Assembly: GCF_038595065.1 (NCBI RefSeq)
Contig: NZ_CP152003.1
Coordinates: 4,134,001-4,198,000, forward strand
DNA: 64,000 nt
Origin: Sutcliffiella sp. FSL R7-0096
GTDB taxonomy: Bacteria; Bacillota; Bacilli; Bacillales; Bacillaceae_I
Direction of reading: 5' to 3'
The position numbers and the translations under genes are program-made. This document shows positions 1 through 64,000 of this stretch, piece after piece. The notes beneath the pieces were generated by a model, which saw only the letters and a program-made list of their open reading frames with translations, was not told the origin of the DNA and did not search any database. Each line of letters begins with the position of its first letter. Within the stretch, counting starts at the first letter, position 1.

Positions 1-1048
1 CTTTTAGAGAGTTATCCACTCGCTCCATCATCATGGAAGAAATAATCGGGTTTGCGGCATTCATGAGCGCCTGCCTGAAAAGGAATCCCAGTGCTGCCAA
101 CCAGAATATTTGGGTGAAGGCTGTTAATAGCATGAAGGGCAAGGAAAGTAGCTGCAAAATGACAACCGCTCTCATTTCTCCCACTCTCCGGACTACCGCC
201 GGGCCTATGATCATGGCAACAGCAGTTACAGCCTGACCGAGTGAGAGCACGATACCGATAGTCGAGTTGGATGTCCCAAAGCGGTCCGCAAAGTACATGT
301 TCAGATAAGGAATAACCAGACCAGACCCAAAACCTACCAAAATGGAGGCAAAGGAAAAAGCGAAAATCAATTTCCACTGCCCTTTAGGGATGGAGGATCG
401 GAAGCTTTTAAACGAAAAAGCCTTGTTTTCTTGCTTTCGTGGAACTTCTGTCGTTTTAAGTAAAGGGAAGATTCCGACCATGAAGATGATGCTTCCGATA
501 AGCAATGTCAGTCTTATACTCCAGACTGGGCTAAGACCTACTAGATGTAAAAATAGATCTGTCAAAGTCCCTCCAAGGAGATTCCCGACTACATTCGCAC
601 CCATCATGACCGCAAAATGGTAACTGAAAAGTTTTACCCGCTGCTCTTTTGTAGAGCTTTCCGCAAGCCACGGAACTGCCGTTACCTGAATAAAAGCCAT
701 GGCAATACCAGCTATAAATGCACTGATTAGAAGTAGCGATTCCAACTCAAAAATACTTCTCAAAAACATAAAGATTCCGCTGAAAAACACACCATAGATC
801 ATCATTTTCCTGCGTCCAATTTTATCACTTAAAATTCCCGCTGGTATTAGAATAATGGCTGCGGCCAGTGATGACATTGCAATAACATTTCCGTTCACCG
901 TTTCTGCAAAGCCTAGCTCTCTGATATAAAAATTATAAACAATCATAAAGATCCCAAGCCCGATCTGGGTCAGGATGTTAACGATAAACAATTGCTGAAT
1001 GTTGTGGTTATAGCGCCTGAAAGATTGAAACCAATTTACATTTTTCAA
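1..1048 (-). CDS. MFS transporter, C-terminus beyond window edge
   Basis: Translating the minus strand from a TTG codon at 1048 gives an uninterrupted frame of about 349 residues to the window edge, so the gene is truncated here by the window. The product is very hydrophobic with regularly spaced transmembrane segments. It has the major facilitator signature between TM2 and TM3 (Gly-Ile-Leu-Ser-Asp-Lys-Ile-Gly-Arg-Arg-Lys, about residues 60-70) and a polar central loop near residue 190. The TTG start is chosen because a GAGGGG ribosome binding site lies 9 nt upstream and no ATG nearby fits. The substrate cannot be told. It is transcribed away from the yus genes. Confidence 0.85.
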   Translation of the reverse strand, partial: MKNVNWFQSFRRYNHNIQQLFIVNILTQIGLGIFMIVYNFYIRELGFAETVNGNVIAMSSLAAAIILIPAGILSDKIGRRKMMIYGVFFSGIFMFLRSIFELESLLLISAFIAGIAMAFIQVTAVPWLAESSTKEQRVKLFSYHFAVMMGANVVGNLLGGTLTDLFLHLVGLSPVWSIRLTLLIGSIIFMVGIFPLLKTTEVPRKQENKAFSFKSFRSSIPKGQWKLIFAFSFASILVGFGSGLVIPYLNMYFADRFGTSNSTIGIVLSLGQAVTAVAMIIGPAVVRRVGEMRAVVILQLLSLPFMLLTAFTQIFWLAALGFLFRQALMNAANPIISSMMMERVDNSLK

Positions 1049-1141
1049 AGTATGTAACCCCTCGTCTGTTTAGGTGAATATTTCGCATCCCTAAACAAAT
1101 TTACTTCTTTTTCAGAAAAATGGCAATAGGCGATTGTGTCG

Positions 1142-1174
1142 AAATAAAAATAAAAAACACCATAGAATGGTGTT
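1142..1174 (-). terminator. Rho-independent terminator after yusE
   Basis: On the minus strand an AACACCAT/ATGGTGTT hairpin with a 3-nt loop is followed by a T-rich run. It lies about 60 bp past the yusE stop and would end the gcvH/yus transcript. Confidence 0.75.
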
Positions 1175-1231
1175 CCAGACTGTTGAGGTTATCTGTTGGA
1201 AGAGTTGATCTTCTTTTCAGGTGTTTTCTAA

Positions 1232-1546
1232 TCACTTCCCGTCATACTCCTTAAAGAGACCATACAAATACTCCACAGAACGGAAAGCATATATTTTTTC
1301 TTTTATTTCTCCATTTTTGAAAATCATCAAACAAGGGACACTTTCAATTTCCCATTGCATGGCTAGATCCTGTATATAATTCACATCCAGCATTCCGAAT
1401 GTAAACTCTGGGAAAAGTTCTTTTGTCACATCCATCATGCGCTTGGCAACCTGACACGTTCCACACATGGGGGTGTAAAAATAGACCACAGTCAGTTGGT
1501 CTTGGTTAATTTCGTTTACTAGTTCATTCTTCGTCCAATCTTTCAT
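1232..1546 (-). CDS. yusE: Thioredoxin-like protein YusE
   Basis: A 104-residue thioredoxin-fold protein with a CGTC redox motif at residues 28-31, preceded by the usual beta strand (VVYFYTPM). The cis-proline region VPCLMIF follows at about residue 70. It is short and has no signal peptide, so it should be a cytosolic thiol-disulfide protein. It starts at ATG with a GAGGATGAG ribosome binding site. It lies 26 bp downstream of yusF, as in B. subtilis, which supports the name. The partner protein is unknown. Confidence 0.85.
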   Translation of the reverse strand: MKDWTKNELVNEINQDQLTVVYFYTPMCGTCQVAKRMMDVTKELFPEFTFGMLDVNYIQDLAMQWEIESVPCLMIFKNGEIKEKIYAFRSVEYLYGLFKEYDGK

Positions 1547-1572
1547 TTTCTCATCCTCTAGTAAAGCCTTTA

Positions 1573-1920
1573 TTACAAGTACTGTGCATGAATATCTATG
1601 TTGGCACTTAACAACACCGTTGCTATATGGTGGTGTGGCGCAGAGGCCACTTCTCGATACATTTTATCAATATAGAGATGTTCCGCTTCGGGAAACTCCC
1701 TTTTGAACAGCTTACGGAGTTTTTCACCTGAACTGTCAGCATCCACCAGGATATAAACTTCTTTATCCATGATATCCTCTATCAATTCATCTAACTTGGT
1801 GACGCTGATGGTACCATTGGTGCATATTATATGAACCGGTTCATTGATGACTTCCTGTATGCGTTTTTTATCTGATTTCCCCTCGACAATGATGATCTTT
1901 TCCTCATATATAAAATCCAT
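1573..1920 (-). CDS. yusF: Toprim-domain protein YusF
   Basis: A small Toprim-fold protein. The catalytic Glu motif IVEGKSD lies near the N-terminus and the DADSSG acidic motif near residue 60, the arrangement seen in primase- and RNase M5-like Toprim proteins. Family members may act on nucleic acid, but no function is established. Three possible starts lie close together: GTG 1929, ATG 1926 and ATG 1920. The last is preferred because only it stands at normal distance (8 nt) from the AGG of the ribosome binding site. It sits between yusE and yusG as in B. subtilis. Confidence 0.8.
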   Translation of the reverse strand: MDFIYEEKIIIVEGKSDKKRIQEVINEPVHIICTNGTISVTKLDELIEDIMDKEVYILVDADSSGEKLRKLFKREFPEAEHLYIDKMYREVASAPHHHIATVLLSANIDIHAQYL

Positions 1921-2028
1921 ATCCATCACCTGTTCTAAAAAGATGTATAAAGATAAGTTGCTTTATACTATAACTATTCTGAGTGGCGGTAATGTACACT
2001 TAAAATGAAAAATAAGGGCGTTGATATG

Positions 2029-2062
2029 AAAAAGGGGCGGAACTAATAAAAGTCCCAACCCC
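2029..2062 (-). terminator. Rho-independent terminator after yusG
   Basis: On the minus strand, immediately after the yusG stop, a GGGG..GGACT / AGTTCCGCCCC hairpin is followed by TTTTT. yusG is therefore probably separated from yusF-yusE. Confidence 0.75.
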
Positions 2063-2070
2063 ACCGATGG

Positions 2071-2316
2071 TTAACACCATCCATTTTCGTAGTCGCAATC
2101 TACATATTTCGCATCTTTTTCGGAAGGCACTTGAACTTGTTGGAAGATCTTGCTTCCTTCTTGTTCATAGCCGTTTTTTAAACTGAATTGGTTTCCATGT
2201 TCGGTAAACATTACTTGCCCGATGGATTCGCGCTCTACAAAAAGCTCAAAACCTTGATCCGTTAATTTACCATTAACTCGATCGGTGATATCCAATCTTT
2301 TGTTATCCAATGTCAT
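2071..2316 (-). CDS. yusG: YusG-like small protein (DUF2553)
   Basis: An 81-residue soluble protein with predicted beta structure and no recognised motif. It ends in a short acidic tail containing two cysteines (YVDCDYENGWC). Length, sequence style and position between yusF and gcvH match YusG of B. subtilis. It starts at ATG with an AAGGTGA ribosome binding site. An R1 interspersed repeat separates it from gcvH. Function is unknown. Confidence 0.75.
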   Translation of the reverse strand: MTLDNKRLDITDRVNGKLTDQGFELFVERESIGQVMFTEHGNQFSLKNGYEQEGSKIFQQVQVPSEKDAKYVDCDYENGWC

Positions 2317-2341
2317 CTAAGGTCACCTTCTTTAGTTAAAT

Positions 2342-2522
2342 GCTCTGTTAAACACCGCTGTTGATTTCCTCACTAGGCTTCGCTTTCCTAGGGGCGTTTG
2401 GGGAGCCTCCTCGGCTTGCGACTGCAGGGTCTCCCCTAAACGCTATCTCCCTCAGGATTCTTCGCCTATTTTCCAATCAACAGCTTGATTGCTGCAAAAT
2501 CAACAATCGCTTCAACAGAGCC
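2342..2522 (+). repeat. R1 interspersed repeat, full-length copy A
   Basis: About 181 bp between yusG and gcvH. It is bounded by GCTCTGTTAAAC and its inverted counterpart CAACAGAGCC, with an inner inverted pair CTGTTGAT / ATCAACAG (2358-2483). The core carries the family marks GCTTCGCTTTCC, GAGCCTCCTC, GGGTCTC and CGCCT. It shows no significant coding. Confidence 0.85.
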
Positions 2523-2566
2523 TAATGAAATGTTAACTAAGGTTAGGTTGCCCCCCAGTAGGATAA

Positions 2567-2950
2567 TTAGTCTTCTTTTGTCATTTCCTCATATTGCTCA
2601 GCAGTCATTAATTTGTCTACTTCGCCAGCATCTGTAGGTTCCACCACAATCATCCAAGCTTTTTCATATGGTGATTCGTTAACGTACTCAGGGCTGTCAT
2701 TTAAGTCTTCGTTGACTTCCACTACTTTACCGCTGATTGGAGCGTAAAGTTCAGATACCGTTTTAACGGATTCTACACTTCCAAAAGGCTCATCTGCAGA
2801 AATTTCGTCTCCAACTTCAGGAAGCTCTACAAACACGATATCTCCAAGTTCGGATTGTGCAAAGTGTGTAATTCCAATTCGAACTGTTTCCCCTTCAACT
2901 TTTACCCATTCATGCTCTTCGGAATAACGTAAATCTTTAGGTGTGCTCAT
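2567..2950 (-). CDS. gcvH: Glycine cleavage system H protein
   Basis: A 127-residue lipoyl carrier protein. It shuttles the aminomethyl group of glycine between the P, T and L proteins and is also a lipoyl relay in Bacillus. The lipoylation site is visible in [15 protein letters not shown], with the modified Lys at about residue 63. The fold-defining [12 protein letters not shown] and the C-terminal [11 protein letters not shown] are also present. ATG 2950 is preferred over the adjoining TTG because GGAGGG lies 9 nt upstream. As in B. subtilis, gcvH is apart from gcvPA/gcvPB/gcvT and close to yusI. Confidence 0.95.
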
Positions 2951-3026
2951 CAATAATTCCCTCCATCAAACTAGTTTATTTTAAGCTCTTCTAAAAGGGC
3001 GTACCCATTTATAAAGAGAGCCTGTC

Positions 3027-3383
3027 CTATTTCCATGTTTCTTCAAACTGCTTTTCGTTAAATCCAACTGTTACTTTGCTGCCATCTGTTGTAATGGGAC
3101 GCTTAATCAACATGCCGTCTGTGGCAAGAATATCAAGCAACTCATCTTCAGAGGCTGTTTTTACTTTATCCTTTAATCCTAGCTCACGATATTTCATGCC
3201 ACTTGTATTAAAGAATTTCTTGAGTTCAAGGCCGCTTTTTTTATAAAGCTCCTCCAGCTTTTCACGTGATGGTGGATTTTCGACAATATGTACTTCTTCT
3301 ACTGCTACACCATTCGCTTCCAACCACTTTTTTGCATTGCGGCATGTGCCACATTTAGGATACCAATAAAACGTTACTGCCAT
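3027..3383 (-). CDS. yusI: ArsC/Spx-family protein YusI
   Basis: A 118-residue protein of the arsenate reductase-like (ArsC/Spx) thioredoxin-fold family. It has an N-terminal CGTC redox motif (residues 11-14) and the RPIT segment typical of the family near residue 95. It is probably a cytosolic glutaredoxin-like reductase, substrate unknown. A true arsenate reductase would normally have a different context. Synteny with gcvH supports YusI. Confidence 0.85.
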   Translation of the reverse strand: MAVTFYWYPKCGTCRNAKKWLEANGVAVEEVHIVENPPSREKLEELYKKSGLELKKFFNTSGMKYRELGLKDKVKTASEDELLDILATDGMLIKRPITTDGSKVTVGFNEKQFEETWK

Positions 3384-3596
3384 AACCTTTTTGCACCACC
3401 TTACAATACATGATTTTACTCATATATTGTAGCATAACAGAAAGCTTGCGCCTAATTATCAACTCTAATAATTCGACGAATTTCTTAGATTTCCTTTATA
3501 ACTTCAAACAATTTATTCATGCAATGGATTTTAAGTGGTTTAACCGCTAAAATAAACCTATAGCGGGGAATACGGAACGGTGAAAGGATGAGCCCT

Positions 3597-4289
3597 ATGA
3601 CGGAAAAGTTATCAAAAGAACTAAAAGAATTTTTGTTCACTTCTTTTGAAAAGAAATTAGCTGTCAAAAAGGGAGCTTATTTATTTCAGGAGGGCATGGT
3701 GGCTTCCGACATTTATCTGGTATTGAATGGAAACTTTAAAATAAGTAAGGTGACACCTGATGGCCAGGAACTTACTTTACGGCTTTGCAGCAAGGAAGAT
3801 CTAGTCGGGGAACTGACATTATTTTGTCCAGGTGCAATCTATATGCTCAGTGCAAGATCGATGGATGATAAAGGGGAAGTGCTTGTTATCCCAAAGTTGG
3901 AATTGGAACGGAAACTCGCGGAAAACGGCCAACTTGCTTTGGAGTTTATGAAATGGATGAGCCTACACTTCCGGAAAACGCAGACGAAGTTCCGGGATCT
4001 TGTTCTTAATGGTCGAAAAGGGGCACTTTATTCCACATTGATACGAATGTCGAATAGCTATGGTGTGCTAAAAGAAGAAGGTATTTTTATCGACCTTCCA
4101 TTAACCAATCAGGAGCTTGCAAACTATTGTGGTACCTCTCGGGAAGTGGTGAACAGGATGCTTTCGGAGTTGAAAAAGAAAGGGTCGATATCAGTTGATA
4201 GGGGTAAAATCACCATTCATGACTTGAATTTTTTGAAGCAAGAAATACATTGCGAGAATTGTCCTGATGAGTTGTGCCGGATAGATTAG
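3597..4289 (+). CDS. fnr: Fnr-type oxygen-sensing transcription regulator
   Basis: A Crp/Fnr regulator of about 230 residues. An N-terminal cyclic-nucleotide-like beta barrel (about 20-120), a dimerisation helix with FRDLVLNGRKGALYSTLIR, and a helix-turn-helix (about 165-210, TNQELANYCGTSREVVNRM) are visible. The C-terminus carries Cys-x2-Cys-x4-Cys (about C219, C222, C227). This is the spacing that binds the [4Fe-4S] cluster in Bacillus Fnr, where an Asp in the RDL segment is the fourth ligand. It should activate anaerobic genes when oxygen is low. ATG 3597 is preferred because GAAAGG lies 9 nt upstream; ATG 3588 abuts that site. It is transcribed alone, convergent with fadE; no narK neighbour. 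Confidence 0.88.
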   Translation: MTEKLSKELKEFLFTSFEKKLAVKKGAYLFQEGMVASDIYLVLNGNFKISKVTPDGQELTLRLCSKEDLVGELTLFCPGAIYMLSARSMDDKGEVLVIPKLELERKLAENGQLALEFMKWMSLHFRKTQTKFRDLVLNGRKGALYSTLIRMSNSYGVLKEEGIFIDLPLTNQELANYCGTSREVVNRMLSELKKKGSISVDRGKITIHDLNFLKQEIHCENCPDELCRID

Positions 4290-4301
4290 AGAAATTCATT
4301 T

Positions 4302-4339
4302 AAAAAACCAGGCCCTTCCAAAACGGAGGCCTGGTTTTT
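4302..4339. terminator. Bidirectional terminator between fnr and fadE
   Basis: AAAAAACCAGGCC / GGCCTGGTTTTT forms a 12-bp hairpin with A- and T-runs on the two sides. It can end both the fnr and the fad transcripts. Confidence 0.9.
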
Positions 4340-4344
4340 CAATA

Positions 4345-6129
4345 TTATACTGTGTATTTTTGAGCATCCAATACGACAGCGGCAATTTCTCGCTTCTTTG
4401 CCACTACATTGATTGGTGTGTGGCGAGTGAATTTACGTAATGCAGAAATCATCATGCGAAGCGAATCTCCACTTTCGGCAGCTACTAATGTTTCCCTTGC
4501 ATCTGCTTCGATCTGGTTGAATGCCTCTTGACAGAACACTTGCGTGTAAAGGACTTTTAATTTGTTTTTGTCTTCACCTGATTTTGCAATCGCTTTTTCT
4601 GTACGTAGAACAGCTGATTCCATGGAATAAACATTGCTGATGATGTCCGCGATGTTAACAAGCAATTCTTGCTCTCTTTCCAAGGCTTTTCCGTATTTTT
4701 GCGCGACCAGGCCAGTCATAAGGATGGCAATTTTCTTCGCGTTCTTCACAAGATATTTCTCTTGCTCCAATACGCCATCGCCTACTTCTTCCGGCATAAG
4801 CATCATTAACTCTTCTTGTAGGCTTTGCGCTTTTTGGATAAGTGGAAGCTCGCCTTTTAATGCTTTACGCAGATAGGTTCCTGGAACCAACAAGCGATTG
4901 ATCTCGTTTGTTCCCTCAAAGATACGGTTGATACGGGAATCGCGGTACATTCTTTCTACTTCGTACTCTGCCATAAAGCCATATCCACCATGTATTTGAA
5001 CTGCTTCATCCACTACATAGTCAAGCGTTTCAGAACCGAATACCTTATTCAAAGAACACTCGATTGCATATTCAGCTACTGCTTTTGCCACTGCATTTGG
5101 GTCTTTCTCTTCTTCTTTCGTCAGGCGGCCCATGCTGTCTTCAAAAAGACCGACTGTGCGGTAAACGGAGCTTTCCGTTGCATATGTTTTTGTAGCCATG
5201 TTTGCAAGCTTCTCTTGGATAAGGGAGAATTTTGCGATTGGAGTTTTGAATTGCTGACGTTGGTTTGCATACGTTGCTGCAAGTTCAATTCCACGTTTAG
5301 ATCCACCTACTGTTCCAACAGCCAATTTGTAGCGTCCGATGTTGAGAATGTTAAATGCGATAACGTGGCCGCGGCCGATTTCACCCAGTAGGTTTTCTTT
5401 TGGTACTAATGCATCTTCTAGGATCAAGGTACGCGTGGAAGATCCTTTAATCCCCATTTTCTTTTCTTCCGGTCCAGTGGATACGCCACCAAAGTCGCGC
5501 TCTACGATGAATGCAGAAAAGTGCTCCCCATCGACTTTTGCATAGACAACGAATACATCAGCAAAGCCTGCATTGGTGATCCATTGTTTTTCACCATTCA
5601 ATACATAGTGCGTTCCTTCGTCATTCAGCTTAGCAGTCGTTTTCGCACCAAGTGCATCCGATCCAGAACCCGGCTCTGTTAATGCGTAAGCTGCAAGCAT
5701 TTCACCGGAAGACAGTTTTGGAAGGTATTTTTGCTTTTGGTCTTCATTCCCGAAGAGAACGATAGGAAGGGATCCGATTCCAACGTGTGCTCCGTAGGAT
5801 AAGGAGAATCCTCCAGCTCTTGAGAATTTTTCAGTGATCAAGGATGAACTGATTTTATCAAGTCCGAATCCGCCGTACTCTTCTTGTACGTCTGCTCCTA
5901 ATAAGCCAAGTTCTCCTGCTTCTTTTAAAAGTTTTACGGAGATATCGAAGTTGTGGTGTTCGATTTCTTCTAGGTTTGGTACTACTTCGTTTACGACGAA
6001 TTCTTCTGTTGTTTTGGCAATTAGTTTGTGCTCGTCTGAGAAGTCCTCTGGTGTGAAGACTTTTTCTGCGGCGATATCGTCAAGTAGGAAGCTTCCGCCT
6101 TTGATTATATTTTCTAATGTGTTTGACAT
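4345..6129 (-). CDS. fadE: Acyl-CoA dehydrogenase FadE
   Basis: A 594-residue FAD-dependent acyl-CoA dehydrogenase for the first step of fatty-acid beta-oxidation. The acyl-CoA dehydrogenase signatures AYALTEPGSGSDA (about 150) and QIHGGYGFMAEYEVERMYRD (about 380) are present, and EGTNEI carries the expected catalytic Glu. A C-terminal extension of about 170 residues after the core is normal for the FadE/YusJ subgroup. It starts at ATG with GGGAGG upstream. It is the last gene of fadN-fadA-fadE; a 225-bp gap holding an R1 repeat separates it from fadA. Confidence 0.95.
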   Translation of the reverse strand: MSNTLENIIKGGSFLLDDIAAEKVFTPEDFSDEHKLIAKTTEEFVVNEVVPNLEEIEHHNFDISVKLLKEAGELGLLGADVQEEYGGFGLDKISSSLITEKFSRAGGFSLSYGAHVGIGSLPIVLFGNEDQKQKYLPKLSSGEMLAAYALTEPGSGSDALGAKTTAKLNDEGTHYVLNGEKQWITNAGFADVFVVYAKVDGEHFSAFIVERDFGGVSTGPEEKKMGIKGSSTRTLILEDALVPKENLLGEIGRGHVIAFNILNIGRYKLAVGTVGGSKRGIELAATYANQRQQFKTPIAKFSLIQEKLANMATKTYATESSVYRTVGLFEDSMGRLTKEEEKDPNAVAKAVAEYAIECSLNKVFGSETLDYVVDEAVQIHGGYGFMAEYEVERMYRDSRINRIFEGTNEINRLLVPGTYLRKALKGELPLIQKAQSLQEELMMLMPEEVGDGVLEQEKYLVKNAKKIAILMTGLVAQKYGKALEREQELLVNIADIISNVYSMESAVLRTEKAIAKSGEDKNKLKVLYTQVFCQEAFNQIEADARETLVAAESGDSLRMMISALRKFTRHTPINVVAKKREIAAVVLDAQKYTV

Positions 6130-6178
6130 TTTTTATTCCTCCCGTTTGGTAAAAGAGTTTTGGTTGACTCGTAACTTC

Positions 6179-6306
6179 CTGTTGACTTCCGTTCCGGGTG
6201 TTCGCTTTCCGCGGGGCGGTGCTTGAGCCTCCTCGCAACGCTTCAGGGGTCTCAAGTCTACCGCTACCTTCCGCCGGAGTCGAACTCCCTGCACTTCAGT
6301 CAACAG
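6179..6306 (+). repeat. R1 interspersed repeat, copy B (variant subtype)
   Basis: About 128 bp inside the fadA-fadE gap, bounded by CTGTTGAC and GTCAACAG. It shares GTTCGCTTTCCGCGGGGCG, GAGCCTCCTC and CCGGAGTC with other R1 copies. It has the TTCCGTTCCGGGTG arm also seen in copy G, which suggests a subfamily. Confidence 0.85.
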
Positions 6307-6354
6307 GGGAAATCACTATGCATAAAAGATTTCTTATCAACTTAATTTAATTTC

Positions 6355-7533
6355 TTAAGCCAGTAGCTCGAATACGCCTGCGGCACCCATTCCGCCGCCG
6401 ATACACATGCTGACGATACCGAACTGTTCATTGCGGCGTTGCATTTCGTGTAGGAGGGTCAGGGTCAGTTTGGATCCTGTGCATCCAAGTGGGTGTCCTA
6501 GGGCGATTGCTCCACCGTTCACGTTCACTTTGTCTTCATCAAGACCCAATTCGCGCATGACCTGGATTGCTTGGGAAGCAAATGCTTCGTTCAATTCAAG
6601 TAAGCCGATATCAGAAAGTTCCAAGCCTGCAAGCTTTAGAGCTTTGGGTATTGCAACTACCGGGCCGATACCCATTACTTCCGGTGGTACGCCACCTACG
6701 GCAAAGGATCTGAACTTAGCGATAGGTTTTAACCCCAAGGCTTCCGCTCTTTCTCTTTCCATAACAAGGACAGATGCTGCTCCGTCACTTGTTTGAGAAG
6801 AATTTCCGGCTGTTACCGAACCTTTAACATTGAATGCCGGACGAAGTTTACTCAATACTTCCATTGATGTTCCAGCTCTAACTCCTTCATCTTGGCTGAA
6901 TGTGAAAGTGGATTCTTGCAACTTGTTGTTAGCTCCAACCTTACGAAGCGTTACATCAACTGGTACGATTTCATCAACAAATTTACCTTCTTGAATTGCT
7001 CTTGCGGCACGTTCATGACTGCGAACAGCGAATGCATCCTGGTCTTCACGGCTAACACCGTACTTTGTTGCCACCTGTTCTGCCGTATGGCCCATTCCCA
7101 TGTAGTATTCTGGTGCCGAATCCACTAGTCTTGCATTCGGTCGAACTGTATGACCCACCATTGGGACCATGCTCATGGATTCTGCTCCACCAGCGATGAT
7201 GGATTCAGAGTGTCCAAGCATGATTCGTTCTGCCGCATACGCAATAGTTTGCAAGCCTGAAGAACAATATCGATTGATGGTAATCGCAGGTACACTTGAT
7301 GGAAGTCCAGCCAAACCTCCGATATTTCTAGCCATGTTCAGCCCTTGTTCCGCTTCTGGCATCGCACATCCAAAAATCAGGTCATCGATTGGACCATCAT
7401 AATTGCCTGCTCGTTTTAATGTTTCTTTTACTACTAATGCCCCTAGATCATCTGGTCGAACTGTAGCTAGTGATCCTTTTCTTGATCTTCCGACTGGTGT
7501 TCTTGCACCAGCAACAATAACCGCTTCTTTCAA
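6355..7533 (-). CDS. fadA: Acetyl-CoA C-acyltransferase (thiolase) FadA
   Basis: A 392-residue thiolase for the last step of beta-oxidation. The nucleophilic Cys is in NRYCSSGLQT (about residue 90). The C-terminal GGAIALGHPLGCTG (His) and CIGGGMGAAG (second Cys) complete the active site. The start codon is TTG at 7533, 6 nt after GGGGAG, with no better ATG. It lies between fadN and fadE with R1 repeats on both sides. Confidence 0.95.
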   Translation of the reverse strand: MKEAVIVAGARTPVGRSRKGSLATVRPDDLGALVVKETLKRAGNYDGPIDDLIFGCAMPEAEQGLNMARNIGGLAGLPSSVPAITINRYCSSGLQTIAYAAERIMLGHSESIIAGGAESMSMVPMVGHTVRPNARLVDSAPEYYMGMGHTAEQVATKYGVSREDQDAFAVRSHERAARAIQEGKFVDEIVPVDVTLRKVGANNKLQESTFTFSQDEGVRAGTSMEVLSKLRPAFNVKGSVTAGNSSQTSDGAASVLVMERERAEALGLKPIAKFRSFAVGGVPPEVMGIGPVVAIPKALKLAGLELSDIGLLELNEAFASQAIQVMRELGLDEDKVNVNGGAIALGHPLGCTGSKLTLTLLHEMQRRNEQFGIVSMCIGGGMGAAGVFELLA

Positions 7534-7587
7534 AATGCTCCCCTCGCTTTTCTAGTAGTTTAGTAGAGTAAAATTGCTTCCTCACCG

Positions 7588-7714
7588 CTGTTGAACTCCG
7601 CAAACGGCTTCGCTTTCCGCGGGGCGACCTTGAGCCTCCTCGGCTTCGCCTGCGGGGTCTCAAGATTGTCGCTACTCTCCCGCTGGAGTCTACGCCTTTT
7701 GCTACATTCAACAG
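7588..7714 (+). repeat. R1 interspersed repeat, copy C
   Basis: About 127 bp in the fadN-fadA gap, bounded by CTGTTGAA and TTCAACAG, with GGCTTCGCTTTCCGCGGGGC, GAGCCTCCTCGGCTTCG and GGGGTCTC. It is the second R1 copy within the same operon. Confidence 0.85.
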
Positions 7715-7752
7715 CTAGGAACCTTATCTTTATCTTTAAGATGATTATTAGT

Positions 7753-10137
7753 TTAGTTACGCAATGGTTTTCCTTTTACTAGCATGTGTTGCATGCGTTG
7801 TTGGGATTTTGCTTCACCAACTAGGCTTAGGAATGCTTCTCGCTCAAGATCGAGTAGGTACTGTTCATCCACTTCCGTTCCGAACGGTACATTTCCACCC
7901 GCGATAACATGTGCAAGCTTTTTGGCAATCTTTAAGTCGTGTTCGGAAATGAATCCGGAATAGTGCATATTGTGTGCTCCAAGCATTAAAGTTGCATAGC
8001 CTGTTTCCCCAACCACAGGGACTTTCCTGCGAACAGGCGCTGTGTAACCTGCATCATAGAGACTTGTTACCGCCTGCTTCGCGTCATGGATTAAGTGGTC
8101 GCCGTTGAAGCTGATTTGATCTTTATTGTTCAGCAGGTGAAGATCTCTTGCTTCAGCTGCGGAAGTGGAGACTTTTGCCGTCGCAATTTGTTCGAATACT
8201 TTGTTCGCAACCTTTTGCAGGTCATATTCAAGTCCTTGTGGCATGCTGTTTAAATGCTTGATATATAGCTCTTTATTTCCACCTCCACCAGGGATCAATC
8301 CTACTCCAACTTCTACAAGACCCATATACGTTTCACTGGATGCCTGCAGTTGGCTAGTTGGCAAGCAGATTTCTGTTCCACCACCAAGTGTCATGCCAAA
8401 TGGCGCTGCGACAACCGGTTTGGAGCTGTATTTTATTTTCATCATGGCTTGTTGGAAGTGCTTTACAACCATGTCTATTTCAAAATAATTATCGTCTTGC
8501 GCTTCCATAAGGATCATGGCAAGGTTTGCCCCTACACAGAAGTTCTTGCCTTGATTTCCGATCACAAGCCCTTTGTAGTTCTTATCCACTTCCTCAAGCG
8601 CGTAATTCACCATCTGGATAATATCGAGCCCAATCGCATTGTTCGGTGATTGGAATTCAAGTAATGCCACATCGTCCCCAAGGTCGATTAAGCTTGCTCC
8701 TGAGTTTTTCTTGATCACACCCTTTGTTTCTTTCAGTGTTTTCAAGTGGACTACTTTTGGATTTACTTCAAGGGCAGTGTATGTCCCGTTATCATAGAAG
8801 AGGGTTGTTCCGCCATCTTTTTTGTAAAAAGTACGGTGGCCGCTGGCTAACATTTCGTCGACCCATTTTGGAACCGGAATTCCGTCTTCTTTCATTTTCA
8901 TGACCGACTCTTCCAGACCGATGGCATCCCATGTTTCAAATGGTCCATGGTCCCAACCGAAGCCCCATTTCATTGCTTGGTCGATTGCCACGATATCATC
9001 GGCGATTTCACCAAGTAACTCGGCAGAATAGCTTAATACCGGTGCAAGAATACTCCAGATCAGATTTCCTGCTCGATCGTCGGCATATACAAGCGCTTTC
9101 ATTTTGTTGCTATAGCCTTTTGCTTGTTTGCTCATTTCAAGCGCAGGAGTTTTCAACTTTTTACGTGCGTTATATTCCAATGTTTCTGGGTTAAGTTCCA
9201 AAATCTCTTTTCCTTGTTTTAGGAAGAAGCCTTGACCGGACTTGGAGCCCAACCAACCTTTTTCCTTCATCTTGTTCATGAAGTCAGGAATTCGGAATAC
9301 TTCTTGTTCCTTGCCTTCCACTTTTTCATACACATTGTTGGCTACATGGATGAATGTGTCCAACCCAACAACATCAAGTGTACGGAAGGTTGCACTCTTC
9401 GGTCTGCCGATTGCAGGACCTGTAACAGAGTCCACTTCACCGACGCTATAGCCGCCCTCGAGCATTTCGTTCACCGTTACAAGTAATCCATATGTTCCGA
9501 TGCGGTTGGCAATGAAGTTTGGCGTATCCTTTGCAAGTACGATCCCTTTTCCTAAAACATCTTCACCAAAAGATTTGATGAAGCTCACGACTTCCGGGTT
9601 CGTAGCTTTTGTCGGTATCACTTCTAGCAATTTCAAGTAACGTGGTGGATTAAAGAAGTGTGTTCCAAGGAAATTCTTTTTGAAATCTTCGGAGCGTCCT
9701 TCTGCCATCGCTTCAATGGAAATACCGGATGTGTTGGAGCTGATGATGCTTCCAGGCTTGCGGTGTGCGTCTACCTTTTCGAAAAGTCGCTTTTTGATTT
9801 CCAGGTTCTCGACGATTACTTCAATTACCCAGTCACAATCTGCAATCTTTTCCATATCGTCTTCTAGGTTTCCTGCTTCAATTAGAGCAAGGTTGGATTT
9901 GGATGTAAGTGGAGCTGGTTTTTGCTTTAATAATTTTTGTAAAGCTGTATTTGTAAATTTGTTTCGGATTGCTTTATCAGAGAGTGTTAAGCCTTTTTGT
10001 TCTTCTTCACTCGATAATTTGTTAGGAACGATATCTAACAAGATTGTAGGAATGCCAACGTTTGCTAAGTGTGCGGCAATGCCGGATCCCATAACCCCAG
10101 ATCCAATTACAGCAGCCTTTTTAATACTTTGTTTCAT
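7753..10137 (-). CDS. fadN: 3-hydroxyacyl-CoA dehydrogenase / enoyl-CoA hydratase FadN
   Basis: A 794-residue bifunctional beta-oxidation enzyme. The N-terminal half is an NAD-binding 3-hydroxyacyl-CoA dehydrogenase (GSGVMGSGIAAHLA near residue 10; GTHFFNPPRYLKLLEV near 150). The C-terminal half has an enoyl-CoA hydratase fold (about 490-690, with LGGGTEICLP). This domain order is the FadN/YusL arrangement, opposite to FadB. ATG 10137 follows AAGGGGGAGG; an in-frame upstream ATG at 10200 lies in the FadR box and has no ribosome binding site. First gene of the operon. Confidence 0.95.
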   Translation of the reverse strand: MKQSIKKAAVIGSGVMGSGIAAHLANVGIPTILLDIVPNKLSSEEEQKGLTLSDKAIRNKFTNTALQKLLKQKPAPLTSKSNLALIEAGNLEDDMEKIADCDWVIEVIVENLEIKKRLFEKVDAHRKPGSIISSNTSGISIEAMAEGRSEDFKKNFLGTHFFNPPRYLKLLEVIPTKATNPEVVSFIKSFGEDVLGKGIVLAKDTPNFIANRIGTYGLLVTVNEMLEGGYSVGEVDSVTGPAIGRPKSATFRTLDVVGLDTFIHVANNVYEKVEGKEQEVFRIPDFMNKMKEKGWLGSKSGQGFFLKQGKEILELNPETLEYNARKKLKTPALEMSKQAKGYSNKMKALVYADDRAGNLIWSILAPVLSYSAELLGEIADDIVAIDQAMKWGFGWDHGPFETWDAIGLEESVMKMKEDGIPVPKWVDEMLASGHRTFYKKDGGTTLFYDNGTYTALEVNPKVVHLKTLKETKGVIKKNSGASLIDLGDDVALLEFQSPNNAIGLDIIQMVNYALEEVDKNYKGLVIGNQGKNFCVGANLAMILMEAQDDNYFEIDMVVKHFQQAMMKIKYSSKPVVAAPFGMTLGGGTEICLPTSQLQASSETYMGLVEVGVGLIPGGGGNKELYIKHLNSMPQGLEYDLQKVANKVFEQIATAKVSTSAAEARDLHLLNNKDQISFNGDHLIHDAKQAVTSLYDAGYTAPVRRKVPVVGETGYATLMLGAHNMHYSGFISEHDLKIAKKLAHVIAGGNVPFGTEVDEQYLLDLEREAFLSLVGEAKSQQRMQHMLVKGKPLRN

Positions 10138-10185
10138 TCTTCCTCCCCCTTGATAGTTGGTTTTAATGGTTAGTGATAGTTTTTT

Positions 10186-10203
10186 TGAATGAATGCTCAT
10201 TCA
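10186..10203 (-). promoter_or_regulatory. FadR operator upstream of fadN
   Basis: TGAATGAATGCTCATTCA is an 18-bp palindrome matching the Bacillus FadR consensus (TGAATGAMTANTCATTCA) except at one central base. FadR represses fad genes and is released by long-chain acyl-CoA. It lies in the fadN leader, about 50 bp upstream of the ATG. Confidence 0.88.
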
Positions 10204-10251
10204 TTTTTACCGCAAAAAAATATCTCCTTTACAAGAGTTCCCTTGGTTTTA

Positions 10252-10280
10252 ACTATAAAGTATTTTGAAAATTTTCGCAA
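10252..10280 (-). promoter_or_regulatory. Probable sigma-A promoter of fadNAE
   Basis: On the minus strand TTGCGA (10280-10275) and TATAGT (10257-10252) are separated by 17 bp. Transcription would start near 10245, which puts the FadR box downstream of the start, in a position to block elongation. Confidence 0.6.
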
Positions 10281-10372
10281 TAAATAAATCGGAATTTACC
10301 ATATTATTTTCTAATGTCTGTTGCATGTTGCTATTTAGCGTGGGAAAAATGAAGAGGTGGAGGTGAGACATC

Positions 10373-10519
10373 ATGGCAAAAATGAAAAAACAACCTTCTC
10401 ATGCTGCAAAAAGTGCGGCAAGTGTAAAAGGAAACGCTGGTCCTACCGTGGAAATGGACTATAGCGGGAAAAAAACGAGCAACAATCAGCAGTACGGGAA
10501 ACATAACATGCAAGACTGA
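10373..10519 (+). CDS. yuzL: YuzL-like small basic protein
   Basis: A 48-residue, Lys/Gln/Asn-rich protein beginning MAKMKKQPSHAAKSAA, preceded by GGAGGTGAG at good distance. Its small size, basic Ser/Ala/Gly-rich character and position between fadN and fadM match the YuzL family of spore-formers. The function is unknown. It is divergent from fadN and convergent with fadM. Confidence 0.75.
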   Translation: MAKMKKQPSHAAKSAASVKGNAGPTVEMDYSGKKTSNNQQYGKHNMQD

Positions 10520-10528
10520 TTTATATAC

Positions 10529-10560
10529 GAAAAGAGCGTGCTGTTCGCACGCTCTTTCTT
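10529..10560. terminator. Bidirectional terminator between yuzL and fadM
   Basis: AAAAGAGCGTGC / GCACGCTCTTTCTT hairpin with a 5-nt loop, flanked by A- and T-rich runs. It serves the two convergent genes and overlaps the fadM stop. Confidence 0.9.
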
Positions 10561-11476
10561 ATTTCTTGATGATTCCTTTTAGTACGAATGCGACGTTTGC
10601 AGGACGTTCTGCCAGGCGGCGCATGAAGTATCCGTACCAGTCTGTGCCGTATGGAACGTAAACACGCATTTTGTAGCCTTCTTTAACTAGCTCTAACTGG
10701 CGCTCCGGGCGGATTCCATATAGCATTTGGAACTCGAATTGATCCTTTGAGATACCGTGTTTCTTGACTAGATCTTTTGTATATTCAATCATGGTATCGT
10801 CATGGGTGGCAACTGCTGTGTAGTTTCCGTTCAATAGGTGCATCTCGATAATTTTTTTGAAATTGTCATCCACATCTTTTTTCTCAGGAAAGGCAACTTC
10901 CGGTGACTCCTTATAAGCACCTTTTACAAGACGGAGGTTCGGACTGTATTGGTTAAGATCTTCCATGTCCTTGATCGTACGGTATAAATAGGACTGGATG
11001 ACTGTTCCAACATTGTCATAATCCTCTCTTAACTTTTTAAAGATCTCAATTGTTTTTCCGCAGCGTGAGTAGTCTTCCATATCAATGGTGACGAATACTC
11101 CATATTCCTTTGCCGCATCAAGAATTCTGCGCATGTTTCGCATAACCACATCGTCTGAAATATCCAGTCCCATGGAAGTCATTTTTAATGACAATTGGGA
11201 ATCCAGGTTTTCGGTGCCGATTGCACGAATGGCTTCGATGGAGTTGTCTGCCATTACATTTGCTTCTTCTTCGGTATCAATGAATTCACCCAAATAGTCG
11301 ATGGTGACACATAGGTCTTTTTGGTTGAGCTCCTGGATGCATTTTACTGCTTGATCAATCCGTTCCCCAGCGACAAACCTCCCAGCACCACAACGTAATC
11401 CGTATTTTCTTGCCATTTTTGTTAATGCCTTATTCTTGGATAAATATAAAAATGTATTGCGCATTACTTGTTCCAT
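10559..11476 (-). CDS. fadM: Proline dehydrogenase (PutB/FadM type)
   Basis: A 305-residue FAD-dependent proline dehydrogenase of the short monofunctional type, oxidising proline to pyrroline-5-carboxylate. TIM-barrel strands with VTIDMEDYSRC, LRLVKGAYKE and QFEFQMLYGIR are visible. The C-terminal YVPYGTDWYGYFMRRLAERP carries the substrate-binding Arg pair. It starts at ATG after GGGAGG. B. subtilis has this paralogue next to fadN. A pyrroline-5-carboxylate dehydrogenase is not adjacent here. Confidence 0.92.
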   Translation of the reverse strand: MEQVMRNTFLYLSKNKALTKMARKYGLRCGAGRFVAGERIDQAVKCIQELNQKDLCVTIDYLGEFIDTEEEANVMADNSIEAIRAIGTENLDSQLSLKMTSMGLDISDDVVMRNMRRILDAAKEYGVFVTIDMEDYSRCGKTIEIFKKLREDYDNVGTVIQSYLYRTIKDMEDLNQYSPNLRLVKGAYKESPEVAFPEKKDVDDNFKKIIEMHLLNGNYTAVATHDDTMIEYTKDLVKKHGISKDQFEFQMLYGIRPERQLELVKEGYKMRVYVPYGTDWYGYFMRRLAERPANVAFVLKGIIKK

Positions 11477-11544
11477 TTTGTTATTCCTCCCGCTTTTCTT
11501 GGTGTCCCTCTCCGATTGCTTTGTGCTATTTTTCTAAAATTATC

Positions 11545-11661
11545 GCTCTTTTCATTGTTACGAAATATGCATTCCATGCCATATTTAGAGTGTGTATGAA
11601 ATAAAAAGTTAAAATAACGACTTTGTACTCCATAACAGCAACAAATCTTGATGAAAAGAGC
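11545..11661 (+). repeat. R2 interspersed repeat, copy a (degenerate)
   Basis: 117 bp bounded by GCTCTTTTC and GAAAAGAGC. It aligns along its length with the copies near 30.7 and 36.2 kb, including AGTGTGTA, AAAAAGT, CGACTTT and AGCAACAA. The central hairpin is weaker here. It lies 70-185 bp upstream of fadM. Confidence 0.75.
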
Positions 11662-11666
11662 TTTAT

Positions 11667-11680
11667 AGTAAACGCTTTCA
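11667..11680. promoter_or_regulatory. Possible cre site upstream of fadM
   Basis: AGTAAACGCTTTCA matches the CcpA cre consensus TGWAANCGNTNWCA at 13 of 14 positions. The rest of the 400-bp gap from 11477 to 11876 holds the R2 copy and AT-rich sequence in which I see no gene. Confidence 0.5.
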
Positions 11681-11876
11681 TTGAGTGTAAAAATAAAATT
11701 ACACCCTCATTTTATCATCTTTTCAAATATTTGAATACAAATTATTTGTCGGGAAATAGTGTTGTTTGCTGTCGTTATTTTAAACATCATGAGTGTCGAT
11801 GATTTTCCCGATTCATACATAATTTCCTGCTTAACGGTTACGCTACATTTGATAGATTATGATAGGAGGTCGTTGT

Positions 11877-12158
11877 ATGCAACAGCAACAACCACAGCAA
11901 AATACTACTCAACAGCCCGGCTTTTATCAGCAACCGCCAAACGTCGTAACGACAAAAGATTCCTTATACTTTGCAGATATGCTTTCATGGAATTTACTTG
12001 CGATGAAAAAAGCTCATTTCTTTGCAAGTCAATGTCAGGATCAAGAAGTTGTGAATGCTATTGAAAAAGCAGGCCAAATGCATCAGAGGCATTATCAAAA
12101 GATTTTGACTCACATTCAGGGTCAAAATCAAATGCAGCAACAGCAGCCACTCCAATAA
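11877..12158 (+). CDS. Gln-rich CotF-like small protein
   Basis: A 93-residue protein with Gln-rich ends (MQQQQPQQNTTQQPG; NQMQQQQPLQ) around a helical core (KDSLYFADMLSWNLLAMKKAHFFASQ). This resembles the ferritin-like four-helix fold of small spore-coat proteins. ATG 11877 follows GGAGGT at good distance; an in-frame ATG at 11859 has no such site. It precedes yusN by 16 bp, so the two are probably co-transcribed and sporulation-related. That role is inferred. Confidence 0.7.
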   Translation: MQQQQPQQNTTQQPGFYQQPPNVVTTKDSLYFADMLSWNLLAMKKAHFFASQCQDQEVVNAIEKAGQMHQRHYQKILTHIQGQNQMQQQQPLQ

Positions 12159-12174
12159 GAAAGAAGGGTACTTC

Positions 12175-12513
12175 ATGAATCAGCAAAAAATACAGAATCC
12201 TGAAACACAGGTTGCCAAAACACCTCAAATGAATGAGCGTGACTTCATCAATGATATGCTGGCGACAGAGAAATACATGACCGCTTCCTATAGCACCGCA
12301 CTTAATGAAGCAAGCAACCAGCAGATTTACACCGATTTGCTAGCGATCTTCAATGAAACGCAGAACTGTCAGCGTGAGCTATACAATTTGATGTTCCAAA
12401 AAGGCTGGTATGGACTAGAGCCTGCCGATCAGATGAAGTTACAGCAGGAATATCAGCAGTTCCAAGGCTACACGAACCAGTTTCCTTATGGCACTAATGG
12501 AATGATGCAATAA
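12175..12513 (+). CDS. yusN: CotF-family spore coat protein YusN
   Basis: A 112-residue coat-F family protein. The core MNERDFINDMLATEKYMTASYSTALNEA and the later ETQNCQRELYNLMFQKGWY are characteristic of CotF/YusN-like helical bundles. Tyr/Gln-rich tails are common in coat proteins. AAGAAGGG precedes the ATG. It follows the Gln-rich partner gene. Location in the spore coat is by family analogy. Confidence 0.8.
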   Translation: MNQQKIQNPETQVAKTPQMNERDFINDMLATEKYMTASYSTALNEASNQQIYTDLLAIFNETQNCQRELYNLMFQKGWYGLEPADQMKLQQEYQQFQGYTNQFPYGTNGMMQ

Positions 12514-12520
12514 ATAATAA

Positions 12521-12564
12521 AGCGACGGGTGAGCTGACACATTCAGTATCATCCGTTGTTTTTT
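12521..12564 (+). terminator. Possible terminator after yusN
   Basis: ACGGGTGA / TCATCCGT form an imperfect stem with a long loop followed by TGTTTTTT. Confidence 0.5.
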
Positions 12565-12710
12565 GGTATTTTTATGTCCATGCAAAATCGTATCTTCCCT
12601 TCTACCCTTCTCAATATTTTCCGAAACACGAACCTTTCTAATTAACATAATTCCTTGGCGTTTGTTGTGGTAAAATTAAACAAATTGCATTTATTTTAGG
12701 GGTGAATTTG

Positions 12711-13352
12711 GTGAAACTTTTAATTTCTCTGATTTTGGTAGGAGTTTTGTTAAGTGGATGCTCTAATTCAGACGGTCATCAAGAAAAAGTTGCAGAGTTA
12801 GAAAAGGAAATAGCGGAAGTCTATGCACAACTAGAGGATAAAGAAATGGAATTAGAGACAGTTTCCCAAAAGCCTGAAGAAGAGGAGACTGGGGAGTTCT
12901 TCACGATTCCTAAAGATCAAGTTCCTCGTTTATGGCGAGATGTTGATGCACAACTTTGGGATTACTTAATCGATCATTCTATGGCAGAAGAGAACGGCTG
13001 GAAAAAAGACGTTACAAATTGGCGAGAGTGGGTTGGAGAATTTGATGAGGCTCTGGGGACTGCCAATCAAATTTGGGAAACTCCAGGACTGTTAATGAAT
13101 GCATGGATGTTGGATGTAGAAATCAGTTATGGACTTGGTATGGATGTATGGGAAATTAACACTAGGATTGATTTGGATGAGAATAAAGCGGAAGGATACA
13201 TAATGAGTTATGGAATGCATGATGATTCTGTTTCCGGAAGTGATATAAAGCTGACGATGTTGAAAGAAAATGACTTCTGGTATGTGGAGAAGGCGGAAGT
13301 ACGTGAAAGGTGTTCAAGGGGTGTAAGTGAGGATAAAGAGCTTTGTTTGTAG
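12711..13352 (+). CDS. Predicted lipoprotein of unknown function
   Basis: About 213 residues. A short lipoprotein signal (MKLLISLILVGVLLSGC, lipobox LLSGC) is followed by a heptad-rich segment (about 25-60) likely to form a coiled coil. A Trp-rich domain with no recognised family follows. GTG 12711 is preferred because AGGGGTG lies about 7 nt upstream; the GTG at 12702 overlaps that site. It is probably anchored on the outer face of the membrane. A conserved-looking pair of Cys near the C-terminus (CSRG.., ELCL) may form a disulfide. Confidence 0.75.
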   Translation: MKLLISLILVGVLLSGCSNSDGHQEKVAELEKEIAEVYAQLEDKEMELETVSQKPEEEETGEFFTIPKDQVPRLWRDVDAQLWDYLIDHSMAEENGWKKDVTNWREWVGEFDEALGTANQIWETPGLLMNAWMLDVEISYGLGMDVWEINTRIDLDENKAEGYIMSYGMHDDSVSGSDIKLTMLKENDFWYVEKAEVRERCSRGVSEDKELCL

Positions 13353-13454
13353 CCAAATAAAAAAGCCCGAAATACGAAATGCGATGGATGTTGGGCGGGG
13401 GTATTGGTGGAAGGAGTGGGAGATGGTTGGCGGTAGAAATGGCGCGGTTCTTGT

Positions 13455-13592
13455 CGATTTCCTGATAAAATGAAGAATTTCATGATTTATCGTGGGAATT
13501 CCTGATATCCTACGAATTTTCATGATATATTTCAGAGTTTCATGATATCCTTCAAATTTTCATGATATCCTTCAAATTTTCATGATATCCAA
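13455..13592 (+). repeat. Tandem array, about seven 20-bp units
   Basis: Seven consecutive imperfect 20-bp units with the core TTTCATGATATCC; the last three are nearly identical. It lies in a 590-bp gap (13353-13942) with no gene; the rest of the gap holds R1 copy D and a weak hairpin. Confidence 0.85.
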
Positions 13593-13707
13593 CTGAAGTT
13601 GGCTATTCCCTCCCCAGATTGTGAATTTTGCTAAGATTGGACAAATGGTCTTTTATGATGGAAATATTTAATTTACAAGGCGTGGATACTTCGCAAACTA
13701 TAAAGTA

Positions 13708-13892
13708 GGCTCTGTTAAAGTTTCTTGTTGATAATGAGCAGGTTTCCAGCTGTTGATTGGATCAAAAGGTGTAGACTCCTGTGGGAGAGTAGCGACAATC
13801 TTGAGACCCCTGAAGCGTTGTGAGGAGGTTCAAGGTCGCCCTCTGGATAAGCGAAGCCTATTGCGGAAATCAACAGCTGCGTTTAACAGGGC
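13708..13892 (-). repeat. R1 interspersed repeat, full-length copy D (reverse)
   Basis: About 185 bp, starting GGCTCTGTTAAAG and ending GTTTAACAGGGC, so the terminal inverted repeats are preserved. The core reads in the opposite sense to copies A-C. Confidence 0.85.
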
Positions 13893-13904
13893 ATTAAAGT
13901 AATG

Positions 13905-13938
13905 GAGCCCTGATTTGCAAGATAGCAATTCAAGGCTC
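13905..13938 (-). terminator. Possible hairpin terminator after yusU
   Basis: On the minus strand GAGCCTTGA / TCAGGGCTC form a 9-bp stem just past the yusU stop, but the following T-run is poor. Confidence 0.4.
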
Positions 13939-13942
13939 TTCC

Positions 13943-14194
13943 TCATTTACCGCTTTTCGCACGGTGGGCATCATTCAGTTCTTTGATTTCTTTGATTAAT
14001 GTCATCATGTCCTGCTTGGCGTCCGGATATTGCTCATTCCAATGCTTCACAAGTGGTGGCATTGATTTTGCGATATATGTATAGAGCACCCATGCTTTCA
14101 CATTTTCTTTGTGCTCCTCATTCGCTTCTCCTAAAAGAAGTTCTGTGTATTTCTCCAATAACCCATCCAACTGCTGTTCGAGTTTTTCGTTCAT
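13943..14194 (-). CDS. yusU: YusU-like small protein (DUF2573)
   Basis: An 83-residue helical, acidic protein (MNEKLEQQLDGLLEKYTELLLG), soluble, with no catalytic motif. Its size and position next to yusV match YusU of B. subtilis. GGGGAGG precedes the ATG. Whether it shares the siderophore transcript is not clear: the gap of 46 bp to the reductase gene would allow it. Function unknown. Confidence 0.75.
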   Translation of the reverse strand: MNEKLEQQLDGLLEKYTELLLGEANEEHKENVKAWVLYTYIAKSMPPLVKHWNEQYPDAKQDMMTLIKEIKELNDAHRAKSGK

Positions 14195-14240
14195 CTGCCG
14201 AACCTCCCCTCAAGCTTTTGTTCCATTATAGTGAAGTCAA

Positions 14241-14993
14241 TCACACATTACAATTCAATGGACAGGTCGAGCAACGTGCACCCTCGCTATTGGTTTTATA
14301 ATAGTAGCAGCAAGTTGTTCGCATTCTCATCTCTGCTTGGTGCTGTTCCACAAACGTTTTTGGCTTGTAAAACGTTGCGGCTGGATTTCTTTTCATTCCG
14401 AATAATGCCGGGTCGGCCTCCAGTAAGCTTTTAAAATCTTCCTCTTGGTATGGTGTATCCAGCTCCAGGTTTTGCAGGATGGACTCGTACATCCAGTAGA
14501 TATAAAGCACAATATTTTCCCATAAAGTTTGGCGGGATACCTTCGCCACTTTGGACATACGTTGAATGAGCGGGGCAAATACATCGTGGAATAGCTCTTT
14601 GAAATGTTGTACTCTCCATTCCTCGCGAGTATTAAATGCCGTTACCTCAACCGCTTGGACCTTCGTATAACGAAGCTTCGGAAGCCAAACATCATTCTCC
14701 ATATAAGAATCAATCCAGATAGTAGAAGGGTCTACCTTCAGGGTTTTATTGAATGCTGACATCGAGAGCAGGCAATTAACGGCAAGGAAGCCGAGCCTTT
14801 TCATGAGAAGTGATGCTGCAACGTCCATTTCATCTGTCCCCAAAGCATCCTGCACCTTCAACAAATACGCTTCCGTTCCATCATGGATAAGGGAATGAAG
14901 GGAGATGGTATCTTCCACTTCTGCCTCCCCTGCTACAAACCGGCAGCTCTCTTCCAGAAAACGAAATTCCTGTTGAGTCAGTGTACTCATCAT
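14241..14993 (-). CDS. FhuF-like ferric siderophore reductase
   Basis: A 250-residue protein of the FhuF/siderophore-iron reductase family. The C-terminus holds CC-x11-C-x2-C (TCCYYYKT...RCSTC), the [2Fe-2S] ligand set; the classical E. coli FhuF spacing is x10. It would reduce and release iron from the imported ferric siderophore in the cytosol. The ATG overlaps the yusV stop by 4 bp (ATGA), so translation is coupled to the ATPase gene. This context agrees with a reductase dedicated to the adjoining transporter. Confidence 0.85.
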
Positions 14994-15808
14994 GCTCTCA
15001 GCCCTTCCAAATTAGGCACTAGGCATCTACCGCGACCGTGCGGAATGCATAATGGTGTGCCAAAAAGCGGATCTGTTGTAACCTGGCAATTCATATCAAA
15101 AACATTTTTCACAAGGTCACAGTTAATTACTTCCTCCGGCTTGCCTTGAGCATAAATCTGCTTATCACGGATGGCAACTAAGTGGTGTGCATAGCGGCAA
15201 GCAAGGTTAAGATCATGAAGCACCATGATGATAGTACGGTTTTCTTTTTCATTCAGTTCGAAAAGCAAATCTAGTATTTCGATTTGATGAGTAAGGTCCA
15301 GATAAGTTGTCGGCTCATCCAACAAGATCACATCCGTCTCTTGGGCAAGTGTCATGGCAATCCATGCGCGCTGACGCTGCCCACCGGATAAGGAATCGAC
15401 CGTTCTTTCTGCCAATTCCTCCATGCCAGTTGCACGAAGGGAGTCCCAGACCACCTTCTCATCATGCTCTGACCATTGCTTTAACCACGACTGGTATGGA
15501 TACCTTCCTTGTTTTACCAGTTGAAGCACGGATAACCCTTCCGGTGCAGTCGGACCTTGTGGAAGGATGGCAAGTTGTTTGGCAATGTCCTTTGTGGATT
15601 GGCCAGATATCGCCTTTCCTTCAAGGAGCACATTTCCTTGACTTGGCTTTAACAAACGAGCTAACGAACGAAGCAAGGTGGATTTTCCACAGCCATTTCC
15701 ACCGATAAAGACCGTAATCTCCCCTTTAGGGATTTGCAGATCTAATTCCTCTATAATGATGGATTCACCATAGGATAATGTAAGTGACTGGGTTTCTAAT
15801 GCATGCAT
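14990..15808 (-). CDS. yusV: Iron-siderophore ABC transporter ATPase YusV
   Basis: A 272-residue FecE-type ATPase. Walker [10 protein letters not shown] (about 36-44), Q-loop LPQGP, signature LSGGQRQR, Walker B VILLDEP and the H-loop VLHD are all intact. In B. subtilis YusV powers several siderophore permeases (FeuBC, YfiZ-YfhA). Here it is encoded directly after both permeases, so it is their probable motor. Confidence 0.93.
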
Positions 15809-15825
15809 GTTACTTCCACCTCTCG

Positions 15826-16881
15826 TTAAGAATTTCTCGTTTTGTAAAGCAGATAAATAAAGTATGGCGCTCCGATTGATGCGGTAAATACACCTGCTGG
15901 AATTTCAAGTGGTGAGAACAGGGTTCGGCCGATCAAATCGGCGAGCATGACAAGAAATGCTCCGATAAATGCCGATGTTGGAATCAATACTCCGAAAGAA
16001 GAGCCGACTAGCCTGCGGGCAATGTGGGGAGCCATCAATCCAACAAATCCAATGCCCCCTGCAAAAGCAACCGCTCCACCTGTTAATGCCGTACTCAGAA
16101 ATAGAAGGCCCATTCTGTGCTTGTTGACAGCACCGCCAACTCCTGTTGCCACCTCATCTCCAAGTTCCTGTATGTTCAATTGCCTTACTGCCATTATGCT
16201 GACGATAACAAGCAGGACAGTCCAAGGCAATAATATTTTTACATGACTCCAGTTCGAGCCATATACTGTTCCAGTGATCCAAATGTTCGCTTGGCTTGCT
16301 CGATAAATGGGACCAAGTAACATGAATAACGTAGTCAATGCCTGCATTAACGTGGAAATCCCGATGCCGATCAGCACTAGCCTAATCGGTGATAATCCGT
16401 TTTTCCATGCAAGGGAATAAACAATGATCGCGATGGCCGTCGCGCCGACAAATGCACTTAATGGCAGCCATTGGATGCTAACAGTCAAAGAGTTGTTGCT
16501 ATCACTGAAAAGAGCTAGAAACAAGACAACCGCTGTCGAAGCACCGCCAGTCAATCCTATAATATCAGGAGATGCGAGCGGGTTCCGAATTATGCCCTGT
16601 AAAATGGCACCGGCAACCGCAAGCGAAATTCCGACGAGCAGCGCAATGATGATCCGTGGTAGCCTGAATGATTGGACAACTAGCGTTTCCATGGAGTCTC
16701 CTTGACCAAAGAATACTTTTATGACATTCCAAGGCGAGATCTTCATGTCCCCCATCCCTGTACTTAAGATGAAAAGGGCGATTACAGCCAGTGCTAAACT
16801 GACAATGGTGAGAATCGCTTTTTTATCTATAAAAAAGGATAAGTTATCTTTTCCTAGTCGAAACGTTTTGTAATTCTTCAT
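15826..16881 (-). CDS. yfhA: Siderophore ABC permease YfhA-like (FecCD)
   Basis: A 351-residue FecCD-family permease with about 9-10 transmembrane segments and the family motif [19 protein letters not shown] near residue 270, the coupling region for the ATPase. The ATG overlaps the end of the preceding permease gene by 4 bp. It pairs with the YfiZ-like permease. In B. subtilis YfiYZ-YfhA import schizokinen/arthrobactin-type hydroxamates; the ligand here is inferred by homology. Confidence 0.9.
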
Positions 16882-17882
16882 TTTCCATGGAACCCCCTTC
16901 GTGCAATGTAGATGAAGAATGGAGTTCCAATGATGGCTGTCATGACACCGACTGGGACCTCTTGAGGCATGATGACATAACGAGCACCAATATCCGCCGT
17001 CAACAGGAGAATGCCTCCTAGAATCCCACAGTATGGAGCAAGCCAGCGATGATCGTTCCCTACAAAGTAGCGCGCAACATGCGGAATGACGATGCCGATG
17101 AAGACAATGGGTCCTGCAATGGCAACCGCACCTCCCGCAAGGAGGATGATGATGACTGCTGCCGTTAATTTTACAATGCCTGTTTTCACTCCAAGACTTG
17201 TTGCCACATCATCCCCCATTGCAAGCAGGTTGATCTTTTTTCCTATAAAGAAGGAGGCAATCCAAGCAACCGCTATATAAGGAAGAACCGCGTAAACCAT
17301 ATTGAGGCTTCTCCCCTGAACAGAACCAGCAAGCCAGAAAAGCACTTGATCCAACGCAGTCTCATTTACAACAAGCAACCCCTGTGTAAGTGAGGAGAAC
17401 ATAGCAGCGAAAGCAGCCCCGGCAAGTGTAAGCTTCATAGGGGTCAGACCCTCCCGGCCAATGGAGCCGATGAAGTATACGGCGAATGCAGCAAGTGCGG
17501 CTCCCGCAAAAGCAAGCCAGGTGTATGTTTGCAACGAGGTGACAGAGAAAAAAGAGACCGCCACCACTACAAAAAAGCTTGCTCCCGCATTAATACCGAA
17601 GATACCCGGGGATGCCAATGGATTCTTGGTTAATGCCTGCATCCATAGGCCGGCAATTGCCAGGCTTCCGCCTACTATGGCGGCTATGATCGCCCTAGGA
17701 AGGCGAACAGATTGAATGATGATATGCTCATTGGATCCATCAAAATTGCGGAATGCATCAATCGCAAGTGACAGGCTCGTATTTGTATATCCATATATGA
17801 TGCTTGCCACAAAACTGAAGAATAATAGAATTACTCCTATGATCAATCCCAGTATTTTATGGCTATTTTTTTGGAGTAACAT
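16878..17882 (-). CDS. yfiZ: Siderophore ABC permease YfiZ-like (FecCD)
   Basis: A 334-residue FecCD permease with the conserved GPIVFIGIVIPHVARYFVG coupling motif. ATG 17882 is preferred over ATG 17921: a GAAGG site lies about 10 nt upstream of it, and translation from there begins with a normal N-terminal helix. It is the first gene of yfiZ-yfhA-yusV-reductase, divergent from the binding protein, with Fur boxes between. Confidence 0.9.
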   Translation of the reverse strand: MLLQKNSHKILGLIIGVILLFFSFVASIIYGYTNTSLSLAIDAFRNFDGSNEHIIIQSVRLPRAIIAAIVGGSLAIAGLWMQALTKNPLASPGIFGINAGASFFVVVAVSFFSVTSLQTYTWLAFAGAALAAFAVYFIGSIGREGLTPMKLTLAGAAFAAMFSSLTQGLLVVNETALDQVLFWLAGSVQGRSLNMVYAVLPYIAVAWIASFFIGKKINLLAMGDDVATSLGVKTGIVKLTAAVIIILLAGGAVAIAGPIVFIGIVIPHVARYFVGNDHRWLAPYCGILGGILLLTADIGARYVIMPQEVPVGVMTAIIGTPFFIYIARRGFHGK

Positions 17883-17926
17883 AATTGTGTACCTTCTATC
17901 TATATATAACTTTTTATCCACTTATA

Positions 17927-17955
17927 AGTTTAGGAGAATTAGGAGGAAGTGTCAA
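17927..17955 (-). promoter_or_regulatory. Probable promoter of the siderophore permease operon
   Basis: On the minus strand TTGACA (17955-17950), 17 bp, TAAACT (17932-17927). The first Fur box begins 7 bp upstream of the -35. Confidence 0.6.
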
Positions 17956-17961
17956 TGACTT

Positions 17962-17976
17962 TGAAAATCATTCTCA
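17962..17976. promoter_or_regulatory. Fur box 1
   Basis: TGAAAATCATTCTCA fits the 7-1-7 Fur box (TGATAATNATTATCA) at 13 of 15 positions. It sits between the two divergent -35 elements and could repress both directions when iron is replete. Confidence 0.85.
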
Positions 17977-17983
17977 AAAGTTA

Positions 17984-18012
17984 TTGACAACGTTTCTCAT
18001 CAAGCGTACTAT
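17984..18012 (+). promoter_or_regulatory. Promoter of the binding-protein gene
   Basis: TTGACA (17984-17989), exactly 17 bp, TACTAT (18007-18012), a good sigma-A promoter. Transcription would start near 18019. Confidence 0.8.
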
Positions 18013-18024
18013 TTATCTTGTGAA

Positions 18025-18039
18025 TGAAAATCATTATCA
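18025..18039. promoter_or_regulatory. Fur box 2
   Basis: TGAAAATCATTATCA matches the 7-1-7 Fur consensus at 14 of 15 positions. It lies just downstream of the predicted start, so the two Fur boxes bracket the promoter. Confidence 0.88.
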
Positions 18040-18061
18040 ATACTATACGGAGGCTACATAT

Positions 18062-19054
18062 ATGTTAAAGAACAAAAAGTTTTTCACATTATTTTTGCTT
18101 AGTTTAGTTACTTCCCTTGTGCTGGCAGCTTGCTCTGGCAACACTGCTAACAATGGTGGTCAAGAGAAAGATGCTTCTGGCGACGGAGAGGCACCTTCTG
18201 AGGAAACAGCTTATAAAGTGGAGCATGCAATGGGGACAGCTGAAATCGAAGGAACTCCTGAGCGTGTCGTCATTTTAACAAATGAAGGTACAGAAGCATT
18301 GCTTTCCATGGGTGTAAAACCTGTCGGAGCTGTTCAATCTTGGTTAGGTGACACTTGGTATGATCATATCAAAGCAGACATGGATGGCGTTGAAGTGGTT
18401 GGGACAGAAAGCGCGGTAAACCTTGAGGCGATTGCTGCACTACAGCCTGATTTGATTATCGGTAACAAACTTCGTCAAGAAGACGTGTATGAGCAACTGA
18501 ATGCTATTGCACCAACTGTTTTTGCTGAAACGTTAAAGGGAGATTGGAAAGAAAACTTCCAGCTTTACGCTAAAGCATTGAACAAAGAAGAAGAAGGTAA
18601 AAAAGTGATGGATGACTTTGATGCACGTGTTGTTGAAATGAGCGAGCAGCTTGGTGAAAAGAAAGAGCAGGAAGTATCGATTGTTCGTTTCACTGCTGGA
18701 GATGTTCGTATCTATCATAAAGATTCCTTCTCTGGAATCATTCTAGATCAGCTTGGATTTGCACGTCCAGAATCTCAAAATGTTGACGACTTTGCTGAAA
18801 TGAATGCAACAAAAGAAAGAATCCCTGCCATGGATGGCGACATCTTGTTCCACTTCTCTTATGAAACTGGTGATGGAGAAGCGACTAAAATTAAAGACGA
18901 ATGGTTGGAGGATCCTCTATTTAACAACCTGGAAGTTGCAAAAGCAGGTAATGTGCATGAAGTAAGTGATGCTGTATGGAACACTGCTGGTGGCGTACTT
19001 GCAGCGAACATCATGTTGGATGATATTGAAGACGTGTTTTTAGGGGAAGAGTAA
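18062..19054 (+). CDS. yfiY: Siderophore-binding lipoprotein, YfiY-like
   Basis: A 330-residue periplasmic-binding-type lipoprotein. It has a signal peptide with lipobox LAAC (about residues 19-22), then a FecB/BtuF-type fold with a long helical backbone. VKHAMG-like N-terminus, ERVVILTNEGTEALLSMG and LQPDLIIG are family marks; the sequence resembles YfiY, the ferri-schizokinen/arthrobactin receptor. ATG 18062 follows CGGAGG. It is divergent from its permeases and under two Fur boxes. Confidence 0.9.
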   Translation: MLKNKKFFTLFLLSLVTSLVLAACSGNTANNGGQEKDASGDGEAPSEETAYKVEHAMGTAEIEGTPERVVILTNEGTEALLSMGVKPVGAVQSWLGDTWYDHIKADMDGVEVVGTESAVNLEAIAALQPDLIIGNKLRQEDVYEQLNAIAPTVFAETLKGDWKENFQLYAKALNKEEEGKKVMDDFDARVVEMSEQLGEKKEQEVSIVRFTAGDVRIYHKDSFSGIILDQLGFARPESQNVDDFAEMNATKERIPAMDGDILFHFSYETGDGEATKIKDEWLEDPLFNNLEVAKAGNVHEVSDAVWNTAGGVLAANIMLDDIEDVFLGEE

Positions 19055-19062
19055 TATTGAGG

Positions 19063-19097
19063 GAGCTGGCACTTGTTGTGTGCCGGCTCTTTTTTTG
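19063..19097 (+). terminator. Rho-independent terminator after yfiY
   Basis: GAGCTGGCAC / GTGCCGGCTC stem with a 7-nt loop followed by eight T. Confidence 0.92.
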
Positions 19098-19101
19098 TTT
19101 T

Positions 19102-19288
19102 TGGTTCTGTAAAAGCATACTTTTGTTTTTTGTAGCAACCTAGCTGTTGATTGGAGCAATAGGCGAAGACTCCTGAGGGAGATAGCGTTTTAGGGGAGAC
19201 CCCGCAGGCGCAAGCCGAGGAGGCTCCCCAAACGCCCCTAGGAAAGCGAAGCCTAGTGCGGAAATCAACAGTGGTGTTTAACAGAGCC
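19102..19288 (-). repeat. R1 interspersed repeat, full-length copy E (reverse)
   Basis: About 187 bp from GGTTCTGTAAAAG to TTTAACAGAGCC, directly after the yfiY terminator. It contains CAGCTGTTGATTGG-like and AAATCAACAG arms. It takes up much of the 404-bp gap 19055-19458, the rest being AT-rich with a weak terminator. Confidence 0.85.
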
Positions 19289-19405
19289 TTGTTTTCTAAG
19301 CTTTTTGGAGTCCGTACAAGTGATAAATTCAAGTAAACGGACATTTATGGTGCATCTCCTCCGACAACCCCTTCCTATTCCCAAAATTCTGTGGTCAATC
19401 AAAAC

Positions 19406-19434
19406 CAAAAAAAAGAGGACCCGAGAGCCCCCTC
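19406..19434 (-). terminator. Possible terminator of the secreted nuclease gene
   Basis: On the minus strand a GAGG.../...CCTC hairpin is followed by TTTTTTTT about 25 bp past the stop. Confidence 0.5.
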
Positions 19435-19458
19435 CTGCAAACATATTAACTTACAATA

Positions 19459-22400
19459 CTATTGAATCTCACTTCTCTCCACTACGGTACCTTCCGCATC
19501 TTTCACCACTACCGTCAGCGTATAGCGTTGACCAGTATGGTTGGCAGGAATTGCAACGTCCGCATTAAACACTTCTTCACTCTCTCCTGTCACTTCATAG
19601 GCTTCTTCAGAAGAATGTTTCACTCTGCCATGCTTGTCCACTAACTCCACAGAAACCGTGAACTCACGAGTATCGCGAACATGGTTAGCAATCGTAGTGC
19701 TGACTGTTACATCAGACTTGCTTTCAAGTTTCTTCAACTCTTTTCCTTTTGCATCAAGGAATCTGTTCTCAACCGTATACTTCACTTCCGGCTCTTCGTA
19801 GGAGTCTTCCTCGTATTCCACAATATCAGCTACGCCACGAGGCTTAAGTTGAATCACTCCATTAAAGTTCCCGGAAATACCTGTCACAGTAACCAGGTCT
19901 CCATTTTCAAAGGTGAAGTCACTGAATACTAGGCCAGTACGGTTATCCACACGGACCACTACAGATTCTCCATCCTTCGTTGCCACAAATTCAAAAGTAC
20001 CAAAATTATTAACGCTCTTAAGCTCTGAAATTTCCACACCCTCAACAGATACTAGCTCCCCTTCGTTCGAGCTGCCAAGTTCTGCTGGCGTCACCACTTG
20101 AGCTGCAGGTACATCAGCAGTGCCAGTCTTTTCAAATGCAGTCAAAGAACCGATCTGGAACTCACCATTATAAGAGCCGACGGTACCTGTCACTTTTACC
20201 ACATCACCTGGAACTACATCCTCAGCGTTTTGGAATACGTACGTTCCAGCTGTTTCATCCTGTACATAGAATCCTTTTTGGCCCCATGCACCAGAAATTG
20301 TCGTAACCACACCCTCAATCGTTACCACACTGCCGTTTGCAGCTTCTCTAGCTTCTGCGATCGTCACTGTCCCGATGTCGCCGCCAGGCTCGCCCACTTC
20401 AGAGATGCGCCCTTCTGCTGCATAGTTGATTGGTCCGTCAAAACTGCGAACAAAATTCACTGTTGCTTCTAAGTCTTCCGGTCCTGTCACAGGGTTTTTG
20501 CCAAGTTCTCCGATAGGACGATACTTGCTTCCTGTGGACGTTGCCATAAAGTTGTTTGTTACAACCGTATATGTTGCTTCCTTATCGATTGGTGTTCCGT
20601 CAGGGAAAGTGATATCTACCACTTTGTAAGTGGAACCATCCCACGTATAGTGGAAACCAGCAATACTGTAGTCTGGTCCATATGGAGCCTGAAGTTGTGC
20701 ATTCATGATTGTATACAGATCTGCACCTTTAATCTCAAGCTTCATTAACACATTGTTAAATGGCTGGATGTTAAACAACTCGCCCCAAGTGATGTCCCCT
20801 TGATTTAGATTGTCACGGATTCCGCCGCCATTCATCAAGGCAAAGTCCGCATCCATTTCTGCTTTCATGCCATCTGCAATAAGGTTTCCAAGAGCATTAT
20901 CGCCAACCTCACCGCGAACGCCATATCCGCCTTCCATTGCTACTTCCGCAAATCCGACCACTTCATTCAAAATAGGCGCAATGCGATTTTCATAGTTTGC
21001 AAGAATTTCCGTTACAACTGGATCTGGATCCATTTTGCTTTGATCAACGAATACAATTTCTGCTTCCTTGTTTACGATATCGCCTGTTTCCGGATCGATT
21101 TCAAGGTCTACTGCAGAAAATGCTTTTCCATAATCCAATGCTTGGACAATCAGTTTGTTGTCCACCATTGCATTTACGATTTCGTGGTTATGTGCTGCAA
21201 AAATAACGTCCACTTCATCATCCACATTCTTCGCAAGGTTTGCCGCGTCCCCAGTAGCCGTTTCCCCTGATTGGGATGCCGGCATATGGGAAAGTACCAC
21301 AATCGCTTTGATTCCTTGCTCTTTCAATTCATCAGTCGCTTCATTGACTGCCTGTACTTCATTCGTAAACGTGATATCCTGGATGCCATCCGGGATTACC
21401 ATATTCAATGTCGCTGTTGTGTTTACACCGATAAAGCCGATTCGTTCACCGCCAACCTCTAAAATTTCATAAGGAGGCAGGAAGGTTTCACCGGAGTCTT
21501 TCCAAACACAGTTGGCACAAACATTCGGGAAGTTCATCCCTTGATAACCTTCTGTTCCTTTACCTTCCGGATGGTCTCCGCCATTTACCATACGTAAGAA
21601 TTCTTCTGTACCCTCGTCAAACTCATGGTTTCCGACAGTACCAATATCAAATCCGATTTCATTCATGATTTCAACAACCGGCTCATCTTGAAGCAATGCC
21701 GCAACAGGGGAGCTTCCTCCGATCATGTCACCAGCATGGACGATTAAAGTATTTGGATTCTGTTCTCTACGGTCTTTTAAATAAGCGGATACATAATCCA
21801 TGCGGCCTGCAGCTGCAATGCCATAGTCTCTTGATAAATCATATGTTTGATCAATTTTACCGTGTAAATCATTCATTCCTAGAAGTTGCACGGACACTAG
21901 CTCGCCTGGATTTGGATTCGGTTCTTCTCCATCTTCAGCGAGTGTGAAACCAGCTGCCAGTGCCTCCGCTTCATTCCAGAAGAAGATGCGCTTCTCAACA
22001 GGTACCTTTTCCCATTCAGTAGGCTGTACATATTCTTTTGTATCAGAGTTTCCAACCGGTTTGTTTAATGGGTTATTTTCATAGCGTGCACGGAAGAATG
22101 TTGGTAGCTCAAGTAATGGATCCTCTTCGCTCCAGATTCCTTTCCCCGCATCCTTCGCTTCCTTCACGGCAGCCTGGAATTCGTTATACTCCTCTTCCGG
22201 ACCTATCGGCCAGATGAAATAAGTCACTGCGAAACCTTCTCTTGCCATTTCAAGGTTAGTGTTCAAACGGTCTTCTTTACGTAAAACTTGAGCCAAAATC
22301 CGTCCGTAATTGTCAGTAGGCTCATCGCCGATTTTTAAAATAACTTCATCACCGGCTTTTAATAAAGATTGCATGTGTTCTGTGGCACGTTTTCCATGAT

Positions 22401-23646
22401 CCATCTGATTCTGATCAAGGTCGTTTCTGATAGAATGATAGGTTTCCGGCGTATCGATATTTACATAACGAACGCTTTGAGAACCGAATAATGGAGATGT
22501 GATACGTATCGTATCGCCATCCGTTACACGCTCTACAACCGCAGGATATTCCCCAGCTGCACTTGGTGGTTCAGGTTGTTCTGACGCCAATACGATATCG
22601 GACGCTTTTCTCGGTAAAATTTGATAGGTATTGTATTGGCTAAGGATAGCAGTAATCTCATACCACTTACCTGCTTCCAATGCATCAATCGCATTCGTAC
22701 CCTCCATCACACGTAATGTAGTGGAGTTAAAATCATTATCCGTCAATGTTACATTATATCCGCCACCAGCCGGAGAAGATGGCTTGTTGGATACATAACC
22801 TGTTACTGTTACAAGCTGGCCCTCTAAAGGTTCCGCCACAGTTGCAGATTGAAGGTCTTCAATAGTAATAGGTGTTGGTTCTGGAAGTGCTTCATTTTCT
22901 GCTAAAATTTCTATGCCATTGGAATTCGGCATGATTTCAAGCAGACCGTTATAAAGGGCGATTTTCCCTCTCACTTCTACTTTTTGCCCTTCTACAAGGT
23001 TAGGGAAACCTGATAAACTATTGGAAAACAAATTGATCCCCGCTGTTTCATCTTGTATGTAAGTGGATAGCTTCCCACCGCCAATTGCTGCATTGTCTGC
23101 TGTGACAACACCTTGAACGATGACTTCTTGTCCTACATTTTTCGTGCGCGCTTCAGCAAGTGTGATTAGTTCCGGTTCTGCTGGAGGTACAGGGTCCTGG
23201 CCGCCGTCGATGATGGTGAAAGCGGTTGGGCTTCTTAAACCTGGTACTGAAAAATACGCTTCAAGTGAACCAGTAATTTGAATTTTTGCGTGGTAGTTAC
23301 CCGGATTATCAACAAGGTTTAGTGCTGTCCTAATTGAATTATTAGGTAGTTGGACTGGTAGCATTTTTCTAATGTCTGTTTCATTCGGGGAGTCTGCAAA
23401 TGCTAGATTAGTAGCTTGGGCCCATGGAGCTTCCAAATCAAAATTATTGGTGGACACAACCGTCCCCACAATATACCCCTCTACATTCGCCGTTCCGCTA
23501 TTATTGGCAATTGCTTGCTCCACTGTAATAGCCGTTGATTGGTTCTCTGCCGCATAAGTTGTAATGTTCATAGCTGGCAAAAGATTAGAGAATACTAATA
23601 TGAAAGCTAATAGAATCATGACAACTCTTTTAGAATGATGTCGCAT
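19459..23646 (-). CDS. YhcR-like secreted multidomain nuclease / 5'-nucleotidase
   Basis: A 1395-residue exported protein. Signal peptide 1-33 (ends TTYAA). Three OB-like domains follow at about 40-355. A staphylococcal-nuclease domain lies at about 365-510 (VTDGDTIRI, VRYVNIDTPET). A calcineurin-like 5'-nucleotidase domain lies at about 585-880 (MNDLHGK near 590, GDMIGG, GNHEFDEG near 670), with its C-terminal substrate domain at about 895-1075 (NGGGIRDNL). Two more OB-like domains (1090-1290) and a C-terminal beta domain follow. The order matches B. subtilis YhcR, but I see no LPXTG/sortase signal or terminal hydrophobic anchor. It is probably released, to degrade extracellular DNA/RNA and recover nucleosides and phosphate. 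GGGAGG precedes the ATG. Confidence 0.88.
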   Translation of the reverse strand: MRHHSKRVVMILLAFILVFSNLLPAMNITTYAAENQSTAITVEQAIANNSGTANVEGYIVGTVVSTNNFDLEAPWAQATNLAFADSPNETDIRKMLPVQLPNNSIRTALNLVDNPGNYHAKIQITGSLEAYFSVPGLRSPTAFTIIDGGQDPVPPAEPELITLAEARTKNVGQEVIVQGVVTADNAAIGGGKLSTYIQDETAGINLFSNSLSGFPNLVEGQKVEVRGKIALYNGLLEIMPNSNGIEILAENEALPEPTPITIEDLQSATVAEPLEGQLVTVTGYVSNKPSSPAGGGYNVTLTDNDFNSTTLRVMEGTNAIDALEAGKWYEITAILSQYNTYQILPRKASDIVLASEQPEPPSAAGEYPAVVERVTDGDTIRITSPLFGSQSVRYVNIDTPETYHSIRNDLDQNQMDHGKRATEHMQSLLKAGDEVILKIGDEPTDNYGRILAQVLRKEDRLNTNLEMAREGFAVTYFIWPIGPEEEYNEFQAAVKEAKDAGKGIWSEEDPLLELPTFFRARYENNPLNKPVGNSDTKEYVQPTEWEKVPVEKRIFFWNEAEALAAGFTLAEDGEEPNPNPGELVSVQLLGMNDLHGKIDQTYDLSRDYGIAAAGRMDYVSAYLKDRREQNPNTLIVHAGDMIGGSSPVAALLQDEPVVEIMNEIGFDIGTVGNHEFDEGTEEFLRMVNGGDHPEGKGTEGYQGMNFPNVCANCVWKDSGETFLPPYEILEVGGERIGFIGVNTTATLNMVIPDGIQDITFTNEVQAVNEATDELKEQGIKAIVVLSHMPASQSGETATGDAANLAKNVDDEVDVIFAAHNHEIVNAMVDNKLIVQALDYGKAFSAVDLEIDPETGDIVNKEAEIVFVDQSKMDPDPVVTEILANYENRIAPILNEVVGFAEVAMEGGYGVRGEVGDNALGNLIADGMKAEMDADFALMNGGGIRDNLNQGDITWGELFNIQPFNNVLMKLEIKGADLYTIMNAQLQAPYGPDYSIAGFHYTWDGSTYKVVDITFPDGTPIDKEATYTVVTNNFMATSTGSKYRPIGELGKNPVTGPEDLEATVNFVRSFDGPINYAAEGRISEVGEPGGDIGTVTIAEAREAANGSVVTIEGVVTTISGAWGQKGFYVQDETAGTYVFQNAEDVVPGDVVKVTGTVGSYNGEFQIGSLTAFEKTGTADVPAAQVVTPAELGSSNEGELVSVEGVEISELKSVNNFGTFEFVATKDGESVVVRVDNRTGLVFSDFTFENGDLVTVTGISGNFNGVIQLKPRGVADIVEYEEDSYEEPEVKYTVENRFLDAKGKELKKLESKSDVTVSTTIANHVRDTREFTVSVELVDKHGRVKHSSEEAYEVTGESEEVFNADVAIPANHTGQRYTLTVVVKDAEGTVVERSEIQ

Positions 23647-23772
23647 TTGTTTTCCTCCCTCTATAAATATTGATATATCAACGGTTTGACCCGTTGGTGG
23701 GATGTCAAAAAAATATTTTTCGACATACTCCCTAACAGATATTAATAAATTTGTGATTCTCTTACATTTGGT

Positions 23773-23872
23773 GGGTACGCTACGCGGTCACTACTGGGTA
23801 ATGATGGTAAAGTAGTGATCATTGGATATACGATGCACAATGGATCTCTGCGTAGCTTATGATGACGTACCC
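23773..23872 (-). ncRNA. Candidate bridge RNA (seekRNA) of the IS110 element
   Basis: A 100-bp non-coding stretch 3' of the transposase folds on paper into nested stems. GGGTAC (23773) pairs with GTACCC (23867) and GCTACGC (23779) with GCGTAGC (23850). GGTCACTAC (23786) pairs with GTAGTGATC (23812) around a 17-nt loop. GATCATTG (23817) pairs with CAATGGATC (23838), with a bulged G, around a 13-nt loop; the last two share GATC and are alternatives in part. IS110-family recombinases use a non-coding RNA from an element end with internal loops that choose donor and target. Strand is assigned by that analogy. Confidence 0.5.
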
Positions 23873-24035
23873 TCCCATGTCTCTGGGCATCAGTGTGCCT
23901 ACATTCCTTCGTTCGGTCTAGTCATAAGGCAGAGGCTAGCGAAGCTCCTTTAGGGACTCGAGGTCGAATGGAAAAAATAGTGCCAGCTTCTCCGTGTCAT
24001 CCTGTTGTCTAGGTCTTTAAAGGGGATGCAGGACT

Positions 24036-25313
24036 TTACATAGCCTCTGCGAGACTAGGAATATCCCTCATCATTCGCTTTGCGTCAAACGCTTTGTGCT
24101 TCGTGCTGATTCCATGGAGAACTTTTAAGAGTTTTCCGCATAGGACCACGATGGATTGCTTCTTGCGTAACGGATTATCCTTACGGTTTGTGTAGTAATC
24201 ATGGAGCCTTTTAAAAGCTTCATTATGGCGAATCATCGGCATCATCACTCGGAATAGGAGGGAACGAAGCTTTCTTCTGCCCCTTTTGGAGATTCGCTTT
24301 TGTCCTTTGTGCTGGCCGGAGGAATTTTCCCGTAATGTCAATCCCGCGAGTTTGATTAGTTGGCGTGGATCTTCATAGTGAGAAAAGCTTCCGATTTCAG
24401 CTAGTAAATCGACAATCGTGGTATCTCCAAGTCCAGGAACCGTTGAGAGCCATTCGTATTCTACTGATGTTTGGATAAGTTCAACCAGGTGCTGCGTAAT
24501 GCTTTCAATCTCTTGTTCTAACTGGTGGTAACGGCGAACGAGTGTGGCAATTTCCATACGGGCCATCTCCCGTCCTTCTGTTACCCCGATCGAGTCTGAA
24601 GCGAGTTCTATCAGTCGTATGGCTTTCGGCCTTTGGGGGGATTTGAGCCCCTCGACCTTACGGTAAAGTGCCAATACTTCATCCGGTTGTTTCTGATGAA
24701 GATCGGCCGGAAATGGTGTGCACTCCAGGACAGCCATTGCCATCTTTCCGAATGTCGGAAAGACCTGGGTGAACTCAGGAAAATAGCGATCCAGCCAGCG
24801 AATGACCATGTTTTTGACGGCACCCAGTTCCTCTGTCAACTTGCTTCTGAACGTTGAACCCACACGGAGTTCAGCCTCCACATCCTTTAGGATACGAGGA
24901 TAACTGAAGCGTCCATCTTTAATCAGGCGAGCGATAACTAACGCATCTTTACGGTCATGTTTGGTTGGCAAGTTGTCATCCAATTCTTTTGACCGCTTAA
25001 CGTGCATAGGATTGGTCATCACCAGGGGAATGCCTCGTTCCTCAAGGAAATAGGCTAGATTAAGCCAGTAATGGCCGGTAGGTTCAATCCCGACAATGAC
25101 CTCCGTCTTTTCGTATTCTTTCATGGCAGCCAAAATACGCTCGTAAAAACGATCAAAACCGTCGCTAGACTGTAATACCGAAAAAGATTTTTGAAGCACA
25201 CGCCCACGGTCATCGACAAAGCAGGCGAAGTGTTTCCGCTTTGCAATATCGATTCCGACTACAAGTGTATTTTCGGTGACTTGATTTATCTTCTGATTTT
25301 GTTTAAAATCCAT
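24036..25313 (-). CDS. IS110-family DEDD transposase
   Basis: A 425-residue serine/DEDD recombinase. The RuvC-like N-terminal domain shows VGIDIAKRKH (Asp), VGIEPTGHYW (Glu) and KHDRKDALVIARL (Asp pair). The C-terminal Transposase_20 domain shows STVPGLGDTTIVDLLAEIG, and NSSGQHKGQKRISKRG with the candidate catalytic Ser. All motifs are intact, so it may be active. AAGGAGG lies just upstream of the ATG. The long non-coding 3' end is the arrangement of the IS1111 group; group membership is inferred. Confidence 0.93.
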   Translation of the reverse strand: MDFKQNQKINQVTENTLVVGIDIAKRKHFACFVDDRGRVLQKSFSVLQSSDGFDRFYERILAAMKEYEKTEVIVGIEPTGHYWLNLAYFLEERGIPLVMTNPMHVKRSKELDDNLPTKHDRKDALVIARLIKDGRFSYPRILKDVEAELRVGSTFRSKLTEELGAVKNMVIRWLDRYFPEFTQVFPTFGKMAMAVLECTPFPADLHQKQPDEVLALYRKVEGLKSPQRPKAIRLIELASDSIGVTEGREMARMEIATLVRRYHQLEQEIESITQHLVELIQTSVEYEWLSTVPGLGDTTIVDLLAEIGSFSHYEDPRQLIKLAGLTLRENSSGQHKGQKRISKRGRRKLRSLLFRVMMPMIRHNEAFKRLHDYYTNRKDNPLRKKQSIVVLCGKLLKVLHGISTKHKAFDAKRMMRDIPSLAEAM

Positions 25314-25342
25314 GTTGGAGTCCTCCTTGGTTACCTAAGTTA

Positions 25343-25405
25343 GGGGTCAATTCGGTGCACGATTTGACACCCCGTATCATACCAAGAGGGCTCTTTTTTG
25401 TTCAA
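25343..25405 (-). promoter_or_regulatory. Transposase promoter and leader hairpin
   Basis: On the minus strand TTGAAC (25405-25400), 18 bp, TATGAT (25381-25376). A hairpin GGGGTGTCAA / TTGACCCC (25373-25343) lies at the predicted 5' end of the message and may limit translation. The stretch from 25433 to about 25820 is AT-rich and I see no gene in it. Confidence 0.55.
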
Positions 25406-25823
25406 GTCCCCGAAAATCCTTCTAACAGGAATGCTCCTTTATAATAGTTGGACGTCGTACACTTTCCCAATATACGTGAACTGTGTAAACGCATTGTTGT
25501 TTTGCAGTAAAGCAATTGTAAAAATTCTTTAAAGTCTAACAACTTCAACTATATTATGCAGGACGTTCATTAAAGTGGACATACGACATATTAACCTAAT
25601 TTGCTACACTGAATAGTCCAATAGTTTCAAAAATAATCAGAATAATAGGTTTTTTGTCACATTAAGGGATATATTAACAATATTGAGTTGTAATATCTGA
25701 AATAAAAAACCATCCCCTCAGCTAGCATGAGAGAAACGGTCACCTATATCTAGTGATTTTTGAATTCCAGCACTCCCCCATCAATCTCGAGAGAAATAGA
25801 AACGTTTGTAAATAAAAGAAGCA

Positions 25824-26078
25824 CACCGATAAGTGTGCTTCTCAGTGTGTAGACAAAGTCATTTGAAGTTATAGTTTCCCCGTTGATCGCAGTGAAAGGA
25901 GCGTAGACTCCTGCGGGAGGAAAGGACATGGAAGACCCCGCAGGGCGTAGCCCGAGGAGGCTTCCGGACTGCCCGCGGAAAGCGAAGCTCCTGTAACGGA
26001 GATCAACTGTTATAGGTAATAACCAAACTAATCTATAGTTTGTCAACAGTCTGAGAAGCACACCGATAAGTGTGCTTC
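25824..26078 (-). repeat. R1 interspersed repeat, copy F, flanked by duplicated hairpins
   Basis: The core (25880-26010) runs from CGTTGATCGC to GATCAACTG with GGAGCGTAGACTCCTGCGGG, GACCCCGC and CCCGAGGAGGCTTCCGG, a divergent R1 subtype in reverse sense. The same 26-bp hairpin (AGAAGCACAC / GTGTGCTTCT, loop CGATAA) stands on each side, near 25825-25850 and 26053-26078. The right copy directly follows the yueD stop and would act as its terminator. Confidence 0.75.
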
Positions 26079-26837
26079 TTAGAGGAATTCTTTAATATCA
26101 TAGACTCTTCCGTTTTCTACATTACTTGAAAATAGTAAATCAATCATTTTTTTGGCTACAAACTCCGGACTTCTTAATTGCCCCTCTTCATGGTAGGATT
26201 TGAACATTTCTACATTATTGAAATTCTCTTTGTCAGAGCTACGGATGACTCCTTGCATAGCTGTATCCATGATCCCTGGTGAAAAAGAGAGAATGGTTGT
26301 CGGATGTGTAGCTTGGCTTTGCTCGAGTCCTACCGTTTTCGTGAACATATCTAGCCCGGCCTTTGTCGTGCAATAGGTGTTCCAACCATGGATTGGATGA
26401 TTTGCTGCACCGGAACTGATATTGACAATTACCTTTTTGCAGGTCCATTCCTCCGTCAGCCGGATGAATTCATTTGTCATGAGCATCGGTGTAAGGAGGT
26501 TGAGATGAACAGCTTTGATCATCGCGGACTCCTCCGCTTTCCCAGCAGGCTTTATCGGGTCGACCATTCCTGCATTGTTAATCAAGTATATTCCCTCCAC
26601 CTGATCATCTTCTTCGATGGTTGCTAAAAGATATTGTACAATCCCAGTCACCCGTTCATGCTTGCTCAAATCTTCTTGTAATAAAGTGATTTTTGCACCA
26701 TTCTGTTTTGCTGCCAGTTCTAGATCCTTATTTTCATTTCTAGCAATGCATATTACATGATGGTTTTCTTTTAATAGTAGTTTTACTGTAGCTTCTCCAA
26801 GTCCTTTAGAAGAGCCTGTGACGATAAAATAGTTCAT
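26079..26837 (-). CDS. yueD: (S)-benzoin-forming benzil reductase / short-chain dehydrogenase
   Basis: A 252-residue classical SDR. NADP-binding TGSSKGLGE (residues 7-15), NNAGM (about 90) and the catalytic Ser..Tyr-x3-Lys (NISSGAANHPIHGWNTYCTTKAG, about 143-162) are present. It resembles the YueD benzil reductases of Bacillus. Natural substrate is uncertain. A strong hairpin follows the stop. The M50 peptidase gene lies 15 bp upstream, so the two are likely an operon. Confidence 0.85.
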   Translation of the reverse strand: MNYFIVTGSSKGLGEATVKLLLKENHHVICIARNENKDLELAAKQNGAKITLLQEDLSKHERVTGIVQYLLATIEEDDQVEGIYLINNAGMVDPIKPAGKAEESAMIKAVHLNLLTPMLMTNEFIRLTEEWTCKKVIVNISSGAANHPIHGWNTYCTTKAGLDMFTKTVGLEQSQATHPTTILSFSPGIMDTAMQGVIRSSDKENFNNVEMFKSYHEEGQLRSPEFVAKKMIDLLFSSNVENGRVYDIKEFL

Positions 26838-26852
26838 TATATCACTCCCAAT

Positions 26853-27305
26853 CTATCTTTTTTTAAACCTAATCAGGGAAGAAGCAATCTGCCAGCCGTC
26901 CGAGCGTTTTTCTCCTAGTTTAAAGGGAATAAGATTGATAATGCCAATCCAGAGGCTGAAATAGACAAACAAAGCTGAAAAAGAAAACTGGAATGGAGTC
27001 CAAAAAGGTAGAATCAAAAGGATGGATAGTAAGTTAAAAAGAGGCCCACCAAAGGAAATCAAAGCAATTTCTTTCTTTGACATCTTTCCTGCATGTGCAT
27101 TGCTGGAGTACCCTCCCAAAAATGGGATGATGTTGAGCTGAATGCGTGTCCCCTTAAAATAGAAATCCAAGATCTTCGGGCCTACCCCAATCCCAATCTC
27201 CGTGTTTTTCACCTTATATAGTTTTGCCATACTCACATGACCTGCCTCATGAATCAGATGGACAAGCGGTACAATCAAGTAAAAAAACATCAATGTATCA
27301 AGCAT
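26853..27305 (-). CDS. Small M50-type membrane metalloprotease
   Basis: A 150-residue, strongly hydrophobic protein. The zinc-binding HEAGH motif lies in the first membrane segment (LIHEAGHVSMAKL, about 18-22). The second ligand region NLIPFKLGEKRSDGWQI near 130 resembles the NPDG-type motif of site-2 proteases but is not canonical. It is half the length of SpoIVFB-like enzymes and may be a minimal family member. Substrate is unknown. Confidence 0.75.
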   Translation of the reverse strand: MLDTLMFFYLIVPLVHLIHEAGHVSMAKLYKVKNTEIGIGVGPKILDFYFKGTRIQLNIIPFLGGYSSNAHAGKMSKKEIALISFGGPLFNLLSILLILPFWTPFQFSFSALFVYFSLWIGIINLIPFKLGEKRSDGWQIASSLIRFKKR

Positions 27306-27411
27306 ACCAAGGCAACCTTCTTTTTAGTCGTTGGTTTCATTATACATGAGTAGTATTTGTATGGGGAAATTTCGGCAGGTACATTTGGTCCGCAACCATA
27401 GAAATTTTTTT

Positions 27412-27451
27412 ATAAAAAAAGAACTAACTTCATTTTTTAAGAGTTAGTTCT
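27412..27451 (-). terminator. Rho-independent terminator after yrkJ
   Basis: AGAACTAACT / AGTTAGTTCT stem just past the stop, followed on the minus strand by a T-rich run. Confidence 0.85.
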
Positions 27452-27458
27452 TACTTTT

Positions 27459-28241
27459 TTATAAAATATCCAACCAAATCTTGATGGTCGTTGCTAAAAT
27501 CAATAAAGCTAAAATCCACTGTAATACTTTTGTATTCATCTTCTGCCCAAGCTTTGCGCCGATTGGAGCCGCTATGATACTTGCGATGACCATGACGATT
27601 GCTGGTATCAATAGCACCTGGCCAGTAGTTATCTTCCCGACGGTACTACCGATGGAAGAGATAAAGGTGATTGCAAGTGACGTCGCGATCGTCATACGTG
27701 TAGGAATCTTCAGTACCACAAGCATGATCGGTACAAGCAAGAATGCCCCAGCCGCTCCCACAATACCGGAGCCAATACCGACGATGAATGCTAGGATCGC
27801 AGCCAGCGCTTTATTGAAGGTAACTTGATCTAGTGGTATCTCATCAATGCCTTTTTTAGGAACGAACATCATAATAACAGCAATAAGTGCAAGGATACCA
27901 TAAACCATATTAATACCATCAGCGCTCATAAGGCGGGAACCATATCCTCCGATAAAGCTACCTATCAGGATACTTACTCCCATATAAATGATTAGGTCTT
28001 TATTTAAATAGCCGCCTTTACGATAGGCCCACACACCTGAAATCGTGGCGAAAAACACCTGAACCGCACTGACTCCTGACACCTCATGTGCCGTGAGCGC
28101 GGTAAGACCGAGCATCGGTGGAATATATAAAAGCATTGGGTATTTGATAATCGAACCACCAATACCAACCATCCCTGACACAAACGAACCAATAAAACCT
28201 ATCGCAAACAAAGCTAAAAGCCACATAATATCGATTTCCAT
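27459..28241 (-). CDS. yrkJ: TauE/SafE-family sulfite/thiosulfate permease, YrkJ-like
   Basis: A 260-residue protein with about eight transmembrane helices. The duplicated TauE/SafE motifs are visible ([17 protein letters not shown] near 25; [17 protein letters not shown] near 155). The family exports or imports sulfite and related sulfur oxyanions. GGAGGAGGG precedes the ATG. It is the last gene of the persulfide locus, after a terminator and an R1 repeat, so it may need read-through or its own promoter. Confidence 0.88.
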
Positions 28242-28289
28242 AAAGCATCCCTCCTCCTAGTTCTAACTAGTACGGTGTTGCATATTACA

Positions 28290-28417
28290 CAGTTAGTTTC
28301 CGTTTCCGGATGTTCGCTTTCCGCGGGGCGGTGCTTGAGCCTCCTCACAACGCTTCAGGGGTCTCAACCTACCGCTACCTTCCGCCGGAGTCTCACATCC
28401 TGCACTACAATTAACTG
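28290..28417 (+). repeat. R1 interspersed repeat, copy G (variant subtype)
   Basis: About 128 bp bounded by CAGTTAGT and TTAACTG. It shares TTCGCTTTCCGCGGGGCGG, GAGCCTCCTC and CCGGAGTCTC with copy B. It lies between yrkH and yrkJ. Confidence 0.85.
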
Positions 28418-28457
28418 GGGGACCATTCTTTATTGATAACTCCCCTTTAATGAATTT

Positions 28458-28484
28458 TTCCGCCCTTCGACATGAAGGGCGGAA
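28458..28484 (-). terminator. Terminator after yrkH-like gene
   Basis: TTCCGCCCTT / AAGGGCGGAA, 10-bp stem with a 7-nt loop, followed on the minus strand by AAATTC rather than a clean T-run, so termination may be partial. Confidence 0.6.
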
Positions 28485-28519
28485 TTCCTTTGAGGGTCTG
28501 ACCCCTCTTCACAATTTTT

Positions 28520-29647
28520 TTATCCGTGCACCGCGCAACGGTTTGGACCGATTTCCATGTCGCGTTGTTCGTCTTCGGTTGGGTTGATTTTGCCCATGTT
28601 TAGTTGGCGGATTTCTTGGTATGCGTTTGGTTGCGGTGGCAGTTTTTCGGAAACTAGTTTGCGGAATTCTGCTTCGTCTTCGATGTTTAGACCTGCATTG
28701 TTTTCAAACAAATCGCCTAGACGTGCTGCTACTAGACCACCTTCGCCAACTTCGGACATTGTACCGAAGTGAGCCGGTAACACCAAAAGATTTTCTGACA
28801 ACTCTTTGTAACGAGAGTAAAGTGTTTCGCGTAGATCTGCTACCCAGTCCTCTGCTTTTCCGGCAAGGTCAGGACGGCCAATGGATTCCACGAATAGAAT
28901 GTCACCACTTAATAAGAAACGGTTATCCACTACGAAAGATGTACTTCCAATCGTGTGACCCGGTGAGTAGATTGCCTGTACAGCAACCTTCGTCGTACCG
29001 ACCGTGATTTCCACTCCGTCTTCAAGTGCTGCGTAATCAAACGTTACTTCTTCTGCATCCTTTGGAGGTAACCAATACGTCGAATTCGTTGCTTCACGAA
29101 GCATGCGTCCACCGGAAATGTGGTCTGCATGCAAGTGCGTGTCAGCCACATGGACTACTTTCAATCCTTTTGCTTCAGCAAATGAAATGTACTGATCCAC
29201 CATACGTGTAGAATCAATAATCATCACAGAACCATCAGATTCGACCAAATAGCTTAAGCAACCTTTTCCAATACGGACGAACTGCCACAGCGTGCCGCCA
29301 TCTGTTAAATCTGCTACCTTAACTGGCTCCAAGTACTCGCTCCAAGCCTTCATTCCACCTTGCAAGTAAGAAACATTCTTCACACCAGCTTCAACCAGCA
29401 TTTCACCAACAAAGATAGAAGACCCCTCTTTTGCACATACAACCAATACATTTTCTGATGGAATTTGGTCTAATATTTCCTCTACGCCTTCCATTAACTC
29501 AAAGTAAGGTACATTTTTATGCTCAACAGATTCGCCTTCAATTTTCCAATCAGCAAATGCATTTTCATTTCGCACATCTAAAATAAATAATAATTCATTA
29601 GCTAGGATCTTCTTCGTTACATCTTTTGCAGTCATTGCGTTTAACAT
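28520..29647 (-). CDS. yrkH: Rhodanese / metallo-beta-lactamase fusion (persulfide dioxygenase type)
   Basis: A 375-residue fusion. An N-terminal rhodanese domain (1-105; DVRNENAF, active-site Cys in VVCAKEGSS) is followed by a metallo-beta-lactamase domain (about 120-330; [25 protein letters not shown]). The family oxidises glutathione- or CoA-type persulfides to sulfite using one iron; domain order is the reverse of CstB. The last 40 residues ([10 protein letters not shown]) are a conserved tail. An ATACC...GGTAT operator-like palindrome overlaps its ribosome binding site. Confidence 0.88.
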
Positions 29648-29653
29648 GAATAA

Positions 29654-29669
29654 ATACCCCCTGCGGTAT
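29654..29669. promoter_or_regulatory. CstR-like operator ahead of yrkH
   Basis: ATACCCCCTGCGGTAT, a 16-bp palindrome of the same type as those near 32.0 kb, 7 bp upstream of the start codon. Confidence 0.55.
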
Positions 29670-29700
29670 AATTTATTTTAAAAAAATTTAGATGGTTAAG

Positions 29701-30252
29701 TTAAGCTGTAGTACCTTCCCACTTGCTCATTCCCGGAACAACATTCCTTACATTTGTAAAACCTAGTTCTGTCAACTTTTGTGCAGCCATATCACTGCGA
29801 CTTCCTGTACGGCAAACGACATATGTTTCTTTTTCTTTATCTAAATCTGCTACGCCATTTTCAAGATCACCTAATGGAACGGATACTGCACCACGAATGT
29901 GTCCGAATGCATACTCGGCAGGTTCACGGACATCAAGTACCGTAATGTCTGTTTCCAATTTTGCAGCCAACTCTTCGTTCGTTGCGACATGAGGATAGTT
30001 TTGCTCCTCTTTTTCCTCTTCTGCTCTTGCTTTACGGATATAATGCTTCAGCACATCTCCTTCCTCAAGTGTTCCTAAATATTGATGGCCGATTTTATCT
30101 GCCCATGCTTTGATATCCGCTTTGGAACCTTTATCGGTTGCAAGTACTTCCAATACTTCTCCTGATTCAATCTGATCGATTGCCTTTTTTGTACGCACGA
30201 TCGGCATTGGACACGCCAATCCTTTAGCGTCTACAGTCAAGTTTACATTCAT
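29701..30252 (-). CDS. yrkF: TusA-rhodanese fusion sulfurtransferase
   Basis: A 183-residue protein. An N-terminal TusA domain (1-75, Cys in GLACPMPIVRTKKA) is fused to a rhodanese domain (about 90-183, active-site loop CRTGSRSD). It moves persulfide sulfur between carriers. ATG 30252 is preferred to GTG 30261 because the GGAG site would be only 2 nt from the GTG. It is the B. subtilis YrkF architecture. Confidence 0.9.
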   Translation of the reverse strand: MNVNLTVDAKGLACPMPIVRTKKAIDQIESGEVLEVLATDKGSKADIKAWADKIGHQYLGTLEEGDVLKHYIRKARAEEEKEEQNYPHVATNEELAAKLETDITVLDVREPAEYAFGHIRGAVSVPLGDLENGVADLDKEKETYVVCRTGSRSDMAAQKLTELGFTNVRNVVPGMSKWEGTTA

Positions 30253-30281
30253 CGTTAGCACATCTCCTTTTTGTTAAAAAA

Positions 30282-30578
30282 TTATTCTACTTTACCTTCC
30301 CACTCGAGCATTCCGCCGACCATATTAATGACGTCGAAACCTTGGGCTACCAAGAACATGGAGGCCTTCCCACTTCTTCCACCTGAACGGCAGACCATGA
30401 AATGCGTTTTGGATTTATCGATATCTTGCGTACGAAACTCCAATAAACTTAACGGAATGTTCATTGCTTGTGGAATCTTTCCTGCAGCTACTTCCTCCGC
30501 TTCACGAACATCAATGATCGATATCTGCCCGCCTGCAGCAAGCATTGCTTCTAATTCCTGTGGTGTAATCTCTTTCAT
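30282..30578 (-). CDS. Single-domain rhodanese
   Basis: A 98-residue rhodanese with the active-site loop CRSGGRSG (about residue 65) and the conserved IIDVREAEE. It is cytosolic and transfers sulfane sulfur. It is 20 bp upstream of the TusA-rhodanese gene and certainly in the same operon. An R2 repeat separates it from the next upstream rhodanese gene. Confidence 0.9.
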   Translation of the reverse strand: MKEITPQELEAMLAAGGQISIIDVREAEEVAAGKIPQAMNIPLSLLEFRTQDIDKSKTHFMVCRSGGRSGKASMFLVAQGFDVINMVGGMLEWEGKVE

Positions 30579-30670
30579 GTTTGACAGCCCCTTTTCTATT
30601 TATAAGGATATCTTCGTAAACTTTGTTGCTTTTCGTATTAATACATCAACCGTTTATTCCTTACTGTCGT

Positions 30671-30787
30671 GCTCTTTTCCCTGCTGGACTTAAAAATACT
30701 ACTTGCAATCTTCACAGTGTGTAAGCAGTAAAAAGTCCAATTGCCGACTTTTTACTAGTAAATAGCAACAATCTTTGAGAAAAGAGC
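30671..30787 (+). repeat. R2 interspersed repeat, copy b
   Basis: 117-bp core bounded by GCTCTTTTC and GAAAAGAGC. It has a central hairpin GTAAAAAGTC / GACTTTTTAC around CAATTGCC. Similarity to copy c continues about 70 bp further upstream (from about 30605). Confidence 0.85.
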
Positions 30788-30796
30788 CTTTTATAA

Positions 30797-31153
30797 TTAC
30801 CAGGCATTCATGCCACCTTTTACATTGGCAAGCTTCGTGAATCCTGCTTTCTTCAATTGTTTGACGGCTGCATTACTGCGCATGCCGCTTTGACAGATGA
30901 CAATAGTCTCTTTGTCTTTAGAAAGTTTATTTATGTTGTTCCCAATGGTATTCAATGGGATATTTTGAAACGGTCGAATATGATTCCCTTTGTATTCCAT
31001 CGGTGTACGAACATCAATGAACTGTTTGTTCTTGTCGTTTAATTCCTGTTTTAAATCAGCCGTTGTTATCTGACGGACCCCGGCAGTCGGCTTCATTCTG
31101 CTGATCAGAAAAGCCACTGCCAGCTCCAATAAAATATAAGGAAAAAACTCCAT
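30797..31153 (-). CDS. Membrane-anchored rhodanese
   Basis: A 118-residue protein. An N-terminal transmembrane helix (about 3-18) is followed by a rhodanese domain with IDVRTPMEY and the active-site loop CQSGMRSN (about 88). It ends soon after GGMNAW. It probably holds a rhodanese at the cytoplasmic face of the membrane. Member of the persulfide operon. Confidence 0.88.
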   Translation of the reverse strand: MEFFPYILLELAVAFLISRMKPTAGVRQITTADLKQELNDKNKQFIDVRTPMEYKGNHIRPFQNIPLNTIGNNINKLSKDKETIVICQSGMRSNAAVKQLKKAGFTKLANVKGGMNAW

Positions 31154-31167
31154 CTAGCCACACCCCT

Positions 31168-31644
31168 TTAGATGAATAAGTTCACATTGCCTTCAGAAGC
31201 ATCGCCTAGATATGCGCCAACCCCTGCATACTCAATTCCGCCGATCATCTCTTCGTGCTTCAAGCCAAGTAAATCCACTGTCATTTGGCAGCCGACAAGT
31301 TTAACATCCTGCTCTTTTGCCATCTCTATTAAGCTTGGTAAAGACTGTACATTATGCTTTTTCATGATTCCTTTAATCATTTTCGGACCCATGCCAGCCA
31401 TGTTCATCGTGGACAATGGCAGCTTGTTAGCTCCGCGTGGCATCATTTTGCCGAACATTTTTTCGATAAAGTTTTTCTTTACTGGAACAAGCTCCTCTTT
31501 TCGAAGTGCATTCAATCCCCAGAATGTGTGGAAAATCGTTACTTCATGATCATATGCTGCTGCACCGTTCGCGATAATATAAGCTGCCATCGCTTTGTCA
31601 TAGTCACCGCTGAAAAGTACAATCGTTGTTTTCTTCTTTTCCAT
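31168..31644 (-). CDS. yrkE: DsrE-family sulfur carrier, YrkE-like
   Basis: A 158-residue DsrE/DsrF/DrsH-type protein. The conserved Cys lies in KLVGCQMTVDLLG (about residue 120). IVLFSGDYDKAMAAYIIANGAA is the family N-terminus. It carries sulfur together with TusA and rhodanese proteins. It sits between the TusA gene and the membrane rhodanese gene. Confidence 0.9.
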   Translation of the reverse strand: MEKKKTTIVLFSGDYDKAMAAYIIANGAAAYDHEVTIFHTFWGLNALRKEELVPVKKNFIEKMFGKMMPRGANKLPLSTMNMAGMGPKMIKGIMKKHNVQSLPSLIEMAKEQDVKLVGCQMTVDLLGLKHEEMIGGIEYAGVGAYLGDASEGNVNLFI

Positions 31645-31682
31645 GATAAGATCCTCTCCTTTTGTCTTTGTTTTATCTATCG

Positions 31683-31910
31683 TTACGCTTTTTTAATATA
31701 GAAAGTAAATACGTCGTTATCTTCTTTCATGTCCAATAGCTCGTTTCCAGTTGCTTTACACCATGCTGTCAAGTCGGTCTTAGCACCTTTGTCAGTAGTG
31801 ATAACCTCTAGAATCTCACCGCTGTTCACATCATTTAATGCTTTTTTTGTTTTCACCAATGGCATTGGGCAAGCTAATCCTTTTGCGTCTAATACTTTGT
31901 TTACATTCAT
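31683..31910 (-). CDS. yrkI: TusA-type sulfur carrier protein
   Basis: A 75-residue TusA/SirA-like protein with the sulfur-carrying Cys in GLACPMPLVKTKKA (about 14). GGAGG precedes the ATG. It is the first structural gene after the regulator, directly behind the operator cluster, so probably first in its own transcript. Confidence 0.92.
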   Translation of the reverse strand: MNVNKVLDAKGLACPMPLVKTKKALNDVNSGEILEVITTDKGAKTDLTAWCKATGNELLDMKEDNDVFTFYIKKA

Positions 31911-31932
31911 GTGTAATTCCTCCTAATGTTTT

Positions 31933-31946
31933 TACCCCTAGGGGTA
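31933..31946. promoter_or_regulatory. CstR-like operator 1
   Basis: TACCCCTAGGGGTA, a perfect 14-bp palindrome 22 bp upstream of the tusA-like start. Confidence 0.7.
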
Positions 31947-31992
31947 TTTATTTGATTAAAAAAATATATAATATTTTATATTTTATATTTTC

Positions 31993-32008
31993 ATACCTGG
32001 TAGGGTAT
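31993..32008. promoter_or_regulatory. CstR-like operator 2
   Basis: ATACCTGGTAGGGTAT, imperfect palindrome of the same series. Confidence 0.6.
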
Positions 32009-32040
32009 ATTTCACTTCAAAAAAAAGTGGCTTATCCCTA

Positions 32041-32056
32041 ATACCCTTAGGGGTAT
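32041..32056. promoter_or_regulatory. CstR-like operator 3
   Basis: ATACCCTTAGGGGTAT, one mismatch from a perfect palindrome. Confidence 0.7.
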
Positions 32057-32095
32057 ATTAACATATAAAAAAATATGATGCGACCTTTCGTTTAA

Positions 32096-32111
32096 ATACC
32101 CTAGTGGGTAT
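32096..32111. promoter_or_regulatory. CstR-like operator 4
   Basis: ATACCCTAGTGGGTAT, palindromic arms ATACCC / GGGTAT. Confidence 0.7.
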
Positions 32112-32126
32112 CAATAACTCTATAAT

Positions 32127-32142
32127 ATACCACTTAGGGTAT
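32127..32142. promoter_or_regulatory. CstR-like operator 5
   Basis: ATACCACTTAGGGTAT, 15 bp from operator 4 and just past the regulator stop. Confidence 0.6.
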
Positions 32143-32162
32143 ATTATCAAATACTTTTTTAA

Positions 32163-32423
32163 CTACCTGCTTTTAATGAGAAGATCGACAGCTTGTTGCA
32201 CCATTTCGCTAGTCTCTTCTCCTTTTAGTACATTTTCCCGAACACATTGCTCTAGGTTTGTACTAACGATGACGCCAATGGCACGTTCGATTGCTGTCGT
32301 TGCTGCATTTAACTGTGAAACCACATCACGGCAATCTTCACCTTGCTCCATCATATGAAGAACTCCCCTGATTTGCCCTTCGGCACGTTTCAAACGATTC
32401 TTCATTTGGTTTGTGTATTCCAT
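32163..32423 (-). CDS. cstR: CsoR-family persulfide-sensing repressor (CstR/YrkD type)
   Basis: An 86-residue all-helical CsoR-family repressor (MKNRLKRAEGQIRGVLHMM). The two sensor cysteines are present (GEDCRD, about 30; NLEQCVRE, about 59). The position of the CsoR copper-ligand His is Asn (N-x3-C), as in persulfide-sensing CstR rather than copper-sensing CsoR. It should leave DNA when its Cys pair forms di- or trisulfide links. ATG 32423 lies 11 nt after GGAGG. It is followed by five operators and the sulfur-transfer genes. Confidence 0.9.
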   Translation of the reverse strand: MEYTNQMKNRLKRAEGQIRGVLHMMEQGEDCRDVVSQLNAATTAIERAIGVIVSTNLEQCVRENVLKGEETSEMVQQAVDLLIKSR

Positions 32424-32480
32424 AGCAGCATGCACCTCCTGTTGAAAATAATGTAGTAACAATGTCTATGCTCATATGTT

Positions 32481-32496
32481 ATACCCCATAGGGTAT
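32481..32496. promoter_or_regulatory. CstR-like operator 6, upstream of cstR
   Basis: ATACCCCATAGGGTAT, about 58 bp upstream of the cstR start, consistent with autoregulation. Confidence 0.7.
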
Positions 32497-32634
32497 ATTG
32501 TCAACCCTTTTAATAACAAATCTTTTACTGTTGTTGCTTCATATCTTCTATACCAATATAAAGCAACCCTCAATAAATAAAATCGTTTCAACAAACACCT
32601 ATTTGTGGTAGGATTATTCTTGTATATCAGTTAG

Positions 32635-32646
32635 CGAAACGTTTCA
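32635..32646. promoter_or_regulatory. LacI-type operator ahead of the GH35 gene
   Basis: CGAAACGTTTCA, perfect GAAACGTTTC palindrome, repeated ahead of other genes of the glycan locus. Confidence 0.7.
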
Positions 32647-32659
32647 ATTTAGGGTATTT

Positions 32660-32673
32660 TGTAAGCGCTTTTC
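32660..32673. promoter_or_regulatory. Probable cre site ahead of the GH35 gene
   Basis: TGTAAGCGCTTTTC matches most of the CcpA cre consensus; it lies 27 bp before the start codon. Confidence 0.55.
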
Positions 32674-32700
32674 TATTTTACGTTAAGGGGATGAAAAGAC

Positions 32701-35121
32701 ATGATTGAAATTAAAAATAAACAAATACTTATAGATGGAAAACCTGTACTTATTATGTGCGGAGAGATACATTATTACCGTTTGGAACAAAAAGATTGGC
32801 AGGATCGCATCAATAAACTGAAGGATGCAGGCTGTAATGCCGTTGCCACGTATATCCCTTGGCTGTGCCATGAGCCTCTTGAAGGAAAGGTGGATTTAGA
32901 CGGCCAAACCCGACCGGAACTAGACTTGGGTGCATTTATTGACCTTTGTGCCGAAAATGATTTATATTTCTTTGCCAGACCAGGCCCTTTCATTATGGCA
33001 GAGATGAAAAATGAAGGAATACCCCATTGGGTAGCTGAGAAGCACCCGGAAATCATTCCAGTTGGGTGGGATGGGAATGCAGCAACCACCCCAACACTTG
33101 ATTACTTGGCACCTAATTTCCTAAAAGAAACGAAAAAGTGGTATGAGGCAGTGATGGCAATAATCACTCCACGTTTGCATACAAACGGCGGAAACATCAT
33201 TGGAGTGCAGCTTGATAATGAAATCGGTATGCTATCTTGGGTCAGCAACTGTCCTGATTTGACAGAGCAGTTGTTGGAGGACTTTACTCGCTGGTTAAAA
33301 GTAATATATAAAGACTCTGAGTTAAAGCAGCGATATCCATTAAATTTGCAGGATGCATCCGAAAGAAACTCTGGCATCCGCTCTCCTAAAGAAGAGTATG
33401 CAGCGGAACTTATGCGTGACCTTGGGCATTACATGAGGGATCGTTTTTCCCGTTATGTCGCTATTTTGCGCGAGTTTGCCGAAGAGTTCGGTGTGAAGGA
33501 TGTGCCGTTCATTGTCAATATCCATGGAACAGGTGGGGGCCGCGGATTAACGTATCCAATTGGTATCTCTCAGCTTTATGAATCCTACACACAAGGCAAT
33601 GGATACTTGTCCGGTTCTGACATCTATTTTGGAGATCTGGATATGGAATCCTTCCAGGATCTATACTTAATCAACGGTTTTATGGACGCGGTTCACAACC
33701 CAGATCAGCCTTTGACTAGCGTTGAGTTCAACTGTGGAGATGGAAACTTTGGGGAGACATACGGCGGTCGTTATGACGTTTCTGCTGCAGATTTCAAGAC
33801 AAGAATGTGTGTCGCACAAGGAAATCGTCTGATCAACTATTACCTGTTTACCGGCGGGTACAACTATAAAATGGATGAGGCAGCTGGCGACGGAAACGGC
33901 CGCATCGCTTCCACTGGAGAGCGTCATGGTTTTGCAGCACCAGTCAATCCAGAGGGTAAGCTGAACTACACCTTCCCTCGCATGGCACGCTCCATCAAAA
34001 CGATGATGGCGGTTGGCGACAAGCTGGCAGCAATGGATGAGGACCGAGACTCTGTAGCCTTTGCGTTTATTCCGGACTATTATATGACGGAATACCGCTA
34101 TCCCGACAGTGCGAAAATGCGGGAGATCACCGACAACATCACAATGCATCGCGGGGCAGGAGCATGGGAGATCGTTGCGAGAGCCATGTTGCTTGCAAGC
34201 TATCGTTTCAGTTCCGTGGACGTTCAAAATAAAGAATTGGATGCCAAAGTGACCAAGGCTCTTGTTCTCCCCTCTGCCCGCTACATGGATAGAGAGGTAC
34301 AGTTGAAATTGGTGCGATATTTGCAGAGTGGTGGAGGAATTCTGTTATACGGAGAGGTTCCAACCTTTGATATGGAAGGCAAACCTTTCACTGCCCTTGC
34401 AGATGCGCTTGGGGTGAAACCATTGGGAGTGACATTCAATGAACACGGTCGATTCATGTCCTTGACAGCGGACGGTTGGGCAGCAGGGCGACCTGAAATT
34501 CGCACTTATTTTACACAAACATTTGAGCTTGGTTCTGACGCAGAAGCCATCATGCGTGTCACGGAATCGGAGGATGTATGTGGTTTTGATGCGAAGGTTG
34601 GCGAAGGTCGTGCTATTGCGCTTGCTACGGCTTACCGATGTGATATCAAGCTTTTCAAAACTGCGCTGGAGCGACTTGGTGCCGTTGCGGGCCTGACCCA
34701 TGACTGCGAGTACCATGGAATCTTCTCGACTTCTGTTTCTAATCGCGATGAGCGTTTTATTCATCTGTTGAATTTGGATGGATTTGAAAAAGAAATTCAG
34801 GTTCGTTTAGGGGATGAAAAGTTCTTGGAAGGACGCACGTTTACCCTTCAAAGCAAAGATGGCGTGATGCTTCCTATGAATGTTACGTTTGAGAAACCAG
34901 GAGTGAAAATAGTTTATTCGACAGCTGAAATTATGGAGGTTAGCGCTGATTCTATCGCATTCAGACTGACACAGAGCAGTGACAACATCTGCTTGGAAAC
35001 AAACAGGGTTGTGATGGAGGATGCAGATTATGATGTGGAAGTGGTTAATTCTTCAAAAGTTCTGATTACCTCTAAGAAACATGGAAAAATTGATGATCAT
35101 TTAGTGGTTAAATTCAAATAA
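32701..35121 (+). CDS. GH35-like beta-galactosidase family protein
   Basis: An 806-residue protein without signal peptide. The GH35 N-terminus is visible (MCGEIHYYRLEQKDWQDRINKLKDAG, about 20-45). The acid/base Glu is in GVQLDNEIGM (about 175) and the probable nucleophile Glu in SVEFNCGDG (about 342). A TIM barrel is followed by a beta-galactosidase trimer-like and beta-sandwich region. It is the only glycan-locus gene on the plus strand. It would act in the cytosol on short imported oligosaccharides. Specificity for galactose is not proven; other beta-linked sugars are possible. Confidence 0.8.
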   Translation: MIEIKNKQILIDGKPVLIMCGEIHYYRLEQKDWQDRINKLKDAGCNAVATYIPWLCHEPLEGKVDLDGQTRPELDLGAFIDLCAENDLYFFARPGPFIMAEMKNEGIPHWVAEKHPEIIPVGWDGNAATTPTLDYLAPNFLKETKKWYEAVMAIITPRLHTNGGNIIGVQLDNEIGMLSWVSNCPDLTEQLLEDFTRWLKVIYKDSELKQRYPLNLQDASERNSGIRSPKEEYAAELMRDLGHYMRDRFSRYVAILREFAEEFGVKDVPFIVNIHGTGGGRGLTYPIGISQLYESYTQGNGYLSGSDIYFGDLDMESFQDLYLINGFMDAVHNPDQPLTSVEFNCGDGNFGETYGGRYDVSAADFKTRMCVAQGNRLINYYLFTGGYNYKMDEAAGDGNGRIASTGERHGFAAPVNPEGKLNYTFPRMARSIKTMMAVGDKLAAMDEDRDSVAFAFIPDYYMTEYRYPDSAKMREITDNITMHRGAGAWEIVARAMLLASYRFSSVDVQNKELDAKVTKALVLPSARYMDREVQLKLVRYLQSGGGILLYGEVPTFDMEGKPFTALADALGVKPLGVTFNEHGRFMSLTADGWAAGRPEIRTYFTQTFELGSDAEAIMRVTESEDVCGFDAKVGEGRAIALATAYRCDIKLFKTALERLGAVAGLTHDCEYHGIFSTSVSNRDERFIHLLNLDGFEKEIQVRLGDEKFLEGRTFTLQSKDGVMLPMNVTFEKPGVKIVYSTAEIMEVSADSIAFRLTQSSDNICLETNRVVMEDADYDVEVVNSSKVLITSKKHGKIDDHLVVKFK

Positions 35122-35139
35122 TAGGTTTCGGAGAGCTGT

Positions 35140-35185
35140 CCAGGTACCATTACTCTTAAAGAGAGTCCGGTATCTGGGCATTTTT
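35140..35185 (+). terminator. Rho-independent terminator after the GH35 gene
   Basis: CCAGGTACC / GGTATCTGG stem with a 20-nt loop, followed by GCATTTTT. Confidence 0.7.
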
Positions 35186-35195
35186 AATGTGGATT

Positions 35196-35258
35196 GGTTG
35201 AGTTCGTGCCGAAACAAGGTGAGTTCATGCCAAAATGATGCAAGTTCGTGCCAATCTC
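35196..35258 (+). repeat. Tandem array, three 21-bp units
   Basis: Three 21-bp units each containing the core RAGTTCRTGCCRA (GAGTTCGTGCC, GAGTTCATGCC, AAGTTCGTGCC). It lies between two convergent terminators. Confidence 0.75.
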
Positions 35259-35280
35259 CCCAAAATCCATTCTAGAAACT

Positions 35281-35317
35281 AAAAAACAGGCAGCCTCCCT
35301 AACTCCGGCCACCTGTT
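35281..35317 (-). terminator. Rho-independent terminator after the isomerase gene
   Basis: On the minus strand AACAGG..GCC / GGC..CCTGTT is followed by TTTTTT. Confidence 0.75.
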
Positions 35318-35327
35318 CAATAAATTA

Positions 35328-36086
35328 TTAGATTTTCTCCATCATCCCTTTGAGATTCCCAATACTCACCCGCAAACTGTCCAAAGGATTGCCTGGACAT
35401 ACGTCCTGTTCAATGATGTACCACTGTACCCCGTTCTCTTCTCCCCAACGCAATATCGGTTCAAAATCGATGACACCAGTTCCTACTTCCGCAAAGCTTC
35501 CTTCTTCACCAGGAGCCATATCCTTCACATGTAACGTTGGAACACGGCCAGCTAAAGGTGACAAAAATTCCAGTACATCGTGACCAGCTTTGGTCACCCA
35601 ATAAACGTCCAGTTCGGCATGCAACAAGTTATCAGAACTTGGTTCTAATAGATATTCCAAGACTACCTTATCCTCTATTTTCTTATGAAACTCGAAATCG
35701 TGGTTATGATAGCTGATGGTGTAACCGTCTTTTTTCAACACAGCGGCAAGCTCATTCAACTCCGATTTTAAAGAAACGTAATAATCCTCTGTACGGTCCT
35801 CTTCCACCACATATGGCATGACAAGATGCTTCGTGCCAAAGAGCTCTGCTTCATCCAACACGGCAGGAAGCTCATTGTGTAGTCGATCTACCCCTACGTG
35901 CATACCGGCAACCGATATTTCCAATTCGTTCAAGGCCGCGGCGATTTTCTTTGGATCATGGCCGTAAAGTCCTGCCATTTCCACTCCGGCAAAGCCCATG
36001 TCTTTTAGTTCTTTAAGTACACCGATAAAATCTTTCTCTAATAAATCACGCACTGTATAAAGTTGTGCAGCAATTTTGTGTTTCAT
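35328..36086 (-). CDS. Sugar phosphate isomerase/epimerase (TIM barrel)
   Basis: A 252-residue xylose-isomerase-like TIM-barrel protein (AP_endonuc_2 family; IolE-like). Metal-binding Glu, Asp and His residues are visible in YHNHDFEF, HAELDVYWV and LHVKDM. GGAGG precedes the ATG. It is separated from the next upstream isomerase gene by a terminator and an R2 repeat, so it probably has its own promoter. Substrate may be a keto-sugar derivative, judging from the neighbouring dehydrogenases. Confidence 0.85.
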   Translation of the reverse strand: MKHKIAAQLYTVRDLLEKDFIGVLKELKDMGFAGVEMAGLYGHDPKKIAAALNELEISVAGMHVGVDRLHNELPAVLDEAELFGTKHLVMPYVVEEDRTEDYYVSLKSELNELAAVLKKDGYTISYHNHDFEFHKKIEDKVVLEYLLEPSSDNLLHAELDVYWVTKAGHDVLEFLSPLAGRVPTLHVKDMAPGEEGSFAEVGTGVIDFEPILRWGEENGVQWYIIEQDVCPGNPLDSLRVSIGNLKGMMEKI

Positions 36087-36180
36087 CTTCTATCCGCCTC
36101 CAATTTTATAAAAGGTTGTTTTCGGAAACTTTGTTGTTGTTTCGTTTACTCAAATTAGCCGTTATATTACTTACTGTCGT

Positions 36181-36296
36181 GCTCTTTTCTCTATTTTACG
36201 AAGGATACTACTTGAAATTTCTAGAGTGTTTAATCTGTAAACAGTCCAATTGCCGACTTTTTACTAATGAATAACTACAATATTTGAGAAAAGAGC
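36181..36296 (+). repeat. R2 interspersed repeat, copy c
   Basis: 116-bp core bounded by GCTCTTTTC and GAAAAGAGC with the centre GTAAACAGTC CAATTGCC GACTTTTTAC. Upstream similarity to copy b begins near 36112 (TCGGAAACTTTGTTG, TTACTGTCGT). Confidence 0.85.
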
Positions 36297-36301
36297 TTTA
36301 T

Positions 36302-36331
36302 AAAAAACAAGCAACCAAGAGCCTTGGTTGC
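36302..36331 (-). terminator. Terminator of the thuA-dehydrogenase-isomerase operon
   Basis: GCAACCAAG / CTTGGTTGC stem followed on the minus strand by TTGTTTTTT. Confidence 0.88.
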
Positions 36332-36347
36332 TGCTTCTGTTATATCC

Positions 36348-37316
36348 TTACACCCACCACATATCAGCAGGTTGTTCTTTAATCAATACAGATTGAAGGT
36401 TCGATACCGCACGGGCAAAGCCTTCTTCAATCGACATGATCGGGTCTTCGTGCTCGATGCTTACGACATAATCGTAACCGTACGTGCGCAACGCACTCAT
36501 CATGTCCGACCACTCTTGAACACTATGGCCGCATCCGACAGAACGGAAGCTCCATGCGCGGGTTTGGACTTCGCCGTATGGCTGCATGTCCGTCAAGCCG
36601 TACATGTTCACATTATCCTGATCGATGTAGGTGTCTTTTGCATGGAAATGATGGATGGCTCCAGCTTTTCCTAAGATTTTGATTGCTGCAACAGGGTCGA
36701 TTCCTTGCCACCAAAGATGACTTGGATCTAGGTTTGCGCCGATTGCAGGGGATGTTAACTCACGAAGTTTAAGCATCGTGTGTGGCGTATGTACCAAAAA
36801 TCCGCCGTGTAGTTCAAGACCGATTTTGATGTTACGCTCTTCCGCGTACTTCCCTACTTCCTTCCAGTAAGGAACAAGCTTTGTTTCCCACTGCCAAGTC
36901 AGGATATCGCCATACTCATTTGGCCAAGGTGCAACAGGCCAGTTTGGCGCTTTTGCCGTCTCGCTGTCACCAGGAACGCCTGAGAAGCAGTTCACTACTT
37001 CCACTCCTGTCAAAGCAGCAAGGTCAATTGTTTTTAATAATGTTTCATGTGATTCTTTTGCAAAAGCCTCATCCGGTGAAATCGGGTTCCCATGACAGCT
37101 GAATGCACTGATCTGTAAACCGCGGGTATGGATTTCCTCCATATAAGCATTGCGTGCCCCTTCGTCCTCAAGAAGAGTATCCAATGGACAATGGTTGTTT
37201 CCAGGGTAGCATCCTGTACCGATTTCCACTGCATCCAGACCTGCCGCTTTCACATAATCAAGCATTTCCGTGAAAGGTTTATTCGCAAAAAGGACGGTAA
37301 ATACGCCTAGTTTCAT
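36348..37316 (-). CDS. Sugar phosphate isomerase/epimerase
   Basis: A 322-residue TIM-barrel isomerase/epimerase. LDAVEIGTGCYPGN at the start, IGLELHGGFLVHTP, GANLDPSHLWWQGIDP and HFHAKDTYID carry the expected Glu, His, Asp and His metal ligands. It is longer than the 252-residue paralogue at 35.3 kb. It is the third gene of a tight operon (14-15 bp gaps) with a Gfo/Idh/MocA dehydrogenase and a ThuA-like protein; together these suggest oxidised-sugar metabolism. Confidence 0.88.
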   Translation of the reverse strand: MKLGVFTVLFANKPFTEMLDYVKAAGLDAVEIGTGCYPGNNHCPLDTLLEDEGARNAYMEEIHTRGLQISAFSCHGNPISPDEAFAKESHETLLKTIDLAALTGVEVVNCFSGVPGDSETAKAPNWPVAPWPNEYGDILTWQWETKLVPYWKEVGKYAEERNIKIGLELHGGFLVHTPHTMLKLRELTSPAIGANLDPSHLWWQGIDPVAAIKILGKAGAIHHFHAKDTYIDQDNVNMYGLTDMQPYGEVQTRAWSFRSVGCGHSVQEWSDMMSALRTYGYDYVVSIEHEDPIMSIEEGFARAVSNLQSVLIKEQPADMWWV

Positions 37317-37331
37317 AAGTGTTCACGCTCC

Positions 37332-38369
37332 TTAGTTTAATTCGTTTTGGATGTTGACTATCTTCTTCGTTTCGTTGGATTCAAGCGCTCCTAAAATAAC
37401 CATTAAGGAGTTCTTTCCTTCGTTTCCGTCTACAAGTACTTCTTTATCTTCTAGGATGCTTGCCACAAAATGATCGATTACACGAGAACCAGTTTGTCCG
37501 CCTGCATCATTGCTTTGGATTTTGCCTAATTCGTAGCGAACTGTTTCGCCAGTTGCATATTGTACGACTAAAGAGTGTGTCGGATCGTCTTCAAGGCGAA
37601 GAACCGCTTTTTCCGCATAAATGATGGTGGAATTATCTTCACGCTTGTAGGACCAGCTTGCAGCCAACGTCCCAACGATGCCGCTTTCTGTTCTAAGCGC
37701 GCAAACTGCCGTGTCATCCACATCTGTGTTTTCTTTTGAAGAAGTTTCTATGAATGCTCCCACTTCCACGATTTCTTCCCCTAAAAGATAACGCATCAAG
37801 TCGGACTTGTGCACGCCAAGGTCTCCCATCGCTCCGATGAATGCTTCTTCTTTACGGAAGAACCAGCTGTCTTTCCCGTCCACGCTCCAGCCCTCTGGTC
37901 CAGGGTGTCCGAATGCCGTACGGAAGCTGTAGATTTTCCCTACTTCACCGCTTTCGATCAGTTGTTTCGCTTTTTGGTGGGATGGAACAAAGCGTTGGTT
38001 GTGCGCGATCATCAGCTTTTTCCCAGATGCTTTCGCTGCAGCAATCATCTCGTCTGCTTCTTCTTTTGACGTAGCCATCGGCTTTTCGCATAAAACGTGC
38101 GCTCCTGCTTTGGAAGCATAGATGGATACAGGGGCATGCAGATAGTTCGGTGTGCATACACTCACCACATCCAATTCTTCACGGTCAATCATTTCTTGAT
38201 AGCTTTCATAAGCTTTCCCGCCATATGTTTCAACAGCTTGCTCCGCGCGCTCTTTTACGACATCACAAAACGCCACAATCTCCACATTCGGGTTTGCGTG
38301 GTACTCCGGTATATGACGGTGCTTAGCGATACTTCCGCATCCTACTACTCCAACTCGTAATTTCTTCAT
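37332..38369 (-). CDS. Gfo/Idh/MocA-family oxidoreductase (ThuB-like)
   Basis: A 345-residue NAD(P)-dependent sugar dehydrogenase. The N-terminal Rossmann motif is VGVVGCGSIAKHRH (7-20). CEKPMATSKEE carries the family EKP motif (about 93-95). The second half is the alpha/beta substrate domain, with GDLGVHKSDLMRYL. It probably oxidises a sugar hydroxyl, commonly at C3. GGGGG precedes the ATG. Confidence 0.9.
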   Translation of the reverse strand: MKKLRVGVVGCGSIAKHRHIPEYHANPNVEIVAFCDVVKERAEQAVETYGGKAYESYQEMIDREELDVVSVCTPNYLHAPVSIYASKAGAHVLCEKPMATSKEEADEMIAAAKASGKKLMIAHNQRFVPSHQKAKQLIESGEVGKIYSFRTAFGHPGPEGWSVDGKDSWFFRKEEAFIGAMGDLGVHKSDLMRYLLGEEIVEVGAFIETSSKENTDVDDTAVCALRTESGIVGTLAASWSYKREDNSTIIYAEKAVLRLEDDPTHSLVVQYATGETVRYELGKIQSNDAGGQTGSRVIDHFVASILEDKEVLVDGNEGKNSLMVILGALESNETKKIVNIQNELN

Positions 38370-38382
38370 TATGTTGTCCCCC

Positions 38383-39105
38383 TTATTTGCTTTTGATTTC
38401 TTCTAATGGTTTTGCATTTCCGTAATATACATCGCCGATCGTAGTCGGTTTTGCCCAGTTAACGGCATTCTTGATAACTTTTTGTACTTTTTCATGATAG
38501 TAAGTCGGGTATGTTTCATGGCCAGGGCGGAAGTAGAATACTTTCCCTCTCCCGCGCTTGTATGTGCAACCGCTGCGGAATACCTCTCCACCTTCAAACC
38601 AGCTCACAAACACCAGCTCGTCAGGATCTGGAATATCGAAATGCTCGCCATACATTTCTTCGCGCTCGATATCGATGTGCTCCCCGATTCCTACTGCGAT
38701 TGGATGGCCTGGTGATACTACCCAGATGCGCTCCTTTTCATCCGCTTCTCTCCATTTTAGGTCACATGTCGTACCCATCAATGTTTTGAAAATTTTAGAG
38801 AAATGACCAGAGTGAAGAACGATCAATCCCATTCCGTCTAGTACTCTATTTTTTACGCGAGTAACGATCTCATCGCTTACATCGTCATGCGCCACATGGC
38901 CCCACCATAAAAGTACATCTGTGTTGTTCAATACTTCTTCGGTAAGTCCGTGCTCTGGCTCGTCCAATGTTGCCGTTCTTACTTCATGGTTTTCTTCTTT
39001 TAGGAAGGAAGCGATGGCACCATGAATGCCTTCTGGATATACTTCTCTCACTTTTGCGTTTGTTTGTTCATGTCGGTTTTCATTCCATACAGTTACTTTA
39101 ATCAT
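38383..39105 (-). CDS. ThuA-like protein (trehalose utilisation family)
   Basis: A 240-residue ThuA-domain protein with a glutamine-amidotransferase-like fold ([47 protein letters not shown]). In rhizobia ThuA works with ThuB, a Gfo/Idh/MocA dehydrogenase, in 3-keto-disaccharide catabolism; the same pairing is seen here. It is the first gene of the three-gene operon. Its upstream gap (39106-39536) holds an R1 repeat and two GTTTC operator-like sites. Confidence 0.88.
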
Positions 39106-39159
39106 TGTTTGTTGCCCCTTTCGCTGCTTGCAATCTAATTTTTAATCTTTCTTACACCA

Positions 39160-39282
39160 CTGTTGATTACCGCGCCAGGCTTCGCTTTCCGCGGGGCTGA
39201 GGAGAGCCTCCTCACAACGCTTCAGGGCCTCCACCTATCGCTACCTCCCGCCGGAGTCTTCGCCTTTCGCTACAATCACCAG
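39160..39282 (+). repeat. R1 interspersed repeat, copy H
   Basis: About 123 bp bounded by CTGTTGAT and AATCACCAG, with GGCTTCGCTTTCCGCGGGGC, GAGCCTCCTC and CCCGCCGGAGTC. It lies between the ThuA-like start and its operator-like sites. Confidence 0.85.
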
Positions 39283-39352
39283 CTAGGTTACCTTACATAC
39301 TTCTATTTTTGTAAAATCTCTAACTCTATTATTTTGTTGTGGTCAGTTGTGT

Positions 39353-39390
39353 GGGAACGTTTCCATATTGCGGTGCATGTAACGTTTCAA
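39353..39390. promoter_or_regulatory. Two LacI-type operator-like sites upstream of the ThuA operon
   Basis: GGGAACGTTTCC (39353-39364) and TGTAACGTTTCA (39379-39390) resemble the CGAAACGTTTCA operators elsewhere in the locus. They are centred 26 bp apart, a spacing that could put two dimers on nearly the same DNA face. Confidence 0.6.
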
Positions 39391-39487
39391 GACAACTCTC
39401 CTACATTATAAATGGATAATAAAGCGTTTTCAATGTTAAAGTCCGAACTAGATGGTAAAATTCCGACTTGATTGTTTTGTGACCTTG

Positions 39488-39524
39488 AAAAAAGCCTTTC
39501 CCGTCACTTACTGACAGAAAAGGC
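39488..39524 (-). terminator. Rho-independent terminator after the LacI-family gene
   Basis: GCCTTTTCTGTCA / TGACGGGAAAGGC on the minus strand, followed by TTTTTT. Confidence 0.85.
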
Positions 39525-39536
39525 CAATCTACTATT

Positions 39537-40520
39537 TCACTTTACCGACTTGCGCTCCACAATCTCGGTAGAAAGATTATAATAATTTTCTACATCCTCT
39601 TTGGCCAAAGCTTGGAACACCACATGCACCGCTAACGCCCCGACTTCATACTTGGGCTGCCTTACCGTGGTAAGCGGAGGGTTCACATATTCAGCCAACT
39701 GGATATCGTCATAACCGATGATGGAAACATCGTCAGGCACGCTGATTTTGTTCTCTTTGAATGCTTGCAAACCACCGATGGCCATCTCGTCGTTGGCATA
39801 GAAAATGGCTTCAGGAAGCTGGAGTTGAGCGATCAGCATTTTCGTTGCTCGGTAACCACCTTCACGAGTAAAGTCCCCGAACACCTTCCATTTATTTTGG
39901 AACTTGATGCCGTATTCCTTTAATGCACTCATATATCCATCATAGCGCATCTGGTTATCATGGGAATTTAAAGGCCCGCTAACATACCCTATTTCCCGGT
40001 GGCCTTTGCTGATTAAATATTCAGTGGCCGCATATCCGCCATGAATGTTGTCCACTTCCACCTGATACACAAACTCATGATTAAGCTTCCGATCAAGTAC
40101 TACAATTGGAAAACCTTCACGTGCAGATTCCAGCAAAATATCATTTGTTATATTATGGGCGAGGATGATCGCACCATCCACCCGTTTTTCTTTTAAAAAC
40201 TTTGCTGCGGTTGATTGCGCTCCTCCAACAGAGCTGCATGCTATCAGGTCGTAGCCATTTGTCATGGAGACTTCCTGTACCCCTTTGATGAGCTCAGAAT
40301 AGAAGGGACCGGAAAGATCCCGTAATATGAGTGCTATTGTGTTTGTTCTTGTTCTTTTTAAGTCAGAGGCAAAGCCATTTTTAAAATAATTCAGTTCCCT
40401 TGCGGCTTCCTGTACCTTTTTCATGGTCGCCGGACTGACTTTGTTTACATTGTTCAGTGCATAGGACGCGGTTGAAACAGCCACTCCTGCAAGCTTTGCC
40501 ACATCTTTGATTGTTGCCAC
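39537..40520 (-). CDS. LacI-family transcriptional regulator
   Basis: A 327-residue LacI/GalR regulator. The helix-turn-helix and hinge are at the N-terminus (ATIKDVAKLAGVAVSTASYALNN ... VSPATMKKVQEAAREL). A sugar-binding core follows (GYVSGPLNSHDNQMRYDGY, FYANDEMAIGGLQAF, IIGYDDIQLAEYVNPPLTTV). The start is GTG at 40520 after GAGGGGG. A perfect CGAAACGTTTCA lies about 50 bp upstream, so it probably controls itself and the surrounding units. Confidence 0.92.
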   Translation of the reverse strand: MATIKDVAKLAGVAVSTASYALNNVNKVSPATMKKVQEAARELNYFKNGFASDLKRTRTNTIALILRDLSGPFYSELIKGVQEVSMTNGYDLIACSSVGGAQSTAAKFLKEKRVDGAIILAHNITNDILLESAREGFPIVVLDRKLNHEFVYQVEVDNIHGGYAATEYLISKGHREIGYVSGPLNSHDNQMRYDGYMSALKEYGIKFQNKWKVFGDFTREGGYRATKMLIAQLQLPEAIFYANDEMAIGGLQAFKENKISVPDDVSIIGYDDIQLAEYVNPPLTTVRQPKYEVGALAVHVVFQALAKEDVENYYNLSTEIVERKSVK

Positions 40521-40568
40521 TTTTTTACCCCCTCATGAAAGCGGATCTATCTCGATCCAACTCCCCTT

Positions 40569-40580
40569 CGAAACGTTTCA
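40569..40580. promoter_or_regulatory. LacI-type operator, autoregulatory
   Basis: CGAAACGTTTCA, 49 bp upstream of the LacI-family start. Confidence 0.7.
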
Positions 40581-40655
40581 ATCTCCTTCTTCTAGCATAA
40601 TGTAAACATTTTCATAAATCAATAGTTTCCCTATTATAATGGATACTTCCTACCT

Positions 40656-41747
40656 TTACAGAATCATCCCCATTGGGAGTGCTGCTGGCCGCTCGCACCT
40701 GTTTTTTATATCGACATGGACGCCCTCAGAGGAGGACTCATGTATTGCATGCATCACCTCAAGAACTTGGAGGGCCAATTCTCCATTAGTGAGATGTGGA
40801 CGTCCTTCATATATGGCATGTGCCATTTCCGCTGCACCGATGCCCCGGCTGTTCTCTGCATAGCGATGTGAAAGCGTCGTTTCCTTGAACGAATGTGATC
40901 CTGCTTCCCGAAGCCTGACGGTACCACCAAAATTGTTTGGATCTGGTACACTCAGTGTTCCTTTTGTACCGTGAATTTCGATGCAAGGATGCTCTGTTCC
41001 GCCAAATACGTCGAAACTTGTCACAATGGTTCCGACTGCCCCGCTTTCAAAATCCAAAATGCCTGCCACATGCGTAGGGGTCTCAACTGGTAGCCTGCGC
41101 CCATAGTCTTCGCTTCTGGTCACCGTTCTTTCTGTGAAGCCTGACTGTGCTGAGCCTGTGACCCGCTTGATGGGTCCCAGTAAATGAATAAAAGCGGTGA
41201 GATAATATGGACCCATATCGAACATCGGTCCACCGCCTTTTTGATAATAAAAATCTGGGAAGGGATGCCAGCCTTCTGGGCCGCCGTTAAGCATAAAGCC
41301 GGTAGCAGCAAGCGGACGCCCTATCGCTCCATCATCAATCAGCTTCCGGCATGTTTGCAATGCCGCACCAAGAAACGTATCTGGTGCAGATCCTACACGG
41401 AGGCCTTTTTGCTTGGCAAGCTCCAAAACTTTTCTACCTTCCTCCACTTCTAGTGTGAGTGGCTTTTCCACGAAAACATGCTTGCCAGCTTCAAGTGCAG
41501 CATGTGTCACCTCATAATGGGCTTTTGGGATAGTGAGGTTGATGATCATGTCAATTTCAGGATCCTCAAGCATTTCAGCCACCGTATAAACCTTCTCGAT
41601 TTGAAACTCCTTCGCCCTGACTTTTGCTCGCTCCATGTCAAGATCCGCCACAGCGACGATGTCTAATATAGTAAACTTGGATGGGGCTTCTAAGTAAATT
41701 CCGCTAATAGTTCCGGTTCCAATGATTCCTGCTTTCATTTTTTTCAT
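40656..41747 (-). CDS. Gfo/Idh/MocA-family oxidoreductase
   Basis: A 363-residue NAD(P)-dependent oxidoreductase. Rossmann motif AGIIGTGTISGIYLEAP at the N-terminus and the family EKP motif in FVEKPLTLEVEEG (about 95). MFDMGPYYLTAFIHLLG is typical of the C-terminal substrate domain. It is only distantly like the dehydrogenase at 37.3 kb, so likely a different substrate or regiospecificity. GAGGAG precedes the ATG. It follows the GH94 gene by 58 bp, across a hairpin. Confidence 0.9.
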   Translation of the reverse strand: MKKMKAGIIGTGTISGIYLEAPSKFTILDIVAVADLDMERAKVRAKEFQIEKVYTVAEMLEDPEIDMIINLTIPKAHYEVTHAALEAGKHVFVEKPLTLEVEEGRKVLELAKQKGLRVGSAPDTFLGAALQTCRKLIDDGAIGRPLAATGFMLNGGPEGWHPFPDFYYQKGGGPMFDMGPYYLTAFIHLLGPIKRVTGSAQSGFTERTVTRSEDYGRRLPVETPTHVAGILDFESGAVGTIVTSFDVFGGTEHPCIEIHGTKGTLSVPDPNNFGGTVRLREAGSHSFKETTLSHRYAENSRGIGAAEMAHAIYEGRPHLTNGELALQVLEVMHAIHESSSEGVHVDIKNRCERPAALPMGMIL

Positions 41748-41767
41748 CTTATCTGCTCCTCATGAAG

Positions 41768-41797
41768 AAATACGGCGCAGTCAGCTACGCCGTATTT
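41768..41797 (-). terminator. Hairpin between the GH94 gene and the oxidoreductase gene
   Basis: AAATACGGCG / CGCCGTATTT, 10-bp perfect stem with a 10-nt loop, but no clear T-run on either side. It may attenuate or stabilise rather than fully terminate. Confidence 0.45.
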
Positions 41798-41805
41798 GCC
41801 TTTTC

Positions 41806-44800
41806 CTATAAGTATACCTCAATTTTATTCTCGCGATGGGAAAGCTGTTGGTCCAGTAGTTCTTTACCAATCACGAAACCACCTTCACGATAGCGGTTCG
41901 CAGTCGCTTTTCCTGCAACCTCTGTTCCATTAACAAGTACTTTTTTATGATTTTTCCCTAGGTGATAGATGAATGTCACATCTTGTCCGTTTACTTTATA
42001 CGTAAATGTCAAACCGTCAAGCTCCGCCGGAAGCACAGGATCCACTACAAGGTCTCCAGCTTGGAAGCGGATGCCAAGGCAGTTGGAGATCAATTGGTTC
42101 ATGTAGATTCCAGGTCCGCTAGAATAGATTCTCCAGCCGCCTTTTACTTTTACAGAACCGTCGCGCAGTTTGCCGAATTGCTCTTGGGCTTCATAACGGT
42201 CGTTGAACTGGCCATCAGAAGAGCTGAAGTAAGCATTGCTTTGACGGCGCTCTGCGTTTGGCACTGCCTTCTGGATGTTGATTGGGTTGATTGTATTCAA
42301 GCCATTCCACACTTCATCGGTCTTCCCGAGCTTGGCCATCGCTTCCACGTAACGGATATGTGCGTGGACATATTGCAAGCCGATTTCACGACCGAAGTTT
42401 GCTGCTTGCTCGGCACGTTTGAAGTGAGTACTGACACCACCTGCATAGTTTGCCGGGCGGTTCATAAGGCGGACGCCGTCTGGGCAGTACAACTCTTTCT
42501 TAATAAGCTCAAAGTGTGCTTTCGCCTGTTCTGGTGTTAGTAGTTCGCTGATCATACTGCGAGTCATCGGCAGCAAACGATAATGAATGCCGGTTTTCGT
42601 ATCTTCAGGGTGTACCATCAATTCCGGTTTATCCTGTTCTTCCATGTAGACAAAACCAGGGATTACATCAGATGCAAGCATGTATTTGTTAAAGTCGATT
42701 TCAATTCCTTTTGCCAAAGCCTTCAGATCTTCTGCTTCATCTGTCAATACTTCCTCAAGTGCTTTGGAAAGAGTGTTCAATACTTGGTATGTCAAAGAAA
42801 CGGTCCAGCTCGATACCATGTATTGCTTCAGTTGGGCATTTGCTGGCTGCAGCGTGTCATCCCAGTCTCCATCCCCATAGGAAGATAAGAATGTATCATG
42901 TAGGAAGTGATCCTTAATAAATTGAATTTCTTTTTTCGCATGTTCCAACACAGTAGCTTTTTCTTCTGTGAAATGGAAAGCACCACGAACCGTGTAAGGA
43001 ACCTTTTCTTCTAAGATGGAGTAATCTTTTGTGATCGTCAGGTAATCACTTAACACTTTAAGTGGCCAAACGATGATGTCTCCATGGCTCTCTTCACTTT
43101 GGATACGGTTGTATTGATCAAACATGAACCATTGCGGCCAGTTCCCTGTATCCTCATATTGATGGGTGTATACCTTTTTGATGATTTCCTTCACGCTTTC
43201 GTAGTTTTGCGTTGCCATGAAGTATTCCGTTGGCCCCTGACAAACATCACGAGTTCCCCATGCCGCTCCCCCGTACTGCTCCAGTCCATGTGGCACAGAG
43301 TAGTGAACAAGCATGTTGTGCGTGTACCACCAAGCAGTGGCATTCATTTTTTCTAGCTCTTCCTTGCTTTCGCCCCCCAATGTCAGCTTGAATCCGTTCA
43401 TCACCTTTTCAAAAAATGCACGGTAACGCTCCACCTCTGTGGCAAAGTCCGGAGTCACAAATTCCCTCTCTTCACCGTGTAACAACCCTTGAACCGTCAT
43501 CGTCCAGCTTGCTGTTGCCTCTGTTTCCAATACCGCAAGGGAAGCAGATCCAGGTGCAACCCCTTCTGCAAGCTTTGTTTCGTCGCTAACGGTAAAGTCT
43601 GCACCTTCCACAGTCAGCTTATAAGCCAAGTCAGGGTATACATGCTTGCTGTCAGACCCTTCCACTGCTGTGAACATCAGCATTTTGCCGTCCTGATTCA
43701 TGTCATAGGAAACAACCAACTCGTTGTTGTTCATGGAGATTTGGTTGGTAACAAGGTAGCGATAGTTTTTGCCGTTTTCAGAAGCTACCTCTAATTGAAT
43801 GTCAGGCGAATCCACTATTGTATAGTTCGTCACCACGATCACATCATCCGCCGTTTTATAGTACCAGCGAGCATAGTTAAAGCCGATCTCGAATGAGGTA
43901 GGCATCGTTAATAGTTGGTATTGTCCATCCACTTCCACATAGATACGCTGTCCGGAAGTTTTCATGACATTCAATGCATTACGTGCATTTGTCATCATCT
44001 TATGGAAGGAAGTGTTACCCACCACAAGCTGGGAGTTGAAGATTCCGTACATATAAGAAGTGGAGGTGATGATGTTTTCCGTCATTTTGTCATTATTGCC
44101 TGACATGATGATATGACCGTGGGGACGCTCCACGATAAGCTCTTTTTCTTTTAGCACGATATGTTCATACGTATCTGTGAAGAAAGATAGCAAGGTGTCT
44201 CCGTCCCATTCTTCCTGCTGGCGAACCGGGAAGTACTTATCTAGTTCCTCTATTGTAAAGGAAGCCCCCGAAAGCACTCCCGATAGGTTTGCGTTGGCAC
44301 TTACTTTCTCCAACTCTTTAGCAGAGTAAGAAGTCAGCACTTTTACTTCCTCCCAAGCTTCTGCTACCTCCTCTGTAAACTCCAGCTCCGTTACAGCTTC
44401 CTGGTGATTTTCTTTGAATAGGCCATAAAATACGAAGCTTTCTTGTCCATCCAGCACAACCTTTTTGGATTGCAATCCTGTAAAAGCAAATTCATATTGA
44501 TAGATTTCATTGGCAAGTGTTTCTTTTGTCAGCACTTCTGGCTCATTTGTTTCTTTATAGGAAAGACCGAAGAATTGGAAGCCATCCGTTGAGTAGCCGA
44601 CTGCTTTTGTCAGGGAGCCTTGTTGCAGGTATGGAAAACCTCCTGGCTGTGGCTGGTTCTGACGGGAGCAGACAACATAGCCATGCTGCTCGTCTTCAAA
44701 TACTGTGTGGTCAATGTATTGAGATAAGTAGGATTCGTTTGTACGGACAAGTCCTTTGCTTCCGATTCCAACGTCTTGACCGTAAACGATATCGACCGTT

Positions 44801-45150
44801 TGGCCTTCGCCATTCACTTTTACATCCCAGAACCAGATGCCTTTTTCAGATAGACGGAAACTTACGGAATAGTCAATGTCATCCACTGTTCCTTTCCACT
44901 TGATTTCGTTTTGGGAATAGCTTGTGTTGCTGGTTGATTTTACGCCTAGTAATGGGTAGGCTTTGATACCATTTTCTCCGTGAACTCGAAGGTATAGATT
45001 GTTCAGTGCACCGTCGATCGGGTTGGACATCCATTGGTTGATCATGGTTTCTTTGTATGTTGCTTCGAAGAGGTCCCCGCTGTTTAGGAAGGTGAAGTGG
45101 ACGTCTCCTGACTCTATATTAATCTTTTGGCTCGATGTGGTTGTTTGCAT
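41806..45150 (-). CDS. GH94 phosphorylase, probable 1,2-beta-oligoglucan phosphorylase
   Basis: A 1114-residue cytosolic GH94 protein. The (alpha/alpha)6 barrel with DVCQGPTEYFMATQNYE and the catalytic acid in YGDGDWDDTLQPAN (near residue 760) is clear. The large N-terminal beta-sandwich domains match the roughly 1113-residue length of the Listeria innocua enzyme (Lin1839) rather than the 800-residue cellobiose phosphorylases. The Listeria gene neighbours a GH3 beta-glucosidase and an ABC importer, as here. It would release glucose 1-phosphate from beta-1,2-gluco-oligosaccharides. The exact linkage remains an inference. AAAGGAGG precedes the ATG. Confidence 0.85.
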   Translation of the reverse strand: MQTTTSSQKINIESGDVHFTFLNSGDLFEATYKETMINQWMSNPIDGALNNLYLRVHGENGIKAYPLLGVKSTSNTSYSQNEIKWKGTVDDIDYSVSFRLSEKGIWFWDVKVNGEGQTVDIVYGQDVGIGSKGLVRTNESYLSQYIDHTVFEDEQHGYVVCSRQNQPQPGGFPYLQQGSLTKAVGYSTDGFQFFGLSYKETNEPEVLTKETLANEIYQYEFAFTGLQSKKVVLDGQESFVFYGLFKENHQEAVTELEFTEEVAEAWEEVKVLTSYSAKELEKVSANANLSGVLSGASFTIEELDKYFPVRQQEEWDGDTLLSFFTDTYEHIVLKEKELIVERPHGHIIMSGNNDKMTENIITSTSYMYGIFNSQLVVGNTSFHKMMTNARNALNVMKTSGQRIYVEVDGQYQLLTMPTSFEIGFNYARWYYKTADDVIVVTNYTIVDSPDIQLEVASENGKNYRYLVTNQISMNNNELVVSYDMNQDGKMLMFTAVEGSDSKHVYPDLAYKLTVEGADFTVSDETKLAEGVAPGSASLAVLETEATASWTMTVQGLLHGEEREFVTPDFATEVERYRAFFEKVMNGFKLTLGGESKEELEKMNATAWWYTHNMLVHYSVPHGLEQYGGAAWGTRDVCQGPTEYFMATQNYESVKEIIKKVYTHQYEDTGNWPQWFMFDQYNRIQSEESHGDIIVWPLKVLSDYLTITKDYSILEEKVPYTVRGAFHFTEEKATVLEHAKKEIQFIKDHFLHDTFLSSYGDGDWDDTLQPANAQLKQYMVSSWTVSLTYQVLNTLSKALEEVLTDEAEDLKALAKGIEIDFNKYMLASDVIPGFVYMEEQDKPELMVHPEDTKTGIHYRLLPMTRSMISELLTPEQAKAHFELIKKELYCPDGVRLMNRPANYAGGVSTHFKRAEQAANFGREIGLQYVHAHIRYVEAMAKLGKTDEVWNGLNTINPINIQKAVPNAERRQSNAYFSSSDGQFNDRYEAQEQFGKLRDGSVKVKGGWRIYSSGPGIYMNQLISNCLGIRFQAGDLVVDPVLPAELDGLTFTYKVNGQDVTFIYHLGKNHKKVLVNGTEVAGKATANRYREGGFVIGKELLDQQLSHRENKIEVYL

Positions 45151-45232
45151 GATTGATCCTCCTTTAATGTTTGTTACTGATCTTACGACGTTGTTGAAAA
45201 AGTGTATTATTCTAAATATCCGTTTAATACCG

Positions 45233-45356
45233 CTGTTGATTTCCGCAAATGGCTTCGCTTTCCTAGGGGCTCTGGTGGAGCCTCCTCACTTCGTTGCGGG
45301 GTCTCCACCTAGCGCTATCTCCCTCAGGAGTCTACGCCTTTTGATCCAATCACCAG
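45233..45356 (+). repeat. R1 interspersed repeat, copy I
   Basis: About 124 bp in the 319-bp gap between the GH3 and GH94 genes (45151-45469), bounded by CTGTTGAT and AATCACCAG, with GGCTTCGCTTTCCTAGGGGC and GAGCCTCCTCAC. The remainder of the gap is T-rich and holds no gene. Confidence 0.85.
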
Positions 45357-45469
45357 CTAGAAACCACTTATATTTTTGTTTTTGCGTTTTTCATTTGGCC
45401 TCGACTGCCGTTTTTCAACGCTTGCGTCTTCGCCTTTTTCACCTGCTGATACTGCACTTTCGTTACAAA

Positions 45470-47629
45470 CTACTTATTTAAAACGAACTCTTTTATCGTC
45501 AATTCGTTGCTGTTCGGGCCGATCATGGCGTGGAATTTGCCTTTGTCACTTTTGAAGGTCAGGTCCGAATGGTAGTAACGGAGTTGATCTTCTGTGATGG
45601 TAAAGGTTACTTGTTTTGTTTCACCAGGCTCTAGCCATACTTTTTCATAGCCTTTTAGTTCTTTAAGCGGGCGGACGATTTCGCCAGACAGATCACGGAT
45701 ATATAACTGAACCGTCTCTTCACCGGCACGCTCTCCTGTGTTCGTCACCTTGACAGAAACATCGATGCTAGTGTCTTCTGTTAAGCTATCTGCTGAGGCG
45801 CTCACATCGCTGTAATCAAACGTTGTATAACTCAAGCCGAACCCAAATGGCAATAGGGGCTCATTTGGAATATCAAGATAATGTGTGACATAGCGCTCCT
45901 GCTTGTTTTCGCCTTGAGGGCGTCCCGTGTTGAAGCAGTTGTAGTAGATCGGCACCTGCCCGACAGAATATGGGAAACTCATTGTAAGTCTTCCAGAAGG
46001 ATTCGCCTCTCCAAACAACAGGTCTGCGATGGCTGAACCGGCTTCGGTACCTGGGTACCATGCTTCAAGCAAGGCATCCGATTCAGCAATTACTCCATGT
46101 AAATCCAAAGGACGACCATTGAAAAGTACCGTTACGACAGGTTTTCCAAGCTCCCTTATTCTCGCTACAAGCTTTAATTGTGCTTCTGGCAGGCGGATGT
46201 CTGCCCGGCAGCCACCTTCCCCGCTCATTTCAGATGCTTCTCCAAGTGCAAGGACAATGACATCTGCTTCCTTTGCTGTCTCCACTGCTTGATGGAGCTG
46301 TTCTTCTGTAATTGTTTCGATATCCGATCCCTGTGCCACTAAAAGGTTAGCCTCTGATGTTTTTGCAAGTAGTCCTTCATATACCTGTATTGCTGCTTCC
46401 TTTGAACCTTGCCAAGACCATGGGCCAAGCACATCTCCATTTTTGGCAAATGGACCGATGAGCGCGATTTTTTGTTCTTTATTTAATGGCAGAACCTCGT
46501 CATTTTTTAAAAGAACGCTAGATTTGATGGCAAGTTCCTTTGCCACTTGGCGGTGCTCTTCTGACATGATGACTTCTTTTTCTAGTTCCTCGCTCGTGCC
46601 GCGGTATGGATTTTCAAAGAGTCCAAGTTTGTTTTTAAGATTTAGAATACGTAAGACCGATTCGTCGATCAGTGCTTCCGAAAGCTCGTCGCTCTCTACA
46701 AGATCTTTAAGGTTCTTTGCATAACAGGCGGTCATCATTTCAATGTCCACCCCGGCTTCCAATCCTTTTAGCGCGGCTTCCCGTTCGTCTTCTGCAACAC
46801 CATGTGGAATCAATTCTTTTACTGCGCCCCAGTCGGAGATCATGACACCGTCAAAGCCCCATTCCGCTCGTAACAAATCTCTCATCAGCTTTTTGTTTCC
46901 TGAGGCAGGAATGCCGTCAACCGTGTTAAAAGCTGTCATGACCATTTCGCAGCCTTCATCGAGTGCTGCTTTGTACGCTGGCAAGTAAGACTCACGAAGC
47001 TGTCTTTCTGACATGTTGACGGTATTATAATCGCGGCCTCCTTCCGGTGCGCCGTATGCCGCAAAGTGTTTTACGCACGCTGCAACACGGTGAGTGTCAT
47101 TGGTCAAGTCCTCTCCTTGGAAGCCTCGAACAAAGGCCTTGGCAAAGACACTGTTCAGATAAGGATCTTCCCCGGTTGATTCCATCACTCGTCCCCATCT
47201 TGGATCTCTTACTAAGTCGACCATTGGTGCAAACGTGACATGAACACCAGCGACAGAGGCTTCTTTTGCCGCAATTTCGGCACTCTTTTCTGCAAGCTCT
47301 GTATCCCAGGAACAACCAATTGCGAGAGGTACAGGAAAGATGGTTTTAAATCCGTGGACTATATCTGCCATCATCAGTAGAGGAATTCCTAGCCGGTTTT
47401 CTGCAAGGTGCTCTCGTTGAATATTGGCAACTTCCCATGCCCCTGATGCACCAAGGACAGATCCGCTGTTTTGCACCACTTCATTTGAAATTCCCATATC
47501 TTCAAGAGGACCGGTAATTTCTCCATCCCCTGCTGCACCTTTATAGAAGAATGTTGCCAATTGCATGAGCTGGGATATTTTTTCCTCTAACGTCATCTGT
47601 TCTAAAAGGCTTTCCATGTTTTTAGCCAT
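45470..47629 (-). CDS. GH3 beta-glucosidase (BglX-like)
   Basis: A 719-residue GH3 enzyme without a signal peptide. The nucleophile Asp is in GFDGVMISDWGAV (about 263) within the (beta/alpha)8 domain. A five/six-stranded sandwich domain (about 380-570, with GEASEMSGEGGCR) and a C-terminal fibronectin-III-like domain follow. It would cleave the shortest beta-glucosides (such as sophorose) left by the phosphorylase. GGGGAGG precedes the ATG. Two GAAACG operator-like sites lie upstream. Confidence 0.9.
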   Translation of the reverse strand: MAKNMESLLEQMTLEEKISQLMQLATFFYKGAAGDGEITGPLEDMGISNEVVQNSGSVLGASGAWEVANIQREHLAENRLGIPLLMMADIVHGFKTIFPVPLAIGCSWDTELAEKSAEIAAKEASVAGVHVTFAPMVDLVRDPRWGRVMESTGEDPYLNSVFAKAFVRGFQGEDLTNDTHRVAACVKHFAAYGAPEGGRDYNTVNMSERQLRESYLPAYKAALDEGCEMVMTAFNTVDGIPASGNKKLMRDLLRAEWGFDGVMISDWGAVKELIPHGVAEDEREAALKGLEAGVDIEMMTACYAKNLKDLVESDELSEALIDESVLRILNLKNKLGLFENPYRGTSEELEKEVIMSEEHRQVAKELAIKSSVLLKNDEVLPLNKEQKIALIGPFAKNGDVLGPWSWQGSKEAAIQVYEGLLAKTSEANLLVAQGSDIETITEEQLHQAVETAKEADVIVLALGEASEMSGEGGCRADIRLPEAQLKLVARIRELGKPVVTVLFNGRPLDLHGVIAESDALLEAWYPGTEAGSAIADLLFGEANPSGRLTMSFPYSVGQVPIYYNCFNTGRPQGENKQERYVTHYLDIPNEPLLPFGFGLSYTTFDYSDVSASADSLTEDTSIDVSVKVTNTGERAGEETVQLYIRDLSGEIVRPLKELKGYEKVWLEPGETKQVTFTITEDQLRYYHSDLTFKSDKGKFHAMIGPNSNELTIKEFVLNK

Positions 47630-47660
47630 CCTTTGCTACCTCCCCGATCGTGTTGTATGA

Positions 47661-47674
47661 ACACGAAACGTTTT
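47661..47674. promoter_or_regulatory. cre or operator-like site ahead of the GH3 gene
   Basis: On the minus strand TGAAAACGTTTCGT resembles both the cre consensus and the GAAACGTTTC operator series. Confidence 0.5.
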
Positions 47675-47730
47675 CACTAAAAATAATGAATAAATATAAG
47701 CTTTTCTGTAATAAAATCTGCCATATTTGT

Positions 47731-47742
47731 CGAAACGTTTCT
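47731..47742. promoter_or_regulatory. LacI-type operator ahead of the GH3 gene
   Basis: CGAAACGTTTCT carries the perfect GAAACGTTTC core. It lies between the permease stop and the GH3 start. Confidence 0.68.
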
Positions 47743-47754
47743 ATTCATTTCGAT

Positions 47755-47778
47755 AAAGAGGCCCAATTGGCCCCTTTT
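47755..47778 (-). terminator. Hairpin terminator after the transporter genes
   Basis: AAAGAGGCC / GGCCCCTTT-type stem around CAATT, just past the permease stop and followed on the minus strand by TTTATC. Confidence 0.5.
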
Positions 47779-47783
47779 CCCTC

Positions 47784-48743
47784 TTATTCACCAGCAATAC
47801 CGGAGCGGTCGACACCTTCGACAAACCAGCGTTGCGTGATTGCATATACTACCAGCATCGGCAAGATCGTCATAACGGTACCTGCCATATTGATGCCTTC
47901 ATTGATTTCTGATGCTTCCCCACCACTTTGCGGGTACATCTGTTGATAGGTTGCTACGAACTTTTGCAGTTCGAGTGGTAACGTCGTTAATGAGTTACCA
48001 AAATAAATCGCTGCCAAATATGTTTCATTCCAGTACCAAACGAAGGAGAACAAGAACGAAATGATGATCGCAGGTGCAGCCATCGGAAGCGCAAGCGTCA
48101 AGAATATCCGTAAATATCCCGCCCCATCAAGCTGGGCTGCTTCTTCTAATGCTTTTGGCATCATTTTAAAGAATTGATAGAAAATCAAGATGAAAATCGC
48201 ACTGTTGATTCCCTGTCCAAGTAGTGCCGGAAACAAGAAAGACTGAATGCTTCCCAGAATACCAATCTCGTTAAAAAATACATAACGAGGGATGACCGTC
48301 ACTTGAGGTGGGATGATGAACGTCGCCAATACCAGCACGAACATGGTTCGTTTGAATGGAAAGGCAAAGCGTGCAAAACCATAACCCACCACTGCACATA
48401 CTGCCGTTTGAACAATGGCCGGGATGGCTGTTACATAAAAGGATTCCACTAAGGTAGGCAGGAATTTCAATACCGCATAGGCAGATTGATAGTTATCAAG
48501 ATAAAGTTGAGTCGGTATCCAGTTTACTAGTGGATTGAGAATATCATCCAAGCTTTTCAGACTGTAAGAAATCATATATAGCAACGGGAATAAGTAGACA
48601 AAGCCAATTCCGATCAACAGGCCGTAAATGAAAAGCTTATCGAGAAGGCCGTCGTTCCCTTTCATTCCGAAAGCGAGCTTTTTCAACCTGGTCACGATGC
48701 CTGTCCCTTTTGGTTTGCGGTTAGTCAGCGATTCGCTTGCCAT
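47784..48743 (-). CDS. Carbohydrate ABC transporter permease (MalG-like)
   Basis: About 319 residues, six transmembrane segments, with the EAA coupling loop EEAAQLDGAGYLRIFLTLALPMAAPA (about 225-250). ATG 48743 follows AAAGGAGG and avoids overlap with the preceding gene. A longer frame from 48842 would have no ribosome binding site. It pairs with the MalF-like permease upstream. Confidence 0.9.
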   Translation of the reverse strand: MASESLTNRKPKGTGIVTRLKKLAFGMKGNDGLLDKLFIYGLLIGIGFVYLFPLLYMISYSLKSLDDILNPLVNWIPTQLYLDNYQSAYAVLKFLPTLVESFYVTAIPAIVQTAVCAVVGYGFARFAFPFKRTMFVLVLATFIIPPQVTVIPRYVFFNEIGILGSIQSFLFPALLGQGINSAIFILIFYQFFKMMPKALEEAAQLDGAGYLRIFLTLALPMAAPAIIISFLFSFVWYWNETYLAAIYFGNSLTTLPLELQKFVATYQQMYPQSGGEASEINEGINMAGTVMTILPMLVVYAITQRWFVEGVDRSGIAGE

Positions 48744-48757
48744 GATAACGGCCTCCT

Positions 48758-49621
48758 TTAAGCATAATTTTTTCTTCCTCTGACGGTCAGCAGTGCTACT
48801 GAAATGCCTAGAGCAACCGCAATCAACAAGAAGTAGATCCATGATAGGGCTGAAGCATAGCCAAACCCTGTATTAATTTGAAACATGTTTGTTTGGATAT
48901 GTTCGATGACTGGATTTAACGAGAATATCGAGAATGTCACAATGGTATAAACCGTATTAACGACGATCATCGGGAAAATGCTTGGCAGTGTCACCTTCCA
49001 AAAGCATTCCCAGTTGGACGCGCCATCAATTTTGGCAGCTTCATATACTTGTGTATCTATTTTCTGCAAGGCTGCCAGGAAAATTAAGAACTGAACCCCG
49101 GAAAACCATAAAATAATGATCAGGTTATCCATTAAATACAGAAGGACACTACTGAATAATGAATCAGCAGAAAGCATCGTTTCAAATATCGCATAATCCT
49201 TGATGGACGGGATGGATGTCACTCCCTGTGAAATCAGCTCATTGATGACCGGGCCGCTCGCAATGATGACTGGAAGGAAGAAAATCATCCGGAAAAAATT
49301 GCGGAAGCGAATCGGCTGATTCAACAGGATCGCGATGATGAGTGAGAACACAATGATGATGGGCACAGAGAGCACAAGCTCTTGCACAAACGTCAATAGC
49401 TTTTGTGTGAACAGTGCATCCACCGTGAAGGCATGCTTGAAATTATCAAAATTGACAAAGGTCGTCTGGATCCCCTCTGTTGTGATCCGTACCTTTTGAA
49501 AGCTTAAGTACAAAGAATAGAAAAGGGGGTAAGCCGTGAATAGAATAAAACCAAGAATCCATGGTGAGATGAATAACAATCCTGTCAGCGTATTCTTTGA
49601 GCGCATGGATAACTGTTTCAT
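48758..49621 (-). CDS. Carbohydrate ABC transporter permease (MalF-like)
   Basis: A 287-residue permease with six transmembrane segments and the EAA loop YEAAKIDGASNWECFWKVTLPSIFP (about 193-217). AAGGGGG precedes the ATG. It lies 2 bp after the DUF5696 gene, showing a single transcript. Confidence 0.9.
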   Translation of the reverse strand: MKQLSMRSKNTLTGLLFISPWILGFILFTAYPLFYSLYLSFQKVRITTEGIQTTFVNFDNFKHAFTVDALFTQKLLTFVQELVLSVPIIIVFSLIIAILLNQPIRFRNFFRMIFFLPVIIASGPVINELISQGVTSIPSIKDYAIFETMLSADSLFSSVLLYLMDNLIIILWFSGVQFLIFLAALQKIDTQVYEAAKIDGASNWECFWKVTLPSIFPMIVVNTVYTIVTFSIFSLNPVIEHIQTNMFQINTGFGYASALSWIYFLLIAVALGISVALLTVRGRKNYA

Positions 49622-49623
49622 GC

Positions 49624-51885
49624 TTAATTCCCCCTTTCTTTTATGCTGAATGACGTAGCATCGACCGTTGTTCCCTCAATGGTAACGTCTGCGTCCGTAT
49701 AATTAACGATGATGGAGACGCCGTTTTCGTACATGACCTCAGAAACTCCCGGCTGGTGGACGATACGATCGATGATGGAGCTGTTCTCCACTTTTCCGAG
49801 ACTGTCTTTAATTTGACTGTATTGACTGATCAATTCCTCTTTCCAACTATCAAACTCGGAAGTATATAAACCTCTTGATGGAGTCTTCATCAAGAGCTGT
49901 GCAGACTCCCTTGTCAAGTAGAAGGATGGATAAGCACCAAACTCGATCATTCTCAGCACTTCTTCCGTCGGATTATGGGAGAAGTTGGAGAAGGTCGCAT
50001 AGTACGGCGTGTATCCCTTCAATACAATTTGTAAAAACGGCACAGTATCCGTTACAAACATATAGTTCGAGGAATACATCGGCATATCCAAGTACTTGTC
50101 CATATATCCCCAAGCATAGTCGTTTGGTCTGTATAAGGATAAATCAATATTTTGTTCCTGATAGTGAGCAAATAGTTCTTGATTCAAGCCGATCATGTCT
50201 GCTCTTGAAGATGCCATCCCTTTGTTAAAATCAGAGAATAGCTTGCTCCCAGTCGTTTCAATGGCAAGGTTCTCTACCCCATGATCCTTGAAAACCGCAG
50301 CATCTTTTTTCGCGATTTCCAGTGATTTTTCAGGACTGAGATAGTAACTGCTATAGCCATACTGACTTTTCGTCATCGGTTGGCCGTTAATTTTCTTGGA
50401 AACATCCTTGCTTCCAGAGAAGCCGGATGCTCCATCAAAAGCAGTCGTGAAATCTGTGTGGAGATAGAAAGGAACTTCTCTTTCCTCTAACTTTTGGATT
50501 GTTTCCTCCAAGTCACCTTTACTGCCAACCTTCTTTTCTAGCGGGAATTTCTGCGGCAGTGTTCCAGTCAATCCGCCTTTTGTCCAGCCTTTTAATACAA
50601 CATGCAAATTATCCACATCGTTTTGCTCAAGCTCTTCAACAAAAGCAGGAATATCGCGGATCTCCGTCATTGACTGAACAGTATTCCAAATCAGTCCTTT
50701 TTTCGTTTCCCCACCTAATAGCTCCAGGCGAAGATCTACCACATCTTCATTGTTACTAGAAAGGGAGCCCTTCTCCTCTAAATGTTGCTGATATTTGTTG
50801 GCCATGCCTACATAATCAGCTTCATCATTGGAGAGGAACATCACTTTTTGCTTAATATTGAAACTGTTTTTTTCCTCTTGGTAGACGTTGAAGCCTCCCA
50901 TGCTCTTACTTGTCGGTTGAAAATAATTAAAGCGATATTGATAATCGGATGTTACCCAAAAGAAGTCAGTAGAAGCGCCAGATGGGTAAGCAAGAATCCT
51001 GCCATAGCTTTGGCCTTCTTCAATGGAAGTAAGGAAGGCATTCTGCTTTACGCCATGCACTGCACCATAGACTGGAACGGATATCGCCTGTGCCGGGTAG
51101 GTGTAGACATTTTCTGTGCTTTTCGGTCTTGTAAATCCTTCATCTTCTCCGTAGATGGAACCGATGAATGGAGTATCGGAACGGAAAGCACTCTTTTCGA
51201 ATCGCATTAAGGCCCCGCTTCCGTCTGGTATAAATAAGTATCCGGTGATATCATCCATATGTGCGGCACCAAGGAAAGGGTAAACTTTCATGGCCACTAT
51301 CTTATTGTAGGTACCATCCTGTACGCCCTCATTCGGCACATCAATGACGATGTTTTCGTCTTCTAGCGTCACATTCAGCACTACTTCAATGCTGGAACCT
51401 CTAAAATCAATCTCTGCGGTAAAGCCGTTCTCGTTCATTTGAAGGTTAGGCTTCGTCTCTTCCGTCAGGATGCTTTCCGTCTTGATATTCCCGCGGCGAT
51501 CTAGATAATCAATGGTGATGGCCGATTGCACCATATCTGTCCATGTGTTGTTCAAGCGATAGTTATTGGCATTATCAACACCTGAGTGCCAAATATAGCC
51601 TGTTTCTTTGTTCTGAATTTTGATTGCCAGTGACTCTTCTTGTACATATAGCGCAAGCTTGTCGTTCTCCGTCACCTTTGTAAAGCCATCAAGCCTTCCT
51701 TCCGGCAGAGGTTTATTTTCTCCCTCTGGCTGTGTGAATTGATTGGAATCAAAGCGGAGGGTCTCTTCTCCGAGCTCTGTCTCCACTTCTATTTCCTCTA
51801 ACTCTTCCTTTGATGTCAATGATTCAGCGAAAACCGACACCGGAAGTATGGCGATAAGCATGGCAAGCAGAATTTTTTTATACAC
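49624..51885 (-). CDS. Exported DUF5696-family protein
   Basis: A 753-residue protein with a signal peptide (MYKKILLAMLIAILPVSVFA) and no lipobox. I see an N-terminal beta-rich half (about 30-370, with GYLFIPDGSGALMRFE). The C-terminal half has alternating strands and helices like a glycoside-hydrolase-type barrel (about 390-700, VVLKGWTKGGLTG, YLHTDFTTAF, LYRPNDYAWGYMD). No catalytic residues can be named. The start is GTG at 51885. A perfect AGGAGGTGAT Shine-Dalgarno sits inside the last codons of the upstream gene, so the two are tightly coupled. It may process or hold glycan near the permeases. Confidence 0.75.
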   Translation of the reverse strand: MYKKILLAMLIAILPVSVFAESLTSKEELEEIEVETELGEETLRFDSNQFTQPEGENKPLPEGRLDGFTKVTENDKLALYVQEESLAIKIQNKETGYIWHSGVDNANNYRLNNTWTDMVQSAITIDYLDRRGNIKTESILTEETKPNLQMNENGFTAEIDFRGSSIEVVLNVTLEDENIVIDVPNEGVQDGTYNKIVAMKVYPFLGAAHMDDITGYLFIPDGSGALMRFEKSAFRSDTPFIGSIYGEDEGFTRPKSTENVYTYPAQAISVPVYGAVHGVKQNAFLTSIEEGQSYGRILAYPSGASTDFFWVTSDYQYRFNYFQPTSKSMGGFNVYQEEKNSFNIKQKVMFLSNDEADYVGMANKYQQHLEEKGSLSSNNEDVVDLRLELLGGETKKGLIWNTVQSMTEIRDIPAFVEELEQNDVDNLHVVLKGWTKGGLTGTLPQKFPLEKKVGSKGDLEETIQKLEEREVPFYLHTDFTTAFDGASGFSGSKDVSKKINGQPMTKSQYGYSSYYLSPEKSLEIAKKDAAVFKDHGVENLAIETTGSKLFSDFNKGMASSRADMIGLNQELFAHYQEQNIDLSLYRPNDYAWGYMDKYLDMPMYSSNYMFVTDTVPFLQIVLKGYTPYYATFSNFSHNPTEEVLRMIEFGAYPSFYLTRESAQLLMKTPSRGLYTSEFDSWKEELISQYSQIKDSLGKVENSSIIDRIVHQPGVSEVMYENGVSIIVNYTDADVTIEGTTVDATSFSIKERGN

Positions 51886-53902
51886 GGAGAATCACCTCCT
51901 GGATGATTGCTGTTACAAAATCTATTACCTGATCCATCAATACGTAGATGATGAAGCAAACCAATACGATGATGATCATACAGAAAATGGTCGTCAGGAT
52001 ATTTCGTACCGTTCCCCAGAATTCAAATGCATGAATTTCCTTAATCATGATGAACAGGATAATCAAGGACCATCCCATCATCACTTGCATGAAGAAGGCG
52101 TACAGGAAGTATTCATTAAGTGTTAGCACGTTTGACATGAGTGTAATCGGTACTAAGAGCACAATGATCGGTGCCAACGAATAAATGGTTCCGATATAGA
52201 TATCGGAGAACTTTCCTTCTCCATCGTTAATCGTACTGACTAGATAGTTAGACACTATGAAAAGAAGAATTGGCAGGAATAATAGAATGAATTCCATTCC
52301 GAAATTAATTTGCTCAAGGCTTGTACCGCCCCTAAAAATGAATCCTGTGAAGTACTTCATGAACAGGAATTCTAAATAAAGAATGATATAAAGGATGGTC
52401 GCCGATAGAACGGAAACCCTTCTTTGTCTTTTAATATAATAGAAACTGTCTATTGGTTGACGTAAAAACTTGCCAAGGAATAATAGCTCGCTTAATAGTT
52501 TCTTATTTTTGAATGCCTGCCATCTTTTCCTTGCCGGTGATAAAATCCCTTTCTTCTTATCTGCAAAAAGCAAGGTCGCCCTGATTGCGAATAATCCAAT
52601 GAGAATGGTGAAGACAAACCCGAGATGATCATTCATCCACTGGTTCCTAATTTCCCAGAAGGAATCCGAATACCCTTCCACATTCCCGACGAGCTCAAAG
52701 GATTGCAGGGCCTCTTCATATTCCTGTTGCTTGTAATAGGCTTCTCCCATTGCATTATGGGCAAGACCGATGGAGGAGTTCATGCGCAATACTTCGCTCC
52801 AATATTGCTCACTCTCTATGTAGAGCCCTTGTGCATATAGCGAGATTCCACCGTGAAGCATTTCTGCAAAAGCTGTTGGCTCTAAAAGTTGGATCGTTCC
52901 GCGCTCACGGTCTGTGACAAAAATTCGCCCAAGATTGTCGGTTGCAATACCCGATGGGTCCATGAACAGGCCAAGGCGGTTTGTGCCATCGTCTTTTCCT
53001 CCGAATAAGAAGAGAATGTTTCCAAAGCTATCAAACTCAATAATTCTTCCATTACTGTCGATAACAAAGAAATTGCCTAGTGGTCCAATTGTGATATCAG
53101 TTAGGTTAGACGAGTCTAAAATTCCTGATGGCAAGATGTTTCCACCAGCAATGTTCAACTTTCGAATGGTTTCAAATCTGGTCCCTGCTGTAATGGTGTA
53201 TACAAGTCCTTTTTCATCAATCGCAATATTGGTCGGCGCTGGCGGCACTTTCAGGAACATGCTGGAGCGCTGCTGGTCTGTTGTCAGGGCATCCTGGATC
53301 ACAGACATTAACGACGGCCTTGTACGGTTTACACCGAAGAATCCAAGAAATGTACCATCTTGACCAACCTGGATGATCCCATTTGTTGAACCCTCTCCGA
53401 TAATGTAGAGGTTGCCTCGTTTATCCACGGTGATTTTCTGTGGTTTATAAGGCGTCCTTGTCCCAAACAGCGGCGAATCAGGTCTGCCGTATTCTTGGAG
53501 CATTTCCCCTTCTTTAGAAAAACGATAGACTTTTTCGTTTGTATAATCCGCCACGTAAATTTGCTGTTCTTCATCCACAAAAACCCCAGTCGGCATTTGC
53601 AGGATTCCTTCTCCGACTTCCAAGAGTTTTCTACCATTCTCATCAAATTTGGTTACTTTCTTCGTACCGGAATCCGCAACATATACATCATTGTTTTGAT
53701 CGATATAGACATCTTCTGGATTGACTATTTCACTTGTACTTCCGAAAAGCCCAACCGGAATATAAGCGGTCTGCGTCTCAATGATATCCCCTTCTGTTGA
53801 TACCGTCTCTGTAGTATATGGAACAGACAGGGCTGCAAAGGATTGCAAAGGAGAAAGGAGGATTAACCATACAGTCAATAAACCAATGAATATGCGTTTC
53901 AT
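51878..53902 (-). CDS. NHL-repeat / YIP1-domain membrane protein
   Basis: A 674-residue protein. A signal peptide (about 1-23) leads an extracytoplasmic NHL-type beta-propeller (about 40-345; repeats of PTGVFVDEEQQIYVADYTNEKVYRF type). A TPR-like helical hairpin follows (about 365-405, AHNAMGEAYYKQQEYEEALQSFE). One membrane helix (425-445) and a C-terminal five-helix Yip1-like membrane domain (about 490-674) come next. It overlaps the DUF5696 gene by 8 bp. Its insertion within a sugar permease run suggests a role in that importer; the role is not established. Confidence 0.8.
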   Translation of the reverse strand: MKRIFIGLLTVWLILLSPLQSFAALSVPYTTETVSTEGDIIETQTAYIPVGLFGSTSEIVNPEDVYIDQNNDVYVADSGTKKVTKFDENGRKLLEVGEGILQMPTGVFVDEEQQIYVADYTNEKVYRFSKEGEMLQEYGRPDSPLFGTRTPYKPQKITVDKRGNLYIIGEGSTNGIIQVGQDGTFLGFFGVNRTRPSLMSVIQDALTTDQQRSSMFLKVPPAPTNIAIDEKGLVYTITAGTRFETIRKLNIAGGNILPSGILDSSNLTDITIGPLGNFFVIDSNGRIIEFDSFGNILFLFGGKDDGTNRLGLFMDPSGIATDNLGRIFVTDRERGTIQLLEPTAFAEMLHGGISLYAQGLYIESEQYWSEVLRMNSSIGLAHNAMGEAYYKQQEYEEALQSFELVGNVEGYSDSFWEIRNQWMNDHLGFVFTILIGLFAIRATLLFADKKKGILSPARKRWQAFKNKKLLSELLFLGKFLRQPIDSFYYIKRQRRVSVLSATILYIILYLEFLFMKYFTGFIFRGGTSLEQINFGMEFILLFLPILLFIVSNYLVSTINDGEGKFSDIYIGTIYSLAPIIVLLVPITLMSNVLTLNEYFLYAFFMQVMMGWSLIILFIMIKEIHAFEFWGTVRNILTTIFCMIIIVLVCFIIYVLMDQVIDFVTAIIQEVILRV

Positions 53903-53920
53903 ACTCTTTTACTCCCCCTT

Positions 53921-54799
53921 CTACTTAATACCTGAATGTGCCATCGTATTCATTACTTGACTTTGTAAGATGATAAAGATGATTAAATTTGGAATGAACA
54001 TGATCAGTGATGCCGCTGCCGCCATTCCTTGACCAGCAACCGTGTTTCCACTGGAGGTCGCCGTTAAGGTCGACATATAAAAGGCAAAGGTCTTCAAATT
54101 TTCATTATCGACAAACAATGTCGAGGTTTCCGTGTTATTCCAGACAAGCTGAAACGATAAAATGGCTATGGTTGCAATTGCCGGTTTTACAAGCGGAATG
54201 ATGATCTTCCGGAAAATTTGATAGTCTGTCGCCCCATCCATCTGGGCAGCTTCTATTAATTCGTTTGGTATTTGATCAATAAATTGTTTTACTAAGAAAA
54301 GCCCGATCGGCATCGCGATCAGCGGGAAAATGTGAACAAGGAACGTGTCCAATAATCCCACCTTTTCAATAAGTAAGTAACGCGGGATGACGACTGCCGC
54401 CGAAACGAACATCAAGGCAAGGGTGTTGATTTCAAAGATGGTTTTCTTTAGTCTGAATCGTTTTTTTGATAGTGCATACCCTGCCATTGTACTGATCAAG
54501 ACTGTCACAAATACGACAATGAGGGTGATGGAAATACTATTAAACAAGTAACGGGACATCGGAACGCCCGATGTACTTGTGTTGTTCATTAAGTCTATGA
54601 AGTTCTGCATCGTCGGCTTTTGCACAAAAAAGCGCGGTGGATAAGCGAAAAGCTCATCGATCGGCTTAAAGGCGTGGGAAAAGACAAAGACGATGGGCAT
54701 AGCCATAAAGATGGCGAGCGGTATTAGAAATGCATAGAACTTTAATTGGCTTTTGTGAAAACGGTCTGGATTTATTTTCGTTCCATGGAATGCCGACAC
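53921..54799 (-). CDS. Carbohydrate ABC transporter permease (MalG-like), second pair
   Basis: About 292 residues, six transmembrane helices, EAA loop [25 protein letters not shown] (about 200-225). The start is uncertain: GTG 54808 almost touches GGGAG, while the in-frame GTG at 54799 lies 8 nt after it and is preferred. It is 18 bp from the NHL-YIP1 gene. A 400-bp gap with an R1 repeat separates it from its MalF-like partner. Confidence 0.87.
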
Positions 54800-54949
54800 A
54801 TCATTCACTCCCTACATTAGAAGTTTTATAGCTTGGATGTTTTCTAAAAGATTATTAATCGCTTTCAAGATTGATCGTTCCTTTTCGCTGCAGTCACTTG
54901 CTCTCCGTTGGTGGCCACTGAAAATGCATATAGTATCGATTTAACACCG

Positions 54950-55074
54950 CTGTTGAATTCCGCAATAGGCTTCGCTTTCCGCGGGGCGATGCTTGAGCCT
55001 CCTCACTTCGTTGCGGGGTCTCAAGCTACCGCTTCCCTCCCGCAGGAGTCTCCGCCTTTTGCTCCATTCAACAG
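54950..55074 (+). repeat. R1 interspersed repeat, copy J
   Basis: About 125 bp bounded by CTGTTGAA and TTCAACAG, with GGCTTCGCTTTCCGCGGGGC and GAGCCTCCTCAC. It lies inside the 408-bp gap between two permease genes of one operon (54800-55207); the rest of the gap shows no gene or clear terminator. Confidence 0.85.
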
Positions 55075-55207
55075 CTAGAAACCTTCAATACTGTAAAATT
55101 CCAGTTTTCTATGGCCTCCTATTTCGGGTGTTTCCCTTTCCCGGCTGGAATCAAGTGACTTCCGCTCAATCCACTCATTAACATTGCCCTAGAAAACAGC
55201 CATCTCT

Positions 55208-56101
55208 TTAGTCTTTTTCTCCGAATAAACGCCAGGCGATTTTTGAGAAGATATATACGAATAATAGTAATAGAACGGATATTGCTGCTGCATATCCCAT
55301 TTCGTAGCGGATGAATCCATAGTCTTCCAAGTGGTTGACCATCAACTGACCTGCATATTGAGGCGTCGGGTTGGCACCTGATAAAGCGACCCCGATAGCG
55401 CCGGCCTGGAAGGTTCCAACGACCGCCATTACTGCCCCGAACAGCATCTGCGGCTTCATCGATGGAATGGTGATATAAATGATCTCTTGGAATCTATTTT
55501 TGATGCCGTCAATATAACCAGCTTCATAGATTTCCTTATTGATATTCAAGACACCGGATAGCATCGCAAGGAATCCTACCCCCATGCTTCCCCAAAGCGT
55601 AACGACTATCATGATGGTCATTAGGTGATCTGGAGATTGAAGCCATTGAACAGGCTCCAGGATGACACCAATCGTAATCAATAAACTATTCAAGTAACCC
55701 GTTTGGTCTCCACTGAATATAATCGTCCACACAACAGCCATCGCAATCCCGGCTGTCATGGAAGGGGAATAGATGATAAGCGCCAAAACCGTTCTTGGAA
55801 CCTTCGAAATTTGCGCTAACATCCATGCAAGCAGGAAGGATAAAATATATCCTCCCGGCCCGACGATGAAAGCAAACATCAATGTATTTGGCAGGACGCG
55901 CTGCATAAAGACCTCATCCTGTGTAAGCACGCTGACATAGTTGGCAAGTCCGATGAAGCTCGGCATCTCGATCGCGTTGAAATACGTAAAAGACAGGAGA
56001 ATTGCCACTACCACCGGGATGATGATAAAGGTAAAGAAGAAGATTAAATATGGTGCAAGAAAGATCGATGTACTTGCATGCTTTTGAAGGCTACTCCTCA
56101 T
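55208..56101 (-). CDS. Carbohydrate ABC transporter permease (MalF-like), second pair
   Basis: A 297-residue permease with six transmembrane helices and the EAA loop [26 protein letters not shown] (about 195-220), where the usual EAA is EAG. It overlaps the end of the large binding-protein gene by 11 bp, with its ribosome binding site in that gene. Confidence 0.88.
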
Positions 56102-59030
56102 TTTCTTCCACCCAGCTTTCTACTTGTTCAATCGTTGGAATTGGATAGGTCTTCACGATTTTCCCGTTTTTCATATATCCGAATTCCTCCATTTTCCGTC
56201 TCATTTCACGGTCAATGGTCACCACCGCATCGTCTACGGCTGAACGGGTATTCTCTCCGTCAAAGACAACCTTGTTCCATATATTACTGATTTCACGCTC
56301 TACCATATAGGTGTAAGGCGTTTTCGGTACTTCCCTTAAATGCTCCCATTGCTCGAGGATGACTTCCTTATGTTCCTCTGGCCATGGCAATTGTTTAAAG
56401 GCATCAAGATTAGCAGTATTCCACATATAGGACGGACCGTACATGATCTGCAAGGTGGTGGCAAAGTCAGTCTGAGTTTCTGTGGACATCCACCATTTCA
56501 GCACCTGCCATGCCGCGTCCTTATTTTTGCTGCCGTTAAAAATCATGCCAGCCTGTCCAGAACCTGTCGCCCATCTCTCCACTTCACCGTCTTCATTTTC
56601 CACACCAGGGTGAAGGGAGATGTCCCACCAACCTGAGATTTCCGGTGCGGCAGATGTAAGCTCCACATATGTCTGGAAGTTAGAAACACCAATCGGCAAC
56701 GTGGAATAACGGAAGTGGTTATAGAAATTCGGCACCTGTAATGGTGTGCTGTAGATCGTGTTCAAATCCGTCATAAGCTGAATGCCGCGAACCGTTTCAT
56801 CACTATCGATCGTGGTCCCCATGCCATTCTCTTTATACAAGTCCCCTTGATGTTGATAGATAAATGGGGATGTTGATTGGAATGGTTTGAAAGCAACCGC
56901 CCCTGCAATCGGTGTATAGTAGTTCAACCCAAAGCGCTGCAGCTCCGGTAAGACATCGACTACTTCCTCCCAAGTATCAGGCACAGGAACATCCAAAGCA
57001 TTTAAAATATCTTTTCTATAAAACTGTACAAAGAAATCCTGCGTCTCCGGTAAACCGTATACCTCATCCTCAATCATCATTGGCAAGAACGCCCCAGGAG
57101 AGAAATGGCCTAACGTTTCATTGAAGTCCTCAAACTGTCTTAAGTCATATGCGGCGCCACGGATAGCCAGTTCATATGGCAACCAGCTACTGATTCCAAG
57201 TGCGAGATTGGGCTGACTGTTCGCCGCATTGGCCAAGATCAATTTTTGCTCGGAAGGCATGATGGAAAACCTAACTTTTATCCCTGTTTGCGGGGTGAAG
57301 TTTTGATCCACCATATTTTGCATCAATTCTACGTATTGTCGTGGTCTGTTCACCCACACATCCACTACATCATCATCCACTTTTTCCGTAGCCAATGTAT
57401 TGGATTGGAAGGAGTGAAAGAATTTCAAGACAGATTCTTTTGTTTTTGCGAAAAATCCAAGTTCCGGTTTTGGCAACGTTTCGTCACCGTGAATATATAT
57501 TCGATCCATTATCAATGGCTGTTTTTTCAATTCCAGTGTTGCATTACCAAGAAGCTGTGCGACAGAGCTTGAGCCTTCGGAGAGCTGTGTCAGTCGTGCC
57601 GGAATTTTATCAGGATCTGCTGCAAGCTCCCTTAACCGTTCCACGGCAATGTTGAGCGATACAATCTCCACTGATTCTTTCCCATCACTTAAGCCAAGCA
57701 GGTACTCACTTTCTCCTTCAAGCTTATCCGCCCAGGAAGTAAGTTCCCCTTCAATCTCAGGCATGTACTCGGTAATTCTCCAGCCGCGAGAGCGATCTTG
57801 GTTGTTTCCAGTCAAGCGCTTAATGGATAAGGAGAGCTGTTCAATGCCCTTCATCACTTCATCCATCTCGAATAACGTGCGATTTACAGGTGACGCGTCA
57901 CCTTTTAATGTCAGGGTGTTTTTCCCCTTTTCCAAATAAAAATAATACGGTTCCCCGTCTCCGTTACTAAGTGTTTCATTCACCCAGCTTTTCTTTTGTT
58001 GGAAAGAATAGCTTTCCACTTCTTCAAAAGGTACTTCTCCATTGATCATGACTGTCCGGAACACCGGAAAGCCAGATTGTTTTTCTTGTAAAACCTTTAA
58101 GGAAATCTGGTAGTAGCCTGCTTCCTCCACTTCCATTTCCCATGTAGCCGTTTGCCCACTTGTTTCCCATGACTCCCCGCCGATTGCATTCAATAGGCGT
58201 TTGTCACGCTCATAAGGGACAACGGACGCATCCTGTCTATTCACAGGTCTGATAAAAGAACTGTTCTTCTTAAGCGGGTGCTCCGCTTCAATTGTGATAG
58301 TGTTTGTTTCAGCGAGGTCCCCAGGTTGGTTCTCTCTATAATCTTCATATGTAGGAATCGTTCCCACACCGCTTACATAAATATTGCCAAGCAGCATTTC
58401 TCCGCGGATATTCTCCAACGTGATCGTATTTTTGCCTTCTTTTAATTGATACTTTAATGGTCTTGCTTGCAGATAACTGGAATCCTCTGCTTTTACAAAA
58501 TGCCATTGGTCGATCGGCAGCTGCTCAGGAATGATTTCATCCCCAAAACGGTCCTGCTCAAACTCATTGCTTGCACTTCTCCAGTCCTTCGGAAAAAGAA
58601 TTCTCCGACTTTCAAAATACGGATATTCCCCATTCACTTGGATGGAACCTTCTATTGGAACGATTCCTTCACCAAGAGGATAATAATCAAAGCCCAGTTC
58701 ATATAACCCTTCTTCGTCTACTTCCACTTCTATGGTGACAGCATTACGGTCTCCCCAAGTGGATACCTGATCGCCATAATCCTTGCTCTCATTACTTGAA
58801 AGCAGGCTATTCCCATCATTGGATAAAAAATCAGCGGGAGTGACAACGCGCTCGAAATCTTGCGCGTTGCCCTGTCCCACTTCATTCCACTGCTCGAGGA
58901 TCGTTAGATAGCGTGGCTCAATGACTTGTTCTGCCACCTGCTCAGGCGTATTCTCTTCATCAGCAAATGCGAATTGGCCTGGTACTAGCAACAGCAGTAT
59001 TAATGACCAGAACATCATTTTACGTTTCAT
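56091..59030 (-). CDS. Very large ABC solute-binding protein with N-terminal CBM-like domains
   Basis: A 979-residue exported protein. The signal peptide ([23 protein letters not shown]) lacks a lipobox Cys. Two beta-sandwich modules resembling carbohydrate-binding modules (about 75-225 and 240-385; [23 protein letters not shown]) and a helical linker follow. A family-1-type extracellular sugar-binding domain occupies about 560-979 ([41 protein letters not shown]). Usual binding proteins are 400-550 residues. How it stays at the cell is unclear since no anchor is seen. It overlaps the permease gene. Confidence 0.85.
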
Positions 59031-59057
59031 ATCTAATCCCCATCCCCTTTACAGTTG

Positions 59058-59171
59058 GCTCTTTTCTAAAATATTGTTACTATTACCCAAGAAAAAGTCG
59101 GTTTCAGGACTTTTTCCGCCCTTTAAATCTAAAACTATTAACCTGTAAGAATTATTTTTTTAAGAAAGAGC
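59058..59171 (-). repeat. R2 interspersed repeat, copy d (reverse)
   Basis: 114 bp bounded by GCTCTTTTC and GAAAGAGC. The reverse complement shows GTTACTGTCGTGCTC, a GGAAAAAGTC / GACTTTTTCTT hairpin and AGTAACAATATTTTAGAAAAGAGC-like end. It lies in the 214-bp gap between the two binding-protein genes. Confidence 0.75.
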
Positions 59172-59244
59172 ACGACAGTAACTTCAATTTCGGGTAATTA
59201 TTCCATACGCAGAAGTTGCAAATTATGCGAAACAGTCATACAAC

Positions 59245-60621
59245 TTATTGACCAATTGCTTCTTTGCCTTCTTGATACTTTTGATTCGCTAATTCATTAA
59301 TTTGCGCTGCATAGTCTTCGATTTTAATGTCGCCTCTGACACTTGCATCAATCAATGCCGCAATGTTTGCGTTCGGCTCTTCACCAACGGCTACACCAGT
59401 CGGCGCTTCCCATCTGGATTGAGCAAATCCTGGTACAGTTTTAACAGGCTCCACGATACCGTTTTCCAAATTGTCATACGCTGTACGTAATCCAGGGATA
59501 TCCTGAACTTCGAAGAATGCATCCAATACTTCTTCATCTTGAGTCACAGGCAAGTTGTTCAATGACTTGTCATGCTCGACCGCTAAATCAATACGCTTTA
59601 AGAATCCTTCTTTACCAAAGCTCATCCACTTTGCAAAAAGGAATGCTTCCTCTTGGTGCTTAGTAGATTTGGAGATTCCCATGAAATCATTTACGATAAC
59701 CGTTCTTCCACCAGGAGTTCCAACAAAATCCCAATCAAAGTCTAGGTTAGTAGAGAAGTTTTCGACTGCCCAGGATCCATCCCAGAAAAGTCCGATCCCG
59801 CCACCAGCAAATACTTCTCCAGCATGCTCACCATTGAAATTAGCTTTTTGCTCATCAGATAAATTCTCATAAGAATAACCGTTTGTTACAAAGTTGCTTG
59901 TAAGGTTAACACCAGAAATGAATTCGTTGCTATCCAAATGATACTCTTCATCACTGAATGTATACCAGCCAATCGTTTCGTTTACAGAGGATGGATACCA
60001 GTCCACAATGGCAAATGGATTGTTCAACCCAACCACGCCACTGTTCACATTTGTTACAGAACGAACAGATTCCGTGAAATCATCAATAGAGAAGCCATAT
60101 TCAGGAACATCCAGGTTTGCCTGGTTGTATAGATCTTTATTAACAAAATAACCAAGGAAATGCTGTGCACTAGGAATGGCATAAACAGCATCATTGTATG
60201 TAACAGAATCTGTTACAACTTCAGGAATGTTTGCAAAATCCTCATCTTCAGCAGCCAGCTCTGTTACATCTAACAACCAGTCATTCGCAAGTCCAGTCGG
60301 TACTTGAGATACCATGAACACGTCCGGCATAGCATTGGCACTTGCTGCAGAAGAAAGGGAGTTGTTCCAATCATCTGTTGCAATAGACTCATCAATTTCC
60401 ACATTGATATTAGGGTATTTCTCTTCAAACTCGTCAATCATCAGACGCTCAATATTTTGATCTTCTTCCGTTCCAAGCGCCCAGCTTGCAAACTTAATCG
60501 TTACTTGATCTCCGTTATTCGCTTCCTTGCTTTCATCGTTTGATGCATTATTAGAATTACTGCAACCAACCACAAGCATGAACGAAGCAACAATAGCAAT
60601 ACTAGATTTCATCCACTTCAT
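59245..60621 (-). CDS. Sugar ABC transporter substrate-binding lipoprotein
   Basis: About 458 residues. A lipoprotein signal with lipobox LVVGC (about 16-20) leads a family-1 extracellular sugar-binding fold (TIKFASWALGTEEDQNIERLMIDEFEEKYPNINVE; SKSTKHQEEAFLFAKWMS). ATG 60621 is preferred because AAGGGG lies 12 nt upstream. It is first in the transporter operon, behind a promoter with cre and operator sites. It is the likely receptor for the oligosaccharide used by the GH94/GH3 enzymes. Confidence 0.9.
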   Translation of the reverse strand: MKWMKSSIAIVASFMLVVGCSNSNNASNDESKEANNGDQVTIKFASWALGTEEDQNIERLMIDEFEEKYPNINVEIDESIATDDWNNSLSSAASANAMPDVFMVSQVPTGLANDWLLDVTELAAEDEDFANIPEVVTDSVTYNDAVYAIPSAQHFLGYFVNKDLYNQANLDVPEYGFSIDDFTESVRSVTNVNSGVVGLNNPFAIVDWYPSSVNETIGWYTFSDEEYHLDSNEFISGVNLTSNFVTNGYSYENLSDEQKANFNGEHAGEVFAGGGIGLFWDGSWAVENFSTNLDFDWDFVGTPGGRTVIVNDFMGISKSTKHQEEAFLFAKWMSFGKEGFLKRIDLAVEHDKSLNNLPVTQDEEVLDAFFEVQDIPGLRTAYDNLENGIVEPVKTVPGFAQSRWEAPTGVAVGEEPNANIAALIDASVRGDIKIEDYAAQINELANQKYQEGKEAIGQ

Positions 60622-60660
60622 GAACCAAACACCCCTTATATAGTATTTCACTGCCTTTAT

Positions 60661-60672
60661 CGAAACGTTTCA
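60661..60672. promoter_or_regulatory. LacI-type operator in the transporter leader
   Basis: CGAAACGTTTCA, perfect, 39 bp before the binding-protein start. Confidence 0.7.
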
Positions 60673-60733
60673 ATTTGTTCGTAAAAATAAAAAGGGAGAT
60701 CACTCAACCTTTTATACCTGTTCCCTCTGCAAT

Positions 60734-60745
60734 TGATACGTTTCA
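60734..60745. promoter_or_regulatory. Second LacI-type operator-like site at the transporter promoter
   Basis: TGATACGTTTCA, related to the operator series, just downstream of the -10 element. Confidence 0.5.
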
Positions 60746-60753
60746 CTACCGTC

Positions 60754-60782
60754 ATTATACCCCCTCTTGAAAACGATTACAA
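60754..60782 (-). promoter_or_regulatory. Promoter of the sugar transporter operon with overlapping cre
   Basis: On the minus strand TTGTAA (60782-60777), 17 bp, TATAAT (60759-60754). The sequence TGAAAACGATTACA (60768-60781) fits the CcpA cre consensus at all positions and overlaps the -35, so glucose repression is expected. The rest of the 503-bp gap (60622-61124) holds operators and R1 copy K. Confidence 0.8.
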
Positions 60783-60953
60783 TATTATTTTCGAAATATT
60801 TTCGTAGATTGAGAGAATTGATTGAAAAGTCTTATTAGAGAAGGGTTTGGTAGGTATTACCTGTGTTTCTATGTTTATGAAAAATAGAAAAAAGAACCGA
60901 TCTTAAAGTGTAGAATCGATTCGATTTTCATTTATATGTTCTATTAAACGCCG

Positions 60954-61080
60954 CTGTTGATTTCCGCAAATGGCTTCGCTTTCCTAGGGGGCGCTGCTGG
61001 AGCCTCCTCGGCTTCACCTGTGGGGTCTCCACCTAGCGCTATCACCCTCAGGAGTCTTCGCCTTTTGCTTCAATCAACAG
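60954..61080 (+). repeat. R1 interspersed repeat, copy K
   Basis: 127 bp bounded by CTGTTGAT and AATCAACAG with TGGCTTCGCTTTCCTAGGGG, GAGCCTCCTCGGCTTC and GGGGTCTCC. TTCTATTAAAC and TTTTACAGAG outside it look like decayed outer repeats. Confidence 0.85.
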
Positions 61081-61124
61081 CTAGAAAACTCTTTTCATTT
61101 CTCAACTTTTACAGAGTTTACTTA

Positions 61125-61619
61125 TTAAATCACTTTGGATAATTCTTTTCTGCTGTGCATATCCAGTTCTTTGTAGCTTGTGATTTCACATCTCTTTCCG
61201 TCCATGTCCGTGATGATGATCCGGTTGGGCGGTAGCAAATCAAGATGTTCGTGAATGTTTCGCATCATCAACTTTAATGGTCCCCTATCCGTATCAAGTT
61301 CAAAGACCCAAAGACCCGGTTCTTCTTTAATCGATCGGATCTTTTCCACCTCAGGAACCACATAACGAACATTCAATTCTCTTCTGAGTGCAGCTTCACT
61401 TTCGTCATTTAATTGCTTTACATCCTTTACAACGCCAAGCTCTGTGTCACCATCCCAGATAAAAATATATTCATAAGGTCGTGAAAACGGAAAGGTCCGG
61501 AAAATGCCAATATTGCGATATACCTTGTCCATATACCTAAAGTTCATGGTTGTGCCTTCACCGTAGAAAAACTGTACCTTTTCCGGGTCAAAGTATGTAA
61601 TATCGAATATTTCACTCAT
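61125..61619 (-). CDS. DUF1854-family protein
   Basis: A 164-residue soluble protein of the DUF1854 family (FRTFPFSRPYEYIFIWDGDTELGVVKDV; RYVVPEVEKIRSIKEEPG; RNIHEHLDLLPPNRIIITDMDG). The ATG overlaps the ABC transporter stop by 4 bp. In other bacteria DUF1854 proteins are paired with this type of ABC transporter, some in cyanophycin loci; no cyanophycin gene is seen here. Role unknown. Confidence 0.85.
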   Translation of the reverse strand: MSEIFDITYFDPEKVQFFYGEGTTMNFRYMDKVYRNIGIFRTFPFSRPYEYIFIWDGDTELGVVKDVKQLNDESEAALRRELNVRYVVPEVEKIRSIKEEPGLWVFELDTDRGPLKLMMRNIHEHLDLLPPNRIIITDMDGKRCEITSYKELDMHSRKELSKVI

Positions 61620-63808
61620 CCAACCTCTACTCCTTTGATTTGTGACAGCTCTTTTTGCGCTTCCACAAGCTTATGATAGATTCCCTCTTTTTCAAGCAAT
61701 TCCTCATGAGTTCCAATTTCCGCTATAACACCTTTGTCCACAACTACAAGTCGATCCGCATTACGCAGGGTCGATAACCGGTGGGCAATGGCAAACGTGG
61801 TTCTCCCTTTTACAAGCCTTGAGATGGCTTCTTGAATCTTTCTCTCCGTTTCGGTATCAACAGACGCGGTAGCCTCATCCAAAATAAGGATTCGGGGATC
61901 ATGCAGGATGGCCCTTGCAATCGCAATCCTCTGTTTTTGACCGCCGGATAAGCGGTGTCCCCGTTCCCCAACTTTTGTATCATAGCCATCGGACATCTTC
62001 ACCACAAACTCATGGGCATTGGCGATTTTAGCTGCGCGCATGATTTCCTCCGGTGTCGCATCCTCCTTGGAATAAGCGATATTTTCCGATATTGTGCCAT
62101 CAAATAGAAAAGTCTCCTGCAATACTACCCCGATACTCTGATGAAGTTGCTCCTGTTTTAAATTCTTTAAATCGACCCCATCCAGTAAGATCCTTCCCTC
62201 ATTCGGATCATAAAAACGGGTGATCAAGTTGATCAGAGTGGATTTACCTGCTCCGGAGTGCCCAACAAGCCCGATCATTTCCCCCGGTTTCACGTCCAGG
62301 TCTATATTTTTGATGACAGGTTGGTGCTTTTCATATCCAAAGGTCACTCCTTCCACTTGAACATGACCTTTAATATTATCCAAAACGATAGGATCCTTAT
62401 TATCAGGGACTTCTGAAGGCGCATCAATAATTTCAAATATGCGATTAGCCGAAGAAATCGCTCTGGTAACCCAGCTGATCATCTGATTGAACCACTGCAA
62501 TGGACCAAAGAACATACCAAGATAAGCAACAAATGCAAGCAAAGTACCTAGCGTTATATCATCACTTATGACGGACAAACCTCCAAAATACCAAACCAAC
62601 AGCATCCCCGAACCGGTAATGAAGGAGAATAGCGGGAATACGCCTTGCCAGAGTCCATCCGTCCTCATGGTCTGACTTACAACTGCCTGATTACCATCCA
62701 TATAGCGACTTTGTTCCTGCCCTTCCTGACCAAATGCCTTCACCACCCGTATCCCCTGAAGCGTATCTCCGACAATCATGTTCAACTTATTGATTGATTG
62801 CCATTGCTTATACCAAAGGTGCTGCACGCGCGGCCAAATAACGATTGAGAAAATCAACACAATTGGTGACGGTAAGAGGGCGAACAAAGCAAGTTTCCAG
62901 TCCAAGCTGAACATCATCACAATAATGGCAAGTAAGAGCATCACTTGCCCGATTATATATAAGACTCCATCTGTTAAAAACTGTCTGATGGATTCCGCAT
63001 CACTATTTACCCTTCCGATGAATTGTGATGTTTGCCTTCTATCGAAATAGCTCACAGAAAGGCGCATGAGAGATTGATAGATTTCTTTTCTCATATCCCC
63101 CATTATCTTGCTTCCAATCCACACACCCAATATTCCTTTTAAGAATTGCATCAGCGCAAGAACCATACCAGTGACACCTAAAAGGAGCACAAGGATGAAG
63201 AGGGAACTTCCCAGTTCTTTTGGCTCTAACACATCATCCACGATAATTTTCGTCAAGTAAGGCGGTGCCAGTTCCAAAAGCGTTGCAATCAACAAGAACA
63301 CCACAGCAAGCGTAATCTTTCCTCGATACGGATTTGTAAAATCCAATATCCTTCCTATTACCTTTTTCTTATCCACACATACAGAACAAACCTCTGTCCC
63401 CTCTTCAAAGGGGCGCTGGCACTTTTGACAAAGCTTCGGCAGATCTGCTTTGGATATCTGCGGAACTTCCTCACTTTTAGCTAGACAATTGATGAACTTT
63501 TCCGCGATTGAAAACTTTTGCATATAAGAAGAGGAACACCGCACGAGAACCTCATTTACTTCTTCATCCCCACGAGTTATGGTGAACGCCCCGGCCCCGA
63601 TAAATTGTTCCAGCTTGGCTGAACTAACGCTTTCTAACTCTACTGTCTTGAACAACTCTCCATTGTTCGAATAGAGTTGAATCACCTTATCAGAAATTGC
63701 TAGCCAGTTGTCTCCAAACTGGCCATCCACATCCATATCTGTCTTTGCTAAATATAGTAACCTTCCATCTATATGTACCTGAAAGTGACACGATTCAATA
63801 AATGACAT
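61616..63808 (-). CDS. ABC exporter with N-terminal extension and zinc ribbon
   Basis: A 730-residue fused permease-ATPase. Residues 1-120 form a beta-rich domain resembling a PH-like fold. A zinc ribbon follows (LCQKCQRPFEEGTEVCSVC, about 126-145; C-x2-C-x11-C-x2-C). Six transmembrane helices (about 160-450) precede an ATPase domain with GHSGAGKST (about 516), LSGGQKQR and ILILDEATASVD. The ATPase is complete. It is paired with DUF1854 by overlapping start/stop and lies 12 bp after the esterase gene. Substrate unknown. Confidence 0.9.
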   Translation of the reverse strand: MSFIESCHFQVHIDGRLLYLAKTDMDVDGQFGDNWLAISDKVIQLYSNNGELFKTVELESVSSAKLEQFIGAGAFTITRGDEEVNEVLVRCSSSYMQKFSIAEKFINCLAKSEEVPQISKADLPKLCQKCQRPFEEGTEVCSVCVDKKKVIGRILDFTNPYRGKITLAVVFLLIATLLELAPPYLTKIIVDDVLEPKELGSSLFILVLLLGVTGMVLALMQFLKGILGVWIGSKIMGDMRKEIYQSLMRLSVSYFDRRQTSQFIGRVNSDAESIRQFLTDGVLYIIGQVMLLLAIIVMMFSLDWKLALFALLPSPIVLIFSIVIWPRVQHLWYKQWQSINKLNMIVGDTLQGIRVVKAFGQEGQEQSRYMDGNQAVVSQTMRTDGLWQGVFPLFSFITGSGMLLVWYFGGLSVISDDITLGTLLAFVAYLGMFFGPLQWFNQMISWVTRAISSANRIFEIIDAPSEVPDNKDPIVLDNIKGHVQVEGVTFGYEKHQPVIKNIDLDVKPGEMIGLVGHSGAGKSTLINLITRFYDPNEGRILLDGVDLKNLKQEQLHQSIGVVLQETFLFDGTISENIAYSKEDATPEEIMRAAKIANAHEFVVKMSDGYDTKVGERGHRLSGGQKQRIAIARAILHDPRILILDEATASVDTETERKIQEAISRLVKGRTTFAIAHRLSTLRNADRLVVVDKGVIAEIGTHEELLEKEGIYHKLVEAQKELSQIKGVEVG

Positions 63809-63820
63809 ATAGTCCCCCTT

Positions 63821-64000
63821 TTAGAGCTGTTGTTCAAAAAATGCCAATACCTCCTGGATATGCTTATCCCAATATCCCCAATCATGGCCACCAGGTCCAT
63901 CTGAAAAGGTTAAATCTAATCCAGCTTGGATGGCATGATCCCTGAAACGAATATTTGCTTCATAGTTATGATCTTCCGTGCCACAGCACTGATATAGCTT
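63821..64000 (-). CDS. CE1-like esterase, C-terminal part only
   Basis: The last 59 residues of an alpha/beta-hydrolase whose start lies beyond the window. [15 protein letters not shown] contains the late Asp region and [15 protein letters not shown] the catalytic His of tributyrin-esterase/feruloyl-esterase-like (CE1) enzymes. The gene is 12 bp from the ABC exporter, whose ribosome binding site follows its stop, so they form one operon. Confidence 0.8.

Follow-up and report, generated by a model that had tools for sequence, protein, structure and literature searches.

In the IS1111 group of the IS110 family, the elements ISEc11, ISPa11, ISKpn4 and ISPst6 carry their longer non-coding end downstream of the transposase, and their guide RNA (seekRNA) places the top-strand complement before the bottom-strand match, according to the description of these elements in PMC11187229. 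Subterminal inverted repeats of 7-17 bp are a further mark of the group, whereas members of the narrow-sense IS110 group have their RNA in the 5' end. The insertion element analyzed here lay in a window of 64,000 nucleotides (the whole stretch of DNA that was analyzed), where it occupied 23655-25433 of the minus strand, 1,779 bp with its AG core counted once. Its non-coding ends measured 381 nt on the 3' side and 120 nt on the 5' side, so that the 3' end was the longer one, as in the four elements above, and the RNA was found downstream of the transposase and not in the 5' end. In the minus-strand RNA the right guide (23971-23978) preceded the left guide (23945-23952), that is, the top-strand complement came first and the bottom-strand match followed. 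The subterminal inverted repeats were deep inside the ends, and in 46 of 60 copies their GTGTCA core occurred in the subterminal stretches of both ends, a count made without a shuffle control. The core of the element, AG in the direction of the transposase and CT on the complementary strand, agreed with the CT core of the IS110 family, and two guide loops matched the target (a tested match) and the donor (a match only), as expected of the structured RNA of this family. The transposase, which the preliminary description had called an intact DEDD enzyme, was confirmed as such. It matched PF01548 (1.1e-34) and PF02371 (8.6e-24), which are the DEDD_Tnp_IS110 and Transposase_20 domains, scored 221.8 bits against NCBIfam NF033542 (cut-off 140), and aligned with the IS621 structure at 1.6e-11. 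This alignment placed the DEDD residues at D22, E77, D120 and D123 and the serine at S332, with the catalytic residues that the account of IS621 in PMC11208158 gives as the reference. The element belongs to the IS110 family and is of the IS1111 type, its bridge RNA (seekRNA) being encoded in the 3' end; the same assignment had been proposed at the outset, and it is supported by the lengths of the two ends and the order of the guides. The features of the locus are collected in Table 1.

Table 1. Features of the element and its surroundings, with positions in the window
Feature	Position	Strand	Basis
Target gene, 1395 aa, nuclease and 5'-nucleotidase domains	19459-23646	-	Pfam SNase, Metallophos, 5_nucleotid_C
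AG core, element 3' end	23655-23656	-	CT on plus strand; flank comparison, own copies and relatives
Subterminal inverted repeat, 3' copy TTTGACATCCC	23699-23709	-	11 bp, one mismatch
Covarying hairpin downstream of the bridge RNA (earlier 17-nt-loop stem)	23789-23817	-	Both-side change at 6/6 pairs
Bridge RNA (seekRNA), 173 nt as modelled	23830-24002	-	RNAalifold, pair counts, covariance model, wider set
Left donor guide GGGAG within CAUGGGAG, donor loop 3' side	23872-23879	-	Equals element 3' end GGGAG
Right donor guide AGGAAUG, donor loop 5' side	23902-23908	-	Complement of element start CATTCCT
Left target guide UAAAGGAG, target loop 3' side	23945-23952	-	Equals left target flank; guide-target tests
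Right target guide AUUUUUUC, target loop 5' side	23971-23978	-	Complement of GAAAAAAT; guide-target tests
IS110-family transposase, 425 aa, intact	24036-25313	-	Pfam, NCBIfam, IS621 structure alignment
Arm holding the Shine-Dalgarno sequence of the transposase gene, AAGGAGG	25317-25334	-	Predicted pairing
Subterminal inverted repeat, 5' copy GGGGTGTCAAA	25363-25373	-	11 bp, one mismatch
Promoter-like TTGAAC-18-TATGAT, for transposase and RNA	25376-25405	-	Consensus scan 9/12; conserved in alignment A4; not by itself evidence of function
Leader segment AGAGCCCUCUUGGUA, can pair with the transposase Shine-Dalgarno arm	25380-25394	-	Predicted pairing
AG core, element 5' end	25434-25435	-	AAAGG beyond is target; flank comparison, own copies and relatives
			

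The host genome carried seven copies of the element with 100% identity over a 1.75-kb query. Comparison of their flanks, the alignment of genomic copies that the preliminary description had called for, revealed a block common to all seven at 23654-25438 with diverging sequence outside, and moved the ends of the element from 23690..25432 to those given above. Read along the transposase strand, the 5' end was AGGAG|CATTCCTGTTAG in all seven copies, and their 3' end was TTTATAGAGGGAGG. The site of the window copy was empty in three congeners (L190, L191 and L192), where it read AAAGGAGGAAAACAA-ATGCGACATC upstream of the same gene and the ATG of that gene followed AAAGGAGGAAAACAA. The flank upstream of the window copy was 92% identical to L190 over 405 bases, reaching the empty site, and the leaders of the same gene in L193 and L194 were diverged. 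According to the three empty sites, the window copy occupied the Shine-Dalgarno sequence of the nuclease and 5'-nucleotidase gene. For another copy (L003), the empty site in genome G011 was AAAGGAGGATTAAT-ATG, and GGAGGAT stood at the site in all 13 in-register loci of the 15 relative loci compared for the gene next to this copy; the motif failed to place the start in L113 and L114, although GGAGGATCA was still visible before an ATG. A contig scan of genomes provided 74 relative loci, which gave 71 readable 3' ends when the seven own copies were included, and the 3' non-coding ends of the relatives were closely alike. One relative (L118, 91% protein identity) was found on an IMG/VR viral contig, the one confirmed among five candidate stretches. 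Another copy stood just before the start of a CBASS-type oligonucleotide cyclase gene (L006:421-1455, minus strand; PADLOC Cyclase 3.9e-122, Pfam DncV-like). The same host genome also contained a second, distant IS110-type set (L015-L019) with three intact frames (about 27% identity), one frame with four stops and one partial frame.

RNAalifold analysis of 38 relatives over 23771-24002 showed a closing stem that was nearly invariant and two stem-loops, one for the target and one for the donor, with a separate hairpin after the bridge RNA. The alignment (A1) held 38 of 39 representatives, L064 with its chimeric 5' part being excluded, and alignment A2 held 28 of these 38 relatives. In the bridge fold, 98.8% of the cells were paired over 58 pairs, and both-side changes occurred at 11 of the 58 pairs among these close relatives (0/500 shuffles). 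Cells with both-side change numbered 31, compared with 5.2 in the shuffles (0/500), and sliding the pair partners lowered the pairing to 27-41%. A wider set of 21 distinct, mostly diverged sequences showed both-side changes at 34 of 49 pairs and a covariation score of 0.403 versus 0.189 in shuffles (0/500), with the reservation that this alignment (A3) was fitted to the covariance model and is biased toward it. The covariance model matched at least 117 of 397 genomes of the order, which were a sample from a larger group. The stability of the single bridge RNA was ordinary (118/200 shuffles were as stable) and was therefore not used as evidence. A scan of the window against Rfam gave no match at gathering scores, and a consensus scan for a minus-strand terminator in the 3' end of the element found none. 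Expression and processing of the bridge RNA are predicted. The preliminary description had named a lack of covariation in homologues, element ends that leave out 23773-23872 and a guide-like RNA in the 5' end as outcomes that would speak against a guide RNA here. The relatives covaried, the corrected ends included that region, and the 5' non-coding end, where guides were sought by eye, was conserved but had compensatory changes at 0 of 25 predicted pairs.

The target guides lay within 23945-23978 and the donor guides within 23872-23908. With the ends corrected, the loops of the bridge RNA could be compared with the flanks, and they matched. Read as letters, the target loop (UAAAGGAG plus the complement of GAAAAAAT) is a spelling of a Shine-Dalgarno sequence plus spacer. 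In Heyndrickxia sporothermodurans, all 21 copies that were read had UAUAGGAG as the left guide, and still other words occurred elsewhere. Flank position -6 agreed with the left guide in 57 of 62 copies and disagreed in 5, and no shuffle among copies reached the left-guide agreement (0/5000), nor did any when each genome was represented by a single copy (n=33). When the six non-core letters were compared in 61 copies, all six matched in 12 copies, five in 28, four in 19 and three in 2. In 13 groups the left guide matched its own flank at 4.76 versus 2.69 of 6 letters (0/20000), and the own flank was the best in 13/13. The right guide matched its own target at 5.10 versus 3.59 of 8 letters in the same test (0/20000), the own target being the best in only 6/13, and it was slid over four registers for observed and shuffled pairs alike. 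These groups were hand-picked, with H. sporothermodurans represented by 7 of its 21 copies, and used strings entered by hand; related groups in the guide shuffles are not independent. When the left guide was tested more widely, on 20 guide words from 89 copies, the agreement was 4.33 versus 2.37 of 6 letters (0/20000) with the own flank best or tied in 15/20; 11 of 38 relative rows were dropped from it (eight without a recognized 5' end and three without flank sequence), and one word (4 copies) was misread yet kept, which lowered the observed value. Inside the close clade, the right guide was weak (3.23 versus 2.94 of 7 letters for the best of seven registers, 10/2000 shuffles, uncorrected for the seven registers). 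Pairing of the right guide with the target is supported by these tests, more weakly than that of the left guide. The donor guides were nearly invariant and therefore provided a match only, not a covariation result, and the donor pairing is a predicted one.

The best explanation of these results, with a probability of about 0.88, is an IS1111-type bridge-RNA element aimed at a Shine-Dalgarno sequence and its spacer. The DEDD/serine recombinase would work with the 3'-encoded bridge RNA, of which the 3' side of the target loop (UAAAGGAG) would pair with the bottom strand of TAAAGG-AG-GAAAAAA and the 5' side (AUUUUUUC) with its top strand, this target representing a Shine-Dalgarno sequence and an A-rich spacer before the start codon. 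AGGAAUG and GGGAG, on the two sides of the donor loop, would bind the ends of the element in their joined form, GAGGG-AG-CATTCCT. With recombination at the AG core (CT opposite), the element would enter the gene leader in the orientation of the gene, and GGGAGG would remain in place of the Shine-Dalgarno sequence. The element ends, empty sites, RNA fold, covariation of left guide and target, and enrichment at gene starts, all read from sequence, argue for this scheme. The chemistry of the recombination would be that of IS621, by homology, and the re-forming of a Shine-Dalgarno sequence may be of benefit.

To characterize the insertion sites, a start codon (ATG/GTG/TTG) that opens a reading frame of at least 50 codons was sought 4-13 nt after the core. 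It was present at 47 of 71 sites, compared with 120/583 for AGGAG, 65/153 for AGGAGG and 2148/28200 for random places, the controls being drawn from the flanks of the same loci with frames that may run past the locus end. With ATG alone, 35 of 71 sites were positive versus 81/583, 45/153 and 998/28200 for the same controls. Such an ATG was most often 8 nt (13 cases) or 9 nt (11 cases) from the core. The start and frame test failed at 24 of the 71 sites; the counts include two sites (L071 and L060) that were read a few bases late, with GGGAG occurring twice there. As the 47 of 71 sites exceed these controls, the usual target is taken to be a Shine-Dalgarno sequence, and the element appears to be guided by its RNA to ribosome-binding sites immediately before genes. 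By eye, one copy (L004) seemed to be inside a coding frame, with a downstream flank that resembled a tyrosine recombinase, and the target word is therefore also used outside gene starts.

Diverged relatives mostly kept the ends GAGGGAG and AGC(T)ATTCCTGT, yet occupied other targets that matched their own loops. In G362 the guide GCAGGAG corresponded to the target CGCAGGAG-TCTTCG; in G305 the guides GGGGCAG and the complement of GTTAGTTG corresponded to GGGGCAG-GTTAGTTGAA; and in G132 the guides AAGAAAG and the complement of TATAAAAAT corresponded to AAGAAAG-TATAAAAATTTT. No 5' end was recognized in L167 and L168. A start codon opening a reading frame of 50 codons or longer followed 7 of 12 sites with Shine-Dalgarno-like guides versus 1 of 24 sites with other guides, in guide groups set by eye after seeing the data and with about 320 downstream bases covered. 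The target of G305 (GAACTAA..GGGGCAG..TTAGTTGAA; flanks of L173-L176) resembled by eye a short palindromic repeat, and the clade may therefore switch between repeats and Shine-Dalgarno sequences. In the window, two 29-nt hairpin repeats (25817-25845 and 26054-26082) flanked a stretch with CCCGCAGGAGTC, which recurred at 55039-55050 and resembled the site taken by the retargeted relatives of genome G362.

The excess of 47/71 over the AGGAGG control speaks against a rival account, in which the guide recognizes no more than a purine-rich word, this word is common at gene starts, and the Shine-Dalgarno function plays no part. Against that account, the left and right guides jointly spelled the Shine-Dalgarno sequence plus spacer, and the right guides UUUUCACC, found in 24 copies (21 of one genome), completed AGGAGGTGA. 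Pairing nevertheless reads letters alone, 65 of the 153 AGGAGG controls already passed the start and frame test, and the repeat-aimed relatives carried the same GAGGGAG 3' end. Since this end also occurs in relatives aimed elsewhere, the rebuilding of the Shine-Dalgarno sequence may be luck and not design. The word-only account is a serious contender, with a chance that we put somewhat short of even.

The preliminary description had placed the guide RNA at 23773-23872 and had taken loops of 17 and 13 nt as its guides, which would pair with DNA. The four stems of that fold can form, with a minimum free energy of -26.7 kcal/mol on the minus strand. Shuffling showed that 2/200 sequences were as stable on the minus strand (z -2.94) and 1/200 on the plus strand (z -2.76), whereas the hairpin at 23784-23820 alone was matched by 0/200 (z -5.0); the region is more structured than chance, and "far beyond chance" was strong wording for the whole fold. 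Among the 38 relatives, the CACTAC/GTAGTG stem was paired in 97.8% of the cells with both-side change at 6/6 pairs, and the CATTG/CAATG stem (GATCATTG/CAATGGATC) with the 13-nt loop was paired in 35.4% and was not conserved. The outer stems GGGTAC/GTACCC and GCTACGC/GCGTAGC were paired in 93.8% and 89.8% with both-side change at 0/6 and 1/7 pairs, and their worst single pairs were unpaired in 9/38 and 13/38 sequences. The structure as a whole exceeded its shuffles on the covariation score (0/500), mainly through the CACTAC/GTAGTG hairpin. One of the four proposed stems was thus borne out by covariation, one was not conserved, and the two outer ones, with both-side change at 1 of 13 pairs together, had almost no compensatory support and used bases that are also part of the better supported bridge fold. 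The RNA as now modelled overlaps the earlier region only at 23830-23872, with the covarying hairpin outside it, and the guides were located at 23872-23978 instead of in the 17- and 13-nt loops. The target and donor matches sit in the loops of the 23830-24002 fold, and the 17-nt loop was variable in the alignment with no target match seen by eye. That the earlier fold is itself the guide RNA is very improbable, in spite of its stability, its covarying hairpin, its well-paired outer stems and its conserved 3' strand. This conserved strand (GCGTAGCGTACCC, 23784-23800), downstream of the bridge RNA, may take part in an alternative fold by pairing with the arm of the donor loop.

An account in which the recombinase protein alone reads AAGGAGG and the resemblance of the RNA is a by-product is scarcely tenable, for although close relatives share target and guide by descent, the target letters changed with the loop letters across groups while the donor ends stayed similar, and family members described in PMC11187229 and PMC11208160 use such an RNA.

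The bridge-RNA element may also control its transposase through the leader. The segment that can pair with the Shine-Dalgarno arm of the transposase sits between the two promoter boxes. RNA from the element promoter would lack this hiding segment, and read-through RNA from the host would include it, so that the segment could keep the transposase silent in host messages. Hiding of the transposase Shine-Dalgarno sequence in read-through RNA is a device of other insertion sequences. The leader pairing was conserved but had 0 compensatory pairs, and the leader was no more stable than its shuffles (36/200 as stable); silencing of the transposase in this way could occur. A broader picture would be that of a widespread Bacillales bridge-RNA clade selected for insertion into Shine-Dalgarno sequences, with the host site rebuilt, the leader silencing the transposase in read-through RNA, and some right guides (UUUUCACC) echoing the anti-Shine-Dalgarno end of 16S rRNA. 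For this picture as a whole the odds are about even. If it is true, very many gene-start targets would be available per genome, and a working Shine-Dalgarno sequence would be rebuilt for the host gene.

The machinery is already known, and the apparently new part is the Shine-Dalgarno sequence as a programmed target. An open literature search, with the supplementary target logos of PMC11187229 outside its scope, found no report of such a target. With a guide RNA directed at the signal for translation start, a transposon could select the starts of genes as a whole class in place of a single repeat or site. The roughly 20 natural left guides with their flanks are data from which the rules of pairing in IS1111-type bridge RNAs could be derived, and the clade supplies recombinases from Gram-positive hosts. 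It also raises a testable question: whether a programmable recombinase can settle cheaply in gene leaders by leaving a ribosome-binding site behind.

Natural retargeting among relatives, as seen here, is likewise described for the seekRNA elements of the IS1111 group in PMC11187229. The long RNA of that group is 145-170 nt in the same description, compared with the 173 nt modelled here from sequence alone. The targets described there are a short linear sequence, attC ends and REP sequences, whereas those found here were mainly Shine-Dalgarno sequences. The inverted repeats of the present element lie about 60 and 44 bp inside its ends, unlike those of the IS1111-group seekRNA elements as PMC11187229 presents them. 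The ISCro4 transposase (PDB 9t56, 8.4e-11) is a homologous recombinase, and so is that of IS621, which also has two guide loops in the accounts of PMC11208160 and PMC11208158. The core of IS621 is CT in the account of PMC11208158, and here CT is found on the strand opposite the transposase. In both elements the two sides of a loop read opposite strands, to judge from the description of IS621 in PMC11208160. The RNA of IS621 is located in the 5' end and the 5' side of its loop reads the bottom strand, as described in PMC11208160, whereas this element has its RNA in the 3' end, with the opposite order when judged by the transposase strand. When read from the CT strand, the 5' side of the loop of this element pairs with the bottom strand, like that of IS621 as it is depicted in PMC11208160.
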